64,000 nt of DNA from assembly GCF_001006325.2 (NCBI RefSeq), contig NZ_LBIA02000001.1, positions 1,551,501-1,615,500 of the forward strand. The letters are read 5' to 3'. Positions 1 to 64,000 of this stretch are shown in pieces. Within the stretch, counting starts at the first letter, position 1. Each line of letters begins with the position of its first letter. Under the pieces are notes generated by a model, which did no database searches, was not told the origin of the DNA, and saw only the letters and a program-made list of their open reading frames with translations. The translations under genes and the position numbers were made by a program. The stretch comes from Afipia massiliensis. GTDB taxonomy: Bacteria; Pseudomonadota; Alphaproteobacteria; Rhizobiales; Xanthobacteraceae.

Positions 1-55
1 GAGTAGGCGCACGAATGTCGGGGCTGGTCTTTGGATGTCGCGCGAACGATGCAGC

Positions 56-90
56 GCAAAAACGACAAAGCCGCCTTGCGGCGGCTTGTC
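56..90 (-). terminator. Rho-independent terminator after tRNA-Gly
   Basis: On the minus strand a G+C-rich hairpin (arms GACAAGCCGCC and GGCGGCTTTGTC, loop GCAA, 64-90) is followed directly by GTTTTTGC. It lies about 45 bases downstream of the leftward tRNA-Gly gene, which it most likely ends. Confidence 0.75.
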
Positions 91-133
91 ATTCGACAAA
101 CGATCCGAAGATCGCTGATCGGCCAAGAATTTC

Positions 134-208
<75 letters not shown>

Positions 209-573
209 ATCACAGAGAATTGGCGGGGCGCGAAGCGCGCCGCCGGGCAAACCTATGCCAAAAGCGGCCATGCAATGCAACAGGGTGAAACCTTTAATCT
301 GCAGGCCCGGTTCCGGCTGTTTCGGGCCAAATCGATGTTTTCATGGGCCTTTGTCGCACATGACGGTCCTTGACCCGATTGAAAATCGCCCAAAAGACCT
401 CCATCTGTGGTTTTGCGCGATTTTCGCCCCGACGGCCACCCGAGGTCGCACGAAAATCGCGCCTTCTTGCATATCGGCCATTTTTCCTGCGGCGGATCGA
501 AGCTGCCGGAAAAGGCCCAAGCCATGCTAGAAGCGGCTCAACTCCACCAAATAACGCGGCAGGCGAGGATCAC
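209..573. other. intergenic region upstream of cnoX with a 12-bp inverted repeat
   Basis: No gene is supported here; the open frames lack plausible starts and family resemblance. The only clear structure is a perfect 12-bp inverted repeat, GCGCGATTTTCG at 415-426 and CGAAAATCGCGC at 451-462, about 110 bases before the cnoX start; a further GAAAATCGC occurs near 381. It could be a protein-binding site or a transcript stem-loop. The region should also hold the tRNA-Gly promoter on the minus strand. Confidence 0.4.
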
Positions 574-1494
574 GTGACGATAGTCGAGCAAGGCACCGGA
601 CCCGCGGCAGCGACGCCGCCGGACCTGATCAAGGACACCACGACCCAAACCTTCGTGAAGGACGTTATCGAGGAATCGAAGCGCCAGCCGGTGCTGATCG
701 ACTTCTGGGCGCCGTGGTGCGGCCCCTGCAAGCAGCTCACGCCGGTCATCGAGAAAGCCGTCCGAGCAGCGAAGGGCAAGGTCAAGCTGGTCAAGATGAA
801 CATCGACGAGCATCCCGCCATTCCGGGACAGATGGGCATCCAGTCGATTCCCGCCGTCATCGCCTTCGTCAACGGCCAGCCGGCCGACGGCTTCATGGGC
901 GCGGTACCCGAAAGCCAGGTTACCGCCTTCATCGACAAGCTGACCGCTGGCATGCCCGCGCCGGAAGACGATGTCGCCCTGATTTTGAATGAAGCCGAAG
1001 CCGCGATGGCGGCGGGCGATCCGGCAACCGCCGCGTCGATCTATGCCGAGGTGCTCGGCGTCGATGCCACCAATCTCGCCGCGCTCGCCGGGCTTGCGCG
1101 ATGCTATGTCTCCGCCGGCGCGCTGGAGCAGGCCAAGCAGACGCTGGCGATGGTGCCGGAGTCCAAGCGCAGCGATGCCGCAATTTCCGCTGTGCAAACC
1201 ATGCTCGATCTCGCGGAACAGGCGAAGGCCGTTGGCCCGGTGACCGAACTGGAGCAGAAGGTCGCCGCCAACCCGCTTGACCATCAGGCGCGCTTCGATC
1301 TTGCCGTCGCGCTCAACGCCAGCGGTAAACGCGCCGAGGCGGCCGGTCATCTGCTGGACATCGTCAAGCGCGACCGTAAATGGGACGACGACGGCGCGCG
1401 CAAGAAGCTCGTGCAGTTTTTCGAGGCGTGGGGACCGGACGACGATGCGACCGTGGACGGCCGCAAACGTCTGTCGACGATCCTTTTCTCCTGA
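574..1494 (+). CDS. cnoX: CnoX-type thioredoxin fold co-chaperone (thioredoxin plus TPR)
   Basis: The product is 306 aa. A thioredoxin domain fills about residues 15-125 with a complete WCGPC redox site at 48-52, followed by an alanine-rich, TPR-like helical half (about 130-300). This is the architecture of CnoX/YbbN, a holdase that protects proteins under hypochlorous-acid stress and passes them to GroEL. The E. coli protein lacks the CxxC pair, whereas alphaproteobacterial members keep it and may also reduce mixed disulfides. The GTG at 574 is chosen because GGCGAGG precedes it and the upstream reading has no thioredoxin similarity. The next gene, 42 bases on, encodes a Lon-N-domain protein. 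Confidence 0.88.
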   Translation: MTIVEQGTGPAAATPPDLIKDTTTQTFVKDVIEESKRQPVLIDFWAPWCGPCKQLTPVIEKAVRAAKGKVKLVKMNIDEHPAIPGQMGIQSIPAVIAFVNGQPADGFMGAVPESQVTAFIDKLTAGMPAPEDDVALILNEAEAAMAAGDPATAASIYAEVLGVDATNLAALAGLARCYVSAGALEQAKQTLAMVPESKRSDAAISAVQTMLDLAEQAKAVGPVTELEQKVAANPLDHQARFDLAVALNASGKRAEAAGHLLDIVKRDRKWDDDGARKKLVQFFEAWGPDDDATVDGRKRLSTILFS

Positions 1495-1536
1495 AGCTCC
1501 TGACCGAGCTTCTTACGCCTGAGCTGAGGAAAGCGG

Positions 1537-2211
1537 ATGCCGATCAACGCTGAATACCGTGGGCCCGCCGATCTGCCGAAAGTCATTCCGGTGTTTCCGT
1601 TGCCCGGAGCGTTGCTGCTGCCGCGCGGTCAGATGCCGCTCAATATTTTCGAGCCGCGCTATCTTCAGATGGTGGACGACGCATTTCGCGACGGACACCG
1701 CCTGATCGGAATGATCCAGCCCGACGTGACCCATTCCCAAAGCAACGAACGGCCGGCCCTGTTCAAGGTCGGCTGCGTCGGCCGCATTACCCAGCTCGCC
1801 GAATCCGGCGATGGCCGCTACATCCTCGAACTGACCGGCGTTGCGCGCTTCAGGATTCTCGAGGAGAAGACGGTGCTGACGCCGTACCGCCAGTGCCAGG
1901 TGGACTTCAGCGCGTTCCTTGACGATTTCATCGCGCGCAAGGGCGAGGAAGAAGTCGATCGCAAGGCGCTGCTGGAAGCGCTGACGCAGTTTCTCAAAGC
2001 CAACCAGCTCAAGGTGGATTGGGACGGCATCGAAAGCGCCCCCAATGAGGCGCTGGTCAATGCACTCGCGATGATGTCGCCCTATGGCCCGGCGGAAAAG
2101 CAGGCGCTGCTGGAAGCGCCGAACCTCAAGACCCGCGCGGAAATCCTGATCGCCGTCACCGAGATGGATCTCGCCAAGAAGCAGACATCCGGCGATCCGC
2201 CGCTGCAGTAA
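1537..2211 (+). CDS. stand-alone Lon N-terminal (substrate-binding) domain protein
   Basis: The 224-aa product matches the N-terminal LON domain over about residues 14-205, with the typical opening VIPVFPLPGALLLPRGQMPL and the NIFEPRYLQMV motif. There is no AAA+ or protease part, so it is not Lon itself. Such free LON-domain proteins are widespread in alphaproteobacteria and their substrate is not established. A short stem (1493-1512) covers the cnoX stop codon between the two genes, but there is no strong terminator, so co-transcription with cnoX is likely and fits a role in proteostasis (inference). Confidence 0.85.
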   Translation: MPINAEYRGPADLPKVIPVFPLPGALLLPRGQMPLNIFEPRYLQMVDDAFRDGHRLIGMIQPDVTHSQSNERPALFKVGCVGRITQLAESGDGRYILELTGVARFRILEEKTVLTPYRQCQVDFSAFLDDFIARKGEEEVDRKALLEALTQFLKANQLKVDWDGIESAPNEALVNALAMMSPYGPAEKQALLEAPNLKTRAEILIAVTEMDLAKKQTSGDPPLQ

Positions 2212-2226
2212 CGAATGACGTCCGGG

Positions 2227-2589
2227 TTAGTATCCGGCGATCGCCAGCACGACCACCACGCTCAGCAGCATCCACCCAAAATGACGGCCGCGCTTGGCCC
2301 AGGCGTTGGCAGCGGCTGCGAAGGCAAACACCACGGCCATTGTGACAACGATCCAATGACGCGCCGTGTCAGAGCCCATCAACGGCGCCGTCAGCAACAG
2401 AACTCCTCCGCCGATCCACGCCACCGTGCCGGTCTGCCAGACGAGGCGCAGCAAGGTCCGCACGTGCGCGGGTTCGATGGTGATTCTGCTATTGCCCTGC
2501 GCGAATATTCTTGTTTCGCCCAGCGTGCCGTGGATCAACGCCACGACAATTGCGAGAGCTCCCGAGACTTGCAGCAACAGATCGCGCAT
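2227..2589 (-). CDS. small integral membrane protein, divergent from a TetR regulator
   Basis: The 120-aa product starts at ATG 2589 behind GGAGAAACGCCG; the longer frame would run through the operator and is rejected. It shows four hydrophobic stretches (about residues 4-22, 45-65, 73-95 and 102-119) separated by short loops, suggesting a four-helix inner-membrane protein. I recognise no catalytic motif. It is transcribed away from the TetR-type gene at 2691, and the shared 101-bp spacer contains two similar palindromes, so it is the likely target of that regulator. TetR/membrane-protein pairs often deal with toxic small molecules, but no substrate can be named. Confidence 0.75.
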   Translation of the reverse strand: MRDLLLQVSGALAIVVALIHGTLGETRIFAQGNSRITIEPAHVRTLLRLVWQTGTVAWIGGGVLLLTAPLMGSDTARHWIVVTMAVVFAFAAAANAWAKRGRHFGWMLLSVVVVLAIAGY

Positions 2590-2602
2590 CGGCGTTTCTC
2601 CC

Positions 2603-2624
2603 AACCATACAGTGCTGTATGGTT
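2603..2624. promoter_or_regulatory. operator palindrome 1 for the divergent TetR regulator
   Basis: Two perfect 10-bp arms, AACCATACAG and CTGTATGGTT, flank a 2-base centre. The site sits 13 bases upstream of the start of the leftward membrane-protein gene, the usual place and size for a TetR-family operator. A second, weaker copy is at 2648-2667. Confidence 0.8.
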
Positions 2625-2647
2625 TATGCGCCCGGCGCTGGCGCCTG

Positions 2648-2667
2648 TCAATACAGTTGTGTATGGT
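2648..2667. promoter_or_regulatory. operator copy 2 for the divergent TetR regulator
   Basis: This 20-base stretch matches the equivalent part of operator 1 (2604-2623) at 16 of 20 positions, sharing ATACAGT and TGTATGGT. It lies 23 bases before the tetR start, so repressor bound here would block its own gene. The centre-to-centre distance between copies is 44 bp, about four helical turns. Confidence 0.7.
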
Positions 2668-2690
2668 GTCATTGACGGAGGAGTTCATCG

Positions 2691-3251
2691 GTGAAGAACA
2701 GCGCGAAACCCGACCAGCTATCCGCCGCCGACTGGCTCGATCAGGGCCTGAAAACGCTGACCGAAAGCGGGTTCACGGCGTTGAAGGCCGAGCCGCTGGC
2801 CAAGGCCATGGGCGTCTCACGCGGCAGCTTCTATTGGCATTTCGCGGATGTCGGCGCGTTCCATGCCGCCCTGCTGAAGCGCTGGCGGGAGGTCACGACC
2901 GAGCAGATCATCGCCAGTCTCGAACGCTCGCCGGAGGGGGAAATTCCTATGAATGTACTGCTGCGCCGGGCGTTCGGCGGCAGCAGGCTCACAGTGGACG
3001 TTGCGGTGCGCACCTGGGCCACGGTCGATCCGTCGGCTCGCGCGGCAGTGCAGGCCATCGACAAGCGGAGGCTGTCCTACATGGAGAGCCTGTTTGTGGC
3101 GCAGGGATATTCCCCCGCCGTGGCGCAGGCGCGCGCCCAGATTCTCTACTGGACTTTTCTTGGCTTCACGCTCTCCGACAAGTCTTTGCCAAAGCCACGG
3201 CAAGAGGAGATTCTCGCTGAATTGATCAGGATCGCCAACGCCCCGGCGTAA
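2691..3251 (+). CDS. TetR/AcrR-family transcriptional regulator
   Basis: The 186-aa protein has an N-terminal TetR helix-turn-helix: about residues 12-60, with a recognition region containing GVSRGSFYWHF. The C-terminal ligand-binding part is variable and gives no hint of the effector. It begins with GTG at 2691 behind ACGGAGGAG. It is divergent from a four-helix membrane-protein gene, with two operator-like palindromes between, which predicts autoregulation plus control of that neighbour. The next gene starts 91 bases on and is probably separate. Confidence 0.88.
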   Translation: MKNSAKPDQLSAADWLDQGLKTLTESGFTALKAEPLAKAMGVSRGSFYWHFADVGAFHAALLKRWREVTTEQIIASLERSPEGEIPMNVLLRRAFGGSRLTVDVAVRTWATVDPSARAAVQAIDKRRLSYMESLFVAQGYSPAVAQARAQILYWTFLGFTLSDKSLPKPRQEEILAELIRIANAPA

Positions 3252-3341
3252 CGGGCTACGACAACGAAACCGCGCGGTCAGTTGATCCGGACCGCCGCGG
3301 GTGTGATACAAAGAGCCAAGCCAAGACTGTGGAGCTGACCT

Positions 3342-3542
3342 ATGACGACCTCGCCGAACGAACGACCCGAAATCGGTGTCGATCCGAAACTGCTGGAAAT
3401 TCTGGTGTGCCCGCAGACCAAGGGTCCTCTGGAGTTCGACAGCGCGCGGCAGGAGTTGATCTCTCGCTCCGCCAAGCTCGCCTATCCGATCCGCGACGGC
3501 ATCCCGATCATGCTGCCGGAGGAGGCGCGGCGGATCGATTAA
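3342..3542 (+). CDS. Trm112-family small protein (UPF0434)
   Basis: This 66-aa protein is a typical bacterial YcaR/Trm112-like protein, with the signature [17 protein letters not shown] near residues 18-34 and [18 protein letters not shown] at the C-terminus. In eukaryotes and archaea Trm112 activates methyltransferases; the role of the bacterial version is not settled. Only one cysteine is visible, so it probably does not carry the four-cysteine zinc site of some relatives. The start is ATG 3342. Confidence 0.88.
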
Positions 3543-3608
3543 GACCTGATCGCCATTCACCCTACTGGCGCGACGCCTCGACGCCGGACACAAACACCGG
3601 AGAGCCCG

Positions 3609-4004
3609 ATGCGACCCTTCGCCCTCGACCGCTGGCACGACTTTATCAAATCTCATGATGAGAAGGCGTTGTGGGAGTTGCTGCATCCTGACGCCGTGTT
3701 CGAAAGTCCCGTCGTCCACACGCCGCAGCGCGGACGCGAGATCACATTCAAGTATCTGGCCAGCGCGGGAACAGTGCTTGGCGGCCCCGGCTTCAAATAT
3801 CTCGGCGAATGGCGCAGCGACAACGGCGCGGTGCTGGAATTCGAGAACGAGGTCGAGGGCATCAAGATCAATGGCGTCGACATCATCACCTTCAGCGATG
3901 ACGGGCGCCAGATCACGCATTTCAAGGTGATGGTCCGGCCGCTCAAGGCGATCAACCTGCTGCATCGCCTGATGGGCGAACAACTGGCGAAGCTTTCCGC
4001 CTGA
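3609..4004 (+). CDS. SnoaL/NTF2-like domain protein
   Basis: The 131-aa product has the size and pattern of a single NTF2-like (SnoaL) cone fold: an N-terminal helix with a WHDFIKSHDEKALWELLHPD-type motif, then alternating strands with FENEVEGIKINGVDIITF. Members bind small hydrophobic ligands or act as isomerases or hydrolases. No specific activity can be assigned. It follows the Trm112-like gene by 66 bases and converges on the ubiquinone hydroxylase gene; a hairpin covers its stop codon. Confidence 0.75.
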   Translation: MRPFALDRWHDFIKSHDEKALWELLHPDAVFESPVVHTPQRGREITFKYLASAGTVLGGPGFKYLGEWRSDNGAVLEFENEVEGIKINGVDIITFSDDGRQITHFKVMVRPLKAINLLHRLMGEQLAKLSA

Positions 4005-4018
4005 TCTTGTCAGGCGGA
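3996..4018. terminator. hairpin between convergent genes
   Basis: A perfect 9-bp stem (TCCGCCTGA / TCAGGCGGA, loop TCTTG) overlaps the stop codon of the NTF2-like gene and sits 29 bases past the end of the convergent ubiH-family gene. There is no strong T-run on either strand, so it may only stabilise 3' ends or act weakly. Confidence 0.4.
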
Positions 4019-4046
4019 GTTCGCCGACCGATCCGCAACAGCGTCT

Positions 4047-5267
4047 TTAAAGCGCCTCGCCGCGCAGCAGCCGCGGCACTTCGCCGGACAAACCTGCTGC
4101 CTGACGAATGAACGCGCTTTTCAGCGGCGGCATGCGATCGACCAATCCCAGACCGATGTCGCGCACCGTGCGCAGCAGCGTCGACTTGTTCGAGAACAGC
4201 ATGTTCAGCGAATTGGTCGCGACGCCCATCGCCACGGTGTCGAACCGCCGCCAGCGCTGGTAGCGCTCCAGCACATCGGCCTGCCCGGGATCGATGCCGA
4301 GCCGCGCAGCATCGACGATCACTTCCGCCAGCGCCGCCGCATCCTTCAGACCCATGTTGAGCCCCTGCCCCGCAATGGGATGAATCACATGCGCGGCGTC
4401 GCCGACCAGAGCCAGACGTTCCGCGATGAACGACCGCGCAACGAAATAGCCGAGCGGAAACGCGCGCGGCTTGTCGAGCGCTTTCACGTCGCCGAGGTGA
4501 AGCCCGAACCGTGTCTCCAGTTCGCTCTGAAACTCAGTGTCGGGCAGCTCGATGATCCGCGCGGCTTCGCGGCGGCTCTCAGTCCACACCAGCGATGACC
4601 GGCTGTTCTTGAGCGGCAGGATCGCGAACGGACCCGCAGGCAGAAAATGCTCTTCGGCACGGCCCTGATGATCGCGCTCGTGACCGACGGTGACGACGAT
4701 GCCGGACTGATCGTAGTCCCAGCCGTGGGTCGCAATGCCGGCGCGCTCACGCAGCTTCGAGCGTGCGCCGTCGGCCGCCACCAGCAGACTCGCATCGATC
4801 GCGCGACCGTCGCTCAGCGTAACGCGTGTGCCTTCGGGATTCGATTCATAGGCAGAGACCGCAACCGCGTTGAGTTCGATGCCTTCGGATTCCGCGCGCG
4901 TCACCAGCGCGTTGATCAGGTGACGGTTCTCGACCATGTGCGCGAACGGCTCGCCGGGCTCGACCTCGCCGCCGAAGGTCAGAAAGATAGGGCGCGTCAC
5001 GTCCTCAAGCCGCGAGTCGGTCACCACCATGTCGAGGATCGGCTGGGCGCTGTCGGCCACCTGATCCCAGACACCGACCACCTCAAACAACCGGCGGCAG
5101 GCCGCGACGATTGCCGACGCGCGCGGATCGCGGCTCGGCTTCACCGCAAAGGCGGGATCGGCAACGACGATGGGAATTTCAGGGCCGAGACCCTGTCGCA
5201 GCGCCAGCGCCAGTCCCAGACCGGCGAATGCGCCCCCTCCGATCACGATGCTTCGCTGTGACGACAT
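4047..5267 (-). CDS. FAD-dependent ubiquinone-biosynthesis hydroxylase (UbiH/UbiF/COQ6 family)
   Basis: The 406-aa protein has the three motifs of class A flavoprotein monooxygenases. The dinucleotide fold IVIGGGAFAGLGLAL lies near residues 7-21. A DG motif, LLVAADGARSKLRERAG, is mid-protein. The FAD-ribityl motif LVGDAAHVIHPIAGQGLNMG is near residues 285-304, with the long GQGLNMGLKDA form typical of the Ubi hydroxylases. These enzymes add ring hydroxyls during aerobic ubiquinone synthesis at the membrane. Alphaproteobacteria use broad-specificity members (UbiL, UbiM), and the sequence alone does not tell which carbon is modified. The gene is divergent from tesB. Confidence 0.88.
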   Translation of the reverse strand: MSSQRSIVIGGGAFAGLGLALALRQGLGPEIPIVVADPAFAVKPSRDPRASAIVAACRRLFEVVGVWDQVADSAQPILDMVVTDSRLEDVTRPIFLTFGGEVEPGEPFAHMVENRHLINALVTRAESEGIELNAVAVSAYESNPEGTRVTLSDGRAIDASLLVAADGARSKLRERAGIATHGWDYDQSGIVVTVGHERDHQGRAEEHFLPAGPFAILPLKNSRSSLVWTESRREAARIIELPDTEFQSELETRFGLHLGDVKALDKPRAFPLGYFVARSFIAERLALVGDAAHVIHPIAGQGLNMGLKDAAALAEVIVDAARLGIDPGQADVLERYQRWRRFDTVAMGVATNSLNMLFSNKSTLLRTVRDIGLGLVDRMPPLKSAFIRQAAGLSGEVPRLLRGEAL

Positions 5268-5441
5268 AAGACCCGAACTTTCATAAGTGCATTTCGTTTC
5301 ATGGCCGCTCTTGCCTCGGGCCCGGCCATGGGGGAAATATGCTCCGTGAATGGGCCCGAAAGATGAGCCTGTTTATCAGGGTTTGCGGGTGACCGGAAAC
5401 CGCCCCTCGACCCTGACATACCGAAGATCGGAACATCGTGA

Positions 5442-6317
5442 ATGTCGAAAAGCCTGATTGATCTGCTGTCGATCCTCGATATCGAACAGTTAGAGGTGAA
5501 CATGTTCCGCGGCACCAGCCCCAAAACACGCTGGCAGCGGGTGTTCGGCGGGCAGGTGATCGGTCAGGCGATGGTGGCGGCGTGCCGCACCGTCGAGGGC
5601 CGCCTGCCGCATTCGCTGCATTGCTATTTCATCCTTCCCGGCGATCCGCAGATTCCGATCATCTACGAGGTCGAGCGGCTGCGCGACGGCAAGAGCTACG
5701 CGACGCGGCGCGTCACCGCGATCCAGCATGGCCAAGCGATCTTCTCGATCATGGTGTCGTTCCACGCCGAGGAAGAAGGCTCGTTCAACCATCAGGACAA
5801 GATGCCGGACGTTCCGCCGCCGGAGAAGCTCACTGCGGAAGAAGTGTCCAAGCAGCCAATCTTCAAGGAGATGCCGGACTTCATCCGGCGCTACTACGAA
5901 TCCGACCGGCCGATCGAACTGCGCCCTGTCGAGCTTGGCCGTTACTTCGGTCAGAAAATCGACGACGGCCGCATCCATGTCTGGATTCGCACCGTCGCCA
6001 AACTGCCGGACGATCCGGCGCTGCACATGTGCGCGCTGGCTTACGCATCGGACTTCTCACTGCTCGATGCGGTAATGGCGCGTTACGGGCGCACCTTGTT
6101 CGATCAGCGCATGATGCCCGCGAGCCTCGATCATGCGATGTGGTTTCATCGTCCGTTCCGCGCCGATGAATGGCTGCTCTACGTGCAGGATTCACCGAGC
6201 GCACAGGGCGGCCGCGGTCTGACGCGCGGCATGATCTTCAAGCAGGATGGCACGCTGGTCGCGTCCGTCGCACAGGAAGGCTCGGTGCGGGAACGCAAGG
6301 AAAAGCCGAAGGCGTAG
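5442..6317 (+). CDS. tesB: acyl-CoA thioesterase II
   Basis: The 291-aa protein is a full-length TesB double hot-dog thioesterase that hydrolyses acyl-CoA to fatty acid and CoA. The first fold contains FRGTSPKTRWQRVFGGQVIG (about 24-43). The second has ASDFSLLDAVMARYG, whose aspartate belongs to the Asp-Gln-Thr catalytic set, and DHAMWFHRPFRADEWLLY. It is divergent from the ubiquinone hydroxylase gene, with a 174-bp shared promoter region in which I see no defined operator. Its likely role is recycling CoA and releasing fatty acids from beta-oxidation intermediates. Confidence 0.93.
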   Translation: MSKSLIDLLSILDIEQLEVNMFRGTSPKTRWQRVFGGQVIGQAMVAACRTVEGRLPHSLHCYFILPGDPQIPIIYEVERLRDGKSYATRRVTAIQHGQAIFSIMVSFHAEEEGSFNHQDKMPDVPPPEKLTAEEVSKQPIFKEMPDFIRRYYESDRPIELRPVELGRYFGQKIDDGRIHVWIRTVAKLPDDPALHMCALAYASDFSLLDAVMARYGRTLFDQRMMPASLDHAMWFHRPFRADEWLLYVQDSPSAQGGRGLTRGMIFKQDGTLVASVAQEGSVRERKEKPKA

Positions 6318-6354
6318 CCGGCGGCTTCAGACGACTGATCGCGCTGACGTCGGC

Positions 6355-7233
6355 TTACGACAAGCGTTCCGATGCGGAAAACTGCGACACGTACCAGCGG
6401 GTGTACCAGCCCATCACCCACGGAATCGGAATAATCAACACCGAACCGATGGAGAAGACCAGCGTTCGCCACAGCGTCTCCAGTCCGGTCGCGTTGAACG
6501 AAATGGCGCGCCGGGTGCCTGCGATGTTGCTGCACGTCCATCGCATCCAGGCTGTGAGAACCCACGCCCAGCCGATGATGGTGATGAACGACAGCGCCAG
6601 CAAAAGATACCAGCCGATATAGATCCACGGGCTGCCGTCGAAGCTGAGCTGAAGCGGCTGGCCCTCCGCCGTGATGTTCGCCACAACCCACCGCACCGTG
6701 AGCCACGACAAATACGCCTGAAGCGGAAACAGAAGGTAGCTCAGGTAAGGAATGTCAGTGACCCCGCCGACATATGTCAGCAGCGCCAGCCCGATGAAGA
6801 CGTACCAGATGTCGAGGGGGTTGCCGGTGAAGCCAAGGTAGCCGCGTTGCGGCACATGGATGCGCGAGATGATCCAGCCGTAGAAACTCGCCGCAACCCA
6901 GGGCGCTGGAATGATCAGCAGGAATCCGATCAAGAAAACCAGCGCGCGGCCGAGCATTTCCCAGATGCTGATCTCGATCGAAAGCGATCCGCCTGACTGG
7001 TCCCCGTTGGCGGACGGTGCGGATGCGCCTGGCCGCGGAATCAAAGGCGGCGCGCGGCCGGGTGACAGCAGACCCGGGATATCTCCGGCATATTGCCAGT
7101 CCTGCATCCCATCGGCCCACACATAGGTGTCGGGCCGGATGTTTCCTCGCGTGATCAGGTCGCGAAATTCGTCCTCGGAGTATGGGCCTTCCTGCTTATC
7201 CCCGGCGGCAACAAACCAAGATCGGCCCGGCAT
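6355..7233 (-). CDS. GYF_2 (DUF4339) plus DUF898 membrane protein
   Basis: The 292-aa protein has a soluble N-terminal GYF_2-type domain (about residues 4-52, with FVAAGDKQEGPYSEDEF and the conserved tryptophan pair WADGMQDW). A proline-rich linker follows, then a membrane part with about six hydrophobic segments resembling DUF898/YjgN. Two segments are clearly related: LVFLIGFLLIIPAPWV and LVFSIGSVLIIPIPWV, pointing to an internal duplication. The function of the family is unknown; GYF_2 domains are thought to mediate protein contacts. It converges on tesB. Confidence 0.8.
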   Translation of the reverse strand: MPGRSWFVAAGDKQEGPYSEDEFRDLITRGNIRPDTYVWADGMQDWQYAGDIPGLLSPGRAPPLIPRPGASAPSANGDQSGGSLSIEISIWEMLGRALVFLIGFLLIIPAPWVAASFYGWIISRIHVPQRGYLGFTGNPLDIWYVFIGLALLTYVGGVTDIPYLSYLLFPLQAYLSWLTVRWVVANITAEGQPLQLSFDGSPWIYIGWYLLLALSFITIIGWAWVLTAWMRWTCSNIAGTRRAISFNATGLETLWRTLVFSIGSVLIIPIPWVMGWYTRWYVSQFSASERLS

Positions 7234-7484
7234 GATAATTCCTTTTCTTTCGGAAAATGGAGTGCCGGACCGGCCGCAAGACTGTCTTGCAGCATCAGAG
7301 CAAATCGCAATCGGTCTCAGCCCCCGAGAGTGCCGATGCTACAAACTGACCCCGCGCTGCCGCAACGGTTTTCGAGCCAGCCTGCATATTTTTCTGCCCC
7401 TTTGCCCAAAAAGGTAGCGGATTTCCGCAGGCGCGCGTAAAGACTCCTGACGCTTCCGCACTGATTTAAGGATGAAGAGCGACC

Positions 7485-7823
7485 ATGAAGCTTATCACCG
7501 CCATCATCAAGCCCTTCAAACTTGAAGAGGTTCGCCTGGCCCTGACCGCGATCGGGGTTCACGGCATGACCGTCACCGAGGTGAAGGGTTTCGGCCGCCA
7601 GAAGGGTCACACCGAAATTTATCGTGGCGCCGAATACATCGTGAATTTCCTGCCCAAGCTGCGGATCGAAATCGCAGTCGGGAGCGATCTCGCCGACCAG
7701 GCCGTCCAGGTCATCACCGCCGGAGCCCGCACCGGGCAGATCGGCGACGGCAAGGTTTTCGTCACGCCCATCGAGAATGCCGTCCGCATCCGAACCGGCG
7801 AGACCGACAACGACGCACTTTGA
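7485..7823 (+). CDS. glnK: PII signal protein GlnK (first copy)
   Basis: This 112-aa PII protein has the uridylylation tyrosine Tyr51 in the T-loop (EIYRGAEY), both PII signatures and the C-terminal [14 protein letters not shown]-binding strand. PII proteins sense ATP/ADP and 2-oxoglutarate; GlnK forms plug the partner ammonium channel when nitrogen is sufficient. It lies 172 bp before amtB and is the first of two glnK-amtB pairs in this window. Unlike copy two, I find no convincing -24/-12 promoter before it. A GATGAAGAGC ribosome-binding stretch precedes the ATG. Confidence 0.93.
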
Positions 7824-7838
7824 TTTGCGAGCTTGATT

Positions 7839-7867
7839 TCCGAAAGCCGGTTTTCACGTTTCGGAAC
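7839..7867. other. hairpin in the glnK1-amtB1 spacer
   Basis: TTCCGAAA (7839-7846) and TTTCGGAA (7860-7867) form an 8-bp inverted repeat with a 13-base loop, 15 bases after the glnK stop. There is no T-run, so it is more likely an RNA-stability or attenuation element in a dicistronic message than a terminator. Confidence 0.35.
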
Positions 7868-7995
7868 CCTGCTCAAACAAGAACTAAACGAGCGTTCGAT
7901 TCAGACTCACTGAACCAAACTCTCGCACAGCATCACCAAGCGACTGCAACGGCGCATGCAAGACGCCGGAGATTATCGTAGCCGGGGGAAAATCC

Positions 7996-9300
7996 ATGTT
8001 GAGATTGCCGCATGCCGCCGCGCGCCTCGCGACGGCTTTTCTGCTGACCAGCCTTGCATCCGTCACACCCGCCCTTGCTCAACCTGCAAAGATCGACGCC
8101 GCGGACACCGCGTGGATGATCACGGCGACCGCGCTCGTGCTGATGATGACGATCCCGGGTCTCGCGCTGTTCTATGCCGGCATGGTGCGCAAGAAGAACG
8201 TGCTGGCGACGATGGCGCAAAGCCTGATGGCAGTGGCGCTGATTTCAATTCTGTGGGTGATCTACGGCTACAGCCTGGTGTTCGTCGGCGACGGCGCCTG
8301 GCTCGGCACGCTGGAGCGTTTTCTGCTGTCCGGCATGACGATGGACGGCGTCAACGCCGCCGCCAAGACCATCCCCGAAGCGCTGTTCATCATCTATCAG
8401 ATGACCTTCGCGGTGATCACCGTCGCGCTGGTCGCCGGAGCAGTCGCGGACCGGATGCGGTTTTCATCCTACGTGCTGTTCTGCATCGGCTGGTTCACGT
8501 TCGTGTACATCCCGCTGGCACACTGGGTGTGGGGCGGCGGCTTCCTGGCGCAAGCCGGCGTGCTGGATTTTGCCGGTGGCCTCGTTGTGCATCTCAGCGC
8601 CGGCACCGCCGGCCTCGTCGCCGCGGTCGTGATGGGCCGTCGCCGCGGCTACGGCACGGAAAATCTGTCGCCTTACAATCTGTCGCTTGCGGTGATCGGC
8701 ACCGGAATGCTGTGGGTCGGCTGGTTCGGCTTCAACGGCGGCTCGGCCTTGCAGGCCAACTCGCGCGCGGTGATGGCGATCCTCACAACGCATCTGGCCG
8801 CCTGCGCCGGTGCGCTGACATGGTGCGCGATCGAGTGGATCACGCGGCGCAAGCCGTCGGTCCTCGGCATGATCTCGGGAGCCGTGGCCGGTCTCGGCAC
8901 CATCACGCCCGCCTCCGGCTTCGTGGAGCCGTGGCATGGCATCGTGATCGGCGTCATCGCCGGCGCGATTTGTTTCTGGGCCTGCACCAGCCTCAAGCAT
9001 CGCTTCAATTACGACGACACCCTCGACGTGTTCGGCATTCACGGTATCGGAGGGTTGCTCGGCACCCTGATGACCGGGATTTTCGCCACCGCCGCCATCG
9101 GCGGGACCGCCGGATTGATCGAAGGCAATCCCAAATTGCTGCTGACCCAGGCCTATGGCGTCGCGGTTGTGTTTGCCTGGACCGGCGGGGTGACCTTCAT
9201 CCTGCTCAAGGTCGTCGACATGCTGGCGGGTCTGCGGGTCTCCCACGAGCATGAGGTCGAGGGGCTGGACATCACCCAGCACGGCGAAGCTCTCCAGTAA
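7996..9300 (+). CDS. amtB: ammonium channel AmtB (first copy)
   Basis: The 434-aa protein starts with a signal peptide (about residues 1-28, ending PALAQ) followed by eleven predicted membrane helices, the standard Amt/Mep/Rh fold. The two pore histidines are visible in VVHLSAGTAGLVA and DVFGIHGIGGLLG. It conducts ammonium into the cell and is closed by GlnK. It forms a pair with the glnK at 7485. Compared with the second copy (10005), it lacks a roughly 35-residue alanine-rich insertion before the first pore histidine. Confidence 0.94.
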   Translation: MLRLPHAAARLATAFLLTSLASVTPALAQPAKIDAADTAWMITATALVLMMTIPGLALFYAGMVRKKNVLATMAQSLMAVALISILWVIYGYSLVFVGDGAWLGTLERFLLSGMTMDGVNAAAKTIPEALFIIYQMTFAVITVALVAGAVADRMRFSSYVLFCIGWFTFVYIPLAHWVWGGGFLAQAGVLDFAGGLVVHLSAGTAGLVAAVVMGRRRGYGTENLSPYNLSLAVIGTGMLWVGWFGFNGGSALQANSRAVMAILTTHLAACAGALTWCAIEWITRRKPSVLGMISGAVAGLGTITPASGFVEPWHGIVIGVIAGAICFWACTSLKHRFNYDDTLDVFGIHGIGGLLGTLMTGIFATAAIGGTAGLIEGNPKLLLTQAYGVAVVFAWTGGVTFILLKVVDMLAGLRVSHEHEVEGLDITQHGEALQ

Positions 9301-9315
9301 GCGCTCAATCGGTCA

Positions 9316-9350
9316 AGATCTGCCGCCCCTGCGGGGCGCAGATCTCTTTT
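9316..9350 (+). terminator. Rho-independent terminator after amtB1
   Basis: A long G+C-rich stem (AGATCTGC-CGCCCC with GGGGCGCAGATCT, one bulged C, loop TGC) ends at 9345 and is followed by CTTTT. It starts 16 bases after the amtB stop, so it separates the first glnK-amtB pair from the second. Confidence 0.82.
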
Positions 9351-9509
9351 GCTGCTCCGGTGAGCACGAATGTGTCGACAGTCTGACCTGCCTATGTTTT
9401 TGGCATTCCTGTCGCTCTTTTAGGCGTGGCCAAATCGCCTCTTTCCAGAGCACCCCCCTCGGGGCCGAAAACCCCCGGATTCATAAACCGTTAGCGATTT
9501 TGGCGGTGT

Positions 9510-9525
9510 TGGCACGGCATTTGAT
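9510..9525 (+). promoter_or_regulatory. sigma-54 (-24/-12) promoter of the second glnK-amtB pair
   Basis: TGGCACGGCATTTGAT matches the RpoN consensus TGGCACG-N4-TTGCW at every defined position except the -12 C, which is A here. The GG-N10-GA spacing is right. It lies 104 bases before glnK2, so transcription would start near 9536. This predicts activation by NtrC under nitrogen limitation; I did not find a clear NtrC palindrome. Confidence 0.82.
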
Positions 9526-9574
9526 TCTATGGGACCCGGCTGTGCCCGTGGAGTGATCTGTCTTCGCGCGGTGA

Positions 9575-9967
<393 letters not shown>

Positions 9968-10004
9968 TTTCGCGCAAACCACATCTTATCAGGAGTACAA
10001 ACAA

Positions 10005-11447
<1,443 letters not shown>

Positions 11448-11490
11448 GGACAACGGGTGGGGCACAAACCCGGCAATGCCCCGTCCGTCG

Positions 11491-11524
11491 AAGGGCCCCA
11501 GCGCAAGCTGGGGCCCTTACTTTT
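11491..11524 (+). terminator. Rho-independent terminator after amtB2
   Basis: A perfect 12-bp stem, AAGGGCCCCAGC with GCTGGGGCCCTT around a GCAA tetraloop (11491-11518), is followed by ACTTTT. It is 43 bases past the amtB2 stop and ends the glnK2-amtB2 operon. Confidence 0.9.
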
Positions 11525-11707
11525 GCGCCGTCCAGAAAACAAAAACACCGTCCGCAACCTCAGCTAAACGCATCGAAAATCCGCCCGCGCAGCGATGGTT
11601 AATCGCGCCTTAACCTCGCCCCACCTATGGTGATGTGATCCAATCCTGCGCGATCCCTGGGATCAATCCTGAGGGATCGACGGACCTAAAGTGCTGGCGT
11701 TTCTCGA

Positions 11708-12949
11708 ATGGCCATAACCGCTTCTTCCCGCTCGGCGGCTGCTGCCGGCGCCCAAGATGGCGCTCAGGTCAGCGAGCGCTCCCCCTTTGCCCGGCTGACC
11801 GATCTGCTGAGTCCCTTCGAGCCGGGTAAGCCATTGATAAACATGTCGATTGGTGAACCGCAGCATCCGGTGCCGGGCTTTGTCGGCCCGGTGCTGGCCA
11901 AACACATCAACGAGTTCGGCCGCTACCCCGCTGCAAAGGGCACCGAGCCGTTCCGGCAGGCCGCCGCCGCCTGGGCCACCAGGCGCTTCGATCTTCCCAA
12001 GGCTGTCGATCCGGAGACCGAGATTCTGGTGCTCAACGGCAGCCGCGAAGGGCTGTTTTTTGCAGCGATCGCCGCGGCCCGTTACGTCAGCCCACGCAAG
12101 GGCGCGCCCGCGATCCTGATGCCCAATCCGTTCTATCCGGCCTACGCGGCCGGTGCGCGCGCGGCCGGATGCGAGGCGGTGTTCCTGCCGACCACCCGTG
12201 ACAACGGCTTCCTGCCCGATCTGGATTCGCTGAGCGCCGAGACTCTCGACCGCACCGTTGCGTTCTATCTTGCATCACCGGCCAATCCGCAGGGCGCGGT
12301 CGCATCGCGCACTTACTTCGATCGCGTGAAACAGCTCGCCGACCGTCACGGCTTCATCGTACTCAGCGACGAATGCTATTCCGAAATCTACACGGGTGAA
12401 GCACCGGGCAGCATGCTGGCCGCCGCCGGAAATGATTTCGCCAATGTGGTTGCGTTCCAGTCGCTGTCGAAGCGCTCGAACCTGCCGGGCATGCGCGTCG
12501 GCTTCGTCGCCGGCGACAGCAAATTTCTCGCGCGCTTTCATGAGCTGCGCAACGTCGCCGCCCCTCAGGTGCCGGTGCCGTTGCAGCATGTCGCCGTCGC
12601 CGCTTACGGCGATGAAGCCCATGTCGATGAAAATCGCAGGCTCTACCGGATCAAGTTTGATCTCGCGGACCAGATTCTCGGCAACCGGTTCGATTATCGG
12701 CGGCCCGCCGGCGGATTCTGCATCTGGCTCGATGTCTCCGCCCATGGCGGCGACGAAGCCGCGACCGTGAAGCTTTTCAGGGAAGGCGGCGTGCGCGTCA
12801 TCCCGGGAAGTTACCTGGCCCGGCCGCAGGCCGATGGCAGCAACCCCGGCGCCGGGTACATCCGGGTCGCCATGGTGCAGCAGGACAGCGAAACAACGGC
12901 TGAGGCGTTACACCGTATGGTCGACGTCTTGAATGAAGCTCGGGGCTAG
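11708..12949 (+). CDS. class I/II PLP aminotransferase, DapC-like
   Basis: The 413-aa protein is a fold-type I aminotransferase. The PLP lysine is Lys255 in SLSKRSNLPGMRVGF, Asp221 sits in VLSDECYSEIY, and NPQG provides the cofactor asparagine. It resembles the enzymes annotated as succinyldiaminopimelate transaminase (DapC) in alphaproteobacteria, which would place it in lysine/peptidoglycan precursor synthesis, but substrate assignment in this family is weak. ATG 11708 gives a roughly 25-residue Ala/Ser-rich leader; a later start is possible. ftsK begins 5 bases after the stop. Confidence 0.8.
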   Translation: MAITASSRSAAAAGAQDGAQVSERSPFARLTDLLSPFEPGKPLINMSIGEPQHPVPGFVGPVLAKHINEFGRYPAAKGTEPFRQAAAAWATRRFDLPKAVDPETEILVLNGSREGLFFAAIAAARYVSPRKGAPAILMPNPFYPAYAAGARAAGCEAVFLPTTRDNGFLPDLDSLSAETLDRTVAFYLASPANPQGAVASRTYFDRVKQLADRHGFIVLSDECYSEIYTGEAPGSMLAAAGNDFANVVAFQSLSKRSNLPGMRVGFVAGDSKFLARFHELRNVAAPQVPVPLQHVAVAAYGDEAHVDENRRLYRIKFDLADQILGNRFDYRRPAGGFCIWLDVSAHGGDEAATVKLFREGGVRVIPGSYLARPQADGSNPGAGYIRVAMVQQDSETTAEALHRMVDVLNEARG

Positions 12950-12953
12950 AACT

Positions 12954-15416
12954 ATGCCAGCGATCGAACGCGTCATCCCCATCGTCGGCCAGATCTCGGA
13001 CCCGCTGCGCGAAATGCTGGGGCGCCGCCTGCGCGAACTCACCGGCCTCGGCGTCATTGCCCTGTCGTGCGTCGTTGCCGCCGCCCTCATGACGTGGTCG
13101 GTACAGGATCCCAGCCTCAGCCACGCCACGTCCGGAACCATCCGCAACCTGATGGGTCGGCCCGGCGCTATCGGCTCCGACCTGCTGATGCAGATCTTCG
13201 GCCTCGGCGCGATCATGCTGATCCTGCCGGTCGCGGTGTGGGGCTGGCGGCTGATGACCCATCGCCTCTTCGACCGTGAGGCATTGCGGATCGCCTGCTG
13301 GATTCTGTGCGCGGTGATTGCCGCGGGATTTGCCAGCTGCCTGCCACGCAGCGGCGCATGGCCGCTGCCGACCGGGCTTGGTGGCGTCATCGGCGATGCG
13401 CTGGTGCGCTTTCCAGCGGTCGTGTTCGGCCCGCCGGGCGTGATCTATCGCACCGTGCTGGGTGTCATCCTGTTCGCCGCAATGATCGGAAGTTTCGTCT
13501 TCGCCTGCGGCGCGGGCGCAAAGGAGAAGATCGCCGAACGCACCCGGCCGCCGATGATCGACGACGAGGACGATTTCGAAGAGGACGACCGCCGCTCGAT
13601 TTCGCTGGGATGGCTTGTCCATGCCGTCATGAGCGCGAAGGCACGCGTTGTCCGCATGGCCTCGGCGCTTTTCGCAATGATGGTCGGACGGACGGACTCC
13701 CACCGCACGCGGTCGTCGTTCGAGCGCATGGAGCCGAATCTTGGCGGCGAGCGCCGCGCTCCGTCGCTGGTGCCGCAAGACGAATACGAAGAGGAACAGG
13801 AAGAAGAGGACGAGGAGGAGGAAGAAGAAGACGAAGAGCCCGCCGCCCGTTCGCGCAAGCGCGCCGAGCCAAAGGCGTCAAAACGCAAGGGCACCTTCGT
13901 GCTGCCGCCGATCTCCGTACTGGCCGCGCCGAAATCAACGGATCGCCAGCCCCTGAGCAAGGACGAACTGGAAGCCAATTCGCGCGCGCTGGAAGGCGTG
14001 CTGCAGGATTTCGGCGTGCGCGGCGAAATCACCAATGCGCATCCGGGCCCCGTCGTCACGTTGTACGAACTCGAACCGGCGCCCGGCATCAAATCGTCGC
14101 GCGTGATCGGTCTTGCCGACGACATCGCCCGCTCGATGAGCGCAGTGTCGGCGCGTGTCGCCGTCGTTCCCGGCCGCAACGCCATCGGCATCGAACTGCC
14201 GAACCAGCATCGCGAGAAGGTTTATCTGCGCGAATTGCTGGTCGCCAAGGAAGGCAACGAGTCGTCGGCCAAGCTGCCGCTGTGCCTCGGCAAGACCATC
14301 GGCGGCGTCTCGACCATCGTCGACCTCGCCCGCATGCCTCACTTGCTCATCGCGGGCACCACCGGCTCCGGCAAATCGGTCGCCATCAACACCATGATTC
14401 TGTCGCTGGTGTATCGCCTGCGGCCGGATCAGTGCCGCCTGATCATGGTCGATCCGAAGATGCTCGAACTGTCGGTCTATGACGGCATCCCGCATCTGCT
14501 GACGCCGGTTGTCACCGATCCGAAGAAGGCCGTCGTCGCGCTGAAATGGGCCGTGCGCGAGATGGAGCAGCGCTACAAGAACATGTCGAAGCTCGGCGTG
14601 CGCAACATCGACGGCTACAATGCCCGCGTTGCCGAAGCCAAGGCCAAGGGCGAAGAACTGACCCGCACCGTTCACACCGGCTTCGACAAGGAATCCGGCA
14701 AGGCGATCTACGAGGAAGAGAAGCTCGAGCTGGAGCCGTTGCCCTTCATCGTCATTATCGTGGACGAAATGGCCGACCTGATGATGGTCGCCGGCAAGGA
14801 CATCGAAGGCGCGGTGCAGCGTCTCGCGCAGATGGCGCGCGCCGCCGGCCTTCATGTGATCCTCGCCACGCAGCGTCCGTCGGTCGATGTCATCACCGGC
14901 ACCATCAAGGCGAACTTCCCGACCCGCATCTCCTTCCAGGTGACGTCGAAGATCGACAGCCGCACCATCCTGGGCGAGATGGGCGCCGAACAGCTGCTCG
15001 GCCAGGGCGATATGCTGTACATGGCCGGCGGCGGACGCATCAGTCGCGTCCACGGCCCGTTCGTGTCGGACGAGGAAGTCGAAAAGATCGTCCGTCACCT
15101 CAAGTCGCAGGGTCAGCCGGAATATCTCGAAGCGGTCACAGCGGAAGAGGAAACCGACGAAGACGGCAACGCTGTGTTCGACGGCACCAGCATGGGCGCC
15201 AATGGCGGCGAAGGCGATCTGTTCTCGCAGGCGGTGGCGATTGTGAAGCGCGACCGCAAGGCCTCGACCAGCTACATCCAGCGCCGGCTTCAGATCGGCT
15301 ATAATCGCGCCGCCACCTTGATGGAGCGGATGGAACTGGAAGGCATCGTTGGACAGCCCAACCACGCCGGCAAACGCGAGATTCTGGTGGCCGAGGAAGA
15401 TGAACGATTTGGCTAA
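12954..15416 (+). CDS. ftsK: DNA translocase FtsK
   Basis: The 820-aa protein has hydrophobic N-terminal segments (about residues 25-190) anchoring it at the septum. A strongly acidic linker follows (about 276-297, almost all Glu/Asp). The motor has Walker A GTTGSGKS at 468-475 and Walker B FIVIIVDEMADLMM. The C-terminal gamma winged helix (SYIQRRLQIGYNRAATLMER) reads KOPS and activates XerCD at dif. It pumps chromosome ends clear of the closing septum. ATG 12933 is an alternative that would overlap the aminotransferase by 17 bases; 12954 gives the conserved MPAIERVIP start. Confidence 0.94.
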   Translation: MPAIERVIPIVGQISDPLREMLGRRLRELTGLGVIALSCVVAAALMTWSVQDPSLSHATSGTIRNLMGRPGAIGSDLLMQIFGLGAIMLILPVAVWGWRLMTHRLFDREALRIACWILCAVIAAGFASCLPRSGAWPLPTGLGGVIGDALVRFPAVVFGPPGVIYRTVLGVILFAAMIGSFVFACGAGAKEKIAERTRPPMIDDEDDFEEDDRRSISLGWLVHAVMSAKARVVRMASALFAMMVGRTDSHRTRSSFERMEPNLGGERRAPSLVPQDEYEEEQEEEDEEEEEEDEEPAARSRKRAEPKASKRKGTFVLPPISVLAAPKSTDRQPLSKDELEANSRALEGVLQDFGVRGEITNAHPGPVVTLYELEPAPGIKSSRVIGLADDIARSMSAVSARVAVVPGRNAIGIELPNQHREKVYLRELLVAKEGNESSAKLPLCLGKTIGGVSTIVDLARMPHLLIAGTTGSGKSVAINTMILSLVYRLRPDQCRLIMVDPKMLELSVYDGIPHLLTPVVTDPKKAVVALKWAVREMEQRYKNMSKLGVRNIDGYNARVAEAKAKGEELTRTVHTGFDKESGKAIYEEEKLELEPLPFIVIIVDEMADLMMVAGKDIEGAVQRLAQMARAAGLHVILATQRPSVDVITGTIKANFPTRISFQVTSKIDSRTILGEMGAEQLLGQGDMLYMAGGGRISRVHGPFVSDEEVEKIVRHLKSQGQPEYLEAVTAEEETDEDGNAVFDGTSMGANGGEGDLFSQAVAIVKRDRKASTSYIQRRLQIGYNRAATLMERMELEGIVGQPNHAGKREILVAEEDERFG

Positions 15417-15503
15417 AACCACGCTGTTCGCAGCCGCGAAATCGCCATAGCTTGGGGCTAGGCCCCAGCGGAAGATCACAAGGCATCCCTACAGGACGGA
15501 CCG

Positions 15504-16346
15504 TTGAGAAAATTCCATCGCAATCAGCCGTTCTGCCGCAACCCGCTCCCCACGCGTGGTTTTCTCGCCATGAAATGGCCCGCCGCCGCAGTGGCGACGG
15601 CCTTCGCCGCAGCGCTCATGATGTCGACGGCCTCGGCTCAGGCCGTTCCCGTTCCAAAGCCTGCGCCGAAGCCCCGCGCGGATGTCCCCAAGCAGGCGCT
15701 GCCGTCACCGGTGATTCCGGGCCCGTCGGCCGCCACCCCGCCGACACCGATCATTCCTGACCTGCGCAACCTGTTCGGCGGCAACACACCGACGTTCGAC
15801 GCCAATCAGAAGGCGCTCGCCAGCAAGGTCAGCGCTTACATGTCGACGCTACAGAACGTCTCCGGCAACTTCGTTCAGGTCGGCCCGGACGGCAAACGCT
15901 CCACCGGGGATTTCTACATCCAGAAGCCCGGCAAGATCCGTTTCGAGTATGACGATCCGTCGCCGATCGCGCTTGTTGCGGATGGATCGTCCGTGATCGT
16001 GCGCGACCGCAGGCTCGCGACCCAGGATGTCTATCCATTGTCGCAGACGCCATTGCGCTATCTTCTGTCCGACCGCATCGACCTGATGCGCGACACCAAT
16101 GTTGTGGGCGTCGCCTCGGACGACATGTTCATCAGCGTGACCATCGAGGAAAAGCAGCCGCTGGTCGGTACCAGCAGGCTGATGCTGATGATCGGCGCCA
16201 AGGACAATCAGCTCAAGCAGTGGACCGTGACCGATCCGCAGGGCTACGACACCACCGTGGCGGTCTATAACCTCGACACCACCAAGAAGCTCGATCCCGG
16301 CATGTTCAGGATCGACTACACCAACTACCAGTCCAACCAGAACTAG
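15504..16346 (+). CDS. LolA-like outer-membrane lipoprotein carrier protein
   Basis: The 280-aa exported protein has a hydrophobic signal (AAAVATAFAAALMMSTASAQA), a proline-rich spacer, then a LolA-type domain (about residues 90-275) with QNVSGNFVQVGPDGKRSTGD and GKIRFEYDDPSPIALVADG. LolA carries lipoproteins through the periplasm from LolCDE to the outer membrane. TTG 15504 gives an extra basic leader; ATG 15570 would place the signal peptide right at the N-terminus and is equally possible. It follows ftsK by 87 bases, a pairing common in alphaproteobacteria. Confidence 0.82.
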   Translation: MRKFHRNQPFCRNPLPTRGFLAMKWPAAAVATAFAAALMMSTASAQAVPVPKPAPKPRADVPKQALPSPVIPGPSAATPPTPIIPDLRNLFGGNTPTFDANQKALASKVSAYMSTLQNVSGNFVQVGPDGKRSTGDFYIQKPGKIRFEYDDPSPIALVADGSSVIVRDRRLATQDVYPLSQTPLRYLLSDRIDLMRDTNVVGVASDDMFISVTIEEKQPLVGTSRLMLMIGAKDNQLKQWTVTDPQGYDTTVAVYNLDTTKKLDPGMFRIDYTNYQSNQN

Positions 16347-16417
16347 CGCAGCCGGACTGGAGCGCGCGGACAAAACCGGCTAACGGTCTTGCCCGATTGC
16401 CCTCACCCGCCGTTGTC

Positions 16418-17233
16418 ATGCGCCTCACCCTCACCACCTGGAACATCAATTCGGTGCGCCTGCGCATCGACCTCGTCGCAAAGTTCATCGAGGCCGTGCG
16501 GCCGGATGTACTGTGCCTTCAGGAAACGAAATGCATCGATGACGCATTTCCGCTGAAGCGATTCAAACAGCTCGGCTATGAGCACGTCGCGCTCAACGGC
16601 CAGAAGGGCTATCACGGCGTCGCCATCGTCTCGAAGCTTCCTTTCGAGTCGAGCGACGTGCGCACGTTCTGCGGCAAGATCGCTTCACGGCATATTTCAG
16701 TGGCGTTCGGCGCGAGCGCGGAGATCGCCGAGCCGCTCATTCTGCATAATTTCTATGTGCCGGCGGGCGGCGATGTTCCCGATCCCGCGCTCAATCCGAA
16801 ATTCGAGCACAAGCTCTCGTTTCTCGATGAGATGCGCGATTGCGAACCGCTGCATCCGAAGGCGAATGACCGGCACATCCTCGTCGGCGATCTCAACGTC
16901 GCGCCGCACGAACACGACGTGTGGTCGCACAAGCAGCTTCTGAAGATCGTGTCGCACACGCCAGTCGAATGCGGCAAGCTGCTTGCCGTACAAAATCATG
17001 GCGACTGGATCGACGTCGCACGGCAGCGGATTCCGCTGTCCGAGAAGGTCTACACCTGGTGGAGCTACCGTTCCGCCGACTGGAGCGCCGCCAACAAGGG
17101 CCGCCGGCTCGACCACATCTGGGTTTCGAAAGCGCTCGGCGAGAGCGTTCAGGACTTCAAGATCACCAAGGACGCCCGCGGCTGGGAGCGCCCCTCGGAT
17201 CATGTGCCGGTGACGGCGGTTCTCGACGTTTGA
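16418..17233 (+). CDS. xth: exodeoxyribonuclease III (AP endonuclease)
   Basis: The 271-aa protein is a complete ExoIII/EEP-fold enzyme, removing abasic sites and 3' blocks in base-excision repair. It starts MRLTLTTWNINSVR, with Asn9, metal-binding Glu36 in LCLQETKC, the GDLNVAPHEHDV motif with the catalytic Asp and Asn, and a C-terminal SDHVPV histidine. ATG 16418 is chosen because the family begins exactly here; an ATG 21 bases upstream adds only a short unrelated tail. Confidence 0.93.
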   Translation: MRLTLTTWNINSVRLRIDLVAKFIEAVRPDVLCLQETKCIDDAFPLKRFKQLGYEHVALNGQKGYHGVAIVSKLPFESSDVRTFCGKIASRHISVAFGASAEIAEPLILHNFYVPAGGDVPDPALNPKFEHKLSFLDEMRDCEPLHPKANDRHILVGDLNVAPHEHDVWSHKQLLKIVSHTPVECGKLLAVQNHGDWIDVARQRIPLSEKVYTWWSYRSADWSAANKGRRLDHIWVSKALGESVQDFKITKDARGWERPSDHVPVTAVLDV

Positions 17234-17256
17234 GATTGTCGCAGCCGGTCGCGCGA

Positions 17257-17697
17257 TTATCGCAACGTCGCGGACACGCGGGTCATCGCGCCGATGGCGG
17301 CAGTGGAGCGGGCGGCGAAATCATCGCGCAGCCGCCGCGCCGCTTCCGGATGGCTTTCAAGCACGCGCTGAAACAGACTGCGTGAAATGCGCAGCACCGA
17401 TGATTGCTCAAGCGCAACCGCGGTCGCAGGCCGCGCCATCGGGACCACGAGCGCAAGTTCGCCGATCAGAACGTTTTCGCCCGCGACGGCTTCCTGGCCA
17501 TCATCGGATGCAACACGAAATGCGCCGTGCCTGACAATGAACCCAGAATCCGCCGGCTCGCCCTGTACGAACAGCTTTTCGCCGAATCCGTAATCGCGCT
17601 GCTCGGCACCGATCGCAAGCACCTGCAAAGCCGCAGCGCCCAACAAACTCAATGTCGGGACGCGCGCGAACAGGGCAATGTCGTCTTCAATGGCCAT
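17257..17697 (-). CDS. cyclic nucleotide-binding domain protein
   Basis: The 146-aa protein is a single CNB (CRP-like) beta-roll without a DNA-binding domain: residues about 12-120 include FGEKLFVQGEPADSGFIVRH and GENVLIGELALVVPMARPAT, the latter resembling the phosphate-binding cassette. The expected GE-x-A-L is present, but the arginine normally contacting the cyclic phosphate is hard to place, so nucleotide binding is uncertain. It lies 33 bases downstream of the response-regulator gene on the same strand and is probably co-transcribed. Confidence 0.8.
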   Translation of the reverse strand: MAIEDDIALFARVPTLSLLGAAALQVLAIGAEQRDYGFGEKLFVQGEPADSGFIVRHGAFRVASDDGQEAVAGENVLIGELALVVPMARPATAVALEQSSVLRISRSLFQRVLESHPEAARRLRDDFAARSTAAIGAMTRVSATLR

Positions 17698-17730
17698 AAA
17701 GCGCCGCGCTTAAGCGCCGGGTGATTCGGC

Positions 17731-18417
17731 TCATGGCACCAGCTTATAGCCCCCGGACTCAGTCACAAGAATTTCGGGGTTTGCAGCATCCTTCTCCACC
17801 TTCTGGCGCAGGCGATAGATATGCGTTTCCAGAGTGTGGGTGGTGACGCCCGAATTGTAGCCCCAGACCTCCTGGAGCAGGGTTTCGCGCGACACCGGCA
17901 ATTGCCCGGCGCGATAGAGAAAGCGCAGGATCGCGGTTTCCTTCTCGGTCAGCCGGACTTTCTTGGCATTGGCGCCGGTCAGCATTTTGGAGCCGGGGCG
18001 GAAGCTGTAGGGGCCGACCGAAAACACCGCGTCTTCGCTGGCTTCGTGCTGGCGCAACTGCGCGCGGATGCGGGCCAGCAGCACCGCAAACCGGAAAGGC
18101 TTTGCCACATAGTCGTTCGCCCCTGATTCGAGGCCGAGGATGGTGTCCGAATCGGTGTCGTGTCCGGTCAGCATGATGATCGGCGACTTGAAGCCGCCCT
18201 TGCGCAGGCTGCGCACCACTTCGCGGCCATCGGTGTCGGGCAGGCCGACATCCATCAGCACGAGATCGGGGGAGTTGCTTTTGGCCGCCAGTGCACCTTT
18301 CGCACCGGTATCGACCGCGGATGCCTCGAATTCCTCGTGAAGCGACAATTGCTCCACCAGGGCTTCGCGCAGATCGGTATCGTCATCCACGATCAGGATC
18401 TTGCGGGCGTTGGCCAT
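17731..18417 (-). CDS. OmpR-type response regulator, probably CenR
   Basis: The 228-aa protein has a receiver domain (residues 6-118: acidic Asp11-13, phospho-acceptor Asp56 in VLMDVGLPD, Thr84, Lys106 in AKPF) and an OmpR/PhoB winged helix (about 130-228, VRLTEKETAILRFLYRAG and THTLETHIYRLRQKVE). The overall sequence strongly resembles CenR, the response regulator essential for cell-envelope integrity in Caulobacter and conserved across alphaproteobacteria; this name comes from memory of the family and needs checking. No kinase gene is adjacent. It is divergent from an L,D-transpeptidase-like gene. Confidence 0.85.
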   Translation of the reverse strand: MANARKILIVDDDTDLREALVEQLSLHEEFEASAVDTGAKGALAAKSNSPDLVLMDVGLPDTDGREVVRSLRKGGFKSPIIMLTGHDTDSDTILGLESGANDYVAKPFRFAVLLARIRAQLRQHEASEDAVFSVGPYSFRPGSKMLTGANAKKVRLTEKETAILRFLYRAGQLPVSRETLLQEVWGYNSGVTTHTLETHIYRLRQKVEKDAANPEILVTESGGYKLVP

Positions 18418-18561
18418 ACCATCCAGTCCTTTAAAATTTGGCTTGTAAAAGAGGACTTTGAGAGCGATCCCGAAGGGGCATATCTCAAATGGCCTCGGCG
18501 AAATAGAGCATTTGCAGGCGAAAGCGCAAGCTGGGTTTGTGCGCCGTCATCGGAACCAATT

Positions 18562-19131
18562 ATGGGAAATCTAGGCTTTCCAAGGGCTTATCAAACACCG
18601 TTGCGTGATCGGCCGCTGGCGGCCATCGCAATCCATGCCGCCGCAGGCCGCCCCACCCAAGGCTGGCTGGTGGCCGGAGCGCACAACCTACCGGTCGCGC
18701 TTGGACGCGGCGGAATCAAGGCCAACAAGTATGAGGGCGACGGCGGCACCCCGCGAGGCACCTTCCGGCCGATCCGGTTGTGGTGGCGGGCCGACCGGCA
18801 CCCCCGGCCCCGCACGCACCTGCCGGTCCAGGCCATCCGGCCGACGGACGCCTGGTCGGAAGACCCCGCCGACCGGCATTACAATCAGGCCGTGACCCGC
18901 GCGCCGGGCGACAACGGCGACCGGCTGACGCGGGACGATCACCTCTACGATTTCATTATCGAGATCGACCACAACACCCGGCCCCGCATTGCCGGACGCG
19001 GCAGTGCGGTCTTCCTCCATCTCGCCCGCGAGAAATTTTCGCCCACCGCCGGCTGCGTCGGACTGACCCGCGGCGCGATGTTGCGGCTGCTGGCGCGGAT
19101 CGGGCCAAAGACAAAGATCGTGATCGGGTGA
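18562..19131 (+). CDS. L,D-transpeptidase (YkuD)-fold protein without signal peptide
   Basis: The 189-aa protein carries a YkuD-type core: GGTPRGTFRPIRLWWRADR (about 61-79) and the catalytic HxxxxxxxSPTAGCVGLTR block with His153 and nucleophile Cys165. Such enzymes form 3-3 peptidoglycan cross-links or attach proteins to the wall. ATG 18562 is the first plausible start, and no export signal is visible after it; a longer frame begins inside the divergent regulator gene and adds no signal either. Either export is unusual or this YkuD acts in the cytoplasm. The neighbouring CenR-like regulator suggests a cell-envelope link. Confidence 0.8.
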   Translation: MGNLGFPRAYQTPLRDRPLAAIAIHAAAGRPTQGWLVAGAHNLPVALGRGGIKANKYEGDGGTPRGTFRPIRLWWRADRHPRPRTHLPVQAIRPTDAWSEDPADRHYNQAVTRAPGDNGDRLTRDDHLYDFIIEIDHNTRPRIAGRGSAVFLHLAREKFSPTAGCVGLTRGAMLRLLARIGPKTKIVIG

Positions 19132-19147
19132 GGCTTGTGAGCCGGTC

Positions 19148-19221
19148 GTCATTGCGAGCGAAGCGAAGCAATCCAGAGCAAGGGGCTGGATTGCTTCGTC
19201 CCAAGTACTCCTCGCAATGAC
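19148..19221. repeat. palindromic repeat, family 1 copy A
   Basis: Imperfect inverted repeat beginning GTCATTGCGAGCGAAGCGAA and ending CTCCTCGCAATGAC, with a central CAATCCAG...CTGGATTG pair. The left arm has 29 bases and the right arm about 36 because of an inserted stretch. Copies B-D are at 27028, 49167 and 62443. It sits between the ends of two convergent genes. Confidence 0.9.
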
Positions 19222-19245
19222 GATGACGCCTCTCGCGCTGAATCT

Positions 19246-19935
19246 CTACCGCTTTCCAAAAATCGCCGAGCCGATGCGGACATGCGTTGCGCCGAGCTGG
19301 ATCGCGGTTTCGAAATCCGCGCTCATGCCCATCGACAGCAATTTGAGTCCGTTGCGCGCGGCGATCTTTGCAGTGAGCGCGAAGTGCGGTGCCGGTGGAT
19401 CCTCAACCGGCGGAATGCACATCAGTCCCGAAATCTGCAACCCGTAAACGTCACGGCAGCTTGCGATGAACGCATCGGCATCGGCCGGCGCGATTCCCGC
19501 CTTCTGCGGTTCTTCACCAGTGTTGAGTTGAACGAACAGCTCCGGATGCCGGTCTTGCTTAACGATTTCTTTCGCCAGCGCTTCGCACAGGCTGGCGCGG
19601 TCCACGGAGTGAATGGCATCGAACAACGCCACGGCCTCCTTGGCCTTGTTGGATTGCAGCGGCCCGATCAGGTGAAGCGCGAGGCCTTGATGTTTCTCTA
19701 TCAGAGCTGGCCACTTGGACTTTGCTTCCTGCACGCGATTTTCGCCGAACACGCGCTGGCCCGCATGAATTACCGGCTCAATGGCGCCGCCATCGAATGT
19801 CTTCGATACCGCCACAAGCGTCACCGAGGCGCGCTCGCGGCGCGCGTCGCGGCACGCGCGCGAAATTTCCAGCTCCACCGCGGCGAGCCCGCTTGGTGAA
19901 TCAGACGTTAGCGGCGGCACGTTATCCACAGCCAT
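19246..19935 (-). CDS. YggS/PLPBP-family pyridoxal phosphate homeostasis protein
   Basis: The 229-aa protein is a single-domain PLP-binding TIM barrel of the YggS/PROSC family. The PLP lysine is Lys45 in VAVSKTF, followed by FGENRVQEAKSKWP. HLIGPLQSNKAKEAV and the C-terminal phosphate-binding LSMGMSADFETAIQLGATHVRIG are also present. It buffers PLP and affects amino-acid and vitamin B6 balance rather than acting as an enzyme. Confidence 0.92.
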   Translation of the reverse strand: MAVDNVPPLTSDSPSGLAAVELEISRACRDARRERASVTLVAVSKTFDGGAIEPVIHAGQRVFGENRVQEAKSKWPALIEKHQGLALHLIGPLQSNKAKEAVALFDAIHSVDRASLCEALAKEIVKQDRHPELFVQLNTGEEPQKAGIAPADADAFIASCRDVYGLQISGLMCIPPVEDPPAPHFALTAKIAARNGLKLLSMGMSADFETAIQLGATHVRIGSAIFGKR

Positions 19936-20042
19936 CGATGCAAACCTGCGTTAAAAATTAGGGATCATTCGATTTTTAGCGAATTCAAGAAAGGGTCTTT
20001 GAAGCCTTTTTTGTAGGGTTGGCGTGGGGCAAGGGAATACCG

Positions 20043-21734
20043 ATGTCAATCGCCAGCTTCGGCCGCAACACGTCAAAACTCAAGGCGCTCGTCGGGATTC
20101 GCGCGCGCCTTGTGATTCTGGCGTTGATTCTGGTCGTTCCTCTGATGCTGGACCGCGTGCGGGTGCTCGAAGACACCCGCTCCCGGCAGGTGGCTCAGGC
20201 TGCAAACGAGCTGTCGGAACTGGCGAAACATACCGCCGACGCACAGCGCGAAATCATTTCGACGGTCCAGGCCGTCGTGAAGTCCTCCGCCTACATCTAC
20301 GCCGCCGCGTCGCATCAGGGCCGCGGTTGCGCGGTAATGCGCGCAAGTCTGCGTGTGGATTTGCCCTGGATCAGAAACATTTCGACTATTGGACCGGAGG
20401 GCAAGATCGATTGCTCGACATCACCGAGCATCGTCGGATCCGATCTCAGCGACCGCGACTATCTTCGCAAGGCGCGAGAACTTCATGAATTCGTCCTCAG
20501 CGATTACATCCCGAGCCGCATCACCACTCTTCCGACAATGATCGCAGCCTATCCCGTCTCCGCCGTGGACGGCGGGCAGGAGTCCGTGGTGATCGCGGCA
20601 ATCGACCTGAAATGGATGTCGCAGCTTCTGGCCAACCGCGGCGGCCGCTCCGGTGTGTCGGTTGTTCTTGTCGACGGCACAGGAACGATTCTGGCGTCTC
20701 CGCCCGAAAGCGCCAGCCTGATCGGGCAGAAGCTCAAGGACACATCGTTGCTTGAAGCCGTCACGCTGCGAGAAATCAATCTCGATCGTGAGTACGGATC
20801 GATCTCGTTCGAGTCCGCTGACGGCGAGAGGAAGGCTGTGTCGTTCGCCCGCGTCACCGGCACGCGCGCCCGCATGATCGTCAGTATCAACAAATCCGTG
20901 ATGCTCGGCGACATCAATCGCGAAATCAGGACCGCCTACATTCAGCTTGGCCTTGTCGGGCTCATTACATTGCTCGGCGCATGGTTCGCCGGCGAGCGTC
21001 TTATCATGCGGCCCGTCCGCATGATGACCGACATGGCCAACCGGCTGGGCCGCGGTGAATTGTCGGCGCGGGCATCGGGTGCGTCGCTGCCGCCCGAATT
21101 CGTGCCGCTCGCGAAGGCGTTCGATGCGATGGCGTCGCAACTGTCCGAGCGTGAGCGGGAGATGGCCGCGGCCAACGACCGGCTGACCGTTATCGCGTCG
21201 CACGATCTTGTGTCCGGTCTGGCGAACCGCCGCGGTTTCCAGAGCCGGCTCGAATTCGAATGGATGAAGGCGCTGCAGTCCGAGGGCCGGCTTTCGGTGC
21301 TGATGATCGACGTCGATCATTTCAAATTGTTCAACGACACCTACGGTCACCCGGAAGGCGATACCTGCCTCAAGCGGATCGGTGAGGTGCTGGCGGCGAT
21401 CGCCAATTCATGCGGCGGCTTCGCGGCACGCTACGGCGGCGAGGAATTCTGCCTGCTGCTGCCCAACAGTGATCCAGCGCATGCCGTGCAGATGGGTGAA
21501 CAGGTGCGCGCGACGGTGGAAGGTCTCGCGATTGCGCACCTCACCAGCCCCGGCCAGACCGTCACCGTCAGCGTCGGTGTCGCGACGATTGCCCCGGGCG
21601 AGTCCCAGCCGCAGGATGACCTGATCGAGGCCGCGGACGCAGCGCTCTATGCGGCCAAACGCCGGGGCAGGAACGCGGTGGTCGAACACGGGCTGATCCG
21701 GCCCGCCGATCAGCCGGTTTCGCTCGCCGGCTAG
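20043..21734 (+). CDS. membrane-bound diguanylate cyclase (GGDEF)
   Basis: The 563-aa protein has an N-terminal membrane helix (about residues 22-40), a periplasmic dCache-like sensor (about 45-285), a second helix with [16 protein letters not shown], a HAMP segment and a C-terminal GGDEF domain. The active-site loop is GGEEF at 465-469, a functional variant, and the metal aspartate sits in [16 protein letters not shown]. The usual RxxD inhibitory site just upstream is absent, so product inhibition is probably lost. ATG 20043 is preferred over a TTG 24 bases upstream because AAGGGA precedes it. It makes c-di-GMP in response to an unknown signal. Confidence 0.9.
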
Positions 21735-21825
21735 GGCTATATTTGCGCCTAAAGCGTTGACCCCTCGCGGTCTTTTGTGGCTAGTCTGCCGCCTTCTTAT
21801 CCCCCTTTGGCAGACGACCGATCCG

Positions 21826-24445
<2,620 letters not shown>

Positions 24446-24459
<14 letters not shown>

Positions 24460-25000
24460 TACGCGCATCGCAGCCCGGCTTGTGGCCGTGGCCGCCCTTG
24501 CGGCCCTGACGGCCGGGTGCTTCCAGCCGATGTATGGCGAGCGCAGCGCAAGCGGCGGCTCGGCGCTGCGGGAGAAACTGCAGGGCGTCGAAGTTCCTCC
24601 GCTCAACCTGCCCAACGGTTCGCGCGAGGCGCGGCTTGGCGTCGAGATTCGCAACAATCTCATGTTCAGCATGTACGGCAGCGCCGTCGGCGCTCCACCG
24701 ACCCACCGCCTCCTGATGCGGCTCAGCACGTCGCGGCTGTCGATCATCGTCGATCCGACCACCGCCCGGCCGGACATCGAGAACTACGGCATCGATGTGG
24801 TCTATGAGCTGAAGGACAACGCCACCGACAGGACGGTGCTGACCGGAACGACGTTCTCGCGCGTGTCTTACGACATCCCGGGACAGGCGCAGCGCTTCGC
24901 CCGTTCGCGCGGACTGCGTGACGCGGAAGACCGCGCCGCCAAGGTCATCGCCGACAACATCAATCAGCGTCTCGCATCGTTCTTCGTTGCCGGCACCTGA
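24446..25000 (+). CDS. lptE: LPS-assembly lipoprotein LptE
   Basis: The 184-aa lipoprotein has a signal peptide with lipobox LTAGC (lipidated Cys25) and a short domain typical of alphaproteobacterial LptE ([12 protein letters not shown], then LEIRNNL-like [13 protein letters not shown]). It plugs the LptD barrel in the outer membrane and helps insert lipopolysaccharide. It overlaps leuS by 14 bases and precedes holA by 18, so all three are translated from one message. Confidence 0.87.
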
Positions 25001-25018
25001 TCGACAATCGAGATAATT

Positions 25019-26047
25019 GTGGTCGCGCTTCGCGGGAAAGAAATCGACGCGTTTCTGGCCCGGCCCGATCCGTCGCGGCCGATCATCCTGCTCTATGGTC
25101 CCGACACCGGCCTTGTGCGTGAACGCGCCGATGCCCTGATGGCGTCCGCCGTCGACGATCCGAACGATCCATTTTCACTGGTGCGCATGGATGGCGACGA
25201 ACTCGCGGCCGAGCCGTCGCGCCTTGTCGAAGAAGCCATGACGGTGCCGCTGTTCGGCGGTCGCCGGGCGATTCGGATCAGGGCCGGATCGCGCAGTTTT
25301 GCGAGCGGCATCGATACGCTTGCGGAGATGCAGCCGAAGGATTGCCGTATCGTGATCGAGGCCGGCGAGTTGCGCCCGGACGCTCCCTTGCGAAAGGCGT
25401 GCGAGAAAGCCAAGTCCGCCGTCGCCATCGCCTGCTATGCAGACACCGAGCGCGATCTCGCCAGGCTGATCGACGACGAACTGCGCGCGTCGAATCTAAA
25501 GATCGCGCCCGACGCACGCGCAGCGCTGACGTCGCTGCTCGGCGGCGACCGTCAGGCCTCGCGCAACGAAATTCGCAAAGTCGCGCTTTATGCCCATGGC
25601 CAGCGCGAAGTGACGCTGGACGATGTGGTCGCTATCGTCACCGACGCCTCGGGTCTGGCGCTCGATCCCATCGTCGATAATGCCTTTGCCGGGCGCGCCG
25701 CCGACGTTGAAACCATGTTCACCAAGGCGATGGCGGCCGGGACATATCCGGGCCTGATCATCATGTCGGCGCAGCGCCACGCCGCACTGCTGCACAAGGC
25801 GCGATTGTCGATCGAAGAAGGCCGCAGTGACCTCGACGCGCTCGACAGCGGATTTCCGCGGCTGCACTTCTCGCGCAAAACACTGGTTGAGACAGCGCTG
25901 CGAAACACCAGCGCGGAGCGCATGGCGCGGGTGATGGCGCAACTGGCCGACGCCGCGTTCGACATGCGCAAACAGTCATCGCTGGCTGAAATCATCGCGC
26001 AGCGTGCGCTGCTCGCGATTGCGGTCAACGCACGGCGGCGGGGCTGA
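25019..26047 (+). CDS. holA: DNA polymerase III delta subunit
   Basis: The 342-aa protein is the clamp-loader delta subunit that opens the sliding clamp. The N-terminal AAA+-like fold includes ILLYGPDTGLVRERADALM, with the degenerate nucleotide site normal for delta, and SRNEIRKVALYA in the lid. A C-terminal helical collar domain follows. It starts with GTG at 25019, 18 bases after lptE. Confidence 0.92.
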   Translation: MVALRGKEIDAFLARPDPSRPIILLYGPDTGLVRERADALMASAVDDPNDPFSLVRMDGDELAAEPSRLVEEAMTVPLFGGRRAIRIRAGSRSFASGIDTLAEMQPKDCRIVIEAGELRPDAPLRKACEKAKSAVAIACYADTERDLARLIDDELRASNLKIAPDARAALTSLLGGDRQASRNEIRKVALYAHGQREVTLDDVVAIVTDASGLALDPIVDNAFAGRAADVETMFTKAMAAGTYPGLIIMSAQRHAALLHKARLSIEEGRSDLDALDSGFPRLHFSRKTLVETALRNTSAERMARVMAQLADAAFDMRKQSSLAEIIAQRALLAIAVNARRRG

Positions 26048-26067
26048 CCCCTCGTCGTTGCGAGTTT

Positions 26068-26949
26068 TTACTTGCCCGCTTCGAGCCGCCGCAAAATCTC
26101 ATCGAGCTGATCGAGATCGGTATACTTGATCTGCACCGTGCCGCCCGGATTGCGGTGATCAACACTCACCCTCAGGCCAAGCACATCGCTGACGCGCTTT
26201 TCAAGTGCGATGGTGTCGGGGTCTTTCGCAGGCGCCGCGCCGCGCGCCTTCTGCGGCTTGCGCTCCGGCACACCTTCTTCGTGTGCGAGGGCTTCGGTCT
26301 GACGCACGTTCAGACCTTCCTCGACAATACGCTTCGCGGCCGCAGCGGCATCCGGCAGATTGATCAACGCCCGCGCGTGTCCGGCGGACAGCTTGCCTTC
26401 GGCGATATAAGCCTGAACCTGATCCGGCAGTTTGGTCAGACGCATCATGTTCGCGACATGGCTGCGGCTCTTGCCGACGATCTTGGCGATATCTTCCTGG
26501 CTGCGTTTGAACTCTGCGGCGAGCGCGTGATAGCCCTGCGCCTCTTCCATCGCGTTCAGGTCCGAGCGCTGCACGTTCTCGATGATCGCGATCTCGAGCG
26601 CGTCGCTATCGTTCACGTCCACAGTAACGACCGGCACATCATGTAAGCCAGCGCGCTGCGACGCGCGCCAGCGCCGTTCACCCGCGATGATTTCGAAACG
26701 ATCCGTCGCGCCCTTTACCGACCGCACCACGATCGGCTGAATCACGCCGTGCTGTTTGATCGAGGCCGACAGCTCGTCGAGCTCGGTATCGGAAAACGTG
26801 CGGCGCGGATTGCGCGGATTGGCTTTCAGAAATTCAATCGGAACGCGGCGCGGCGTGCGCGACGGGCGATCGACGTGAGCGGCTTCGCCGCCGACATCGC
26901 CAATCAGACTTGCAAGACCGCGACCCAATCGCGAACGCTCGTCGGCCAT
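26068..26949 (-). CDS. parB: chromosome partitioning protein ParB
   Basis: The 293-aa protein has the ParB CTPase domain with GERRWRA at residues 90-96, the ENVQRSDLNAMEEAQGY motif, a helix-turn-helix (EDIAKIVGKSRSHVANMMRL) that reads parS, and a C-terminal dimer domain. ParB loads at parS as a CTP-gated clamp and spreads to form the segregation complex moved by ParA. ATG 26949 follows AAGGGAGA and starts MADERSRLGRGLASLIGD; ten extra upstream codons are rejected. A palindromic repeat separates it from parA. Confidence 0.95.
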   Translation of the reverse strand: MADERSRLGRGLASLIGDVGGEAAHVDRPSRTPRRVPIEFLKANPRNPRRTFSDTELDELSASIKQHGVIQPIVVRSVKGATDRFEIIAGERRWRASQRAGLHDVPVVTVDVNDSDALEIAIIENVQRSDLNAMEEAQGYHALAAEFKRSQEDIAKIVGKSRSHVANMMRLTKLPDQVQAYIAEGKLSAGHARALINLPDAAAAAKRIVEEGLNVRQTEALAHEEGVPERKPQKARGAAPAKDPDTIALEKRVSDVLGLRVSVDHRNPGGTVQIKYTDLDQLDEILRRLEAGK

Positions 26950-27027
26950 TGCCGTCTCCCTTGCACTCAACCCACGCACTCCAGATCAACAATCTTAAGA
27001 CCGACGATCCGAAGACCGTCGCTGTTT

Positions 27028-27109
27028 GTCATTGCGAGGAGCTTTTGCGACGAAGCAATCCAGATTTTACTTTCGCAAGACTGGATTGCTTCGCTTCGCT
27101 CGCAATGAC
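27028..27109. repeat. palindromic repeat, family 1 copy B
   Basis: This is the same element as at 19148 but in the opposite orientation. The long arm (GTCATTGCGAGGAGC...CGACGAAGCAATCCAG) is on the left and the short arm (CTGGATTGCTTCGCTTCGCT...) on the right. It lies between parA and parB, 9 bases from the parA stop, and could form a stem in the parAB message. Confidence 0.9.
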
Positions 27110-27118
27110 GGCGGATAC

Positions 27119-27985
27119 TTAATGCGAACGCAGTTCGCGCTCGCGCTGAATCACTTCGGTCGCGAGTTTCAGATACGCATCGCTGCCGACGCATTTGAGA
27201 TCGTAAACCAGCACCGGCTTTCCGTAAGACGGCGCTTCGGAGATGCGCACGTTGCGCGGGATCATGGTGTTGTAGACTTTGTTGCCCATGAACTGGCGCA
27301 CATCGGCGACGACCTGATTCGACAGGTTGTTGCGCGAGTCGAACATCGTCAGCACGATGCCGTGAATCGACAGCGTCGGATTCAGCGTCGAGCGCACTTG
27401 CTCGACGGTCTGCAACAACTGCGACAGACCTTCGAGGGCGAAGAACTCACACTGCAGCGGCACGAGAATCGCGTGCGACGCCGCCATGGCGTTGACGGTG
27501 ATGAGGTTGAGCGACGGCGGACAATCGACCAGCACGTAGGTGTAGTCGGTGTCGGGCGCGACATTGACGTTGAGTTCGGCGATCGCATCGCGCAGACGAA
27601 ACGCGCGGTCGCGCGTGGTGCCGAGTTCAAGCTCAAGGCCCGACAGATCCATGGTCGATGCCGCGATGTGCAGGCGAGGGACCGCGGTCGGGATGATCGC
27701 CTCGCGCAGCTTGGCTTCGCCGATCAGCACGTCATAGGTCGAACAGTTGCGATTGCGCCGGTCGATGCCGAGGCCGGTCGATGCGTTGCCCTGCGGATCG
27801 AGATCGACGATCAGTACCCGCTCGCCAATGGCGGCGAGCGCGGTTCCGAGATTGATGGCGGTCGTGGTCTTGCCAACGCCGCCCTTCTGATTGGCGAGCG
27901 CCAGGATCCGGGGATGACCCCGTTGGGCTGTCGCGCCGGTCTCGTCTTGAAAAATTCCGTCGATGCCAACCATGTGCCTGGCCAT
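27119..27985 (-). CDS. parA: chromosome partitioning ATPase ParA
   Basis: The 288-aa protein is a Soj/ParA-type deviant Walker ATPase. The P-loop KGGVGKT is at residues 34-40, followed by LIVDLDPQGNAST and YVLVDCPPSLNLIT. It binds DNA as an ATP dimer and pulls ParB-parS complexes apart. It follows rsmG by 21 bases on the same strand. ATG 27973 is an alternative start four codons later. Large apparent open frames on the other strand here are codon-bias shadows. Confidence 0.95.
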   Translation of the reverse strand: MARHMVGIDGIFQDETGATAQRGHPRILALANQKGGVGKTTTAINLGTALAAIGERVLIVDLDPQGNASTGLGIDRRNRNCSTYDVLIGEAKLREAIIPTAVPRLHIAASTMDLSGLELELGTTRDRAFRLRDAIAELNVNVAPDTDYTYVLVDCPPSLNLITVNAMAASHAILVPLQCEFFALEGLSQLLQTVEQVRSTLNPTLSIHGIVLTMFDSRNNLSNQVVADVRQFMGNKVYNTMIPRNVRISEAPSYGKPVLVYDLKCVGSDAYLKLATEVIQRERELRSH

Positions 27986-28006
27986 GCCTTGTTGTTGCTG
28001 GACGCC

Positions 28007-28663
28007 TTATCGCCGCTCAATCGTATTGAGTTCGACGATCCAGCCGTGTCCGCCGGTGCGACTGGGATGAAGAAGAGGCTCTATCTTCCAGTATTTAGTA
28101 GCTTCCGTCAATTCAGCCTCTACATCTTGTCCCTTCAAGAACAAGACTTTGGTGCCTTGCTGCACCAGAGGTGCAGCAAAACCCAGCAACATATGTAGTG
28201 GAGCAACTGCGCGGGCAGTGATGCAATCGACCGGCGTCCGCAAGCTATCCACATAATCCCCGATGTCAGCGAGAACAACTGAGCCGGCGGCGCCGGTCAC
28301 CCGCAGCGCCTCACGCAGAAACGCGGCCTTCTTGGCGTTGCGCTCCACAAGCTGGACGGTTGCACCGTCATGCTCGGCCATCGCACAGGCCAGCACCACG
28401 CCGGGAAAGCCACCACCGCTGCCGAAGTCGAGCCAGCGCCGAGCGTTCGGAGCCAGATCCAGAAGCTGAAGCGAATCGGAGATGTGCCGGGTCCAGAGCT
28501 GCGGAAGCGTGGAGGGCGCAATCAGATTGGTCTTGGCCTGCCATTCGACCAGCAGGCTGACATAGCGATCGAGCCGCGCCCCTGTTTCACGTGAAACAGG
28601 GGTCAGCGCCAAGGCTGCCGCCTTATCCGAGGCCGGGATGGAAGCGAGGGCCGGTTTGGCCAT
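28007..28663 (-). CDS. rsmG: 16S rRNA (guanine-N7)-methyltransferase RsmG (GidB)
   Basis: The 218-aa SAM-dependent enzyme methylates G527 of 16S rRNA. The SAM loop is FGSGGGFPG at residues 80-88, and the TNLIAPSTLPQLWTRHISDS block identifies the family. Residues 23-27 (VSRET) are encoded by a perfect parS site, so the segregation signal is built into the gene. It sits between mnmG and parA in the classic mnmG-rsmG-parA-parB order. Confidence 0.94.
   Translation of the reverse strand: MAKPALASIPASDKAAALALTPVSRETGARLDRYVSLLVEWQAKTNLIAPSTLPQLWTRHISDSLQLLDLAPNARRWLDFGSGGGFPGVVLACAMAEHDGATVQLVERNAKKAAFLREALRVTGAAGSVVLADIGDYVDSLRTPVDCITARAVAPLHMLLGFAAPLVQQGTKVLFLKGQDVEAELTEATKYWKIEPLLHPSRTGGHGWIVELNTIERR
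28583..28598. promoter_or_regulatory. parS centromere site 1 (inside rsmG)
   Basis: TGTTTCACGTGAAACA is a perfect 16-bp match to the bacterial parS consensus. It lies in codons 22-27 of rsmG; flanking CCC and GGG extend the palindrome to CCCCTG...CAGGGG. It is about 1.6 kb from parB and 5.6 kb from the proposed origin gap. Confidence 0.96.
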
Positions 28664-28672
28664 GAGATGTGC

Positions 28673-30544
28673 CTATGCCGAAGCTGCGGAGGATCGGCGC
28701 GCCTCACGGCGCAGATAGGCCGCCAGAATGGCAAGCGCCGCCGGGGTCATGGCCTCGATCCGGCCCGCCTGCCCGATGGTCCGGGGCCGGACCGTCTCAA
28801 GCTTCTGACGAGCTTCATTCGAGAGGCCGGGGACGGCGCTGTAATCGACATCGGTCAGCACCAGCCCCTCGTCGCGACGGAATGCCTGCACGTCGGCAGC
28901 CTGACGGGCCAGATAGACGTCGTATTTGGCATCGATCTCCAGATGGACCGCGATCTTCGGATCAATTGCGTTGAGCTGCGGCCAGATCGACGTGATGCTG
29001 GCCCATTCCACCTCGGGATAGGCAAGCATTTCAAACGCGGTGCGGCGCTGACCGTCGTGGTTCAGCATCAGGCCGTGCTTTGCGGCCTCGTTGGGCGTCA
29101 CCGAGAGCGATTTTGCCAATGATTTCGCGGTATTAAGTGCACCCATCTTCGCGGCGTGGCGCCCTGCCCGCTCCGCGCCAACACAGCCGAGCGCGATACC
29201 CCGGTCGGTCAGGCGCTGATCGGCATTGTCCGCCCGAAGGGTCAAACGATACTCGGCCCGCGAGGTGAACATCCGATAGGGTTCGGTGATGCCGCGCGAC
29301 GTCAGGTCATCGATCATCACCCCGAGATAGCCGTCGGCGCGGTCGAACACGGCCGGCTCGCCGCGCCCGGCGAGAATCGCGGCATTCAATCCGGCCACCA
29401 ACCCCTGCGCGCCGGCTTCTTCATAGCCGGTGGTGCCATTGATCTGCCCGGCCAAGAAAAGTCCCGGCACCCGGCGGGTTTGCAGGGTCGGCTCCAGTTC
29501 GCGGGGATCAACGTGATCGTATTCGATGGCATAGCCCGGGCGGACCATTTTCACGCGCTCGAGGCCGGGAATGCTGGCCAGAATAGCCCGTTGGACTTCC
29601 TCCGGCAGCGAAGTGGAGATGCCGTTGGGATAAACGGTGGTGTCGTCGAGCCCTTCGGGCTCCAGAAAGATCTGGTGGCCGTCGCGGTCGCCGAAGCGGA
29701 CGATCTTGTCCTCGATCGAGGGGCAATAGCGCGGTCCGGAGCTCTTGATCTGGCCGGAATACATCGGCGAGCGATGGACATTGGCCCGGATGACATCGTG
29801 GGTCGCGTTGGTGGTCCGGGTGATACCGCATTCGATCTGTGGGGTCGTAATCCGGTCGGTCAGCACCGAGAACGGCTCGATCGGGTCGTCACCGGGCTGC
29901 ATTTCGACCGCGGACCAGTCGATGGTCGATCCATCGAGCCGTGGCGGGGTCCCGGTCTTGAGACGGCCCAGCGTAAAGCCGGCGCGCTCAAAAGACTTTG
30001 AAAGACCCATTGCCGGGGCCTCTCCGACCCGTCCGGCGGGCCAGTTCTTCTCCCCGAGATGGATCAGGCCGCGCAAAAAGGTCCCGGTGGTCACAACCAC
30101 CGCTCCAACGACGAATTCCCGGCCGTCAGCCAGACGAATCCCGCAAATCCGGCCCTCAGAGAGCAAAAGCTCGTCCGCCTCGCCCTCGATCACGGTCAGA
30201 TTAGGGGTATCCCGGATTTCGGCCTGCATCGCAGCCGCATAGAGCTTGCGGTCGATCTGGGCGCGGGGGCCGCGCACAGCTGGCCCCTTGCGCCGGTTCA
30301 AAACCCGGAACTGAATGCCGCCGCGATCCGCGATCCGGCCCATCAGGCCGTCCAGAGCGTCGATTTCCCTAACCAGATGGCCCTTTCCAAGGCCTCCGAT
30401 GGCTGGATTGCAGGACATCGCGCCGATGGTCGCGAATTGATGGGTGACCAGCGCTGTTTCCGCGCCCATGCGCGCGGAGGCCGCCGCGGCTTCGCAGCCG
30501 GCGTGGCCTCCTCCGATCACAATGACGTCGAATGTGGTCTGCAT
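28673..30544 (-). CDS. mnmG: tRNA uridine-5-carboxymethylaminomethyl enzyme MnmG (GidA)
   Basis: The 623-aa FAD enzyme, with MnmE, modifies U34 of several tRNAs. It starts [20 protein letters not shown], with the FAD loop at 9-16, and has the family motifs [19 protein letters not shown] and [19 protein letters not shown] 30544 is chosen because the FAD motif follows at once; the longer frame would read through the two parS sites. rsmG begins 9 bases after its stop. Confidence 0.95.
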
Positions 30545-30599
30545 CGGCAGACTTCTATCGCTTTGGTGCGAAAGCTGAAAGACGGAAATGAGTTCCGGA

Positions 30600-30615
30600 T
30601 GTTTCACGTGAAACA
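30600..30615. promoter_or_regulatory. parS centromere site 2 (mnmE-mnmG spacer)
   Basis: A perfect TGTTTCACGTGAAACA, 56 bases upstream of the mnmG start. It lies exactly 32 bp from site 3, about three helical turns, so two ParB dimers could load on the same face. Confidence 0.96.
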
Positions 30616-30631
30616 AACGCCAGATGGAACT

Positions 30632-30647
30632 TGTTTCACGTGAAACA
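30632..30647. promoter_or_regulatory. parS centromere site 3 (mnmE-mnmG spacer)
   Basis: The third perfect TGTTTCACGTGAAACA, in the 154-bp spacer between mnmE and mnmG, 52 bases past the mnmE stop. ParB bound here and at site 2 would also cover the region where an mnmG promoter would lie. Confidence 0.96.
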
Positions 30648-30698
30648 GCGTCATTGGCCCACTTGGAACCAGCTGCAGGCCAATGGCCTACTTTGCAC

Positions 30699-32027
30699 CT
30701 ATTTGCCGATGCAGAACTCTCGGAAGATGACGTCGAGGATGTCTTCGACATCCACCCGGCCCGTAAGCCGCCCCAACGAATGAATCGCGATTCGTAGTTC
30801 CTCGGCCAGAAGTTCGTCGCCCTTGTCGGCCGAGCGCCCTGCCCGCTCCAGCGCCGCGACAGTCTCCCGCAACAAGGTCCGGTGCCGGGCGCGGCTGACC
30901 AGCGCCATTTCGCCCGACCCGAAATAATCCCGGGCGTAGGTCACCAGCGCCGCCACCAATTCGGAGACGCCGTCACCGCGCGACGCAGAGATATCGAACT
31001 GCGCCCTCGCCGCGCCGTCGCCGCCGACCAGATCGACCTTGTTGCGCACGATCCAGACCGGCGCATGATCGCCTTCGTTTTTCAGCGGCAGCGCGCTGTT
31101 GTCGTTCGCATCGACAAGCCACAGCACCAGGTCGGATGTGCGCGCACGGTCGCGCGCACGGCGCACACCCTCCTGCTCGACCGGATCGTGGGTGTCGCGA
31201 ACGCCCGCGGTGTCGATCAGCGTCACCGGATAACCGTCGAGATCGAGATGCACTTCGATGACATCACGCGTGGTGCCGGCATGCGGCGACACAATCGCAG
31301 CGTCGCGCCGCGCCAGGCGGTTAAGCAGCGTCGACTTGCCGGCGTTCGGCGGACCGGCAATCGCAACCGTCAGGCCTTCGCGCAGACGTTCGCTTTGTGC
31401 CGATGAAATAAGGGTTTCTTCGATTTCGGATTTCAGCGCCGTGATCTTGCGCAACGCCGGTGCAACCAATTCAGTCGATACATCGCCCTCGTCCGAGAAA
31501 TCGATACCTGCTTCGATCAGCGCCGATGCTTCGATGATCCGCTGCCGCCAGCTCTCGGCCTTTGCGCCCAGCAAACCTTTGAGATGCCGCAGCGCCTGAC
31601 GGCGCTGACGATCGGTGTCGGCGTGAATCAGATCATCGAGACCTTCGGCTTCGGTGAGGTCAAGTTTGCCGTTCTCGAACGCACGTCTGGTAAATTCGCC
31701 GGGCTCCGCCGGACGCAAACCATCGATGGCGCCGAGCGCATCGAACATCGCGGTGATCACCGCGCGGCCGCCATGAACATGAAATTCCGCGACGTCTTCA
31801 CCGGTGGCGCTGTGCGGCCCCGGAAACCACAGCGTTACCGATTCGTCGAGTGCGCTGCCGTCGAGATCCCGCAGGGTCGCAAACTGGGCGAGACGAGGCG
31901 CAGGCAATTTTCCGCAAAGCCGCTCAACCGCTGTCCGGGTTTGCGGGCCGGACACACGGATAATGGCAATCGCTGACGGCGCACGGCCGGACGACAAAGC
32001 GAAGATGGTCTGGTCGGGTGAATGCAT
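30699..32027 (-). CDS. mnmE: tRNA modification GTPase MnmE (TrmE)
   Basis: The 442-aa protein has an N-terminal tetrahydrofolate-binding domain, a central G domain inserted in a helical domain (P-loop GPPNAGKST at 225-233, DTAG in [14 protein letters not shown]), and the C-terminal FCIGK signature with its essential cysteine (Cys439). It partners MnmG in wobble-uridine modification. Family length and ends are normal. Confidence 0.96.
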
Positions 32028-32269
32028 GGCCTATTTGTCGGACACATGCAGAACAGGCAATGAAAATTCCCAAGAGATCGTCATATCGCTTATGTTGCGC
32101 TGCAATATACTGCGACCCAGTGTGCAACATCCACGATATTGCATCGCACCAATTTTTAGGCGCGGAGGATTTGCGGCGCCTTCAAAAAAATACCCGGCAT
32201 CACCACGAAGACGCGCTTCGCACTGATGGCCGGGCATTAAAACGAGCTGACGCCTGTTGGCTGACCCGA

Positions 32270-33535
<1,266 letters not shown>

Positions 33536-33810
33536 TGGGGTTGTCCTGTGGAGCGTGTGGAGAAAAGAGTGGGGAGGGGAGCGAAAGGTTCAGCTTGCTG
33601 ACGACATACGGACTACAAACGCGATCAGAAGTCCGCAGGTCTTGAGCGAGGAAGGTGCCGGGAGGCTTCGAACCTGATGTAGCGGCCGGTCCAACAATGA
33701 GACCGGGACTCAACCACATCCGCCTGCGTTCGGTGGGATGACAGATATATAGAAAATCGTCCGGCTCCACGCAAGGCGATCATTAACGCAGAGCCTTGAG
33801 GTTTGCCGCT

Positions 33811-34233
33811 CTAAAACGGCTTGACGATGACCAGAATCACGATACCGACCATCAAAACCGTCGGTACTTCATTGATAATACGATAGAATTTCTGGTTTCT
33901 GGTATTCGCATCATTGGCGAAATCCCGCACCCGGGCTGCGAAAAATCCATGAACGCCCGACAGAATCAGCACCAGTGCGAATTTCGCGTGAAACCAGCCG
34001 GAAACATACCAGCCGCCCTGCCAAACCAGCCACAAACCAGCCAGCCAGGTCACGATCATCGCCGGATCGATGATGGCTCGGAGTAATCGCCGCTCCATCA
34101 CCTTGAAAGTTTCGGATTGCTTCGAGCCAACCTCGGCATCGCAGTGATAGACGAACAATCGCGGCAGATAGAGCATGCCGGCCATCCACGAGATGACCGC
34201 GATCACATGCAGCGCCTTGATCCATTCGTACAT
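33811..34233 (-). CDS. hemJ: HemJ-type protoporphyrinogen IX oxidase
   Basis: The 140-aa membrane protein has four hydrophobic helices and the family's conserved features: an early histidine in YEWIKALHVIAVISWMAGM, the LPRLFVYH block and GWFHAKFALVLILSGVHG. HemJ oxidises protoporphyrinogen IX to protoporphyrin IX, the penultimate step of heme synthesis, in bacteria lacking HemG and HemY. ATG 34233 gives the conserved start; a TTG 15 bases upstream is less likely. In Caulobacter this gene also lies near the replication origin, but with hemE in between. Confidence 0.88.
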   Translation of the reverse strand: MYEWIKALHVIAVISWMAGMLYLPRLFVYHCDAEVGSKQSETFKVMERRLLRAIIDPAMIVTWLAGLWLVWQGGWYVSGWFHAKFALVLILSGVHGFFAARVRDFANDANTRNQKFYRIINEVPTVLMVGIVILVIVKPF

Positions 34234-34771
34234 GGGAATAATCTTCAACTACCAATTTGTTGAACTGCTAAGCCAGTCAGTGTTTCGAGACTGACGCCTG
34301 CACGCGAAGACAGGAACCAAACGTTGCTCGGCGTGTTGAGCAACATCGCTAGATGACGCGAGAAGAGGTCTGTCCGCAAGCACCACTTGCTTAAAGAATC
34401 CTTTTAGATTCTTAAGTTTGAGTCAGTGTAACCGTGATTAGCGCTCGCGCATTTCTCTCCCGCATTTATCCAATGCTCGTCCACATGCCGCCGGTTTATA
34501 CCCGGTGTTGGATCGGACGAGCACGGCGGAAAATAAGCCGATGGTTTCAAGCGCTTGAGTGCAATGGGCGTGGCATTATCCCAAGACAAATCCACACAAC
34601 CCCGCTACCATCCCGGCAAAGGTCAAGATTTCATCCCGAAATCAGTGCTGTGAATGAAAGAGCGGGTTATCCCGGGCGGTGCTGTCCATCGCCGGATTGA
34701 GGTCAATATGCCCACAGGGATTCACAGCTATTCACAGTCGCCGGATTGAGCGGAAACGGATTCGAGACGCC
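34234..34771. other. candidate chromosomal replication origin (oriC)
   Basis: This 538-bp gene-free gap separates leftward and rightward gene blocks. DnaA-box-like sequences (consensus TTATNCACA) are CTATTCACA 34728-34736 and TGTGAATGA (reverse) 34649-34657, each 8/9. Boxes with 7/9 matches are at 34466-34474, 34576-34584, 34588-34596 and 34718-34726. Five GANTC (CcrM) sites lie at 34396, 34407, 34420, 34719 and 34759; the first three sit in an A+T-rich patch with inverted repeat AAGAATC/GATTCTT. The right flank (PPSR, maf, coaE, dnaQ, secB) resembles the side of Caulobacter Cori, and parS sites lie 4-6 kb away. No perfect TTATCCACA is present, which is the main weakness. Confidence 0.65.
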
Positions 34772-35614
34772 ATGGCGACAACCTCCGGCAGTTATTTTCA
34801 CCTCCACATGATTTCCGATTCGACTGGCGAGACGCTGATCACGGTCGCGCGCGCGGTGGCCGCGCAGTATTCCAACGTGTCGCCGGTGGAGCATGTCTAT
34901 CCGCTGGTCCGCAGTCAGAAGCAGCTCGATCGCGTGCTGGCGGAGATCGAGGAAGCCCCAGGAATCGTGCTGTTCACGTTGCTGGAGAAAGATCTGGTCG
35001 AGCGGCTCGAGGCGAAGTGCCAGGAAATCAACATTCCGAGCCTCTCGATCATCGGTCCGGTAATGCAGCTGTTTCAGGCCTATCTCGGTACGGAGACCTC
35101 CCGGCGCGTCGGCGCGCAGCACACTCTCAACGCCGAATATTTCAAGCGCATCGACGCGCTGAACTATTCGATGATGCACGACGACGGTCAGCATGTCGAA
35201 GGCCTCGAGGAGGCCGACGTGGTTCTTGTCGGCGTCTCACGGACATCGAAGACACCGACCTCGATCTATCTCGCCAATCGCGGCGTCCGTACCGCCAACG
35301 TACCGCTGGTGCCGGGAATCCCGATTCCGCATCAGCTTGAAACATTGAAAAAGCCGCTGGTGGTCAGCCTTCATGCCACGCCCGAGCGATTGATCCAGGT
35401 CAGGCAGAATCGCCTGCTCGGTATCGGCAGGACCGGGGACGATAACTATATCGATCGCCAGTCGGTGACCGAGGAAGTTGCGTTCGCACGCAAGCTGAGT
35501 GTGAAGTTCGACTGGGCGCTGCTCGATGTCACGCGCCGGTCGATTGAGGAAACCGCGGCAGCAATCATGAAGCTGTACGCCGATCGTCAGCGTCAGAAAG
35601 CACCGGAAACGTGA
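34772..35614 (+). CDS. pyruvate,phosphate dikinase/PEP synthase regulatory protein (PPSR, DUF299)
   Basis: The 280-aa bifunctional kinase/phosphorylase switches PPDK or PEP synthase off and on by ADP-dependent phosphorylation. It shows the [17 protein letters not shown] start and the P-loop GVSRTSKT at residues 154-161. ATG 34772 starts [19 protein letters not shown]; the longer frame has no conservation. It is the first gene right of the proposed origin. Its stop overlaps the GTG start of maf. Confidence 0.93.
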
Positions 35615-36219
35615 CTGTCTGGCGTGAGCGGCAATCCTTGATTCTTGCATCGCAAAGCGCTGTGCGCAAAAGCCTGCTTGCGAACGCGGGGATCGCGGTC
35701 GAGACGATCCCTGCCGACATCGACGAACGTGCGATCCAGCAGAACTCGGGATTGAAAGATCCGGGCGAGATCGCAGCCCTTCTCGCTTGCGAAAAAGCGA
35801 CGTTCATTTCTGCGAAATACCCTGATCGCTACGTCGTCGGCGCCGACCAGACGCTGGCGCTCGGCGATCAGCTTTTCAGCAAGCCCGCGGATCGCGCTGC
35901 CGCAGCGGCACAAATCACCACATTGTCCGGCCAGACTCACGCATTGCACAGCGCGGTTAGCGTCGTGAAAGATGGTGTGACGCTGTTTTCCCACGTCAGT
36001 GTTGCACGCATGACGATGCGCGCTCTTACTGGCAGCGAGATTGCGGCCTATGTCGATGAAGCGGGCGACGCCGTCACTGCAAGCGTCGGCGCCTATCAAC
36101 TGGAGCGCACCGGGGTGCATCTGTTCGATCGCATCGAGGGCGATCATTTTACAATTCTGGGATTGCCGCTGCTGCCGTTGCTTGCTTTTCTGCGCAGCCG
36201 GAATCTGCTGGCTGTATGA
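35611..36219 (+). CDS. Maf-family nucleotide pyrophosphatase
   Basis: The 202-aa protein has the Maf signature [19 protein letters not shown] at residues 9-27, the KA motif ([13 protein letters not shown]) and [12 protein letters not shown] with the catalytic aspartate. Maf proteins hydrolyse modified or non-canonical nucleoside triphosphates and are linked to septum control in Bacillus. The start is GTG 35611, overlapping the PPSR stop; its own stop overlaps the coaE ATG by 4 bases. A shikimate dehydrogenase gene often found between maf and coaE in relatives is absent. Confidence 0.92.
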
Positions 36220-36833
36220 CGAAAGAGTTGCCGATGCTGTTGCTGGGTTTGACGGGTTCGATCGGAATGGGGAAATCGACCACCGCGAAGCTGTTTCAGG
36301 AGGCCGGGGTGCCGGTCTACGACGCCGACGCCACCGTTCATAAGGTCTATGAGGGCGAGGCCGCGCCGGCCGTCGAAGCGGCGTTTCCCGGCAGCACCGT
36401 GGACGGCAAGGTGGACCGGCAGAAACTGTCGGCCATGGTTGTAAACAATGCCGATGCCATGAAGCAGCTCGAGACCATCGTGCATCCGATGCTGCGCAGC
36501 CATCAGCTCAAGTTTCTCAGCGATGCGGAAACATCCGGCGCGCCGGTGGCGGTGCTCGATGTTCCTTTGCTGTACGAGACCGGCGGCGAAAACCGGGTCG
36601 ATGCTGTGGTGGTGGTAACGACAACGCCGGAAATCCAGCGCGAACGCATCCTGGCGCGGGACAACATGACGCCTGAGAAGCTGGACGCCATTCTGGCGCG
36701 CCAGTTGCCCGACGCGGAAAAGCGCAAACGCGCGGATTTTGTGGTGGACACCTCCCACGGTCTGGACCCGGTGCGGCAGCGGATCGGTGAAATCCTCCGC
36801 GAAGTCGTTAAAATGCCGAGGCGGCGAAACTGA
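36216..36833 (+). CDS. coaE: dephospho-CoA kinase
   Basis: The 205-aa P-loop kinase completes CoA synthesis by phosphorylating the 3'-hydroxyl of dephospho-CoA. Walker [10 protein letters not shown] is at residues 14-22, followed by [14 protein letters not shown] and [23 protein letters not shown] overlaps the maf stop (ATGA). With coaA at 48188, the window holds both ends of the CoA pathway. Confidence 0.95.
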
Positions 36834-36863
36834 TTCGCTGACATCGCACCCGGCATACCCATC

Positions 36864-37559
36864 ATGCGCGAAATCGTTCTCGATACCGAAACCACAGGCC
36901 TCGATCCGCTGCGCGGCGATCGCCTGGTCGAGATCGGCTGCGTCGAGATGGTCAACCGGATGCCGACCGGGCAGACGTTTCACGTCTATCTCAATCCCGA
37001 GCGCGACATGCCGCAGGAAGCGTTCAATGTGCATGGCCTGTCGAGCGAGTTCCTTGCCGACAAGCCGCTGTTCGCGGCGGTGGCGGAAGATTTTCTGACA
37101 TTCATCGCGGACGCGCCGCTGGTCATCCACAATGCGTCGTTCGATATCGGCTTCATCAATGCGGAATTGACCAAGGTCTCGCGAGCGGCAATCCCGCGCG
37201 ACCGTCTGGTCGATACGCTGACGCTGGCCCGGCGCAAGCATCCCGGCGTGTCGAATCGGCTCGACGATCTGTGCTCGCGCTACGCCATCGATAATTCCCG
37301 CCGCACCAAGCACGGCGCGCTGCTCGACGCGGAACTGCTGGCGGAAGTCTATATCGATCTGATTGGCGCGCGGCAGTCGCAACTCATTCTGTCCGAAACG
37401 CGCCAGTCGTTCGGCGCCGGACAAGTCGATGCACCGCGCCGGCAGCGCGAGGTGCCGCTTGCGCCGCGCGTGACCGAGGCGGACACGGCCGCGCACGCCG
37501 CATTCGTCGCGACGCTCGGCGGCATGCCGATCTGGAACGAATTCACGAAAGAAGATTAA
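36864..37559 (+). CDS. dnaQ: DNA polymerase III epsilon subunit (proofreading exonuclease)
   Basis: The 231-aa DEDD-family 3'-5' exonuclease removes misincorporated bases in the replicase. Motif I is Asp7 and Glu9 in [11 protein letters not shown]. Motif II is in [16 protein letters not shown], and motif III includes [15 protein letters not shown]. It follows coaE by 30 bases in the same operon and converges on secB, with a hairpin between. Confidence 0.95.
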
Positions 37560-37580
37560 GCGAAGCGATTTTCGCTTCGC
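37560..37580. terminator. hairpin between convergent dnaQ and secB
   Basis: A perfect 9-bp stem, GCGAAGCGA with TCGCTTCGC and loop TTT, begins at the last base of the dnaQ stop codon and lies 16 bases past the secB stop. It lacks a T-tract and may serve both genes weakly. Confidence 0.5.
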
Positions 37581-37596
37581 GCAGCGATAACCGGGC

Positions 37597-38079
37597 TCAG
37601 CTCGGCTTGCCCTGCTGCTGCTCGGCCTGACGCGCCATGTTCTGGCGATAGAGGCCGACGAAATCCACCGGATCGAGCATCAGCGGCGGGAAGCCGCCGG
37701 CGCGCACCGACGACGCCACGATCTCGCGAGCGAACGGGAACAGCAGCCGCGGGCATTCGATCATGATGAACGGGTGCATGCTGTCCTGCGGTACGTTCTG
37801 AATGCGAAACACGCCAGCATAGATCAGTTCGAACGCAAACAGCACAAAGTTGTCGTTCTCGGCCTTGCCCTCGATGGACAGCGCGACCTCGAAGTCATGC
37901 TCGGCAACCGGAGTGGCGGTGACGTTGATCTGAATATTGATGGTGGGCTGCTTGTCCTGGTTGGCCAGCGACGCCGGGGAGTTCGGATTCTCGAACGAGA
38001 AATCCTTGATGTACTGCGCCAGAACGTTGAACTGGGGCGGAGCCGCGTTCTCGAGAGGTGCACCGTTGCCGTTGGTCAT
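37597..38079 (-). CDS. secB: protein-export chaperone SecB
   Basis: The 160-aa protein matches SecB along its whole length: [17 protein letters not shown] (about 22-38), [12 protein letters not shown], and [29 protein letters not shown] near the C-terminus. SecB tetramers hold unfolded preproteins and hand them to SecA. Its place after dnaQ is conserved in alphaproteobacteria. The upstream spacer to the Tim44-like gene is about 400 bp. Confidence 0.95.
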
Positions 38080-38483
38080 GAATATTCGCTCCGAGAATGT
38101 GGAAACGAGATCGCCCAGGGAGCGATCCGGTCGGGAACCGCCTGTGAAAAGGCATCCGTTGGCGGCGAAAGTCCGCGTTCGGACAGGACAGGCCCTTGTC
38201 GGGGCGAGTGGCTATCATAGCCTTGCCTCATTCGACAAGGACGATGGGCTGCATTCCGTTGTGTTTCGGCTGGCCCTGACCGCTGGATCGGGTAGAATTG
38301 CGCTAAATCGGCGCTATGAATGCCCCAAATCTCGTCTTAGGGCACCTCAAGCGCGGCATATAGCGATGTTGGCTGGATTGGATTTCGTGCCTACATGTGA
38401 CGGAACGAACGCCTCTGTGACCCCGTTTCAATCCGGGAAGCCGCGCGGGCGGCGTGCAGCACCGATCAGAAAGTGAATGCGAC
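38080..38483. other. spacer between divergent secB and Tim44-like genes
   Basis: The 404-bp region must contain the secB promoter (leftward) and the promoter of the Tim44-like gene (rightward). One open frame crosses it but has no plausible start or family resemblance. I see no terminator, repeat or RNA gene. In some relatives an fxsA membrane-protein gene lies here; it is absent. Confidence 0.4.
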
Positions 38484-39185
38484 GTGGATATTTACACCAT
38501 CATTTTTCTGGCCCTGGCGGTCTTCATCTTCTTGCGGTTGCGCAATGTGCTGGGGCAGCGGACCGGCGACGAGCGGCCGCCGTTCGATCGCGCGGCCCGT
38601 GATGTCCTGCGCGGAGCGCCGGACAACGTCGTGCCGATGCCGGGCAAGACCATCGATCAGGCGCCGCTGGCGCCGTCCGGGGACCCTGCCGTCGTGCCCG
38701 ATCGCTGGAAGGGAATCGCCGAATCCGGATCAGCGCTCGCGCTCGGTCTCGATCAGATCGCCGTCTCCGACCCGTCATTCGACGCGCAGCATTTCCTCAG
38801 CGGCGCGAAAAGCGCCTATGAGATGATCGTGCTGGCTTTTGCCAACGGTGATCGCCGCGCGCTGAAGGATCTGTTGTCGTCCGAGGTCTACGAAGGATTC
38901 GAGGCCGCGATCAAGGAACGCGAACAGCGCGGCGAACGGGTCGAGACGCGTTTCGCGTCGATCGACAAGGCCGAGATCGTCAATGCCGAAACGCGCGATC
39001 GCGCCGCTCAAATCACCATCCGGTTCGTGTCCCAGATGATCTCGGTGACGCGCGACAAGGCTGGCACCGTCGTCGATGGCAACGCGGAAAAGCTCACCGA
39101 TGTCACAGATGTCTGGACCTTTGCCCGTGACATCGCTTCGCGCGATCCGAACTGGAAGCTGGTTGGGACGGAAAGCGGACAATAA
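38484..39185 (+). CDS. Tim44-like domain protein
   Basis: The 233-aa protein has one N-terminal membrane helix (IYTIIFLALAVFIFLRL, residues 3-19), an unstructured Pro/Asp-rich stretch, then a Tim44-like domain (about 85-230) with HFLSGAKSAYEMIVLAFANG and a late VTDVWTFARDIASRDPNWKL. Bacterial TimA proteins are inner-membrane proteins related to mitochondrial Tim44. GTG 38484 places the helix at the N-terminus; another GTG 30 bases upstream is possible. It overlaps the proposed mltA start, so the two are translationally linked. Confidence 0.85.
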   Translation: MDIYTIIFLALAVFIFLRLRNVLGQRTGDERPPFDRAARDVLRGAPDNVVPMPGKTIDQAPLAPSGDPAVVPDRWKGIAESGSALALGLDQIAVSDPSFDAQHFLSGAKSAYEMIVLAFANGDRRALKDLLSSEVYEGFEAAIKEREQRGERVETRFASIDKAEIVNAETRDRAAQITIRFVSQMISVTRDKAGTVVDGNAEKLTDVTDVWTFARDIASRDPNWKLVGTESGQ

Positions 39186-40869
39186 AGAATCTGCCACGCC
39201 CGGCGCGCGAGCCGGGCGCTTTGGCGCGTGGCTGAGCGCCGGAGCCGCTGGGCTTTTCGCAGCCGGTCTCGCAATCACAGACGTTGAGGCCAGAACGGCC
39301 GGCCGTGATGTCTCTCACGATCATCATGAAGCTCCGAAGCGCGGGCCGGTTGTCTGGCCGTTGGTAGTTCCCGACGGCCAATATGCGCCGCTGAAATGGA
39401 ACGAGGTCGTGGGCTGGGCCGACGACGATCCGCTTCCGGCCTTCAAGACGTTTCGCACAAGCTGCAAACCGATCGCTGCGCAGAAAACCCCGGTCGCGGA
39501 CAGCAAGGCGCTGGGCACCTCGCTGCGCGACCCCTGCATTGCGGCCCGCGCCGAGGATATTTCCGAGAGCGCCAAGGCGCGCGAATTCTTCGAGAAAAAT
39601 TTCACCCCCTTGCAGATTTCGCGGATCGGCGAGGATGCGGGTTTTGTGACCGGATACTACGAGCCGATCGTTGACGGCTCGCGGGTCCAGACCGATGTCT
39701 ACAACGTGCCTGTTTATCGGCGGCCGTCGAACCTGTTCGTGCGCGGATATTCGCAGGCCAATGCCAGCATGCCGAACAAGGGGCAGGTGTTCCGCAAGAT
39801 CGGGCGGCGCAAGCTGGTGCCTTACTATGACCGCGCCGAGATCGAGGATGGCGCGATCGCGGGGCGCGGTCTCGAAGTGGTCTGGCTGAAGAGCCAGACC
39901 GATCTGCTGTTCATCCAGATTCAGGGTTCGGCGCGAATCAAGCTCGACGACGGATCGATAGTGCGCATCAACTATGATGCGCATAATGGTTATCCTTACA
40001 CGCCCGTCGGGCGTGTGTTGATCGAGCGCAACATCATTCCCAAAGACCAGATGTCGATGCAGAAGATTCGTGAATACATGGAGCAGAGTCCGGATGCCGC
40101 GAAGGAATTGCGCCGGTTCAACCGCTCCTATGTGTTCTTTCGCGAGGTGAAGTTGGCGGCGGACGACGAAGCGGTCGGTGCGCAGGGCGTGCCGCTGACG
40201 GCAGGTCGGTCGATTGCCGTCGACAAGTCGCTGCATGTTTACGGCACGCCGTTCTTCATCGAAGGCAATCTGCCGATTGAATCCGACACGTCGAACACGC
40301 CGTTCCGCAAGCTGATGATCGCGCAGGATACCGGCTCGGCGATTATCGGCCCCGCGCGCGCGGACATCTATTTCGGCGCGGGCGCCGATGCGGGCCGCGT
40401 CGCAGGCCGCCTGAAAAATCCGGCGCGATTTGTGATGCTGTTGCCGAACAGCCTCGATCCGGTGGCGCGCGGCAAGACCATGCCGCTGCCGGAAGACCGG
40501 CCGTCGGCCACCATCGCAAAACTGTTTCCGCAAACCGAGCCTCCCAAGGAAGCGGTCAAGGAAACGCCGAAGGAGCTGGCTAAGGAAGGCGCCAAGGAAA
40601 CTTCCAAGGACACGTCGAAAGAGCAGCCCAAAGATTCTTCGAAGGATGTTTCCAAGGATTCGGCGAAGAGCGCTCCGTCCAAGGACCAGCCGGCCGCGGC
40701 CCAGACGCCAGCCGTGGCAACAGCGCCCGCCGTTGCGGCCACCGCGCAGGCGGTGCCGTTGCCTGAAGCCCGTCCCAAAACCGCGCCGGATGTTGCGTCA
40801 GCGGCGACCGTCAAACCCGATACGCCGCGTCGCAAGCGTCATCACCGGCGTTATCGTCATCGCCAATGA
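39163..40869 (+). CDS. mltA: membrane-bound lytic murein transglycosylase A (MltA) with repetitive tail
   Basis: The protein is about 568 aa. After a signal-like segment (FGAWLSAGAAGLFAAGLAITD) comes the MltA domain (GFVTGYYEPIVDGSR, LVPYYDRAEIEDG, IQIQGSARIKL) and a 3D domain ending in IYFGAGADAGRVAGRL with catalytic aspartates. It cleaves peptidoglycan to 1,6-anhydro-muropeptides. The start is unclear: no ATG fits, and TTG 39163 (after GGAAG) gives a leader and overlaps the Tim44-like gene by 23 bases. A C-terminal tail, absent from E. coli MltA, has ten K-[E/D]-x-x repeats, then Ala/Pro-rich and basic (RRKRHHRRYRHR) ends. smr overlaps by 4 bases. Confidence 0.9.
   Translation: MGRKADNKESATPGARAGRFGAWLSAGAAGLFAAGLAITDVEARTAGRDVSHDHHEAPKRGPVVWPLVVPDGQYAPLKWNEVVGWADDDPLPAFKTFRTSCKPIAAQKTPVADSKALGTSLRDPCIAARAEDISESAKAREFFEKNFTPLQISRIGEDAGFVTGYYEPIVDGSRVQTDVYNVPVYRRPSNLFVRGYSQANASMPNKGQVFRKIGRRKLVPYYDRAEIEDGAIAGRGLEVVWLKSQTDLLFIQIQGSARIKLDDGSIVRINYDAHNGYPYTPVGRVLIERNIIPKDQMSMQKIREYMEQSPDAAKELRRFNRSYVFFREVKLAADDEAVGAQGVPLTAGRSIAVDKSLHVYGTPFFIEGNLPIESDTSNTPFRKLMIAQDTGSAIIGPARADIYFGAGADAGRVAGRLKNPARFVMLLPNSLDPVARGKTMPLPEDRPSATIAKLFPQTEPPKEAVKETPKELAKEGAKETSKDTSKEQPKDSSKDVSKDSAKSAPSKDQPAAAQTPAVATAPAVAATAQAVPLPEARPKTAPDVASAATVKPDTPRRKRHHRRYRHRQ
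40546..40677 (+). repeat. 12-bp coding repeat in mltA (Lys-Glu/Asp-x-x)
   Basis: Ten consecutive 12-bp units, most starting AAGGA, encode K-E/D-x-x tetrapeptides (KEAV, KETP, KELA, KEGA, KETS, KDTS, KEQP, KDSS, KDVS, KDSA), followed by a degenerate KSAP. Third-base and x-position differences show it is old, but such arrays can change length by slippage. Confidence 0.9.
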
Positions 40870-41450
40870 AGCGTCCGCGCAATCTCGATCCGCCGCCATC
40901 GCCCCGGCGCAAGCGCGCGCTGAGCCGCGAAGAAGCCGAGCTATGGGAAAATGTGACGAAGCAGGCCAAGCCGCTACGCAAGAGATCGCGTCCGGCGAAA
41001 AATTCGCTGGAAATTGTCGAAGAAGCTCCGGCGACGTCGAATTCCGCGCCGCCGCCAAAACTTCCAGCCACGATCCGAAAAATTCCGAGTCCGCCTCCCG
41101 CGCCGCCGCCGCTTGCGCCGCTGGGGCGGCGTGAGCGGTCAAAGCTCTCGCGCGGCAGGAAAGACATCGACGCGCGGCTCGATCTGCATGGCATGACCCA
41201 GACCAGGGCGCATCGCATGCTGCTGAACTTTCTGCAGCACGCGCAGGCCGGTGGCATGAGCTTCGTTCTCGTCATCACCGGCAAGGGCCGCACCGTCGGG
41301 CCGGAGTCGGAGCGCGGCGTGCTGCGCCGCCAGGTGCCGCAATGGCTCGGCCTGCCGGAATTCCGCAGCCTCATCGTCGGCTTCGAGGAAGCTCACATCG
41401 GTCATGGCGGCGAGGGCGCGCTGTATGTGCGCGTGCGGCGCGCGCGGTAG
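40866..41450 (+). CDS. Smr domain protein
   Basis: The 194-aa protein has a basic, proline-rich N-terminal half and a C-terminal Smr domain (about 98-192) with the LDLHGMTQTRAH motif, VLVITGKGR and a final HGGEGALYVRVRR. Small MutS-related domains of this kind are nucleases; some cleave collided-ribosome mRNA (SmrB) and others act on DNA. Which applies here is unknown. It overlaps mltA (ATGA) and is last in the Tim44-mltA-smr operon. Confidence 0.9.
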   Translation: MKRPRNLDPPPSPRRKRALSREEAELWENVTKQAKPLRKRSRPAKNSLEIVEEAPATSNSAPPPKLPATIRKIPSPPPAPPPLAPLGRRERSKLSRGRKDIDARLDLHGMTQTRAHRMLLNFLQHAQAGGMSFVLVITGKGRTVGPESERGVLRRQVPQWLGLPEFRSLIVGFEEAHIGHGGEGALYVRVRRAR

Positions 41451-41483
41451 CAAACACAGCCGCTGTCAGCGCGTACTTACCTC

Positions 41484-41598
41484 GTCGTCCCCGCGAAAGC
41501 GGGGACCCATACTCCCTGAGTTATGAAGTAGGTGGCGATGTCTCAGCGCTGAATTTCTAGCATCGGTGGTTATGGGTCCCCGCTTTCGCGGGGACGAC
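41484..41598. repeat. palindromic repeat, family 2 (perfect 28-bp arms)
   Basis: The 28-base arms at 41484-41511 and 41571-41598 are exact reverse complements. Each arm also folds on itself (TCCCCGC-GAAA-GCGGGGA on the left), so the element can form one long stem or a double hairpin. The 59-bp centre is unlike the arms. It lies between the convergent smr and hslU genes. Confidence 0.92.
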
Positions 41599-41640
41599 AT
41601 CAAAAATGTGGCGAGTCTCGCAGGAGAACTCGCGCCGTTG

Positions 41641-42942
41641 CTACAGAATGAACCGGCTCAGATCCGTGTTCTTCGCCAGATCGCCGATATGCTTCTGCAC
41701 GTAGGCGGCGTCGATGGTGACGGTCTGACCGCCCATGTCGGGCGCGTGGAAAGACGTCTCGTCCAGCACCCGCTCCATCACCGTCTGCAGACGGCGCGCG
41801 CCGATATTCTCGATGGTCGAGTTCACCGCCACGGCGACATCGGCCAGTGCATCGATACCGTCGTCGGTGATGTTGAGCGTGACGCCTTCGGTCTGCATCA
41901 GCGCGACATACTGCTTGAGCAGCGAGGCCTCCGGCTCGGTGAGGATGCGGCGCATGTCGTCGCGCGTGAGCGCCTGCAACTCGACGCGAATCGGCAAGCG
42001 GCCCTGCAACTCGGGCAGCAGGTCGGACGGTTTGGCGATGTGAAACGCGCCCGACGCAATGAAGAGAATGTGGTCGGTCTTCACCGCGCCATGCTTGGTG
42101 GACACCGTGGTGCCTTCGATCAGCGGCAACAGGTCGCGCTGCACGCCCTCGCGGGATACGTCGCCGCCGCTGCGGCCATCGCGCACGCAGATCTTGTCGA
42201 TCTCGTCGAGGAAGACGATGCCGTTGTTTTCCACCGCCTGAACGGACTCCTGAACCAACTGATCGTTGTCGAGCAGCTTGTCGCTTTCCTCGTTGACGAG
42301 GATTTCGTGGGAATCGGCCACGGTGAGGCGGCGAGTCTTGGTGCGGCCGCCCATCTTGCCGAAAATATCGCCGATCGAGATCGAGCCGACCTGCGCGCCG
42401 GGCATGCCCGGAATCTCGAACATCGGCGTGCCGCCGGACGACTGGGTTTCGATCTCGATTTCCTTGTCGTTCAGTTCGCCCGCCCGCAGTTTCTTGCGGA
42501 ACGAATCGCGCGTCGCTGCGCCGGCATTGGCGCCGACCAGCGCGTCGAGCACGCGGTCCTCGGCGGCCTGTTGTGCGCGCGCCTGCACATCCTTCCGCTT
42601 GCGCTCGCGGGTCTGCAGGATCGCGACCTCGACGAGATCGCGCACGATCTGCTCGACGTCGCGGCCGACATAGCCCACTTCAGTGAACTTGGTGGCTTCG
42701 ACCTTGATGAACGGCGCTCCGGCGAGGCGCGCCAGCCGCCGCGCGATTTCGGTCTTGCCGACGCCGGTCGGCCCGATCATCAGGATGTTCTTCGGCAGCA
42801 CTTCTTCGCGTAGCGAGCCGGTCAGTTGTTGCCGCCGCCAGCGGTTGCGCAGCGCGATGGAGACGGCGCGCTTGGCGTCGCCCTGTCCAACGATGAAGCG
42901 ATCGAGCTCGGAAACGATTTCGCGGGGGGAGAAGTCTGTCAT
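41641..42942 (-). CDS. hslU: HslU ATPase of the HslUV protease
   Basis: The 433-aa AAA+ unfoldase feeds substrates to HslV. Walker A GPTGVGKT is at residues 57-64 and Walker B includes [11 protein letters not shown]. The I-domain lies between, and the C-terminal tail [12 protein letters not shown] docks in HslV. Gene order is hslV, DUF2585, hslU leftward; hslU is 57 bases from the DUF2585 gene. Confidence 0.97.
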
Positions 42943-42999
42943 GGCTCTTAGCTATTGTTGAATGGGCTGCATCGCAAGCGGTGGTCGCTTCAGTGTATC

Positions 43000-43608
43000 C
43001 TAGATAATCGGCGGCCCGCCCTGCCATTGCCGTATCGCATCGGATGGATGAATCAGCATGATGATGTTCAGCGTCAGGTTGTCGCGGATGTGCAGGCCGA
43101 CGGCGATCTCGAACACAACCGCCAGGATCACCGTCGCGATCACTGGCAATTTTCGCGCGGCGAGAAAACCGGCGATCATCGCCAGTGTGTCCGAGATCGA
43201 ATTGACGATGCTGTCGCCGTAATAGTCGAGCGAGATGGTGCCGGCCCGGTACCGCTCGATAATGAGTGGCGAATTCTCCAGCAGCTCCCAACCGCCCTCG
43301 ATCAGCATCGCAATCAGAAGGCGTGCGATCCACGACACGCGCGGAAACAGCAGCCAGGTCAAGCCATAGAACAGGAATCCGTGGATGATGTGCGAGAAGG
43401 TGTACCAGTCGGCGATGTGCTGTGAGTTCTCCGAGCTCAGCACCACGCCGTGCCACAGTTTGACATATCCGCAGGCGCAGATCGGCAGCCGGCCCATGCC
43501 GTAGAGAATCGCGGCCTGCAGCGCGAGCAACGCTAAAGCGATCAAAAATCCCTGACGCGGCGACAGCCCCGGCGTCGCTGGCGCCACGGCACTGTCCGCC
43601 GCGCTCAT
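43000..43608 (-). CDS. DUF2585 (UPF0314) membrane protein between hslV and hslU
   Basis: The 202-aa protein has about five membrane helices and the conserved family block [20 protein letters not shown] plus [15 protein letters not shown] and [13 protein letters not shown]. The function is unknown. Conserved histidines and acidic residues near the membrane surface ([16 protein letters not shown]) suggest a metal-binding or enzymatic site (inference). The ATG overlaps the hslV stop by 4 bases, so it is translationally coupled to the protease subunit. Confidence 0.88.
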
Positions 43609-44156
43609 GCGGGAAGGGTTTCGATGGTGACGTTGCGATTGGTGTAGACGCAGATGTCGGCGGCGATATCGAGCGAGCGGCGCACGATGGCCTCGGCGTC
43701 TTGGTCGGAATCGGCCAAGGCACGCGCGGCGGCCAGCGCGTAGTTGCCGCCGGAGCCGATCGCCATGACGCCATGCTCCGGCTCCAGCACGTCGCCGGTG
43801 CCGGTCAGCACCAGCGAGACATCCTTGTCGGCCACGATCATCATCGCTTCCAGGCGTCGCAGGTAGCGGTCGGTGCGCCAGTCCTTGGCCAGTTCGACGG
43901 CGGCCCGGGTCAGCTGGCCGGGATACTGCTCGAGCTTGGCCTCGAGGCGCTCGAACAGGGTGAAGGCGTCGGCCGTGGCGCCGGCGAATCCGCCGATGAC
44001 GTCGCCCTTGCCGAGCTTGCGGACCTTTTTGGCGTTGGACTTGATAACGGTCTGGCCGATGGAAACCTGCCCGTCGCCGCCGATGACCACTTTGCCGCCC
44101 TTGCGGACCGTGAGAATGGTGGTCCCGTGCCAGATCTCAGGCTGTGATGCTTGCAT
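43605..44156 (-). CDS. hslV: HslV peptidase of the HslUV protease
   Basis: The 183-aa proteasome-like peptidase has its catalytic threonine at residue 12 or 13 in [20 protein letters not shown]; the preceding 11 residues form a short propeptide, longer than in E. coli. [18 protein letters not shown] and [14 protein letters not shown] are family hallmarks. It degrades misfolded and regulatory proteins with HslU. It is divergent from hisB across 195 bp. Confidence 0.96.
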
Positions 44157-44351
44157 GAATACCTCGTTGAAGGGCCTGATCTAGGCACTGGCGCCGGCGG
44201 TTGCAATTGGCCCGCCGGTGCGGCGAATTCCGGTCACTATATCTGAAAACTCAGGCAAAAATCGCGTCATCCCGCAGTAGCGAAGGCGTCATGTGCCTGT
44301 TAAAAGGACGCTCTTTCCCAAGAGTTCTGAGGCGTTCGGAGAGCACTTTTC

Positions 44352-44945
44352 ATGCGCACGGCCACCATCAAGCGCAAGACCAAGGAAACCGACATCATGG
44401 TGTCGGTCAATCTGGACGGCACCGGCATATCCAATGTCGCGACCGGCATCGGATTTTTCGATCATATGCTGGATCTCCTGGCGCGGCATTCGCGCATCGA
44501 CATCACCGTGCAGGCCGACGGCGATCTCCATATCGATTACCACCACACCACGGAAGATGTCGGCATTGCGCTCGGGCAGGCCGTGAAGCAGGCGCTCGGC
44601 GACATGAAGGGCATCACCCGCTATGCCAGCATCCACATGCCGATGGACGAGACGCTGTCGCGCGTCGTTATCGACATTTCCGGGCGGCCGGTGCTGGTGT
44701 TCAAGGCCGAATTCCCGCGCGACAAGATCGGCGAGTTCGACACCGAGCTGGTGCGCGAGTGGTTCAACGCCTTCGCGATCAATGCCGGTGTAACGCTGCA
44801 TGTCGAGACGCTGTACGGCGAGAATAACCATCATATCGCCGAGTCGTGCTTCAAGGGCCTGGCGCGCGCGCTCCGTGCCGCGGTGGCGATCGATCCGCGC
44901 GCCGCGGGCGAAATTCCCTCGACCAAGGGCACGCTCGGCGGCTGA
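44352..44945 (+). CDS. hisB: imidazoleglycerol-phosphate dehydratase
   Basis: The 197-aa single-function IGPD catalyses step 6 of histidine synthesis. Both metal-binding histidine clusters are present: [13 protein letters not shown] with [14 protein letters not shown], and [19 protein letters not shown]. It opens the histidine operon hisB-DUF2628-hisH-hisA-hisF-hisE; no leader peptide or attenuator is evident in the short upstream region. Confidence 0.97.
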
Positions 44946-45051
44946 TTTGACCTGAAGCGCATGCCGGTCATGCGCTGGAATTCACTTTTGGACCATCGAG
45001 CGGCGCACGATCTTTCGTGGATCGTGCGCAACGGGGTTCCGGAGAACGATC

Positions 45052-45555
45052 ATGGCGGTTTACACGGTTCACGGGCCGGCGAGCTATTACGGCACCGATG
45101 TGCGCACGGCGCCGGAACAGCTCGTGTTCGTGCGGGACGGATTTTATTTTTGGGCCTTCGTCGCTTCCATCCTTTGGTTGCTGTGGCAACGGCTGTGGCT
45201 GGCGACGTTCGGCTATCTCGTGATCACGATCGCGGCGGAAATCGCAATGTGGTCGTTCGGCGTGGGATCGGGCACGCGCTTTCTGGTGATGGGCGTCATC
45301 GCCTTGCTGGTCGGTCTTGAGGCGGGCTCGCTGCGGCGCTGGAAGCTGTCGCGCCGGAAATGGCGCCAGCTCGATATCGTGGTGGCGGATTCGGAAGAAG
45401 CCGCCGAGCGCCGCTTCTTCGAGCGCTGGAACGCCAAGACGGCGCGCGACGGCAATCGCGGCAATGCGAGTTCACCGCCGCCGTTGCCGCGTGCCTCGCT
45501 GACGCAGTCGGAGAGCGTGATCGGCTTGTTTCCTGAACCTGGAGCGTCGCGTTGA
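45052..45555 (+). CDS. DUF2628 membrane protein in the histidine operon
   Basis: The 167-aa protein starts [20 protein letters not shown], has a membrane region ([15 protein letters not shown] and two more hydrophobic stretches to about residue 95), and a basic cytosolic tail. DUF2628 has no known function. Its position between hisB and hisH recurs in the Rhizobiales; its stop overlaps the hisH TTG start (TTGA), so it is translated with the pathway. No histidine-synthesis role is evident from sequence. Confidence 0.85.
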
Positions 45556-46202
45556 GCGTTGCCATTATCGATTACGGCTCCGGCAATCTGCACTCGGCGG
45601 CGAAGGCTTTCGAGCGCGCCGCGCGCAGCATGGAGCAGCCGCTGAAGATCGTTGTGACGCGTGATCCCGAGACCGTGTTCCGCGCCGATCGCATTGTTCT
45701 GCCCGGCGTCGGCGCGTTCGCGGATTGCCGCAAGGGCCTCGATGGTTTGAACGGCATGGTGGATGCCATGACGGAAGCGGTGCGCGACAAGGCGCGGCCG
45801 TTCTTCGGCATCTGCGTCGGCATGCAGCTGATGGCGACGCAGGGCAAGGAATACGTCACCACGCCGGGCCTCGACTGGATCGCGGGCGATGTCGTGAAGA
45901 TTTCGCCGCGTGAGGAAAACCTGAAAATCCCGCACATGGGCTGGAACACGCTCGACCTGGTGCGCGAGCATCCGGTGCTGGAACGGCTGCCGCTCGGCGA
46001 CAAGGGCCGCCACGCTTATTTCGTGCACTCCTATCACCTGAACGCGGTGAATGAGGCCGATGTCGTCGCTCGCGCCGACTACGGTGGGCCGGTAACGGCC
46101 ATCGTGGCCAAGGACACCGCGATCGGCACGCAGTTTCACCCCGAAAAGAGCCAGCGTTTCGGTCTCGCCCTGATCTCGAATTTTCTGAAGTGGAAGCCGT
46201 GA
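45552..46202 (+). CDS. hisH: imidazole glycerol phosphate synthase, glutaminase subunit
   Basis: The 216-aa class I glutamine amidotransferase supplies ammonia to HisF. The nucleophile is Cys88 in [10 protein letters not shown], and His-Glu of the triad lies in [10 protein letters not shown]; oxyanion strand PGVGAF is present. It starts with TTG 45552, coupled to the DUF2628 stop. hisA begins at its stop codon. Confidence 0.95.
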
Positions 46203-46939
46203 TTCTCTTTCCCGCTATCGATCTCAAGAACGGCCAGTGCGTGCGCCTCGAGCAGGGCGACATGGCGCGCGCGACTGTGTTCAATCTCGATCCGGCCGCG
46301 CAGGCGAAAACCTTCGAGACTCAAGGCTTCGAATATCTTCACGTGGTCGATCTCGACGGCGCGTTCGCCGGCAAGCCCGTGAATGCGCAAGCGGTCGAGG
46401 CGATGCTTAAGGTCGTGACATTTCCGGTGCAGCTCGGCGGCGGTATCCGCGATCTTGCGACGATTGAGGCATGGCTGTCCAAGGGCATCCGTCGCGTTAT
46501 CATCGGCACCGCTGCGGTGCGCGATCCGGCGCTGGTGAAGGAAGCCGCGAAGAAATTTCCGGGCCGGGTTGCGGTCGGTCTCGACGCGCGCGACGGCAAG
46601 GTCGCGGTTGAGGGCTGGGCGGAAACTTCGACAGTCACGGCGCTCGATATCGCGCAGCGCTTCGAGGATGCTGGCGTCGCCGCGATCATCTTTACCGACA
46701 TCGCCCGCGACGGGCTACTGAAAGGTCTCAACCTCGACGCGACCATTGCACTCGCGGATGCAATCTCGATTCCCGTGATTGCTTCGGGCGGTTTCGCGTC
46801 CATTGCGGACGTGAAGGCGATGCTGGAGCCGCGCGCCAAAAGGCTGGAAGGCGCGATTTCCGGCCGGGCGCTCTACGACGGCCGTGTCGATCCGGCCGAG
46901 GCGCTGACGCTGATCCGCAACGCGCGCGCGGCGGCATAG
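46199..46939 (+). CDS. hisA: ProFAR isomerase (HisA)
   Basis: The 246-aa TIM barrel isomerises ProFAR to PRFAR. The N-terminal half has [20 protein letters not shown] with the catalytic aspartate, and the C-terminal half has [14 protein letters not shown] with the second aspartate. GTG 46199 overlaps the hisH stop (GTGA) and gives the conserved start; a GTG nine bases upstream is possible. Confidence 0.95.
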
Positions 46940-46950
46940 GAACAGCAACG

Positions 46951-47727
46951 ATGTTCAAGGCCCGTGTCATTCCCTGTCTCGACGTCAAGGACGGCCGTGT
47001 CGTCAAGGGCGTCAACTTCGTCGATCTGCGCGATGCCGGCGACCCCGTCGAGGCTGCGATTGCCTATGACGCGGCGGGCGCGGACGAGCTTTGTTTTCTC
47101 GACATCAATGCGACCCACGAAAATCGCGGTACGATGCTCGACGTGGTGCGGCGGACGGCGGAAGCCTGCTTCATGCCGCTGACCGTCGGCGGCGGCGTGC
47201 GCAAGGTCGAGGACATCCGTACGCTTCTGACCTACGGGGCCGACAAGGTGTCGATCAATTCGGCGGCGGTGTCCCGGCGCGAGTTCGTCAAGGAAGCGGC
47301 GGAAAAGTTCGGCGACCAGTGCATCGTGGTCGCGATCGACGCCAAGAGCGTCGCGCGCCCCGGCGGCGGTTCGCGCTGGGAGATTTTCACCCATGGCGGG
47401 CGCAAGTCCACCGGCATCGACGCCATCGAATACGCGCAGGAAGTGGTCTCGCTGGGCGCGGGAGAAATCCTGCTGACCTCGATGGATCGCGACGGCACCC
47501 GGCAGGGTTTCGACATTCCGCTGACCCGCGCCATTGCCGACAGCGTGAACGTCCCGGTGATCGCCTCGGGCGGCGTCGGCAACCTCGACCACCTGGTGGC
47601 GGGCATCCGCGAGGGACACGCCACGGCTGTGCTGGCTGCGTCGATCTTCCATTTCGGCGAGTTCACCATCCGTCAGGCCAAGGACCACATGGTCCGCGCC
47701 GGGCTGCCGATGCGGCTCGATCCATGA
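46951..47727 (+). CDS. hisF: imidazole glycerol phosphate synthase, cyclase subunit
   Basis: The 258-aa TIM barrel combines PRFAR with ammonia from HisH to give IGP and AICAR. It starts [20 protein letters not shown] with Asp11; the second catalytic aspartate is in VVAIDAKSV, and [10 protein letters not shown] is present. It follows hisA by 11 bases, and the two barrels are clear homologues. Confidence 0.97.
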
Positions 47728-47808
47728 GCGCGGCCGTATGCCAAATACCTGAATCGGATCAACTCTTTGCGCTCCCTACCGGGGTACGGAAGTGATAGAA
47801 GGCGCTTT

Positions 47809-48132
47809 ATGAGCCGTTTTACGATCCACGATCTTGCCGCCACCATCGACGCCCGCGCGGCGTCGGGAGGAGAGGCGTCCTATACCCGCAAGCTGCTGGA
47901 CAAGGGCCCCGATCACTGCGCCAAGAAGCTGGGCGAGGAGGCGGTGGAAACCGTCATTGCCGCCATCGAGAACGACCGCGGCCACCTGATCGCCGAAAGC
48001 GCCGATCTGATCTTCCATCTTCTGGTGCTGCTGAAATCGCGCGGCATCAGTTTTACCGATGTCGAAGACGCGCTGGCGCAGCGGACGCAAATGTCCGGGC
48101 TTGAAGAGAAAGCCGCGCGCAAGCGCGATTAG
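47809..48132 (+). CDS. hisE: phosphoribosyl-ATP pyrophosphohydrolase
   Basis: The 107-aa all-alpha MazG-like enzyme hydrolyses PR-ATP to PR-AMP (step 2). It has SYTRKLLDKGPDHCAKKLGE and the metal-binding EEAVETVIAAIEND...ESADLIFHLLVLL helices. ATG 47809 starts MSRFTIHDLAATIDAR; the frame upstream is not conserved. It stands 81 bases after hisF, and coaA follows by 55. Confidence 0.95.
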   Translation: MSRFTIHDLAATIDARAASGGEASYTRKLLDKGPDHCAKKLGEEAVETVIAAIENDRGHLIAESADLIFHLLVLLKSRGISFTDVEDALAQRTQMSGLEEKAARKRD

Positions 48133-48187
48133 TTGAAACTCCGGCAGGTGCGGGGACACGCGCCGGCCGGACAGGAGGGAATGGCTC

Positions 48188-49144
48188 ATGGATGTGAGAG
48201 CCGAACAGGTTCAGTACAATCCTTATCGTGTTTTCTCGCGCGCGCAGTGGGCTGCGTTGCGCGACGACATGCCGATGACCCTGACCGCCGAAGAAATCGC
48301 GCGGATGCATTCGATGCACGACCGCCTCGACATGAAGGAGGTCGAGGAAATCTATCTGCCGCTGTCGCGCCTGCTGTCGTTCTATGTCGCAGCGGCCCAG
48401 CGGCTGTTCGTGGCGCAGCGGCACTTCCTCGGCATCGAGGACCGCAAGATGCCCTACATCATCGGCGTCGCCGGATCGGTGGCGGTGGGCAAGTCCACCA
48501 CGGCGCGCGTGCTGCAGGCGCTGCTGGCGCGCTGGTCGCCGCGCCCCAAGGTCGATCTCGTCACCACCGACGGCTTCCTGTTTCCGAACAAGGTTCTTGA
48601 GCGCGAAGGCCTGATGCAGAAGAAGGGCTTTCCCGAAAGCTACGATCTTCCCGCGCTGCTCAGCTTCCTGTCCGACATCAAGGCGGGCCGGCGGCCGGTA
48701 CGCGCGCCGGTCTATTCGCATCTGACCTATGACGTCATTCCGAACGAGGGCGTCGAAATCGACCGCCCCGACATTCTGATCGTCGAAGGCGTCAACGTGC
48801 TGCAGACCGGGCGCCTGCCGCGCGACGGCAAGGCCGTTCCCTATGTGTCGGACTTCTTCGACTTCTCCGTTTATATCGACGCGGAAGAGCCGATCCTGCG
48901 CGAGTGGTATGTCGAGCGCTTCCTCACGCTGCGCGACACGGCGTTCCGCGATCCGCGGTCCTATTTCAGCCGTTATGCCAAGCTGTCCGACAAGGAAGCG
49001 ACCGAAAGGGCGCTCGAGCTCTGGACCACCATCAACCTCGTCAACCTCGAAGAAAACATCCTGCCGACCAGGCCGCGCGCGACGCTGATTCTGAAAAAGG
49101 GCGGCGACCACATCATCGAGACGGTTCAGTTGCGGCGGCTGTAA
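48188..49144 (+). CDS. coaA: pantothenate kinase, type I
   Basis: The 318-aa P-loop kinase makes the first, rate-limiting step of CoA synthesis. Walker [10 protein letters not shown] is at residues 96-104; [25 protein letters not shown] and the CoA-inhibition region with FDFSVYIDA are present. It is last in the histidine operon; a palindromic repeat 22 bases downstream may act as a 3' stem. Confidence 0.96.
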
Positions 49145-49166
49145 GACACGCGCGCAAGTTCTCAAC

Positions 49167-49246
49167 GTCATTGCGAGCGAAGCGAAGCAATCCAGAATCG
49201 CAAACAAGGAACTGAGTTGCTTCGTCCCTGCGCTCCTCGCAATGAC
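49167..49246. repeat. palindromic repeat, family 1 copy C
   Basis: It has the same orientation as copy A: left arm GTCATTGCGAGCGAAGCGAA...CAATCCAG, right arm CTGAGTTGCTTCG...GCGCTCCTCGCAATGAC. The right arm has drifted at the inner end. It lies between convergent coaA and the OlsB-like gene. Confidence 0.9.
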
Positions 49247-49269
49247 GGCACGCTAGCTTTGGTTCCGTG

Positions 49270-50304
49270 TTACGCGGCGTGACGCGTTGCGTCGGCGCCG
49301 AAGTGGTCGAGATAGCGTCCTGAAATAGCGGATACCGGCATCACGATCAGAACGTCGGTGGTGCCGAACTGGTGATCCACCACCGCGCCGTCGCCGACGA
49401 ACGCACCGACCCGCAGATAGCCCTTGATCAGCGGCGGCAGCATCCGCAATGCCGCCTTGGTGTCGATCTCTTCTTTCGCAATGCGATTCATCTCCACCCG
49501 GCGCGATGGATGCGCGCTGGCGCGCCACCCCTCGGGGGCGGCGGCGAAGTGATGCAGGAACGACAGCGGCAAGGCCAGACGATCGGGGTTGGTGCCTTCG
49601 AAACTTGCGCAGCCGATCATCACGTCGAGATTGTGCCGGCGCACGTAGCTCCAGACGCCATGCCACAGGAGTTCGACGGTCCGCTTGGTGCGGTAGGGCG
49701 GCAGCACGCAGGAGCGGCCAAGCTCGAGAAACTTCAAGCCGGACTGGCGTTGCATCAGGCCTGAAATGTCGAATTCGTCGCCGGTGTAGAAGCCGCCATG
49801 CTTTTCGGCGACGTCCTGACGCAACAGGCGATAGGTGCCGACCACAGGCTGTTTGCCGCTCATCGTCGGCTTGGCGGCGTGATCGATCACCATCAGGTGG
49901 TCGCAGATCTTGTCGAACGAATCCTTGTCGCGCTGCGCGAGCATGGTCGCGGCGTCGGCAATGGCTGAACCGTTCTTGTAGAACACCTTGTAGCGCAGCT
50001 TCTGTGCGCGCTTCACGTCGCTTTTGGTTTGCGCGAGACGGACTTCCAGCGAACCGATTTTCCCGAGTTGCGCCGAGGCTGGCTGCAACATGTTCGGCAC
50101 GGCCTCGCCACGCAGGCTTGAATGCAGAAGGTTTGGCATCAGCCATGTCGCAGCCGCCGTCGCTGCCGACTTCGCATGGGTGGGCCGGAGCATCTGGACC
50201 AGCGGATTTTGGCGAAACGCTTCAAGCGGGCTGCGAACGGCCTGCCGTTCAAGCAACCTGGAATTTGCATCCGGCTTCGCAGGCGCCGGTTTGTTGCCGC
50301 TCAT
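49270..50304 (-). CDS. OlsB-like N-acyltransferase (GNAT fold)
   Basis: The 344-aa protein resembles OlsB/hemolysin-type acyltransferases that transfer a 3-hydroxyacyl chain from ACP to ornithine, the first step of ornithine-lipid synthesis. Features include VRLAQTKSDVKRAQKLRYKVFY, KICDHLMVIDH, TYRLLRQDVAEKHGGFYTGD, FLELGRSCVLPPYR and MIGCASFEGTNP. ATG 50304 follows GAGGAAGCC; the N-terminal 90 residues are variable. No olsA-type acyltransferase is next to it, so ornithine as substrate is probable rather than shown. Confidence 0.82.
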   Translation of the reverse strand: MSGNKPAPAKPDANSRLLERQAVRSPLEAFRQNPLVQMLRPTHAKSAATAAATWLMPNLLHSSLRGEAVPNMLQPASAQLGKIGSLEVRLAQTKSDVKRAQKLRYKVFYKNGSAIADAATMLAQRDKDSFDKICDHLMVIDHAAKPTMSGKQPVVGTYRLLRQDVAEKHGGFYTGDEFDISGLMQRQSGLKFLELGRSCVLPPYRTKRTVELLWHGVWSYVRRHNLDVMIGCASFEGTNPDRLALPLSFLHHFAAAPEGWRASAHPSRRVEMNRIAKEEIDTKAALRMLPPLIKGYLRVGAFVGDGAVVDHQFGTTDVLIVMPVSAISGRYLDHFGADATRHAA

Positions 50305-50411
50305 GGCTTCCTCGCGGCTGCGCGCATTGATTCGCCAAGCGCAGCCCTGAGGCTTCAATAATCATGATCCTGATACGGATTTATGACACCGCGCGGCGCG
50401 GGAAGCCCTGC

Positions 50412-52664
50412 CTAGGCGATAACCGTTTGCGATGCAGGGATTGCAGCGAGCGCCTCGGCCAGCTTGTCGCGATCGAGTGGCTTGATCAGGAAGCCGTCCA
50501 TTCCGGACTCAAAGCAAGCATAGCGATCGTCCACCAGTGTGTTCGCCGTCAGCGCGAGGATCGTCGTTCGCCGCGGGCTGCGTCCTGCTTCATGGGCGCG
50601 GATGCGCCTCGTCGCGGTGATGCCGTCGAGCTTCGGCATCTGGATATCCATCAGCACAACATCGTAGGGCGTGCCGGCGCTGTCGGCCGCGAGCCATGAT
50701 TCAAGAGCCTGCTCGCCGTCGGTGGTGATGACCGGCCGATGACCGAGCCGCGTCAGCAGAGAGCGGATCAGCAGCGCGTTAATCTCGTTGTCTTCTGCCA
50801 CGAGAATCGAAAGGGCACGCGACGTCTCTCCGGATGTTGCGATATCGGATACGTCAATCGGGGCGGCGGCGTCGTCGGGCAGGTCCGGCACCAGCGCTGC
50901 GCCGGAGGATGTCAGGCGTGCGGCCAGCGAGGCGGCGCGCAACGGCTTCACCAGATAGGCCGTATACAACGCGGTGATCGCAGGCGTCATGTCGCGGCGC
51001 TCCGCCGGCGTGAACATCGCGATCCGGTGGGCGGTATGGCGCAACGCCGCTTCGCCGAGATCGCGCAACTGCGTGTCGCCGCCGCTACAATCGACCAGCA
51101 CGGCATACCATGATCGCTCGGGCAACAGCGCGCGTGCGATCGATGCGTCGGCCACGGTGCAGGTCTGCGCGCCCCAGCGCTCCAGACGCCGCGCGATCAG
51201 CGAGGCTTCGATGCTCTGCGGCGCCACCAGCATGATCGATTTATCGGTCAGGTCGGGTGCGATGAAGGTGGAAGCGGCGCTGTCGCCGCGGTCCGCGGCG
51301 GCAAGCGGTATCGAAAACGCGAATGTTGCGCCTTCGCCCTCGGCGCTCTCCAGCGTGATCCGCCCGCCCATGCGCCGAACGATGCGCTCGCTGATGCTGA
51401 GCCCGAGACCCGTGCCGCCGTAGTTGCGCGCGGTGCCCTCGGACGCCTGCTCGAACTCGCGGAAGATTCGCTGCTGTGCTTCCGGGGCAATGCCGATGCC
51501 GGTGTCGCGCACAAGGAACGACACTTCACCCGGCCAGATGCCCGGCTCGACAATCAGCGCGACACCGCCGGTCTGCGTGAACTTGATGGCGTTACCGGCG
51601 AGATTGAGCAGCACCTGGCGCAGCCGTGCTGCGTCGCCAATCACGTTCTGCGGCAGGCGCTCATCGACATAGGATGCGATCTCGAGCTTGCGCGCCTGCG
51701 CGCGCGGCGCCAGCAGTTCGGTGATGTCCTCGACCATGGCGGCGAGCGCGAAGGGGCGCTGTTCGAGGTCGATCTTGCCGGCTTCGATCTTGGAGAAATC
51801 GAGCAGTTCGTCGATCAGCGCCATCAGGGCGTCACCGGATGTTTTCACGGCCTTGGCGTAGGTAGCCTGCTCGGCGGTCAGCGTGGTGTCGAGCAGGAGG
51901 TTGCTCATGCCGAGGATACCGTTCAGCGGCGTGCGGATTTCATGCGACGCCATGGCGAGGAATTTCGACTTCGCGCGGTTGGCGGAGTTGGCAAGGTCGC
52001 GCGCTTCGGCCAGCGCGCGCTCGGTCTCGGCGCGGTCGGTGACGTCGCGGCCGACGCATTGCAGGTCGGCTGGCTGATGAGCGTCGCTGCGGATCAGGCC
52101 CTCGCGCCAGGCGATCCAGCGTGGACCCAGCGCACTGTCGATCTTCTGGTCATGGACGCGGGTGCCGTTCGGCTCGATGGCGATCGCGCCCTGCTCCAGC
52201 ACGGGCAGGGTGAAACGCGTGCCGATCAGCGCCTCGCGCGGCTTGCGGGCCAGCGCGCAGTACGCGTCGTTGACCGAGGTGATGATGCCGTCGCCGTCCC
52301 GCAGGACGATCAGGTCGCTCTGAGACTCGAACAGGCTGCGGGCATGTTCCTCGGCGCTTTTCAGTTCCCAGTTGCGATCGACCAGCGATTCGTTGTGCAT
52401 TTCGATCTTGCGCATCTTCTTGCGCAGCCAGCGCATCCGCATGCTGAGCGTTGCCAGCGCGACACAGGCCAACGCGAACAGGAAACTTGCGCCCAATGCA
52501 AAGGCGTGCGGATCGTAAGCTTCAGTCCGGCTTCCCGTAATGAATCCGTAGGCTCCGCCGAAGGTGGCGGAGAAGATCATCACAGAGCGGATCGTGATGC
52601 CCACCCACGGATGGCGGCGTCCAAAACGGCGGAAGCGCGATCTGATGCGCAAGGCTCGCAACAT
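50412..52664 (-). CDS. hybrid sensor histidine kinase with an extra degenerate receiver
   Basis: The 750-aa protein has two N-terminal membrane helices (about 22-43 and 56-75), a PAS domain (105-215), and HisKA with His241 in MASHEIRTPLNGILG. The ATPase follows (NAIKFTQTGG, DTGIGIAP, GGTGLGLSI, about 345-455). A first receiver-like domain (476-585) keeps Asp525 and Lys573 but lacks the acidic metal pair. A complete receiver (618-745) has Glu624/Asp625, Asp673 and Lys728. No periplasmic sensor of note and no partner regulator gene are adjacent, so the output is unknown. Confidence 0.9.
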   Translation of the reverse strand: MLRALRIRSRFRRFGRRHPWVGITIRSVMIFSATFGGAYGFITGSRTEAYDPHAFALGASFLFALACVALATLSMRMRWLRKKMRKIEMHNESLVDRNWELKSAEEHARSLFESQSDLIVLRDGDGIITSVNDAYCALARKPREALIGTRFTLPVLEQGAIAIEPNGTRVHDQKIDSALGPRWIAWREGLIRSDAHQPADLQCVGRDVTDRAETERALAEARDLANSANRAKSKFLAMASHEIRTPLNGILGMSNLLLDTTLTAEQATYAKAVKTSGDALMALIDELLDFSKIEAGKIDLEQRPFALAAMVEDITELLAPRAQARKLEIASYVDERLPQNVIGDAARLRQVLLNLAGNAIKFTQTGGVALIVEPGIWPGEVSFLVRDTGIGIAPEAQQRIFREFEQASEGTARNYGGTGLGLSISERIVRRMGGRITLESAEGEGATFAFSIPLAAADRGDSAASTFIAPDLTDKSIMLVAPQSIEASLIARRLERWGAQTCTVADASIARALLPERSWYAVLVDCSGGDTQLRDLGEAALRHTAHRIAMFTPAERRDMTPAITALYTAYLVKPLRAASLAARLTSSGAALVPDLPDDAAAPIDVSDIATSGETSRALSILVAEDNEINALLIRSLLTRLGHRPVITTDGEQALESWLAADSAGTPYDVVLMDIQMPKLDGITATRRIRAHEAGRSPRRTTILALTANTLVDDRYACFESGMDGFLIKPLDRDKLAEALAAIPASQTVIA

Positions 52665-52796
52665 TAAGGGCCGCTCCGCGGTTGGGTGAAGGTCTGCGCG
52701 AGAATGTGTGGGGGATGTTTCGAAGTGTTTGAAGCGTCCGCGGATCGTCGGCGGCGATAAGAACGTGGCTAACGAGGCGTTAACGCCGGGTTTGGA

Positions 52797-53261
52797 TCAC
52801 ATCGAGCGCTCGGCCATGCGGACGCGGCGTCCGGCGCCGACCACCAGCGCCGCGGCTTCGCGGGTGCTGAACGAGCGTGACTGCACGAAGATGCGGTAGT
52901 CCGCGTCGCGGTTCTGCGACAGGTAGATCACCGGCTCCGAAGCGGAGGCGTGGGCTGCGATGCTGACAAACGACGTGTCGCGGGTGACTGCGCAACTGTC
53001 GGTCTCGGCGGTCTGGGTGCCGTCGATCACGGTGAAGTCCGCCAGATCCGCGGTATCGACCACCTGAACCCGCACCGTCGCGGTTTCCGGATCGTCGGTG
53101 AAACTGACGCGAAGCGGGTTCTGCCAGGGCGCGGTGGCGATCTGCATCGAGGCGCGGCCGATCGCGATGCAGGGACTGGGGCTCGGGATCATCTCACCGC
53201 CGGCGACGACGCCGGCAAGCAACAACGGAACAGCCGAAGCCAGGATCTTTACACGCAACAT
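52797..53261 (-). CDS. small exported protein of unknown function
   Basis: The 154-aa product has an N-terminal signal peptide (MLRVKILASAVPLLLAGVVAGG). A short mature domain follows with two cysteines (in SPCIAIG and DSCAVTRD) that may pair, plus alternating strands (VRVQVVDTADLADFTV, PVIYLSQNRDADYRIFVQS). I do not recognise the family. ATG 53261 is chosen; GTG nine bases upstream is possible. It lies between the kinase and comM genes on the same strand but is well separated from both. Confidence 0.7.
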   Translation of the reverse strand: MLRVKILASAVPLLLAGVVAGGEMIPSPSPCIAIGRASMQIATAPWQNPLRVSFTDDPETATVRVQVVDTADLADFTVIDGTQTAETDSCAVTRDTSFVSIAAHASASEPVIYLSQNRDADYRIFVQSRSFSTREAAALVVGAGRRVRMAERSM

Positions 53262-53422
53262 GGACGCCACTCACTCACTCAACACGGTCGGTCGGCATGG
53301 TCTCGCGGACGGCCGGAGCGGCGGTCCGGATCATGCGCCAAAGCCGCCACGACAGGGCGGCTTATGGTTTTTGAAGTGTAAAGAGAGATCGTTACGGAAC
53401 CGTTGTCGGGCGCTGATTTCGG

Positions 53423-54961
53423 TTACGCCGCGCGGCGCAGATCTTCCGCCAGCGCGCGATACGACAATGCTTCGGCAAGATGAAGCCGTCCGATGGTGTC
53501 CGCGCCGTCGAGATCGGCGAGGGTGCGCGCCACCCGCAGCACGCGGTGATAACCGCGCGCCGACAGCCGCATGGTTTCGGCGGCGTCGCGCAATAGTTTC
53601 TGTCCTTGCGCGTCAGGCTTCGCGATCTCTTCCAGCACGGCGGCAGGCGCCTCCGCGTTGGTGCGGATGTGCGGCAGGCCCAGTGCTGCGTAGCGCGCGA
53701 TCTGAACCGCGCGGGCCGCAGCGACGCGTGCGGCGACTTCGGCGGAGCCCTCCGCAGGGGCTGGAAGAATCAGATCGGAGGCGGTGACGGCCGGCACCTC
53801 GATCCGCAGGTCGATGCGGTCCATCAGCGGGCCGGAAATGCGTCCCTGATAGTCTGCGGTGCAGCGGTCGATGCGTCCGCGCTTGCAGGAATAGCCGGGC
53901 TCGTAGGCATGTCCGCAGCGGCAGGGATTCATCGCCGCCACCAGCATGAAGCGCGCCGGATAAGTCACCCGATGGTTGGCGCGCGACACCGCGACTTCGC
54001 CGTTCTCCAGCGGTTGGCGCAGCGAATCCAGCACGCGCGCATCGAATTCGGGCAGCTCATCGAGGAACAGCACGCCGTGATGCGCCAGCGAAATCTCGCC
54101 GGGCTTGGCGCGCATGCCGCCGCCCGTCAGCGCGGCCATGCTGGCGGAGTGGTGCGGGGCGCGGAACGGACGCCGCGCTGTTAATGCACCGCCTTCGATT
54201 TCGCCCGCAACGGAGGCGATCATTGAAATCTCGAGCAGTTCGGAAGGCGACAGTGGCGGCAGGATCGAGGGCAGCCGCGCCGCCAGCATGGATTTGCCCG
54301 AACCCGGACTGCCGATCATCAGCAAATGGTGTCCGCCGGCAGCGGCAATCTCGAGCGCGCGCTTGGCGCTTTCCTGGCCCTTGATGTCGCGCAGGTCGAG
54401 CGCCGCAATCTGGCGTTCGGTGATCTTCGGTTCGGGCCGCGACAGAACCTGCGTGCCCTTGAAATGATTGGCGATCTGAATCAGCGATGCCGCGGCGACG
54501 ATCTGAATCTCGGGGCTGGCCCATGCTGCTTCGGGACCACAGGCCGCGGGACAGATCAGTCCTTCGTCGCGTGCATTGGCGCCGATGGCTGCGGGAAGGA
54601 CGCCGGCGACCGGCGCGATCGAACCATCGAGACCGAGTTCGCCCAGCACCGTAAAACCGTTCAGTGCATCGGGCGGGATTGCGCCGATGGCGGCCATCAG
54701 TCCGAGCGCGATGGGGAGATCGTAATGACTGCCTTCTTTGGGCAGGTCGGCGGGCGCGAGATTGACGGTGATTCGCCGGGCGGGCAGCGCCAAACCAGAG
54801 GCAATCAGGGCGGAGCGCACCCGCTCGCGTGCTTCGGAAACGGCTTTATCGGGCAGGCCGACGATGGAGAATGCGGGCAGTCCCGGCGCGACCTGAACCT
54901 GCACGTCCACCGCGCGGGCTTCGATGCCTTCAAACGCCACCGTGGATACGCGCTGAACCAT
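53423..54961 (-). CDS. comM: YifB/ComM-family Mg-chelatase-like AAA+ helicase
   Basis: The 512-aa protein has an N-terminal Lon-protease-like fold (residues 1-170, ARAVDVQVQVAPGLPAFSIVG), a Mg-chelatase AAA+ module (Walker A MIGSPGSGKSML, GVLFLDELPEF), and the C-terminal zinc-binding motif around MNPCRCGH...GYSCKRG. ComM is a hexameric helicase that extends branch migration when single-stranded DNA taken up by transformation is recombined. Length is normal. Confidence 0.93.
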   Translation of the reverse strand: MVQRVSTVAFEGIEARAVDVQVQVAPGLPAFSIVGLPDKAVSEARERVRSALIASGLALPARRITVNLAPADLPKEGSHYDLPIALGLMAAIGAIPPDALNGFTVLGELGLDGSIAPVAGVLPAAIGANARDEGLICPAACGPEAAWASPEIQIVAAASLIQIANHFKGTQVLSRPEPKITERQIAALDLRDIKGQESAKRALEIAAAGGHHLLMIGSPGSGKSMLAARLPSILPPLSPSELLEISMIASVAGEIEGGALTARRPFRAPHHSASMAALTGGGMRAKPGEISLAHHGVLFLDELPEFDARVLDSLRQPLENGEVAVSRANHRVTYPARFMLVAAMNPCRCGHAYEPGYSCKRGRIDRCTADYQGRISGPLMDRIDLRIEVPAVTASDLILPAPAEGSAEVAARVAAARAVQIARYAALGLPHIRTNAEAPAAVLEEIAKPDAQGQKLLRDAAETMRLSARGYHRVLRVARTLADLDGADTIGRLHLAEALSYRALAEDLRRAA

Positions 54962-55291
54962 TGCTCCCTCGCCCCCGCTGCAACCCTAGCAGGAACTTTT
55001 GCCAGCGCAAGAACATTTAGGGAACAGAGAATCACCAACGAATCTCCGGCAGCTGGGCGGAAGCACCATCATTACAGTTCTTGAAGGACTTTCTTGCAGC
55101 ATTGGTGGATGCGCCTGTAGCGTCTGGGTCCAATCCCTGTAGTCAAATTGCACTTTGGGTTATTCGGCAAACCGCCCTCCGGTCCCCAGCCGGTAGGGCG
55201 AGTGTCGTAAGCACCGCTAGCCTGCGAGGGCGAAATCGCGTGCGCCCATTATTTTTAGAAACTTTGAGGTCACTCCATTGAGCCACAAACA
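54962..55291. other. spacer before the DUF3800 gene, no supported gene
   Basis: The 330-bp region holds the comM promoter on the left and must hold the start signal of the DUF3800 gene on the right. Composition shifts to more A+T near 55230. A 66-codon frame (55081-55281) has no recognisable similarity. Part of it (55117-55140) resembles the T-arm half of a tRNA but does not fold into one. Confidence 0.35.
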
Positions 55292-56158
55292 ATGAGCTTG
55301 GCGTTCGAAAAGCCGGACATTCGCTACGTTCTGTATGTAGATGAAGCTGGTGATCCCGGCTTGGCGAGAATCCAGCCAATGGATGCCAACGGCGCAAGTG
55401 AATGGCTGTCGATTGGAGCTGTACTCGTCAGACAAGAACGTGAACGAGATACTGTCTCCTGGGTTCAAGAAATACGGCAACTCATAAATGCAACGCAAAG
55501 ACCCGATCTCCACTTCCGAGGCTTAAACGCAGCACGAAAAGCGCTGTTGTGCGATCATCTCGCTAAGCTCCCTCTTAGATGCTTCGCGTTGCTTTCTAAT
55601 AAGAAGAACATGTTGCGCCATCAAAATGAGCGTGTTCAAGCGGCCCGACCGTTTAACCAAGAGTGGTTCTATAATTGGTGCATCAGGCTACTGCTGGAGC
55701 GCGTGACCGATTTCGTTGAGGCTGATGCGCTGAAGACTTATGGGAGCGCAAAGCATCTGCAAGTCGTGTTCAGCGAGCGAGGGGGTATGCGATACGGCCA
55801 AACGGCCGCGTACCATGATTTGCTCAAAGAGCAGGCGCGCTCTAACTCTACGTTGCTTAACAAGCGCACGATAAAATGGAAGGTGTTACATCCGGCGAGC
55901 AATAGGATTATAGCGCACGCGAAAAACGCCGGTGTGCAGCTAGCCGACGCCGTCGCGAGTTCGTTTTATCAGGGAGCGAATACGCTATCGGTTTCCACGT
56001 GGGACCCGGCCTTTGCGAAGATGTTGAAGCCCGTAATCCCGACCGAAAACGGTCGGCATGCTGACTATGGCGTCACACTTCTTCCAGTTTGGCACAAGGC
56101 GAAACTGACCTCAGACCAAGAACAGCTATTCAGATTCTATGGCTACCCGATCAAGTGA
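55292..56158 (+). CDS. DUF3800 domain protein (probable accessory gene)
   Basis: The 288-aa protein has the DUF3800 signature YVLYVDEAGDPG at residues 12-23, whose Asp-Glu starts a predicted RNase H-like fold. LHFRGLNAARK, a central helical part (WFYNWCIRLLLERVTDF), LQVVFSERGG and the late motif GVQLADAVASSFYQG with an aspartate typical of the last catalytic position follow. Members occur in mobile and defence-like neighbourhoods, but no activity is established. It is more A+T-rich than its neighbours and stands alone between comM and the metallo-hydrolase gene, suggesting horizontal gain. The start is ATG 55292 with only a weak ribosome-binding site. Confidence 0.82.
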   Translation: MSLAFEKPDIRYVLYVDEAGDPGLARIQPMDANGASEWLSIGAVLVRQERERDTVSWVQEIRQLINATQRPDLHFRGLNAARKALLCDHLAKLPLRCFALLSNKKNMLRHQNERVQAARPFNQEWFYNWCIRLLLERVTDFVEADALKTYGSAKHLQVVFSERGGMRYGQTAAYHDLLKEQARSNSTLLNKRTIKWKVLHPASNRIIAHAKNAGVQLADAVASSFYQGANTLSVSTWDPAFAKMLKPVIPTENGRHADYGVTLLPVWHKAKLTSDQEQLFRFYGYPIK

Positions 56159-56373
56159 AGGCGGCGGGCCCCGGACTTGTTTGCGCTAGAGGCTTTCTAG
56201 GCTTCCATCCGTTGGGAAACCGTCCTGCCAGCTGCCTTGCAATCTAGTTGAAGGCCAAGTGTGTTCCAGCGTATCCCGCCTATTCCGAATCATGCCAGAA
56301 TCATCGTTTTGAATCAATGTGTTACTAAGTAGCTGATAGGAATCAGCTTTCTCGAACGGGAGATAGCCTCCCG

Positions 56374-56411
56374 AAAAAGATTGGTGCGGCAGCGGCGATC
56401 ACCGCTGCCGC
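56374..56411 (-). terminator. terminator of the metallo-hydrolase gene
   Basis: On the minus strand a perfect 10-bp G+C stem (GCGGCAGCGG / CCGCTGCCGC, loop of six, 56386-56411) is followed after seven bases by TTTTT. It lies 19 bases past the leftward metallo-hydrolase stop codon. A second small stem (56357-56373) is just beyond. Confidence 0.7.
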
Positions 56412-56430
56412 TGATCGGTTCCGGGTCAGC

Positions 56431-57411
56431 CTAGAGATTCATGATCATCGGCTCGGCGATGTAGCGGAAGCCGTCGCCGGCCTTGACCACATGGCCGTAA
56501 CCCGGCCACGGGAAATGGTAGGACATCACCGCGGTTTTGTTGGCCGCGATCATGTCCAGCAGTTTGACGCGCGTGGCGGCGGCCATCTTGGGATCGGAAT
56601 CGTAGGCGAATTCCATCCGCGGCCGCTCCAGCAGCAAGATCTGATGGTGCGTGAGATCGCCGAGGAAGGCGAACGACTTCCCGTCCGACTGGATCATGAA
56701 AATGTGGTGGCCGAAGGTGTGGCCGGGTGCGGCGATGGCCGTCACGCCGGGCAGGAATTCCTGTCCGTCCTTGAAGAACACGATCCGGTCGCGCACCGGC
56801 ATCAGGTTCTTGCGGGCGTGGATGATGAAATCCTTGAGCGGCCCGTCCAGCTTCTTTTCGTCGGTCCAGAATTCCAGATCGGCCTGGCTGATATAGACCT
56901 GCGCGTTCGGAAACAGCGGCTTGCCGCCCGCATCGACGATACCGCCGATATGATCGATATGCGCGTGCGAGCAAACGATCGCATCGACGTCTTCCGGCTT
57001 GAGGCCGGCTTCGGTGATGCTCTTCTGCAAACGTCCGGTGGTCGGTCCGAACAGCTTCGAGGTGCCCATGCCGGTGTCGAACAGGACCACGCGCTCGCCG
57101 AAGTTCACGATCGGCGCGTTCTGTTCGAGAACGACGTTGCTGGGGCTCAGAAAATTATCGGTCAGCATCTTCTGCACGTCTTCCTTCGGAACGCCGAGGA
57201 ACGTGCCTGATGGGTCGCCGAGCGGCAGGGGTCCGTCGGACACCACGGTGACTTCCGCGCTGCCGAGCGTGAAGCGATGAAAATACGGAGCCTGCGTGCC
57301 GAGCTTGGGTGCGCGCGCCAGGGCGCTACCGCTCATCATCGTTGTGCCAAGTCCGACACCAAGTCCGGCGCCAAGAGCAAGGAGAGATCGTCGCGAAACA
57401 TCTGTCGTCAT
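56431..57411 (-). CDS. Tat-exported metallo-beta-lactamase-fold hydrolase
   Basis: The 326-aa protein has a twin-arginine signal (SRRSLLALGAGLGVGLG, about residues 6-22, ending near SALARA), so it should be exported folded. The metallo-beta-lactamase core carries HAHIDHIGG (three of the metal ligands plus the catalytic Asp), APGHTFGHHIF and GDLTHHQI. Relatives include lactonases and other small-molecule hydrolases; the substrate is unknown. A strong hairpin terminator follows. Confidence 0.88.
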   Translation of the reverse strand: MTTDVSRRSLLALGAGLGVGLGTTMMSGSALARAPKLGTQAPYFHRFTLGSAEVTVVSDGPLPLGDPSGTFLGVPKEDVQKMLTDNFLSPSNVVLEQNAPIVNFGERVVLFDTGMGTSKLFGPTTGRLQKSITEAGLKPEDVDAIVCSHAHIDHIGGIVDAGGKPLFPNAQVYISQADLEFWTDEKKLDGPLKDFIIHARKNLMPVRDRIVFFKDGQEFLPGVTAIAAPGHTFGHHIFMIQSDGKSFAFLGDLTHHQILLLERPRMEFAYDSDPKMAAATRVKLLDMIAANKTAVMSYHFPWPGYGHVVKAGDGFRYIAEPMIMNL

Positions 57412-57571
57412 GCGTTCCTCCGTTGAATTTTGTTGTTGGTCGTTGGTTGTCGCGGCGGCGATTATGCGGCTCGTTTTCGCGCACTGGCAAGCGGGTGTAG
57501 ATGACCCCGCGCCGCAATGCGCCGGGCGCGCTCCAACGTTGCCAGTGATGTGAATCGAGATGACTTGAAAA

Positions 57572-58414
57572 TCAGGCGGATTGGCTGGCGGCCTGAGTGC
57601 TCATGCCGGGAACGAGGGTTGCGGCATTGGCGTCGAGTCCGGCGAGCTTAGGCGAAATGCGTAGCCCGAACACATGCGGAAAACGCATGATCTCGACATC
57701 GAAGTCCGCCACGGTCACGGGCGTCGCCGCAGCGGCGGATTTCGGCGCGTACAACCGGCCCCAGATATCGACGCCGGCGAATTGCGGAAGCTGGGTCAGG
57801 CGGATGTTGCCGATGTTGCCGTCATAGTTCAGCAGCTGCCGTGCGCGATCGTTCATCATGACGATCCAGCCATCGACAGTATGTCCGGCGTCGTTGGTGA
57901 TCGGCGATGCGATGACCATGGCGTCCGGCGCGGTGCGGAACAGATGGTCGTAGACCTCGAGCTGATAGCTGATCAGTTCCGAATAGATCACCAGCATGAC
58001 GATGTTGTCGGTGACCTTGATCGGCAGCACCAGCCGCTGCCAGAGCTGACCGCTCTGCGAGCGGCCGCCGGTGTAGCGGATGAAGGCGGGGGTCATGCGC
58101 TTGGCGACTTGCCGGTACACGTCCCTGAATTCATCCCGGAGGGGATTGGTCAGCTGGGAGAGCAGGGAGCCCGCAAGCTTCTCGCGGGCCGCAGCCTGGA
58201 TGGCCTCGCCGACATAGACGTAGGCGAAATCGTCGCCCACGCCGATCATGTGAATGGAATTGGCGCGCAGTTCGTAGCTGCATTCCTCGGTCAACCGCTG
58301 AAGCGTCAAATCGTTGGTATCGTTCAGAGTTTTCCATTTGACCCACAGGAATTCCAGCGCGGCCGTGGTCAGTTCACGCGGGATCGAGGTACCGTTGAAA
58401 ACTTCAATTGCCAT
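57572..58414 (-). CDS. conserved protein with PAS-like regions, function unknown
   Basis: The 280-aa soluble protein has an N-terminal part containing WVKWKTLNDTNDLTLQRLTE and IGVGDDFAYVYVGEAIQAAA, and a second part with TAPDAMVIASPITNDAGHTV and ARQLLNYDGNIG, which read like PAS folds. No histidine-kinase, cyclase or DNA-binding part is present. It may be a free-standing ligand sensor (inference). It is leftward between the metallo-hydrolase and gshB, 160 and 109 bases away, and probably has its own promoter. Confidence 0.65.
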   Translation of the reverse strand: MAIEVFNGTSIPRELTTAALEFLWVKWKTLNDTNDLTLQRLTEECSYELRANSIHMIGVGDDFAYVYVGEAIQAAAREKLAGSLLSQLTNPLRDEFRDVYRQVAKRMTPAFIRYTGGRSQSGQLWQRLVLPIKVTDNIVMLVIYSELISYQLEVYDHLFRTAPDAMVIASPITNDAGHTVDGWIVMMNDRARQLLNYDGNIGNIRLTQLPQFAGVDIWGRLYAPKSAAAATPVTVADFDVEIMRFPHVFGLRISPKLAGLDANAATLVPGMSTQAASQSA

Positions 58415-58523
58415 GGGTCATGCCTGTTCGGTGCACGCATACCGCGTATCCGGCAGCAGCGCACGCCTCCGGCGCCAGATTGGCAGAAGGTGGTCAGCAA
58501 TTGATTAAACTGTAGTCAGGCAG

Positions 58524-59465
58524 TCAGGCGCGTTTGGCTGAAATCGCGTCCCAGATCATGGCCGCAACGTCGGGGCCGCCGAGCCGGGCGATGGCCCGGA
58601 TGCCGGTCGGCGAGGTGACATTGATCTCCGTCAGGTGGCCGTCGATCACGTCGATGCCGACGAACAGCAGCCCGCGCTCGCGCAGCGCCGGGCCGAGCCG
58701 AGCGCAGATTTCGCGCTCGCGCGGCGACAGGTCGGTGGATTGCGCAGCGCCTCCGCGCACCATGTTGGAGCGCAGATCGTCCGCCGCCGGCACGCGGTTC
58801 ACGGCGCCGGCAAATTCGCCATCGACAAGGATGATGCGCTTGTCGCCGTGTTTGACCTCGGGGAGGAAGCGCTGGATCACCCACGGTTCGCGGAACGTCA
58901 CCGAGAACATGTCGTAGAGCGAGCCGAAATTCATGTCGTTCGGCGTGATGCGAAACACCGCGGCGCCGCCGTGTCCATACAGTGGCTTCATCACCACGTC
59001 GCCATGCTCGGCGCGGAAGGCGTTGATCTCGTCCTTGTCGCGCGAGATCAACGTCGGCGGCATCAGGTCCGCGAACTCCATCACGAAGATCTTTTCCGGC
59101 GCATTGCGCACGCTGGCCGGGTTGTTGACGACCAGCGTTTTCGGATGAATGCGCTCGAGGAAGTGCGTGGTGGTGATGTAGGCGAGATCGAACGGCGGAT
59201 CCTGCCGAAGAAGAATCACATCGAAGGATTCGAGATCGACGCGCGTGGCATCGCCCAGCGTGAAGTGATCGCCGTCCTCGTCGCGCACTTTCAGCGGCTG
59301 CACGGTTGCGATCAACTGTTCGCCCTTCAGGGAGAGTTTCTCGGGCGTATAATAGGCCAGCGCATGGCCGCGCTTCTGCGCCTCCAGCAACAGGGCGAAT
59401 GTCGAGTCGCCGCGAACATTGATCCGCGCGATGGGGTCCATCTGGACGGCGACTTTCAGCTTCAT
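58524..59465 (-). CDS. gshB: glutathione synthetase
   Basis: The 313-aa ATP-grasp enzyme joins gamma-glutamylcysteine and glycine. It starts [20 protein letters not shown]; other hallmarks are [34 protein letters not shown] (ATP-grasp lysine and glycine loop) and the C-terminal [21 protein letters not shown] with metal ligands. It follows yraN by 88 bases in the order rsmI-yraN-gshB. Confidence 0.96.
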
Positions 59466-59553
59466 GATTCAAATCCGACTGTTGATCTGTTGCGGCGGCA
59501 ATCTGTGCGATTTCAGTCCGCGTTGCCAGAGGTTTTGCACGCAACCCTGCCGT

Positions 59554-59959
59554 TCACCCGCTGGCGTCGAATGCCGCCATCAGGTGGCGTGGCAGGTGTT
59601 TCGGCGCAATCAGCACGACATCGAACCGCATCTCGAAAGTCGCATGTTCAGGGCGCGCCATCAGCCAGGCCTGGGCCGCGGCGACGATCCGCTGCTGCTG
59701 TTGCGGGGTCACCGAATAGGCCGCGTCGTCCAGCGTTGCGCGTGCCTTGACCTCGACGAAAGCCAGCAGGCCGCGCCTGCGCGCAACAATGTCGATCTCG
59801 CCGTAAGGGGTGCGGAAGCGCCGCGCCAGAATGCGATAGCCCTTGGCGATCAGGTAAACACAGGCGCGGCTTTCGGCGGACAGGCCGGTCTGGAACGCGG
59901 CGACGCGCGCAGGCGAGGGAATTTTTGCGCGCGCCTTCGATAATTTCGGCGGCGGATCA

Positions 59960-59970
<11 letters not shown>
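59554..59970 (-). CDS. YraN family (UPF0102) endonuclease-like protein
   Basis: The 138-aa protein keeps the PD-(D/E)xK nuclease-like core of UPF0102: [22 protein letters not shown], with Asp and Glu-x-Lys, and the downstream [15 protein letters not shown] helix. Activity is not established. ATG 59970 has AAGGA five bases before it and overlaps the rsmI end by 11 bases; ATG 59976 is possible but leaves no room for a ribosome-binding site. Confidence 0.88.
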
Positions 59971-60895
<925 letters not shown>

Positions 60896-60905
60896 GGTGG
60901 GCAAT

Positions 60906-61066
60906 CTAGTGTCCCGAATCCGAAGTTCGCACTAATTTCCAGCACCTTTCGTAGCGAACTTCGGATTCGAAAGGACTAGAAAGTTATAACTCCAGGGTGG
61001 CTTTGGTTCGCAAGTCCGCTACGGAGTTGCTGCCCGGCAAGGCGGACTTGCGAACCGCCACACTAG
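60906..61066. repeat. compound nested palindromic element
   Basis: Outer ends are CTAGTG (60906-60911) and CACTAG (61061-61066). Inside are two separate palindromes: GAATCCGAAGTTCGC/GCGAACTTCGGATTC (60916-60930 and 60954-60968), and GGTTCGCAAGTCCGC/GCGGACTTGCGAACC (61005-61019 and 61042-61056), all 15-bp perfect arms. The two differ in sequence but share layout. The element fills half of the rsmI/activator spacer; the remaining 161 bases to 61227 should hold the activator gene promoter and show nothing else. Confidence 0.85.
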
Positions 61067-61227
61067 CGCCGAGGGACCGCTACGTCTTGTTCGCAGCTGC
61101 AAACAGTCCGGCGGTATTCTTGCGCGCCTGAGGGGTGCGGAAAAGCTTTTGTTCTGGTTAACTTATAGCCGACAATATGCCTGAATCCTCTTCCAGATGT
61201 GTCCGAGGATCAATGCCCGGAAGAGAA

Positions 61228-62418
61228 ATGATGGTTGCGCCGTTCACTCCTAAGCCTTCACGCAGCGGCGCCACCCGTCGCAGCGCGGTCGGCCTGATTC
61301 TGGGTGCGCCGCTCGTGGCCGGGTGCGCCGGCATGCAATCTCCGTTCTCCGGCGGCGAGCAACCTGCCGGTCCGCAACAACAGCCGTCGGCGGTCGGAAG
61401 CGGCCAGGTCAAGGTCGGCCTGTTGTTACCGCTGTCCGCGGCCGGTAACGCCGGTCTGGCCGCGCAGTCGATGCGCAACGCCGCCGAACTGGCGCTCGCG
61501 GAATTTCAGAATCCGAATCTCCAGCTTCTGATCAAGGACGACAACGGCACGGCGCAGGGCGCGCAACAGGGTGCGCAGCAGGCGGTCGATGAGGGTGCCG
61601 AAATCATTCTCGGGCCGCTGTTCGCGCAATCGGTGCCGGGCGCGGCGCAAATCGCGCGCAACCGCGGCATTCCGCTGATCGCGTTCTCGACCGACTCGAG
61701 CGTCGCCGGGCGCGGTGTGTATCTGCTGAGCTTCCTGCCTGAATCCGACGTCAACCGCATCGTCGACTACGCCGCGGGCACCGGAAAGCGGTCCTTCGCG
61801 GCGTTCCTGCCCGAGAACGCCTACGGCAATGTGGTTGAGGTTGCGTTCAAGCAGGCGGTTGCGCGCAAGAACGGCCGCATTGTTGCGTTCGAGAAATACG
61901 GCGCCGATCGCACGCAGAGCGCGGCGACCATCGTGCAGGCGCTGGCGAGCGCAGATTCGTTGCTGCTGGCTGATGACGGCGACGCACTGGTCGGCGTCGC
62001 GGACACGCTGGCCTCCAGCGGCGCCGATCTCAAGCGCGTACAACTGCTCGGCACGGGGCTGTGGGACAATCCGCGCGTGTTCGCCAATACCAATCTGCGC
62101 GGCGGGCTCTATGCCGCGCCGGACCCGTCGGGTTTTCGCGGCTTTTCGGCGCGCTACCGCGCCAAATACGGCGGCGATCCGGTTCGCACCGCGACGCTGG
62201 CCTATGACGGCGTTGCGCTGGTCGCGGCCCTGGCGCGAACCCAGGGCGGCCAGCGTTTTTCGCCCGACGTTCTCACCAACCCGTCAGGCTTTGCGGGCAT
62301 CGACGGACTGTTTCGTTTCCGCAGCGACGGCACCAACGAGCGTGGTCTCGCGGTGATGCGCGTCGGTTCGAGCGGCGGTGCGATTGCGGCAGGCTCGCCG
62401 AAGAGCTTTGGGGCGTAA
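61228..62418 (+). CDS. penicillin-binding-protein activator-like lipoprotein (periplasmic-binding fold)
   Basis: The protein is about 396 aa. A lipoprotein signal ends in LVAGC (Cys33), then a Gln/Pro-rich linker, then a type I periplasmic-binding fold (about 73-390) with VKVGLLLPLSAAGNAG and EGAEIILGPLFAQSV. It resembles the C-terminal half of LpoA, which stimulates PBP1a, and the leucine-binding-protein family; LpoA's N-terminal TPR part is missing. GGAAGAG precedes ATG 61228 and ATG 61231. The neighbours rsmI and yraN match the LpoA neighbourhood of other proteobacteria. Confidence 0.82.
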   Translation: MMVAPFTPKPSRSGATRRSAVGLILGAPLVAGCAGMQSPFSGGEQPAGPQQQPSAVGSGQVKVGLLLPLSAAGNAGLAAQSMRNAAELALAEFQNPNLQLLIKDDNGTAQGAQQGAQQAVDEGAEIILGPLFAQSVPGAAQIARNRGIPLIAFSTDSSVAGRGVYLLSFLPESDVNRIVDYAAGTGKRSFAAFLPENAYGNVVEVAFKQAVARKNGRIVAFEKYGADRTQSAATIVQALASADSLLLADDGDALVGVADTLASSGADLKRVQLLGTGLWDNPRVFANTNLRGGLYAAPDPSGFRGFSARYRAKYGGDPVRTATLAYDGVALVAALARTQGGQRFSPDVLTNPSGFAGIDGLFRFRSDGTNERGLAVMRVGSSGGAIAAGSPKSFGA

Positions 62419-62442
62419 CAGTCCGCGTGAATTCTCAGCATC

Positions 62443-62523
62443 GTCATTGCGAGGAGCGCTTGCGACGAAGCAATCCAGTTCTTTATTTTTACTTCTGGAT
62501 TGCTTCGCTTCGCTCGCAATGAC
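62443..62523. repeat. palindromic repeat, family 1 copy D
   Basis: Same orientation as copy B: left long arm GTCATTGCGAGGAGCGCTTG...CAATCCAG, right short arm CTGGATTGCTTCGCTTCGCT...GCAATGAC. The A+T-rich centre (TTCTTTATTTTTACTT) is unique. It separates the convergent activator and hemW genes. Confidence 0.9.
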
Positions 62524-62533
62524 GAGTGTGGAA

Positions 62534-63691
62534 TTAAGCCGCCAGATCCGCCACCACGGCGTCCAGCACCGGAAAACCCTGCATCGTCACGCGTACGCGG
62601 CCATCGGGATCGACGGTGATCGCGCCTTCGTCCTGCAGGATCTCGATGCGCCTTGGGTCGAGCGAACGTCCCGACAACGCCCGGTAACGCACCGGATCGA
62701 TGCCCTCCACCAGCCGCAGTCCCATCAGGAGATATTCGTCGGCACGCTCTTCGCTGTTGAGAAGCTCGTCGGTGATCACGCCATGGCCCTGCGCCTCGAC
62801 GCGCATCAGCCAGGTCTCCGGACGCTTCTCGGTGGCGATGGCGTGGCGGATGCCGTCGATATCGATGCGGCCATGCGCGCCGGGACCGATGCCGGCGTAT
62901 TCCTGCCCGCGCCAGTAAACCAGATTGTGCTTGCACTCCGCGCCGGGCCGCGCGTGGTTGGAAATCTCATAGGACGGCAGGCCGAGTTTGGCGCAGACAT
63001 CCTGCGTCACATCGTAAAGCGCGCGCGCCACCGCTTCGTCGGGAATCTTCAGCTTGCCGGCGGCATGCAGCCCGAAGAACGGCGTCTCCGGCTCGATGGT
63101 GAGCTGATACAGCGACAGATGCTCGGCGGCTTCCGACACCGCGAGCTTCAGTTCCTCTTCCCACATCTGCGGCGTCTGGTCGGGCCGCGCATAGATCAGA
63201 TCGAACGAGTAGCGATCGAACGCCGAGCGAGCGATGGCGACAGCATCCAGCGCCTCACGCGCGCTGTGCAAACGTCCGAGCGCTTTCAGCGAGGCATCGT
63301 CCAGCGCCTGCACGCCGAGTGATACGCGGTTCACACCGGCCGAACGATAACCCTTGAAACGCGTGGCCTCGACGCTGGTCGGATTGGCTTCCAGCGTCAC
63401 CTCGACATCGCTGGCGACGCTCCAGTGTCGGGCGATGGAATTGAGAATCGCGCCGACGGTCTGCGGCTGCATCAGCGACGGCGTGCCGCCGCCGAGGAAG
63501 ATCGATGTGACCTCGCGGCCCGGTGTGCGCGCGGCGGTGGTCTCGATCTCGCGCTCGAACGCGCGCGCGAAACGAAACTCGTCGATCGGCGCATGACGCA
63601 CATGGCTGTTGAAGTCGCAATACGGGCACTTCGACAGGCAGAACGGCCAGTGCACGTAGACGCCGAACGCCTGTTTCGCAGCGGTGCTCAT
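62534..63691 (-). CDS. hemW: HemW-type radical SAM protein (heme chaperone)
   Basis: The 385-aa protein starts [20 protein letters not shown] with the radical-SAM cluster cysteines Cys18, Cys22 and Cys25 (CLSKCPYC). It has the HemW features [25 protein letters not shown] and a C-terminal winged-helix-like part. It lacks an obvious HemN-type fourth cysteine for coproporphyrinogen oxidation, so heme delivery is the better call. ATG 63691 overlaps the rdgB stop by 2 bases; the longer frame is rdgB read out of frame. Confidence 0.92.
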
Positions 63692-64000
63692 GTGAGGCAG
63701 ATCTCCGCGAGCTTCACGAAGGCTTTCGCGCGATGCGACAGGCCCATGCCATGCGGCGGCAGGCCATGCTTCTCGATGCTGGTCATTTCGCCAAAGGTGC
63801 GGCTGTGCCCGTCCGGCAGAAACGCCGGATCGTAACCGAAGCCCGCGGTGCCGCGCGGCGGCCATACCAGCGTGCCGTCGACGCGCGCTTCGACGTCCTC
63901 AAAATGTCCGTCCGGCCATGCGACGCACAGCGCCGAGACGAAATGCGCACTTCGCTGCGCAGGCTCCTTCGCGCCGCGCTCCTGCAGCAGGCGCTCGATC
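63688..64000 (-). CDS. rdgB: RdgB/HAM1 dITP/XTP pyrophosphatase (partial, cut by window edge)
   Basis: The last 103 residues are present; the start lies beyond the right end. The reading contains [20 protein letters not shown], followed by GEM, and SHRAKAF near the C-terminus, which are hallmark motifs of HAM1-type enzymes that remove dITP and XTP from the nucleotide pool. The stop TGA (63690-63688) overlaps the hemW ATG, so the two are translationally coupled in the usual rdgB-hemW order. Confidence 0.95.

Follow-up and report, generated by a model that had tools for sequence, protein, structure and literature searches.

The 538-bp intergenic gap between hemJ and the gene for the PPDK/PEP synthase regulator (PPSR) is, with a probability that we put at about 0.92 from sequence comparison, the DnaA-dependent chromosomal replication origin (oriC) of Afipia massiliensis and a positional ortholog of Cori of Caulobacter. 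The gap lies in a stretch of 64,000 nucleotides (the window, whose numbering is used here), which corresponds to positions 1551501-1615500 of a genome closed in a single contig (4,495,198 bp). A first-pass annotation made from the letters had proposed this gap as the origin. The proposal is supported in silico by synteny, by the density of DnaA-box-like sites, by a candidate unwinding element and by the GC skew of inserted DNA.

Start codons bound the gap on both sides: the hemJ ATG at 34233 (minus strand) and the PPSR ATG at 34772. As annotated, it is gene-free and parts a leftward from a rightward gene block; coordinates and gene directions agree. To the left, rho, mnmE, gidA, rsmG, parA and parB are all read leftward (mnmE and rsmG were named by eye, and the family matches of parA are below curated cut-offs). 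To the right, PPSR is followed by maf, coaE and dnaQ on the plus strand, with secB on the minus strand. These five genes had been named beforehand as neighbors of Caulobacter Cori and are all present in the window, maf with matches just under the curated cut-offs. The remark that no dnaA is nearby was also correct, the gene being at 1,341,607, about 244 kb to the left of the gap. A search of 30000-39000 gave no Rfam match at gathering scores. PPSR belongs to PF03618, which we take to be equivalent to COG1806.

Features of the candidate origin region of Afipia massiliensis (window positions; identity is mean column identity among relatives)
Feature	Coordinates	Strand	Remarks
parB	26068..26979	-	TIGR00180 over cut-off
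parA-type ATPase gene beside parB	27119..27985	-	family matches below curated cut-offs
Third parS	28583..28598	.	near rsmG start (gene named by eye)
Two parS, TGTTTCACGTGAAACA	30600..30647 (30600-30615, 30632-30647)	.	mnmE-gidA junction; where the Ori-Finder family motif would point
hemJ	33811..34233	-	left border of gap; TIGR00701 over cut-off
oriC (candidate)	34234..34771, 538 bp	.	intergenic, hemJ to PPSR
DnaA-box-like CTGTCCGCA	34370..34378	+	2 mismatches; identity 0.77
Candidate DNA unwinding element	34387..34431	.	least stable 45-mer; GANTC at 34396, 34407, 34420
DnaA-box-like TCGTCCACA	34477..34485	+	1 mismatch; identity 0.74; TTGTTCACA in several relatives
DnaA-box-like TTATCCCAA	34576..34584	+	2 mismatches; identity 0.70
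DnaA-box-like AAATCCACA	34588..34596	+	2 mismatches; identity 0.89, highest of boxes
DnaA-box-like TCATTCACA	34649..34657	-	1 mismatch; identity 0.79; relatives have TTGTTCACA or TTCTTCACA
DnaA-box-like ATGCCCACA	34708..34716	+	2 mismatches; identity 0.70
DnaA-box-like GGATTCACA	34718..34726	+	2 mismatches; identity 0.83; overlaps GANTC at 34719
DnaA-box-like CTATTCACA	34728..34736	+	1 mismatch; identity 0.57
PPSR (PPDK/PEP synthase regulator)	34772..35614	+	PF03618; right border, as at Cori

The arrangement of the gap is constant in the family loci compared. Family loci were taken as the best 80 of 139 by PPSR; two of the 80 have no left flank, and in all 78 that remain hemJ and PPSR flank a gap of 420-623 bp. 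These 78 loci, from the best 80 of 139, come from Afipia, Bradyrhizobium, Rhodopseudomonas, Tardiphaga, Nitrobacter and other relatives. We take this family to be the Nitrobacteraceae, called Bradyrhizobiaceae in older papers; it includes soybean symbionts and phototrophs. By its DNA as a whole, the gap can be recognised in 24 of the 25 genus genomes compared, among them its own, and in none of 16 genomes that represent other families of the order.

Outside the family we compared 20 class-level loci, chosen for long contigs from 100 PPSR-positive genomes of 144 (44 were without a match), and 10 order-level loci out of 13 matches in 16 genomes. The PPSR-side gap is adjoined by hemE in 19/20 and 9/10 of these, respectively. 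At class level hemJ lies further left in 18/20, and the order rho, hemJ, hemE, gap, PPSR is found within 6 kb in 16/20; at order level all nine hemE-bordered loci also have rho and hemJ. Combined, hemE is at the gap in 28 of 30 loci and hemJ further left in 27 of 30. The presence of hemE at the gap outside the family and of hemJ within it means that the family lost hemE from the origin flank. In the Afipia massiliensis genome hemE now stands at 71694-72698 of the contig, outside the window and about 1.5 Mb from the gap. In one class-level locus (L184, genome G123) rho is directly left of the PPSR gap, and neither hemE nor hemJ was found in the stretch.

In Caulobacter crescentus, Cori lies between hemE and COG1806 (PMC1914354). 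The same PPSR-side gap is found here, and it is thus the positional ortholog of Cori. Both have PPSR/COG1806 as the right neighbor, an AT-rich element, and DnaA boxes weaker than the usual consensus (a figure legend calls two of the Cori boxes strong and five weak), and in other alphaproteobacteria the hemE-hemJ side is likewise on the left. They differ in that hemJ borders the Afipia gap, where hemE is not adjacent, having moved to 71,694. They also differ in the CtrA boxes, of which five full copies are described for Cori (PMC8959179) and none within one mismatch occurs in the Afipia gap.

DnaA-box-like sites were scored against TT[AG]T[CT]CACA with at most one or at most two mismatches. The gap has three sites at the stricter threshold, compared with 0.375 in dinucleotide shuffles (6/1000 reach three), and ten sites at the looser one, compared with 4.1 (8/1000 reach ten). 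Among 21,310 overlapping windows from 1.084 Mb, the densest with up to two mismatches is at 34451 (13 sites, partly inside PPSR) and the densest with up to one is at 34201 (four sites). A cluster of DnaA boxes above chance is thus present, as in Cori, and all of its boxes are weak. The two box-like sequences that the first-pass annotation rated best, CTATTCACA at 34728 and TGTGAATGA at 34649, were both recovered there. The best-kept boxes are AAATCCACA (34588), GGATTCACA (34718), TCATTCACA (34649) and CTGTCCGCA (34370), then TCGTCCACA (34477); CTATTCACA (34728) is less conserved.

The expectation that the box-like sequences would be kept in related genomes was borne out. Column conservation averages 0.718 for seven chosen boxes and 0.677 for all ten, against a gap mean of 0.449. 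Random placements reach these values in 0.00055 (seven boxes) and 0.0003 (ten boxes) of draws; for draws confined to the conserved stretch the fractions are 0.005 and 0.013. The 78 related gaps (from the best 80 of 139 loci) together hold 169 sites with at most one mismatch where 22.7 are expected, every one of them is above its own shuffled mean at two mismatches, and 46 of the 78 contain TT[AG]T[CT]CACA exactly. A perfect TTATCCACA is found in none of these 78 gaps (best 80 of 139 loci) and, as had been noted, is also missing from the gap of the window, which speaks against the oriC reading. Judged by their letters, the putative boxes of the gap are conserved but weak. The window's only perfect TTATCCACA (19922-19930) is some 14 kb away from the origin, where a gene identified by eye as YggS-like (19246-19935) starts. 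In the 1500 bp ahead of the matched domain of dnaA, part of which is coding, there are no boxes with at most one mismatch.

The least stable 45-mer of the gap is the candidate unwinding element, in which the three GANTC sites are spaced 11 and 13 bp apart. An AT-rich element beside boxes is what a DnaA-dependent oriC has; the melting itself is predicted. Against the oriC reading, this 45-mer ranks only 25th among 2008 windows of the genome sample, 24 of which are less stable. Its position is well kept: in each of the 79 gaps compared (the window and 78 relatives from the best 80 of 139 loci), the least stable 45-mer begins 250-450 bp upstream of PPSR.

The five GANTC sites reported for the gap were all found (34396, 34407, 34420, 34719 and 34759). 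Five in one gap is not significant alone, since 108/1000 shuffles reach this number, unlike the clustering of GANTC in the unwinding stretch across relatives, which is significant. Among the 79 gaps (best 80 of 139 loci), the least stable 45-mer has at least one GANTC in 78 and at least two in 70, where shuffled 45-mers give 8.8 and 0.36; 68 of the gaps have two sites spaced 12-14 bp apart (2% by chance). The 79 gaps are related and these counts are therefore not independent. Of the 100 least stable 45-mers among the 2008 genome windows, 20 have GANTC and three have at least two.

GANTC in the unwinding element is also frequent outside the family. It occurs in 7/9 order-level gaps (L216-L221 and L224), against 0.84 in shuffles, and in 10/19 class-level gaps (L168, L175-L181, L183 and L187), against 2.1; none of 2000 shuffle sets reaches either count. 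L225 (PPSR 33% identical) and L184 were excluded from this count as hemE is missing, and the class-level 10/19 holds one near-duplicate, L179 and L181, which are assigned to one family, sharing the same 45-mer. The form GANTCTT is present in the least stable 45-mer of 5/9 order-level and 6/19 class-level gaps.

The inverted repeat at 34394-34413 is present as annotated, but it is not a conserved feature: a repeat with 7-bp arms is found in only 19/79 gaps, and in the alignment the right arm is better kept than the left. We rejected it as a functional hairpin for this reason. The CtrA site TTAA-N7-TTAA does not occur within one mismatch in the window gap and is exact in 1/79 gaps. TTAACCAT is likewise missing from the window gap within one mismatch. 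CtrA control as in Cori was rejected because full sites are missing. Averaged over the 79 gaps, CtrA sites with one mismatch number 0.48 per gap where shuffles give 0.21, and some relatives may therefore have weak sites. For IHF, the window gap has three one-mismatch sites; over the 79 gaps there are 0.67 per gap, against 0.25 shuffled, and an exact motif in 3/79. A DnaA-trio of at least four consecutive WAR triplets is found in 0/79 gaps, and at least two TAR triplets are found in 25/79, against 38 in shuffles.

GC skew was calculated for 40 evenly spaced stretches of 20 kb and for a contiguous 364 kb around the window. Over the 40 stretches, cumulative skew is lowest at 1.568-1.68 Mb and highest at 3.81-3.92 Mb; the gap itself falls at 1.586 Mb, with 3.83 Mb as its antipodal point. 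At a resolution of about 10 kb, the skew check suggested in the first-pass annotation thus puts the chromosome-wide minimum in the window and the maximum at the antipode; at this resolution the gap lies at the skew minimum of the replicon, where a DnaA-dependent oriC is expected. The fine-scale minimum, at 31802, falls between the parS pair (1.2 kb to its left) and the gap (2.4 kb to its right). Between about 24 and 37 kb of the window the curve is flat, and a fit with two slopes has its break at 23.5 kb. As the fine minimum lies on this flat stretch, skew places the origin in the window and cannot alone pick the gap, and skew alone was rejected as a judge between parS and the gap because the curve is too flat. 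Across the genus the minimum falls 1.9-4.8 kb to the left of PPSR in 14/15 genomes; the nearest parS is closer to the raw local minimum than the gap in 9/15, and the gap is closer in 6/15. Mean skew is positive in the two bins that span -3 to -1 kb and consist mostly of rho, against the left-replichore sign. We think that the leftward offset of the per-genome minima is due to the composition of rho. An E. coli-type dif, as a terminus marker, had no match with three mismatches, a result that is uninformative.

A different origin has been predicted for this family. Ori-Finder placed the Bradyrhizobiaceae origin beside gidA in 2008, with TGTTTCACG as the "DnaA box" (PMC2275245), a motif chosen because the predicted gidA-adjacent origins contain TGTTTCACGTGAAACA. 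The motif was reused for Oligotropha carboxidovorans (PMC3091675), served to place the origin in an assembly of B. diazoefficiens (PMC4840208) and is one of three in a survey of Rhodobacteraceae (PMC6699656). Transferred to Afipia, this prediction would put the origin at the gidA-adjacent parS cluster (30600-30647) and would leave the gap as a mere divergent promoter region. It comes within about 4 kb of the gap and has the same skew switch, but it marks parS, in a stretch without DnaA-box-like sites.

The motif TGTTTCACG is half of parS, which suggests that it marks a ParB site rather than an origin. The three perfect parS palindromes are the only copies in the genome, and all of them are in the window, 3.6-5.7 kb left of the gap. 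A parS is defined by the 16-bp palindrome TGTTTCACGTGAAACA together with a ParB of the parS type whose gene is close by, and the site at 30600-30647 has both. The encoded ParB aligns over 11-258 with the ParB of PDB 6t1f, which we take to be the Caulobacter protein. By eye in this alignment, the equivalents of Caulobacter R173 and G201 are kept, and a lysine is at the position of A184. R at 173 and G at 201 go with binding of parS rather than NBS, and K at 184, as in Noc, is permissive for NBS (PMC7383237). The best NCBIfam score of this ParB is to the Noc model, below its cut-off. Of the 69 loci (among the best 80 of 139) with at least 4.6 kb of left flank, 53 have one or more perfect parS on that side of the gap and 16 have none there.

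We consider an origin at parS very unlikely. It is a published proposal that covers ten genomes (PMC2275245) and was reused for Oligotropha carboxidovorans and B. diazoefficiens. The local skew minimum is also nearer to parS than to the gap (1.2 against 2.4 kb), as in 9/15 genomes of the genus. Against it, the palindrome is parS, with three genome copies, all in the window, and a ParB that keeps both parS-type residues, and 538 bp around the parS pair contain no DnaA-box-like site with up to two mismatches. Domain IV of DnaA keeps GGRDHTTVLHA, the E. coli contact motif in structure 1J1V, presumably that of E. coli DnaA. TGTTTCACG is present in 0/79 gaps (best 80 of 139 loci), and 17 of its 23 copies in 1.084 Mb are outside parS. 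In 15 genomes of the genus the nearest parS is 4.1 to 13 kb from PPSR, while the order hemJ-gap-PPSR is fixed. Where parS is at least 6 kb away, the skew minimum is still nearer the gap in 5/6 genomes; it therefore does not move with parS. DNA inserted between rho and mnmE, which lies between the gap and parS, has a pooled GC skew of -0.031 over 28,014 bp (negative in 9/11 genomes and slightly positive in two, one genome contributing a third of the bases). This is the left-replichore sign; an origin at parS would put these inserts on the right replichore, and the skew thus favors the gap. A reading of the gap as no more than a divergent promoter region, its conserved blocks being hemJ and PPSR promoters and regulator sites, seems to us even less probable. 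Its genes are divergent, conservation alone cannot distinguish the two cases, and some elements may well be promoters. However, three things are not expected of a housekeeping promoter pair: such a density of DnaA boxes, the recurrence in other families of the same PPSR-side gap, with boxes or with a stretch of low stability, and an unwinding element that holds GANTC in 78/79 gaps (best 80 of 139 loci).

Read as the origin, the gap suggests a sequence of events, all of which we infer from its anatomy. DnaA, made 244 kb away, would bind the weak boxes spaced over the right-hand two thirds (34466-34736) and would melt the AT-rich element on the left side (34387-34431). At Cori, filling by DnaA has been argued likewise for the G- and W-boxes, which are weak as well (PMC4468827). 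Two forks would leave the melted element, one in each direction, and the newly copied parS, 3.6-5.7 kb to the left, would then be picked up by ParB and ParA. Firing would leave the GANTC sites of the melted element hemimethylated until CcrM acts.

It is possible, although we hold it only tentatively, that alphaproteobacterial origins in general have a CcrM-methylated unwinding element, in which hemimethylation alters melting or protein binding and blocks refiring until CcrM acts. The genome encodes GcrA and a RAMA-domain protein, a domain that we assume to be carried by CcrM. We give somewhat better than even odds to a reading in which the gap is the origin, the GANTC sites of its unwinding element only accompany a different conserved motif (for instance GANTCTTAG, recognized by an unknown factor), and initiation does not depend on methylation. 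Within this family GANTC does lie in a longer conserved word, 9/19 class-level and 2/9 order-level origins are without GANTC in the element, and PMC11514494 discusses an effect of CcrM for the RepC-dependent ori2 of Agrobacterium, not for a DnaA-dependent origin. On the other side, GANTC recurs in other families with different surrounding letters, at the 7/9 and 10/19 given above against 0.84 and 2.1 shuffled, and the genome has the RAMA-domain protein and GcrA. The 13-mers GATCTNTTNTTTT of E. coli oriC (PMC1914354) also have methylation sites about 13 bp apart inside the unwinding element. The sites are GATC (Dam) there and GANTC (CcrM) in the Afipia gap; this is an analogy, and no homology is claimed. 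If methylation does act in this way, the tandem GANTC about 13 bp apart in this family would be a convergent counterpart of the GATC-bearing 13-mers, and GANTC methylation would replace CtrA in the family, full CtrA sites being nearly absent from the gaps.

The position itself is not new, as it was proposed in 2011. The USDA6 genome paper placed the origin of Bradyrhizobium japonicum USDA6 and USDA110 between bll0636 and blr0637 from GC skew (PMC3927601). That interval is very likely the same hemJ-PPSR gap, because the orientation fits and hemJ-PPSR is found in 78/78 loci (best 80 of 139). Both are divergent gene pairs at the GC-skew shift with a conserved intergenic sequence. The proposal has no element map, and boxes, unwinding element and parS are absent from that section of the paper (PMC3927601). 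By contrast, the element map, the correction concerning parS and the unwinding element with its GANTC sites look new in the literature searched, which was mostly open-access. Among the papers listed there, none names the Ori-Finder motif as parS, and none describes GANTC sites within the unwinding element of an alphaproteobacterial origin that depends on DnaA.

The result is a precise, testable origin map for the family of Afipia. It also bears on Ori-Finder, a predictor used in hundreds of genome reports, whose family-specific "DnaA box" appears to be a ParB site and has been used in published origin calls. Methylation sites built into the melting element offer an idea for the refiring block in alphaproteobacteria without full CtrA sites at the origin. 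One genome of the genus (G020, loci L206-L207) has a 9-kb rho-mnmE insert, 2.5-11.7 kb left of PPSR, and its parS is 13 kb from PPSR. With the two candidates about 12.5 kb apart, it is a natural strain for telling parS and the gap apart.
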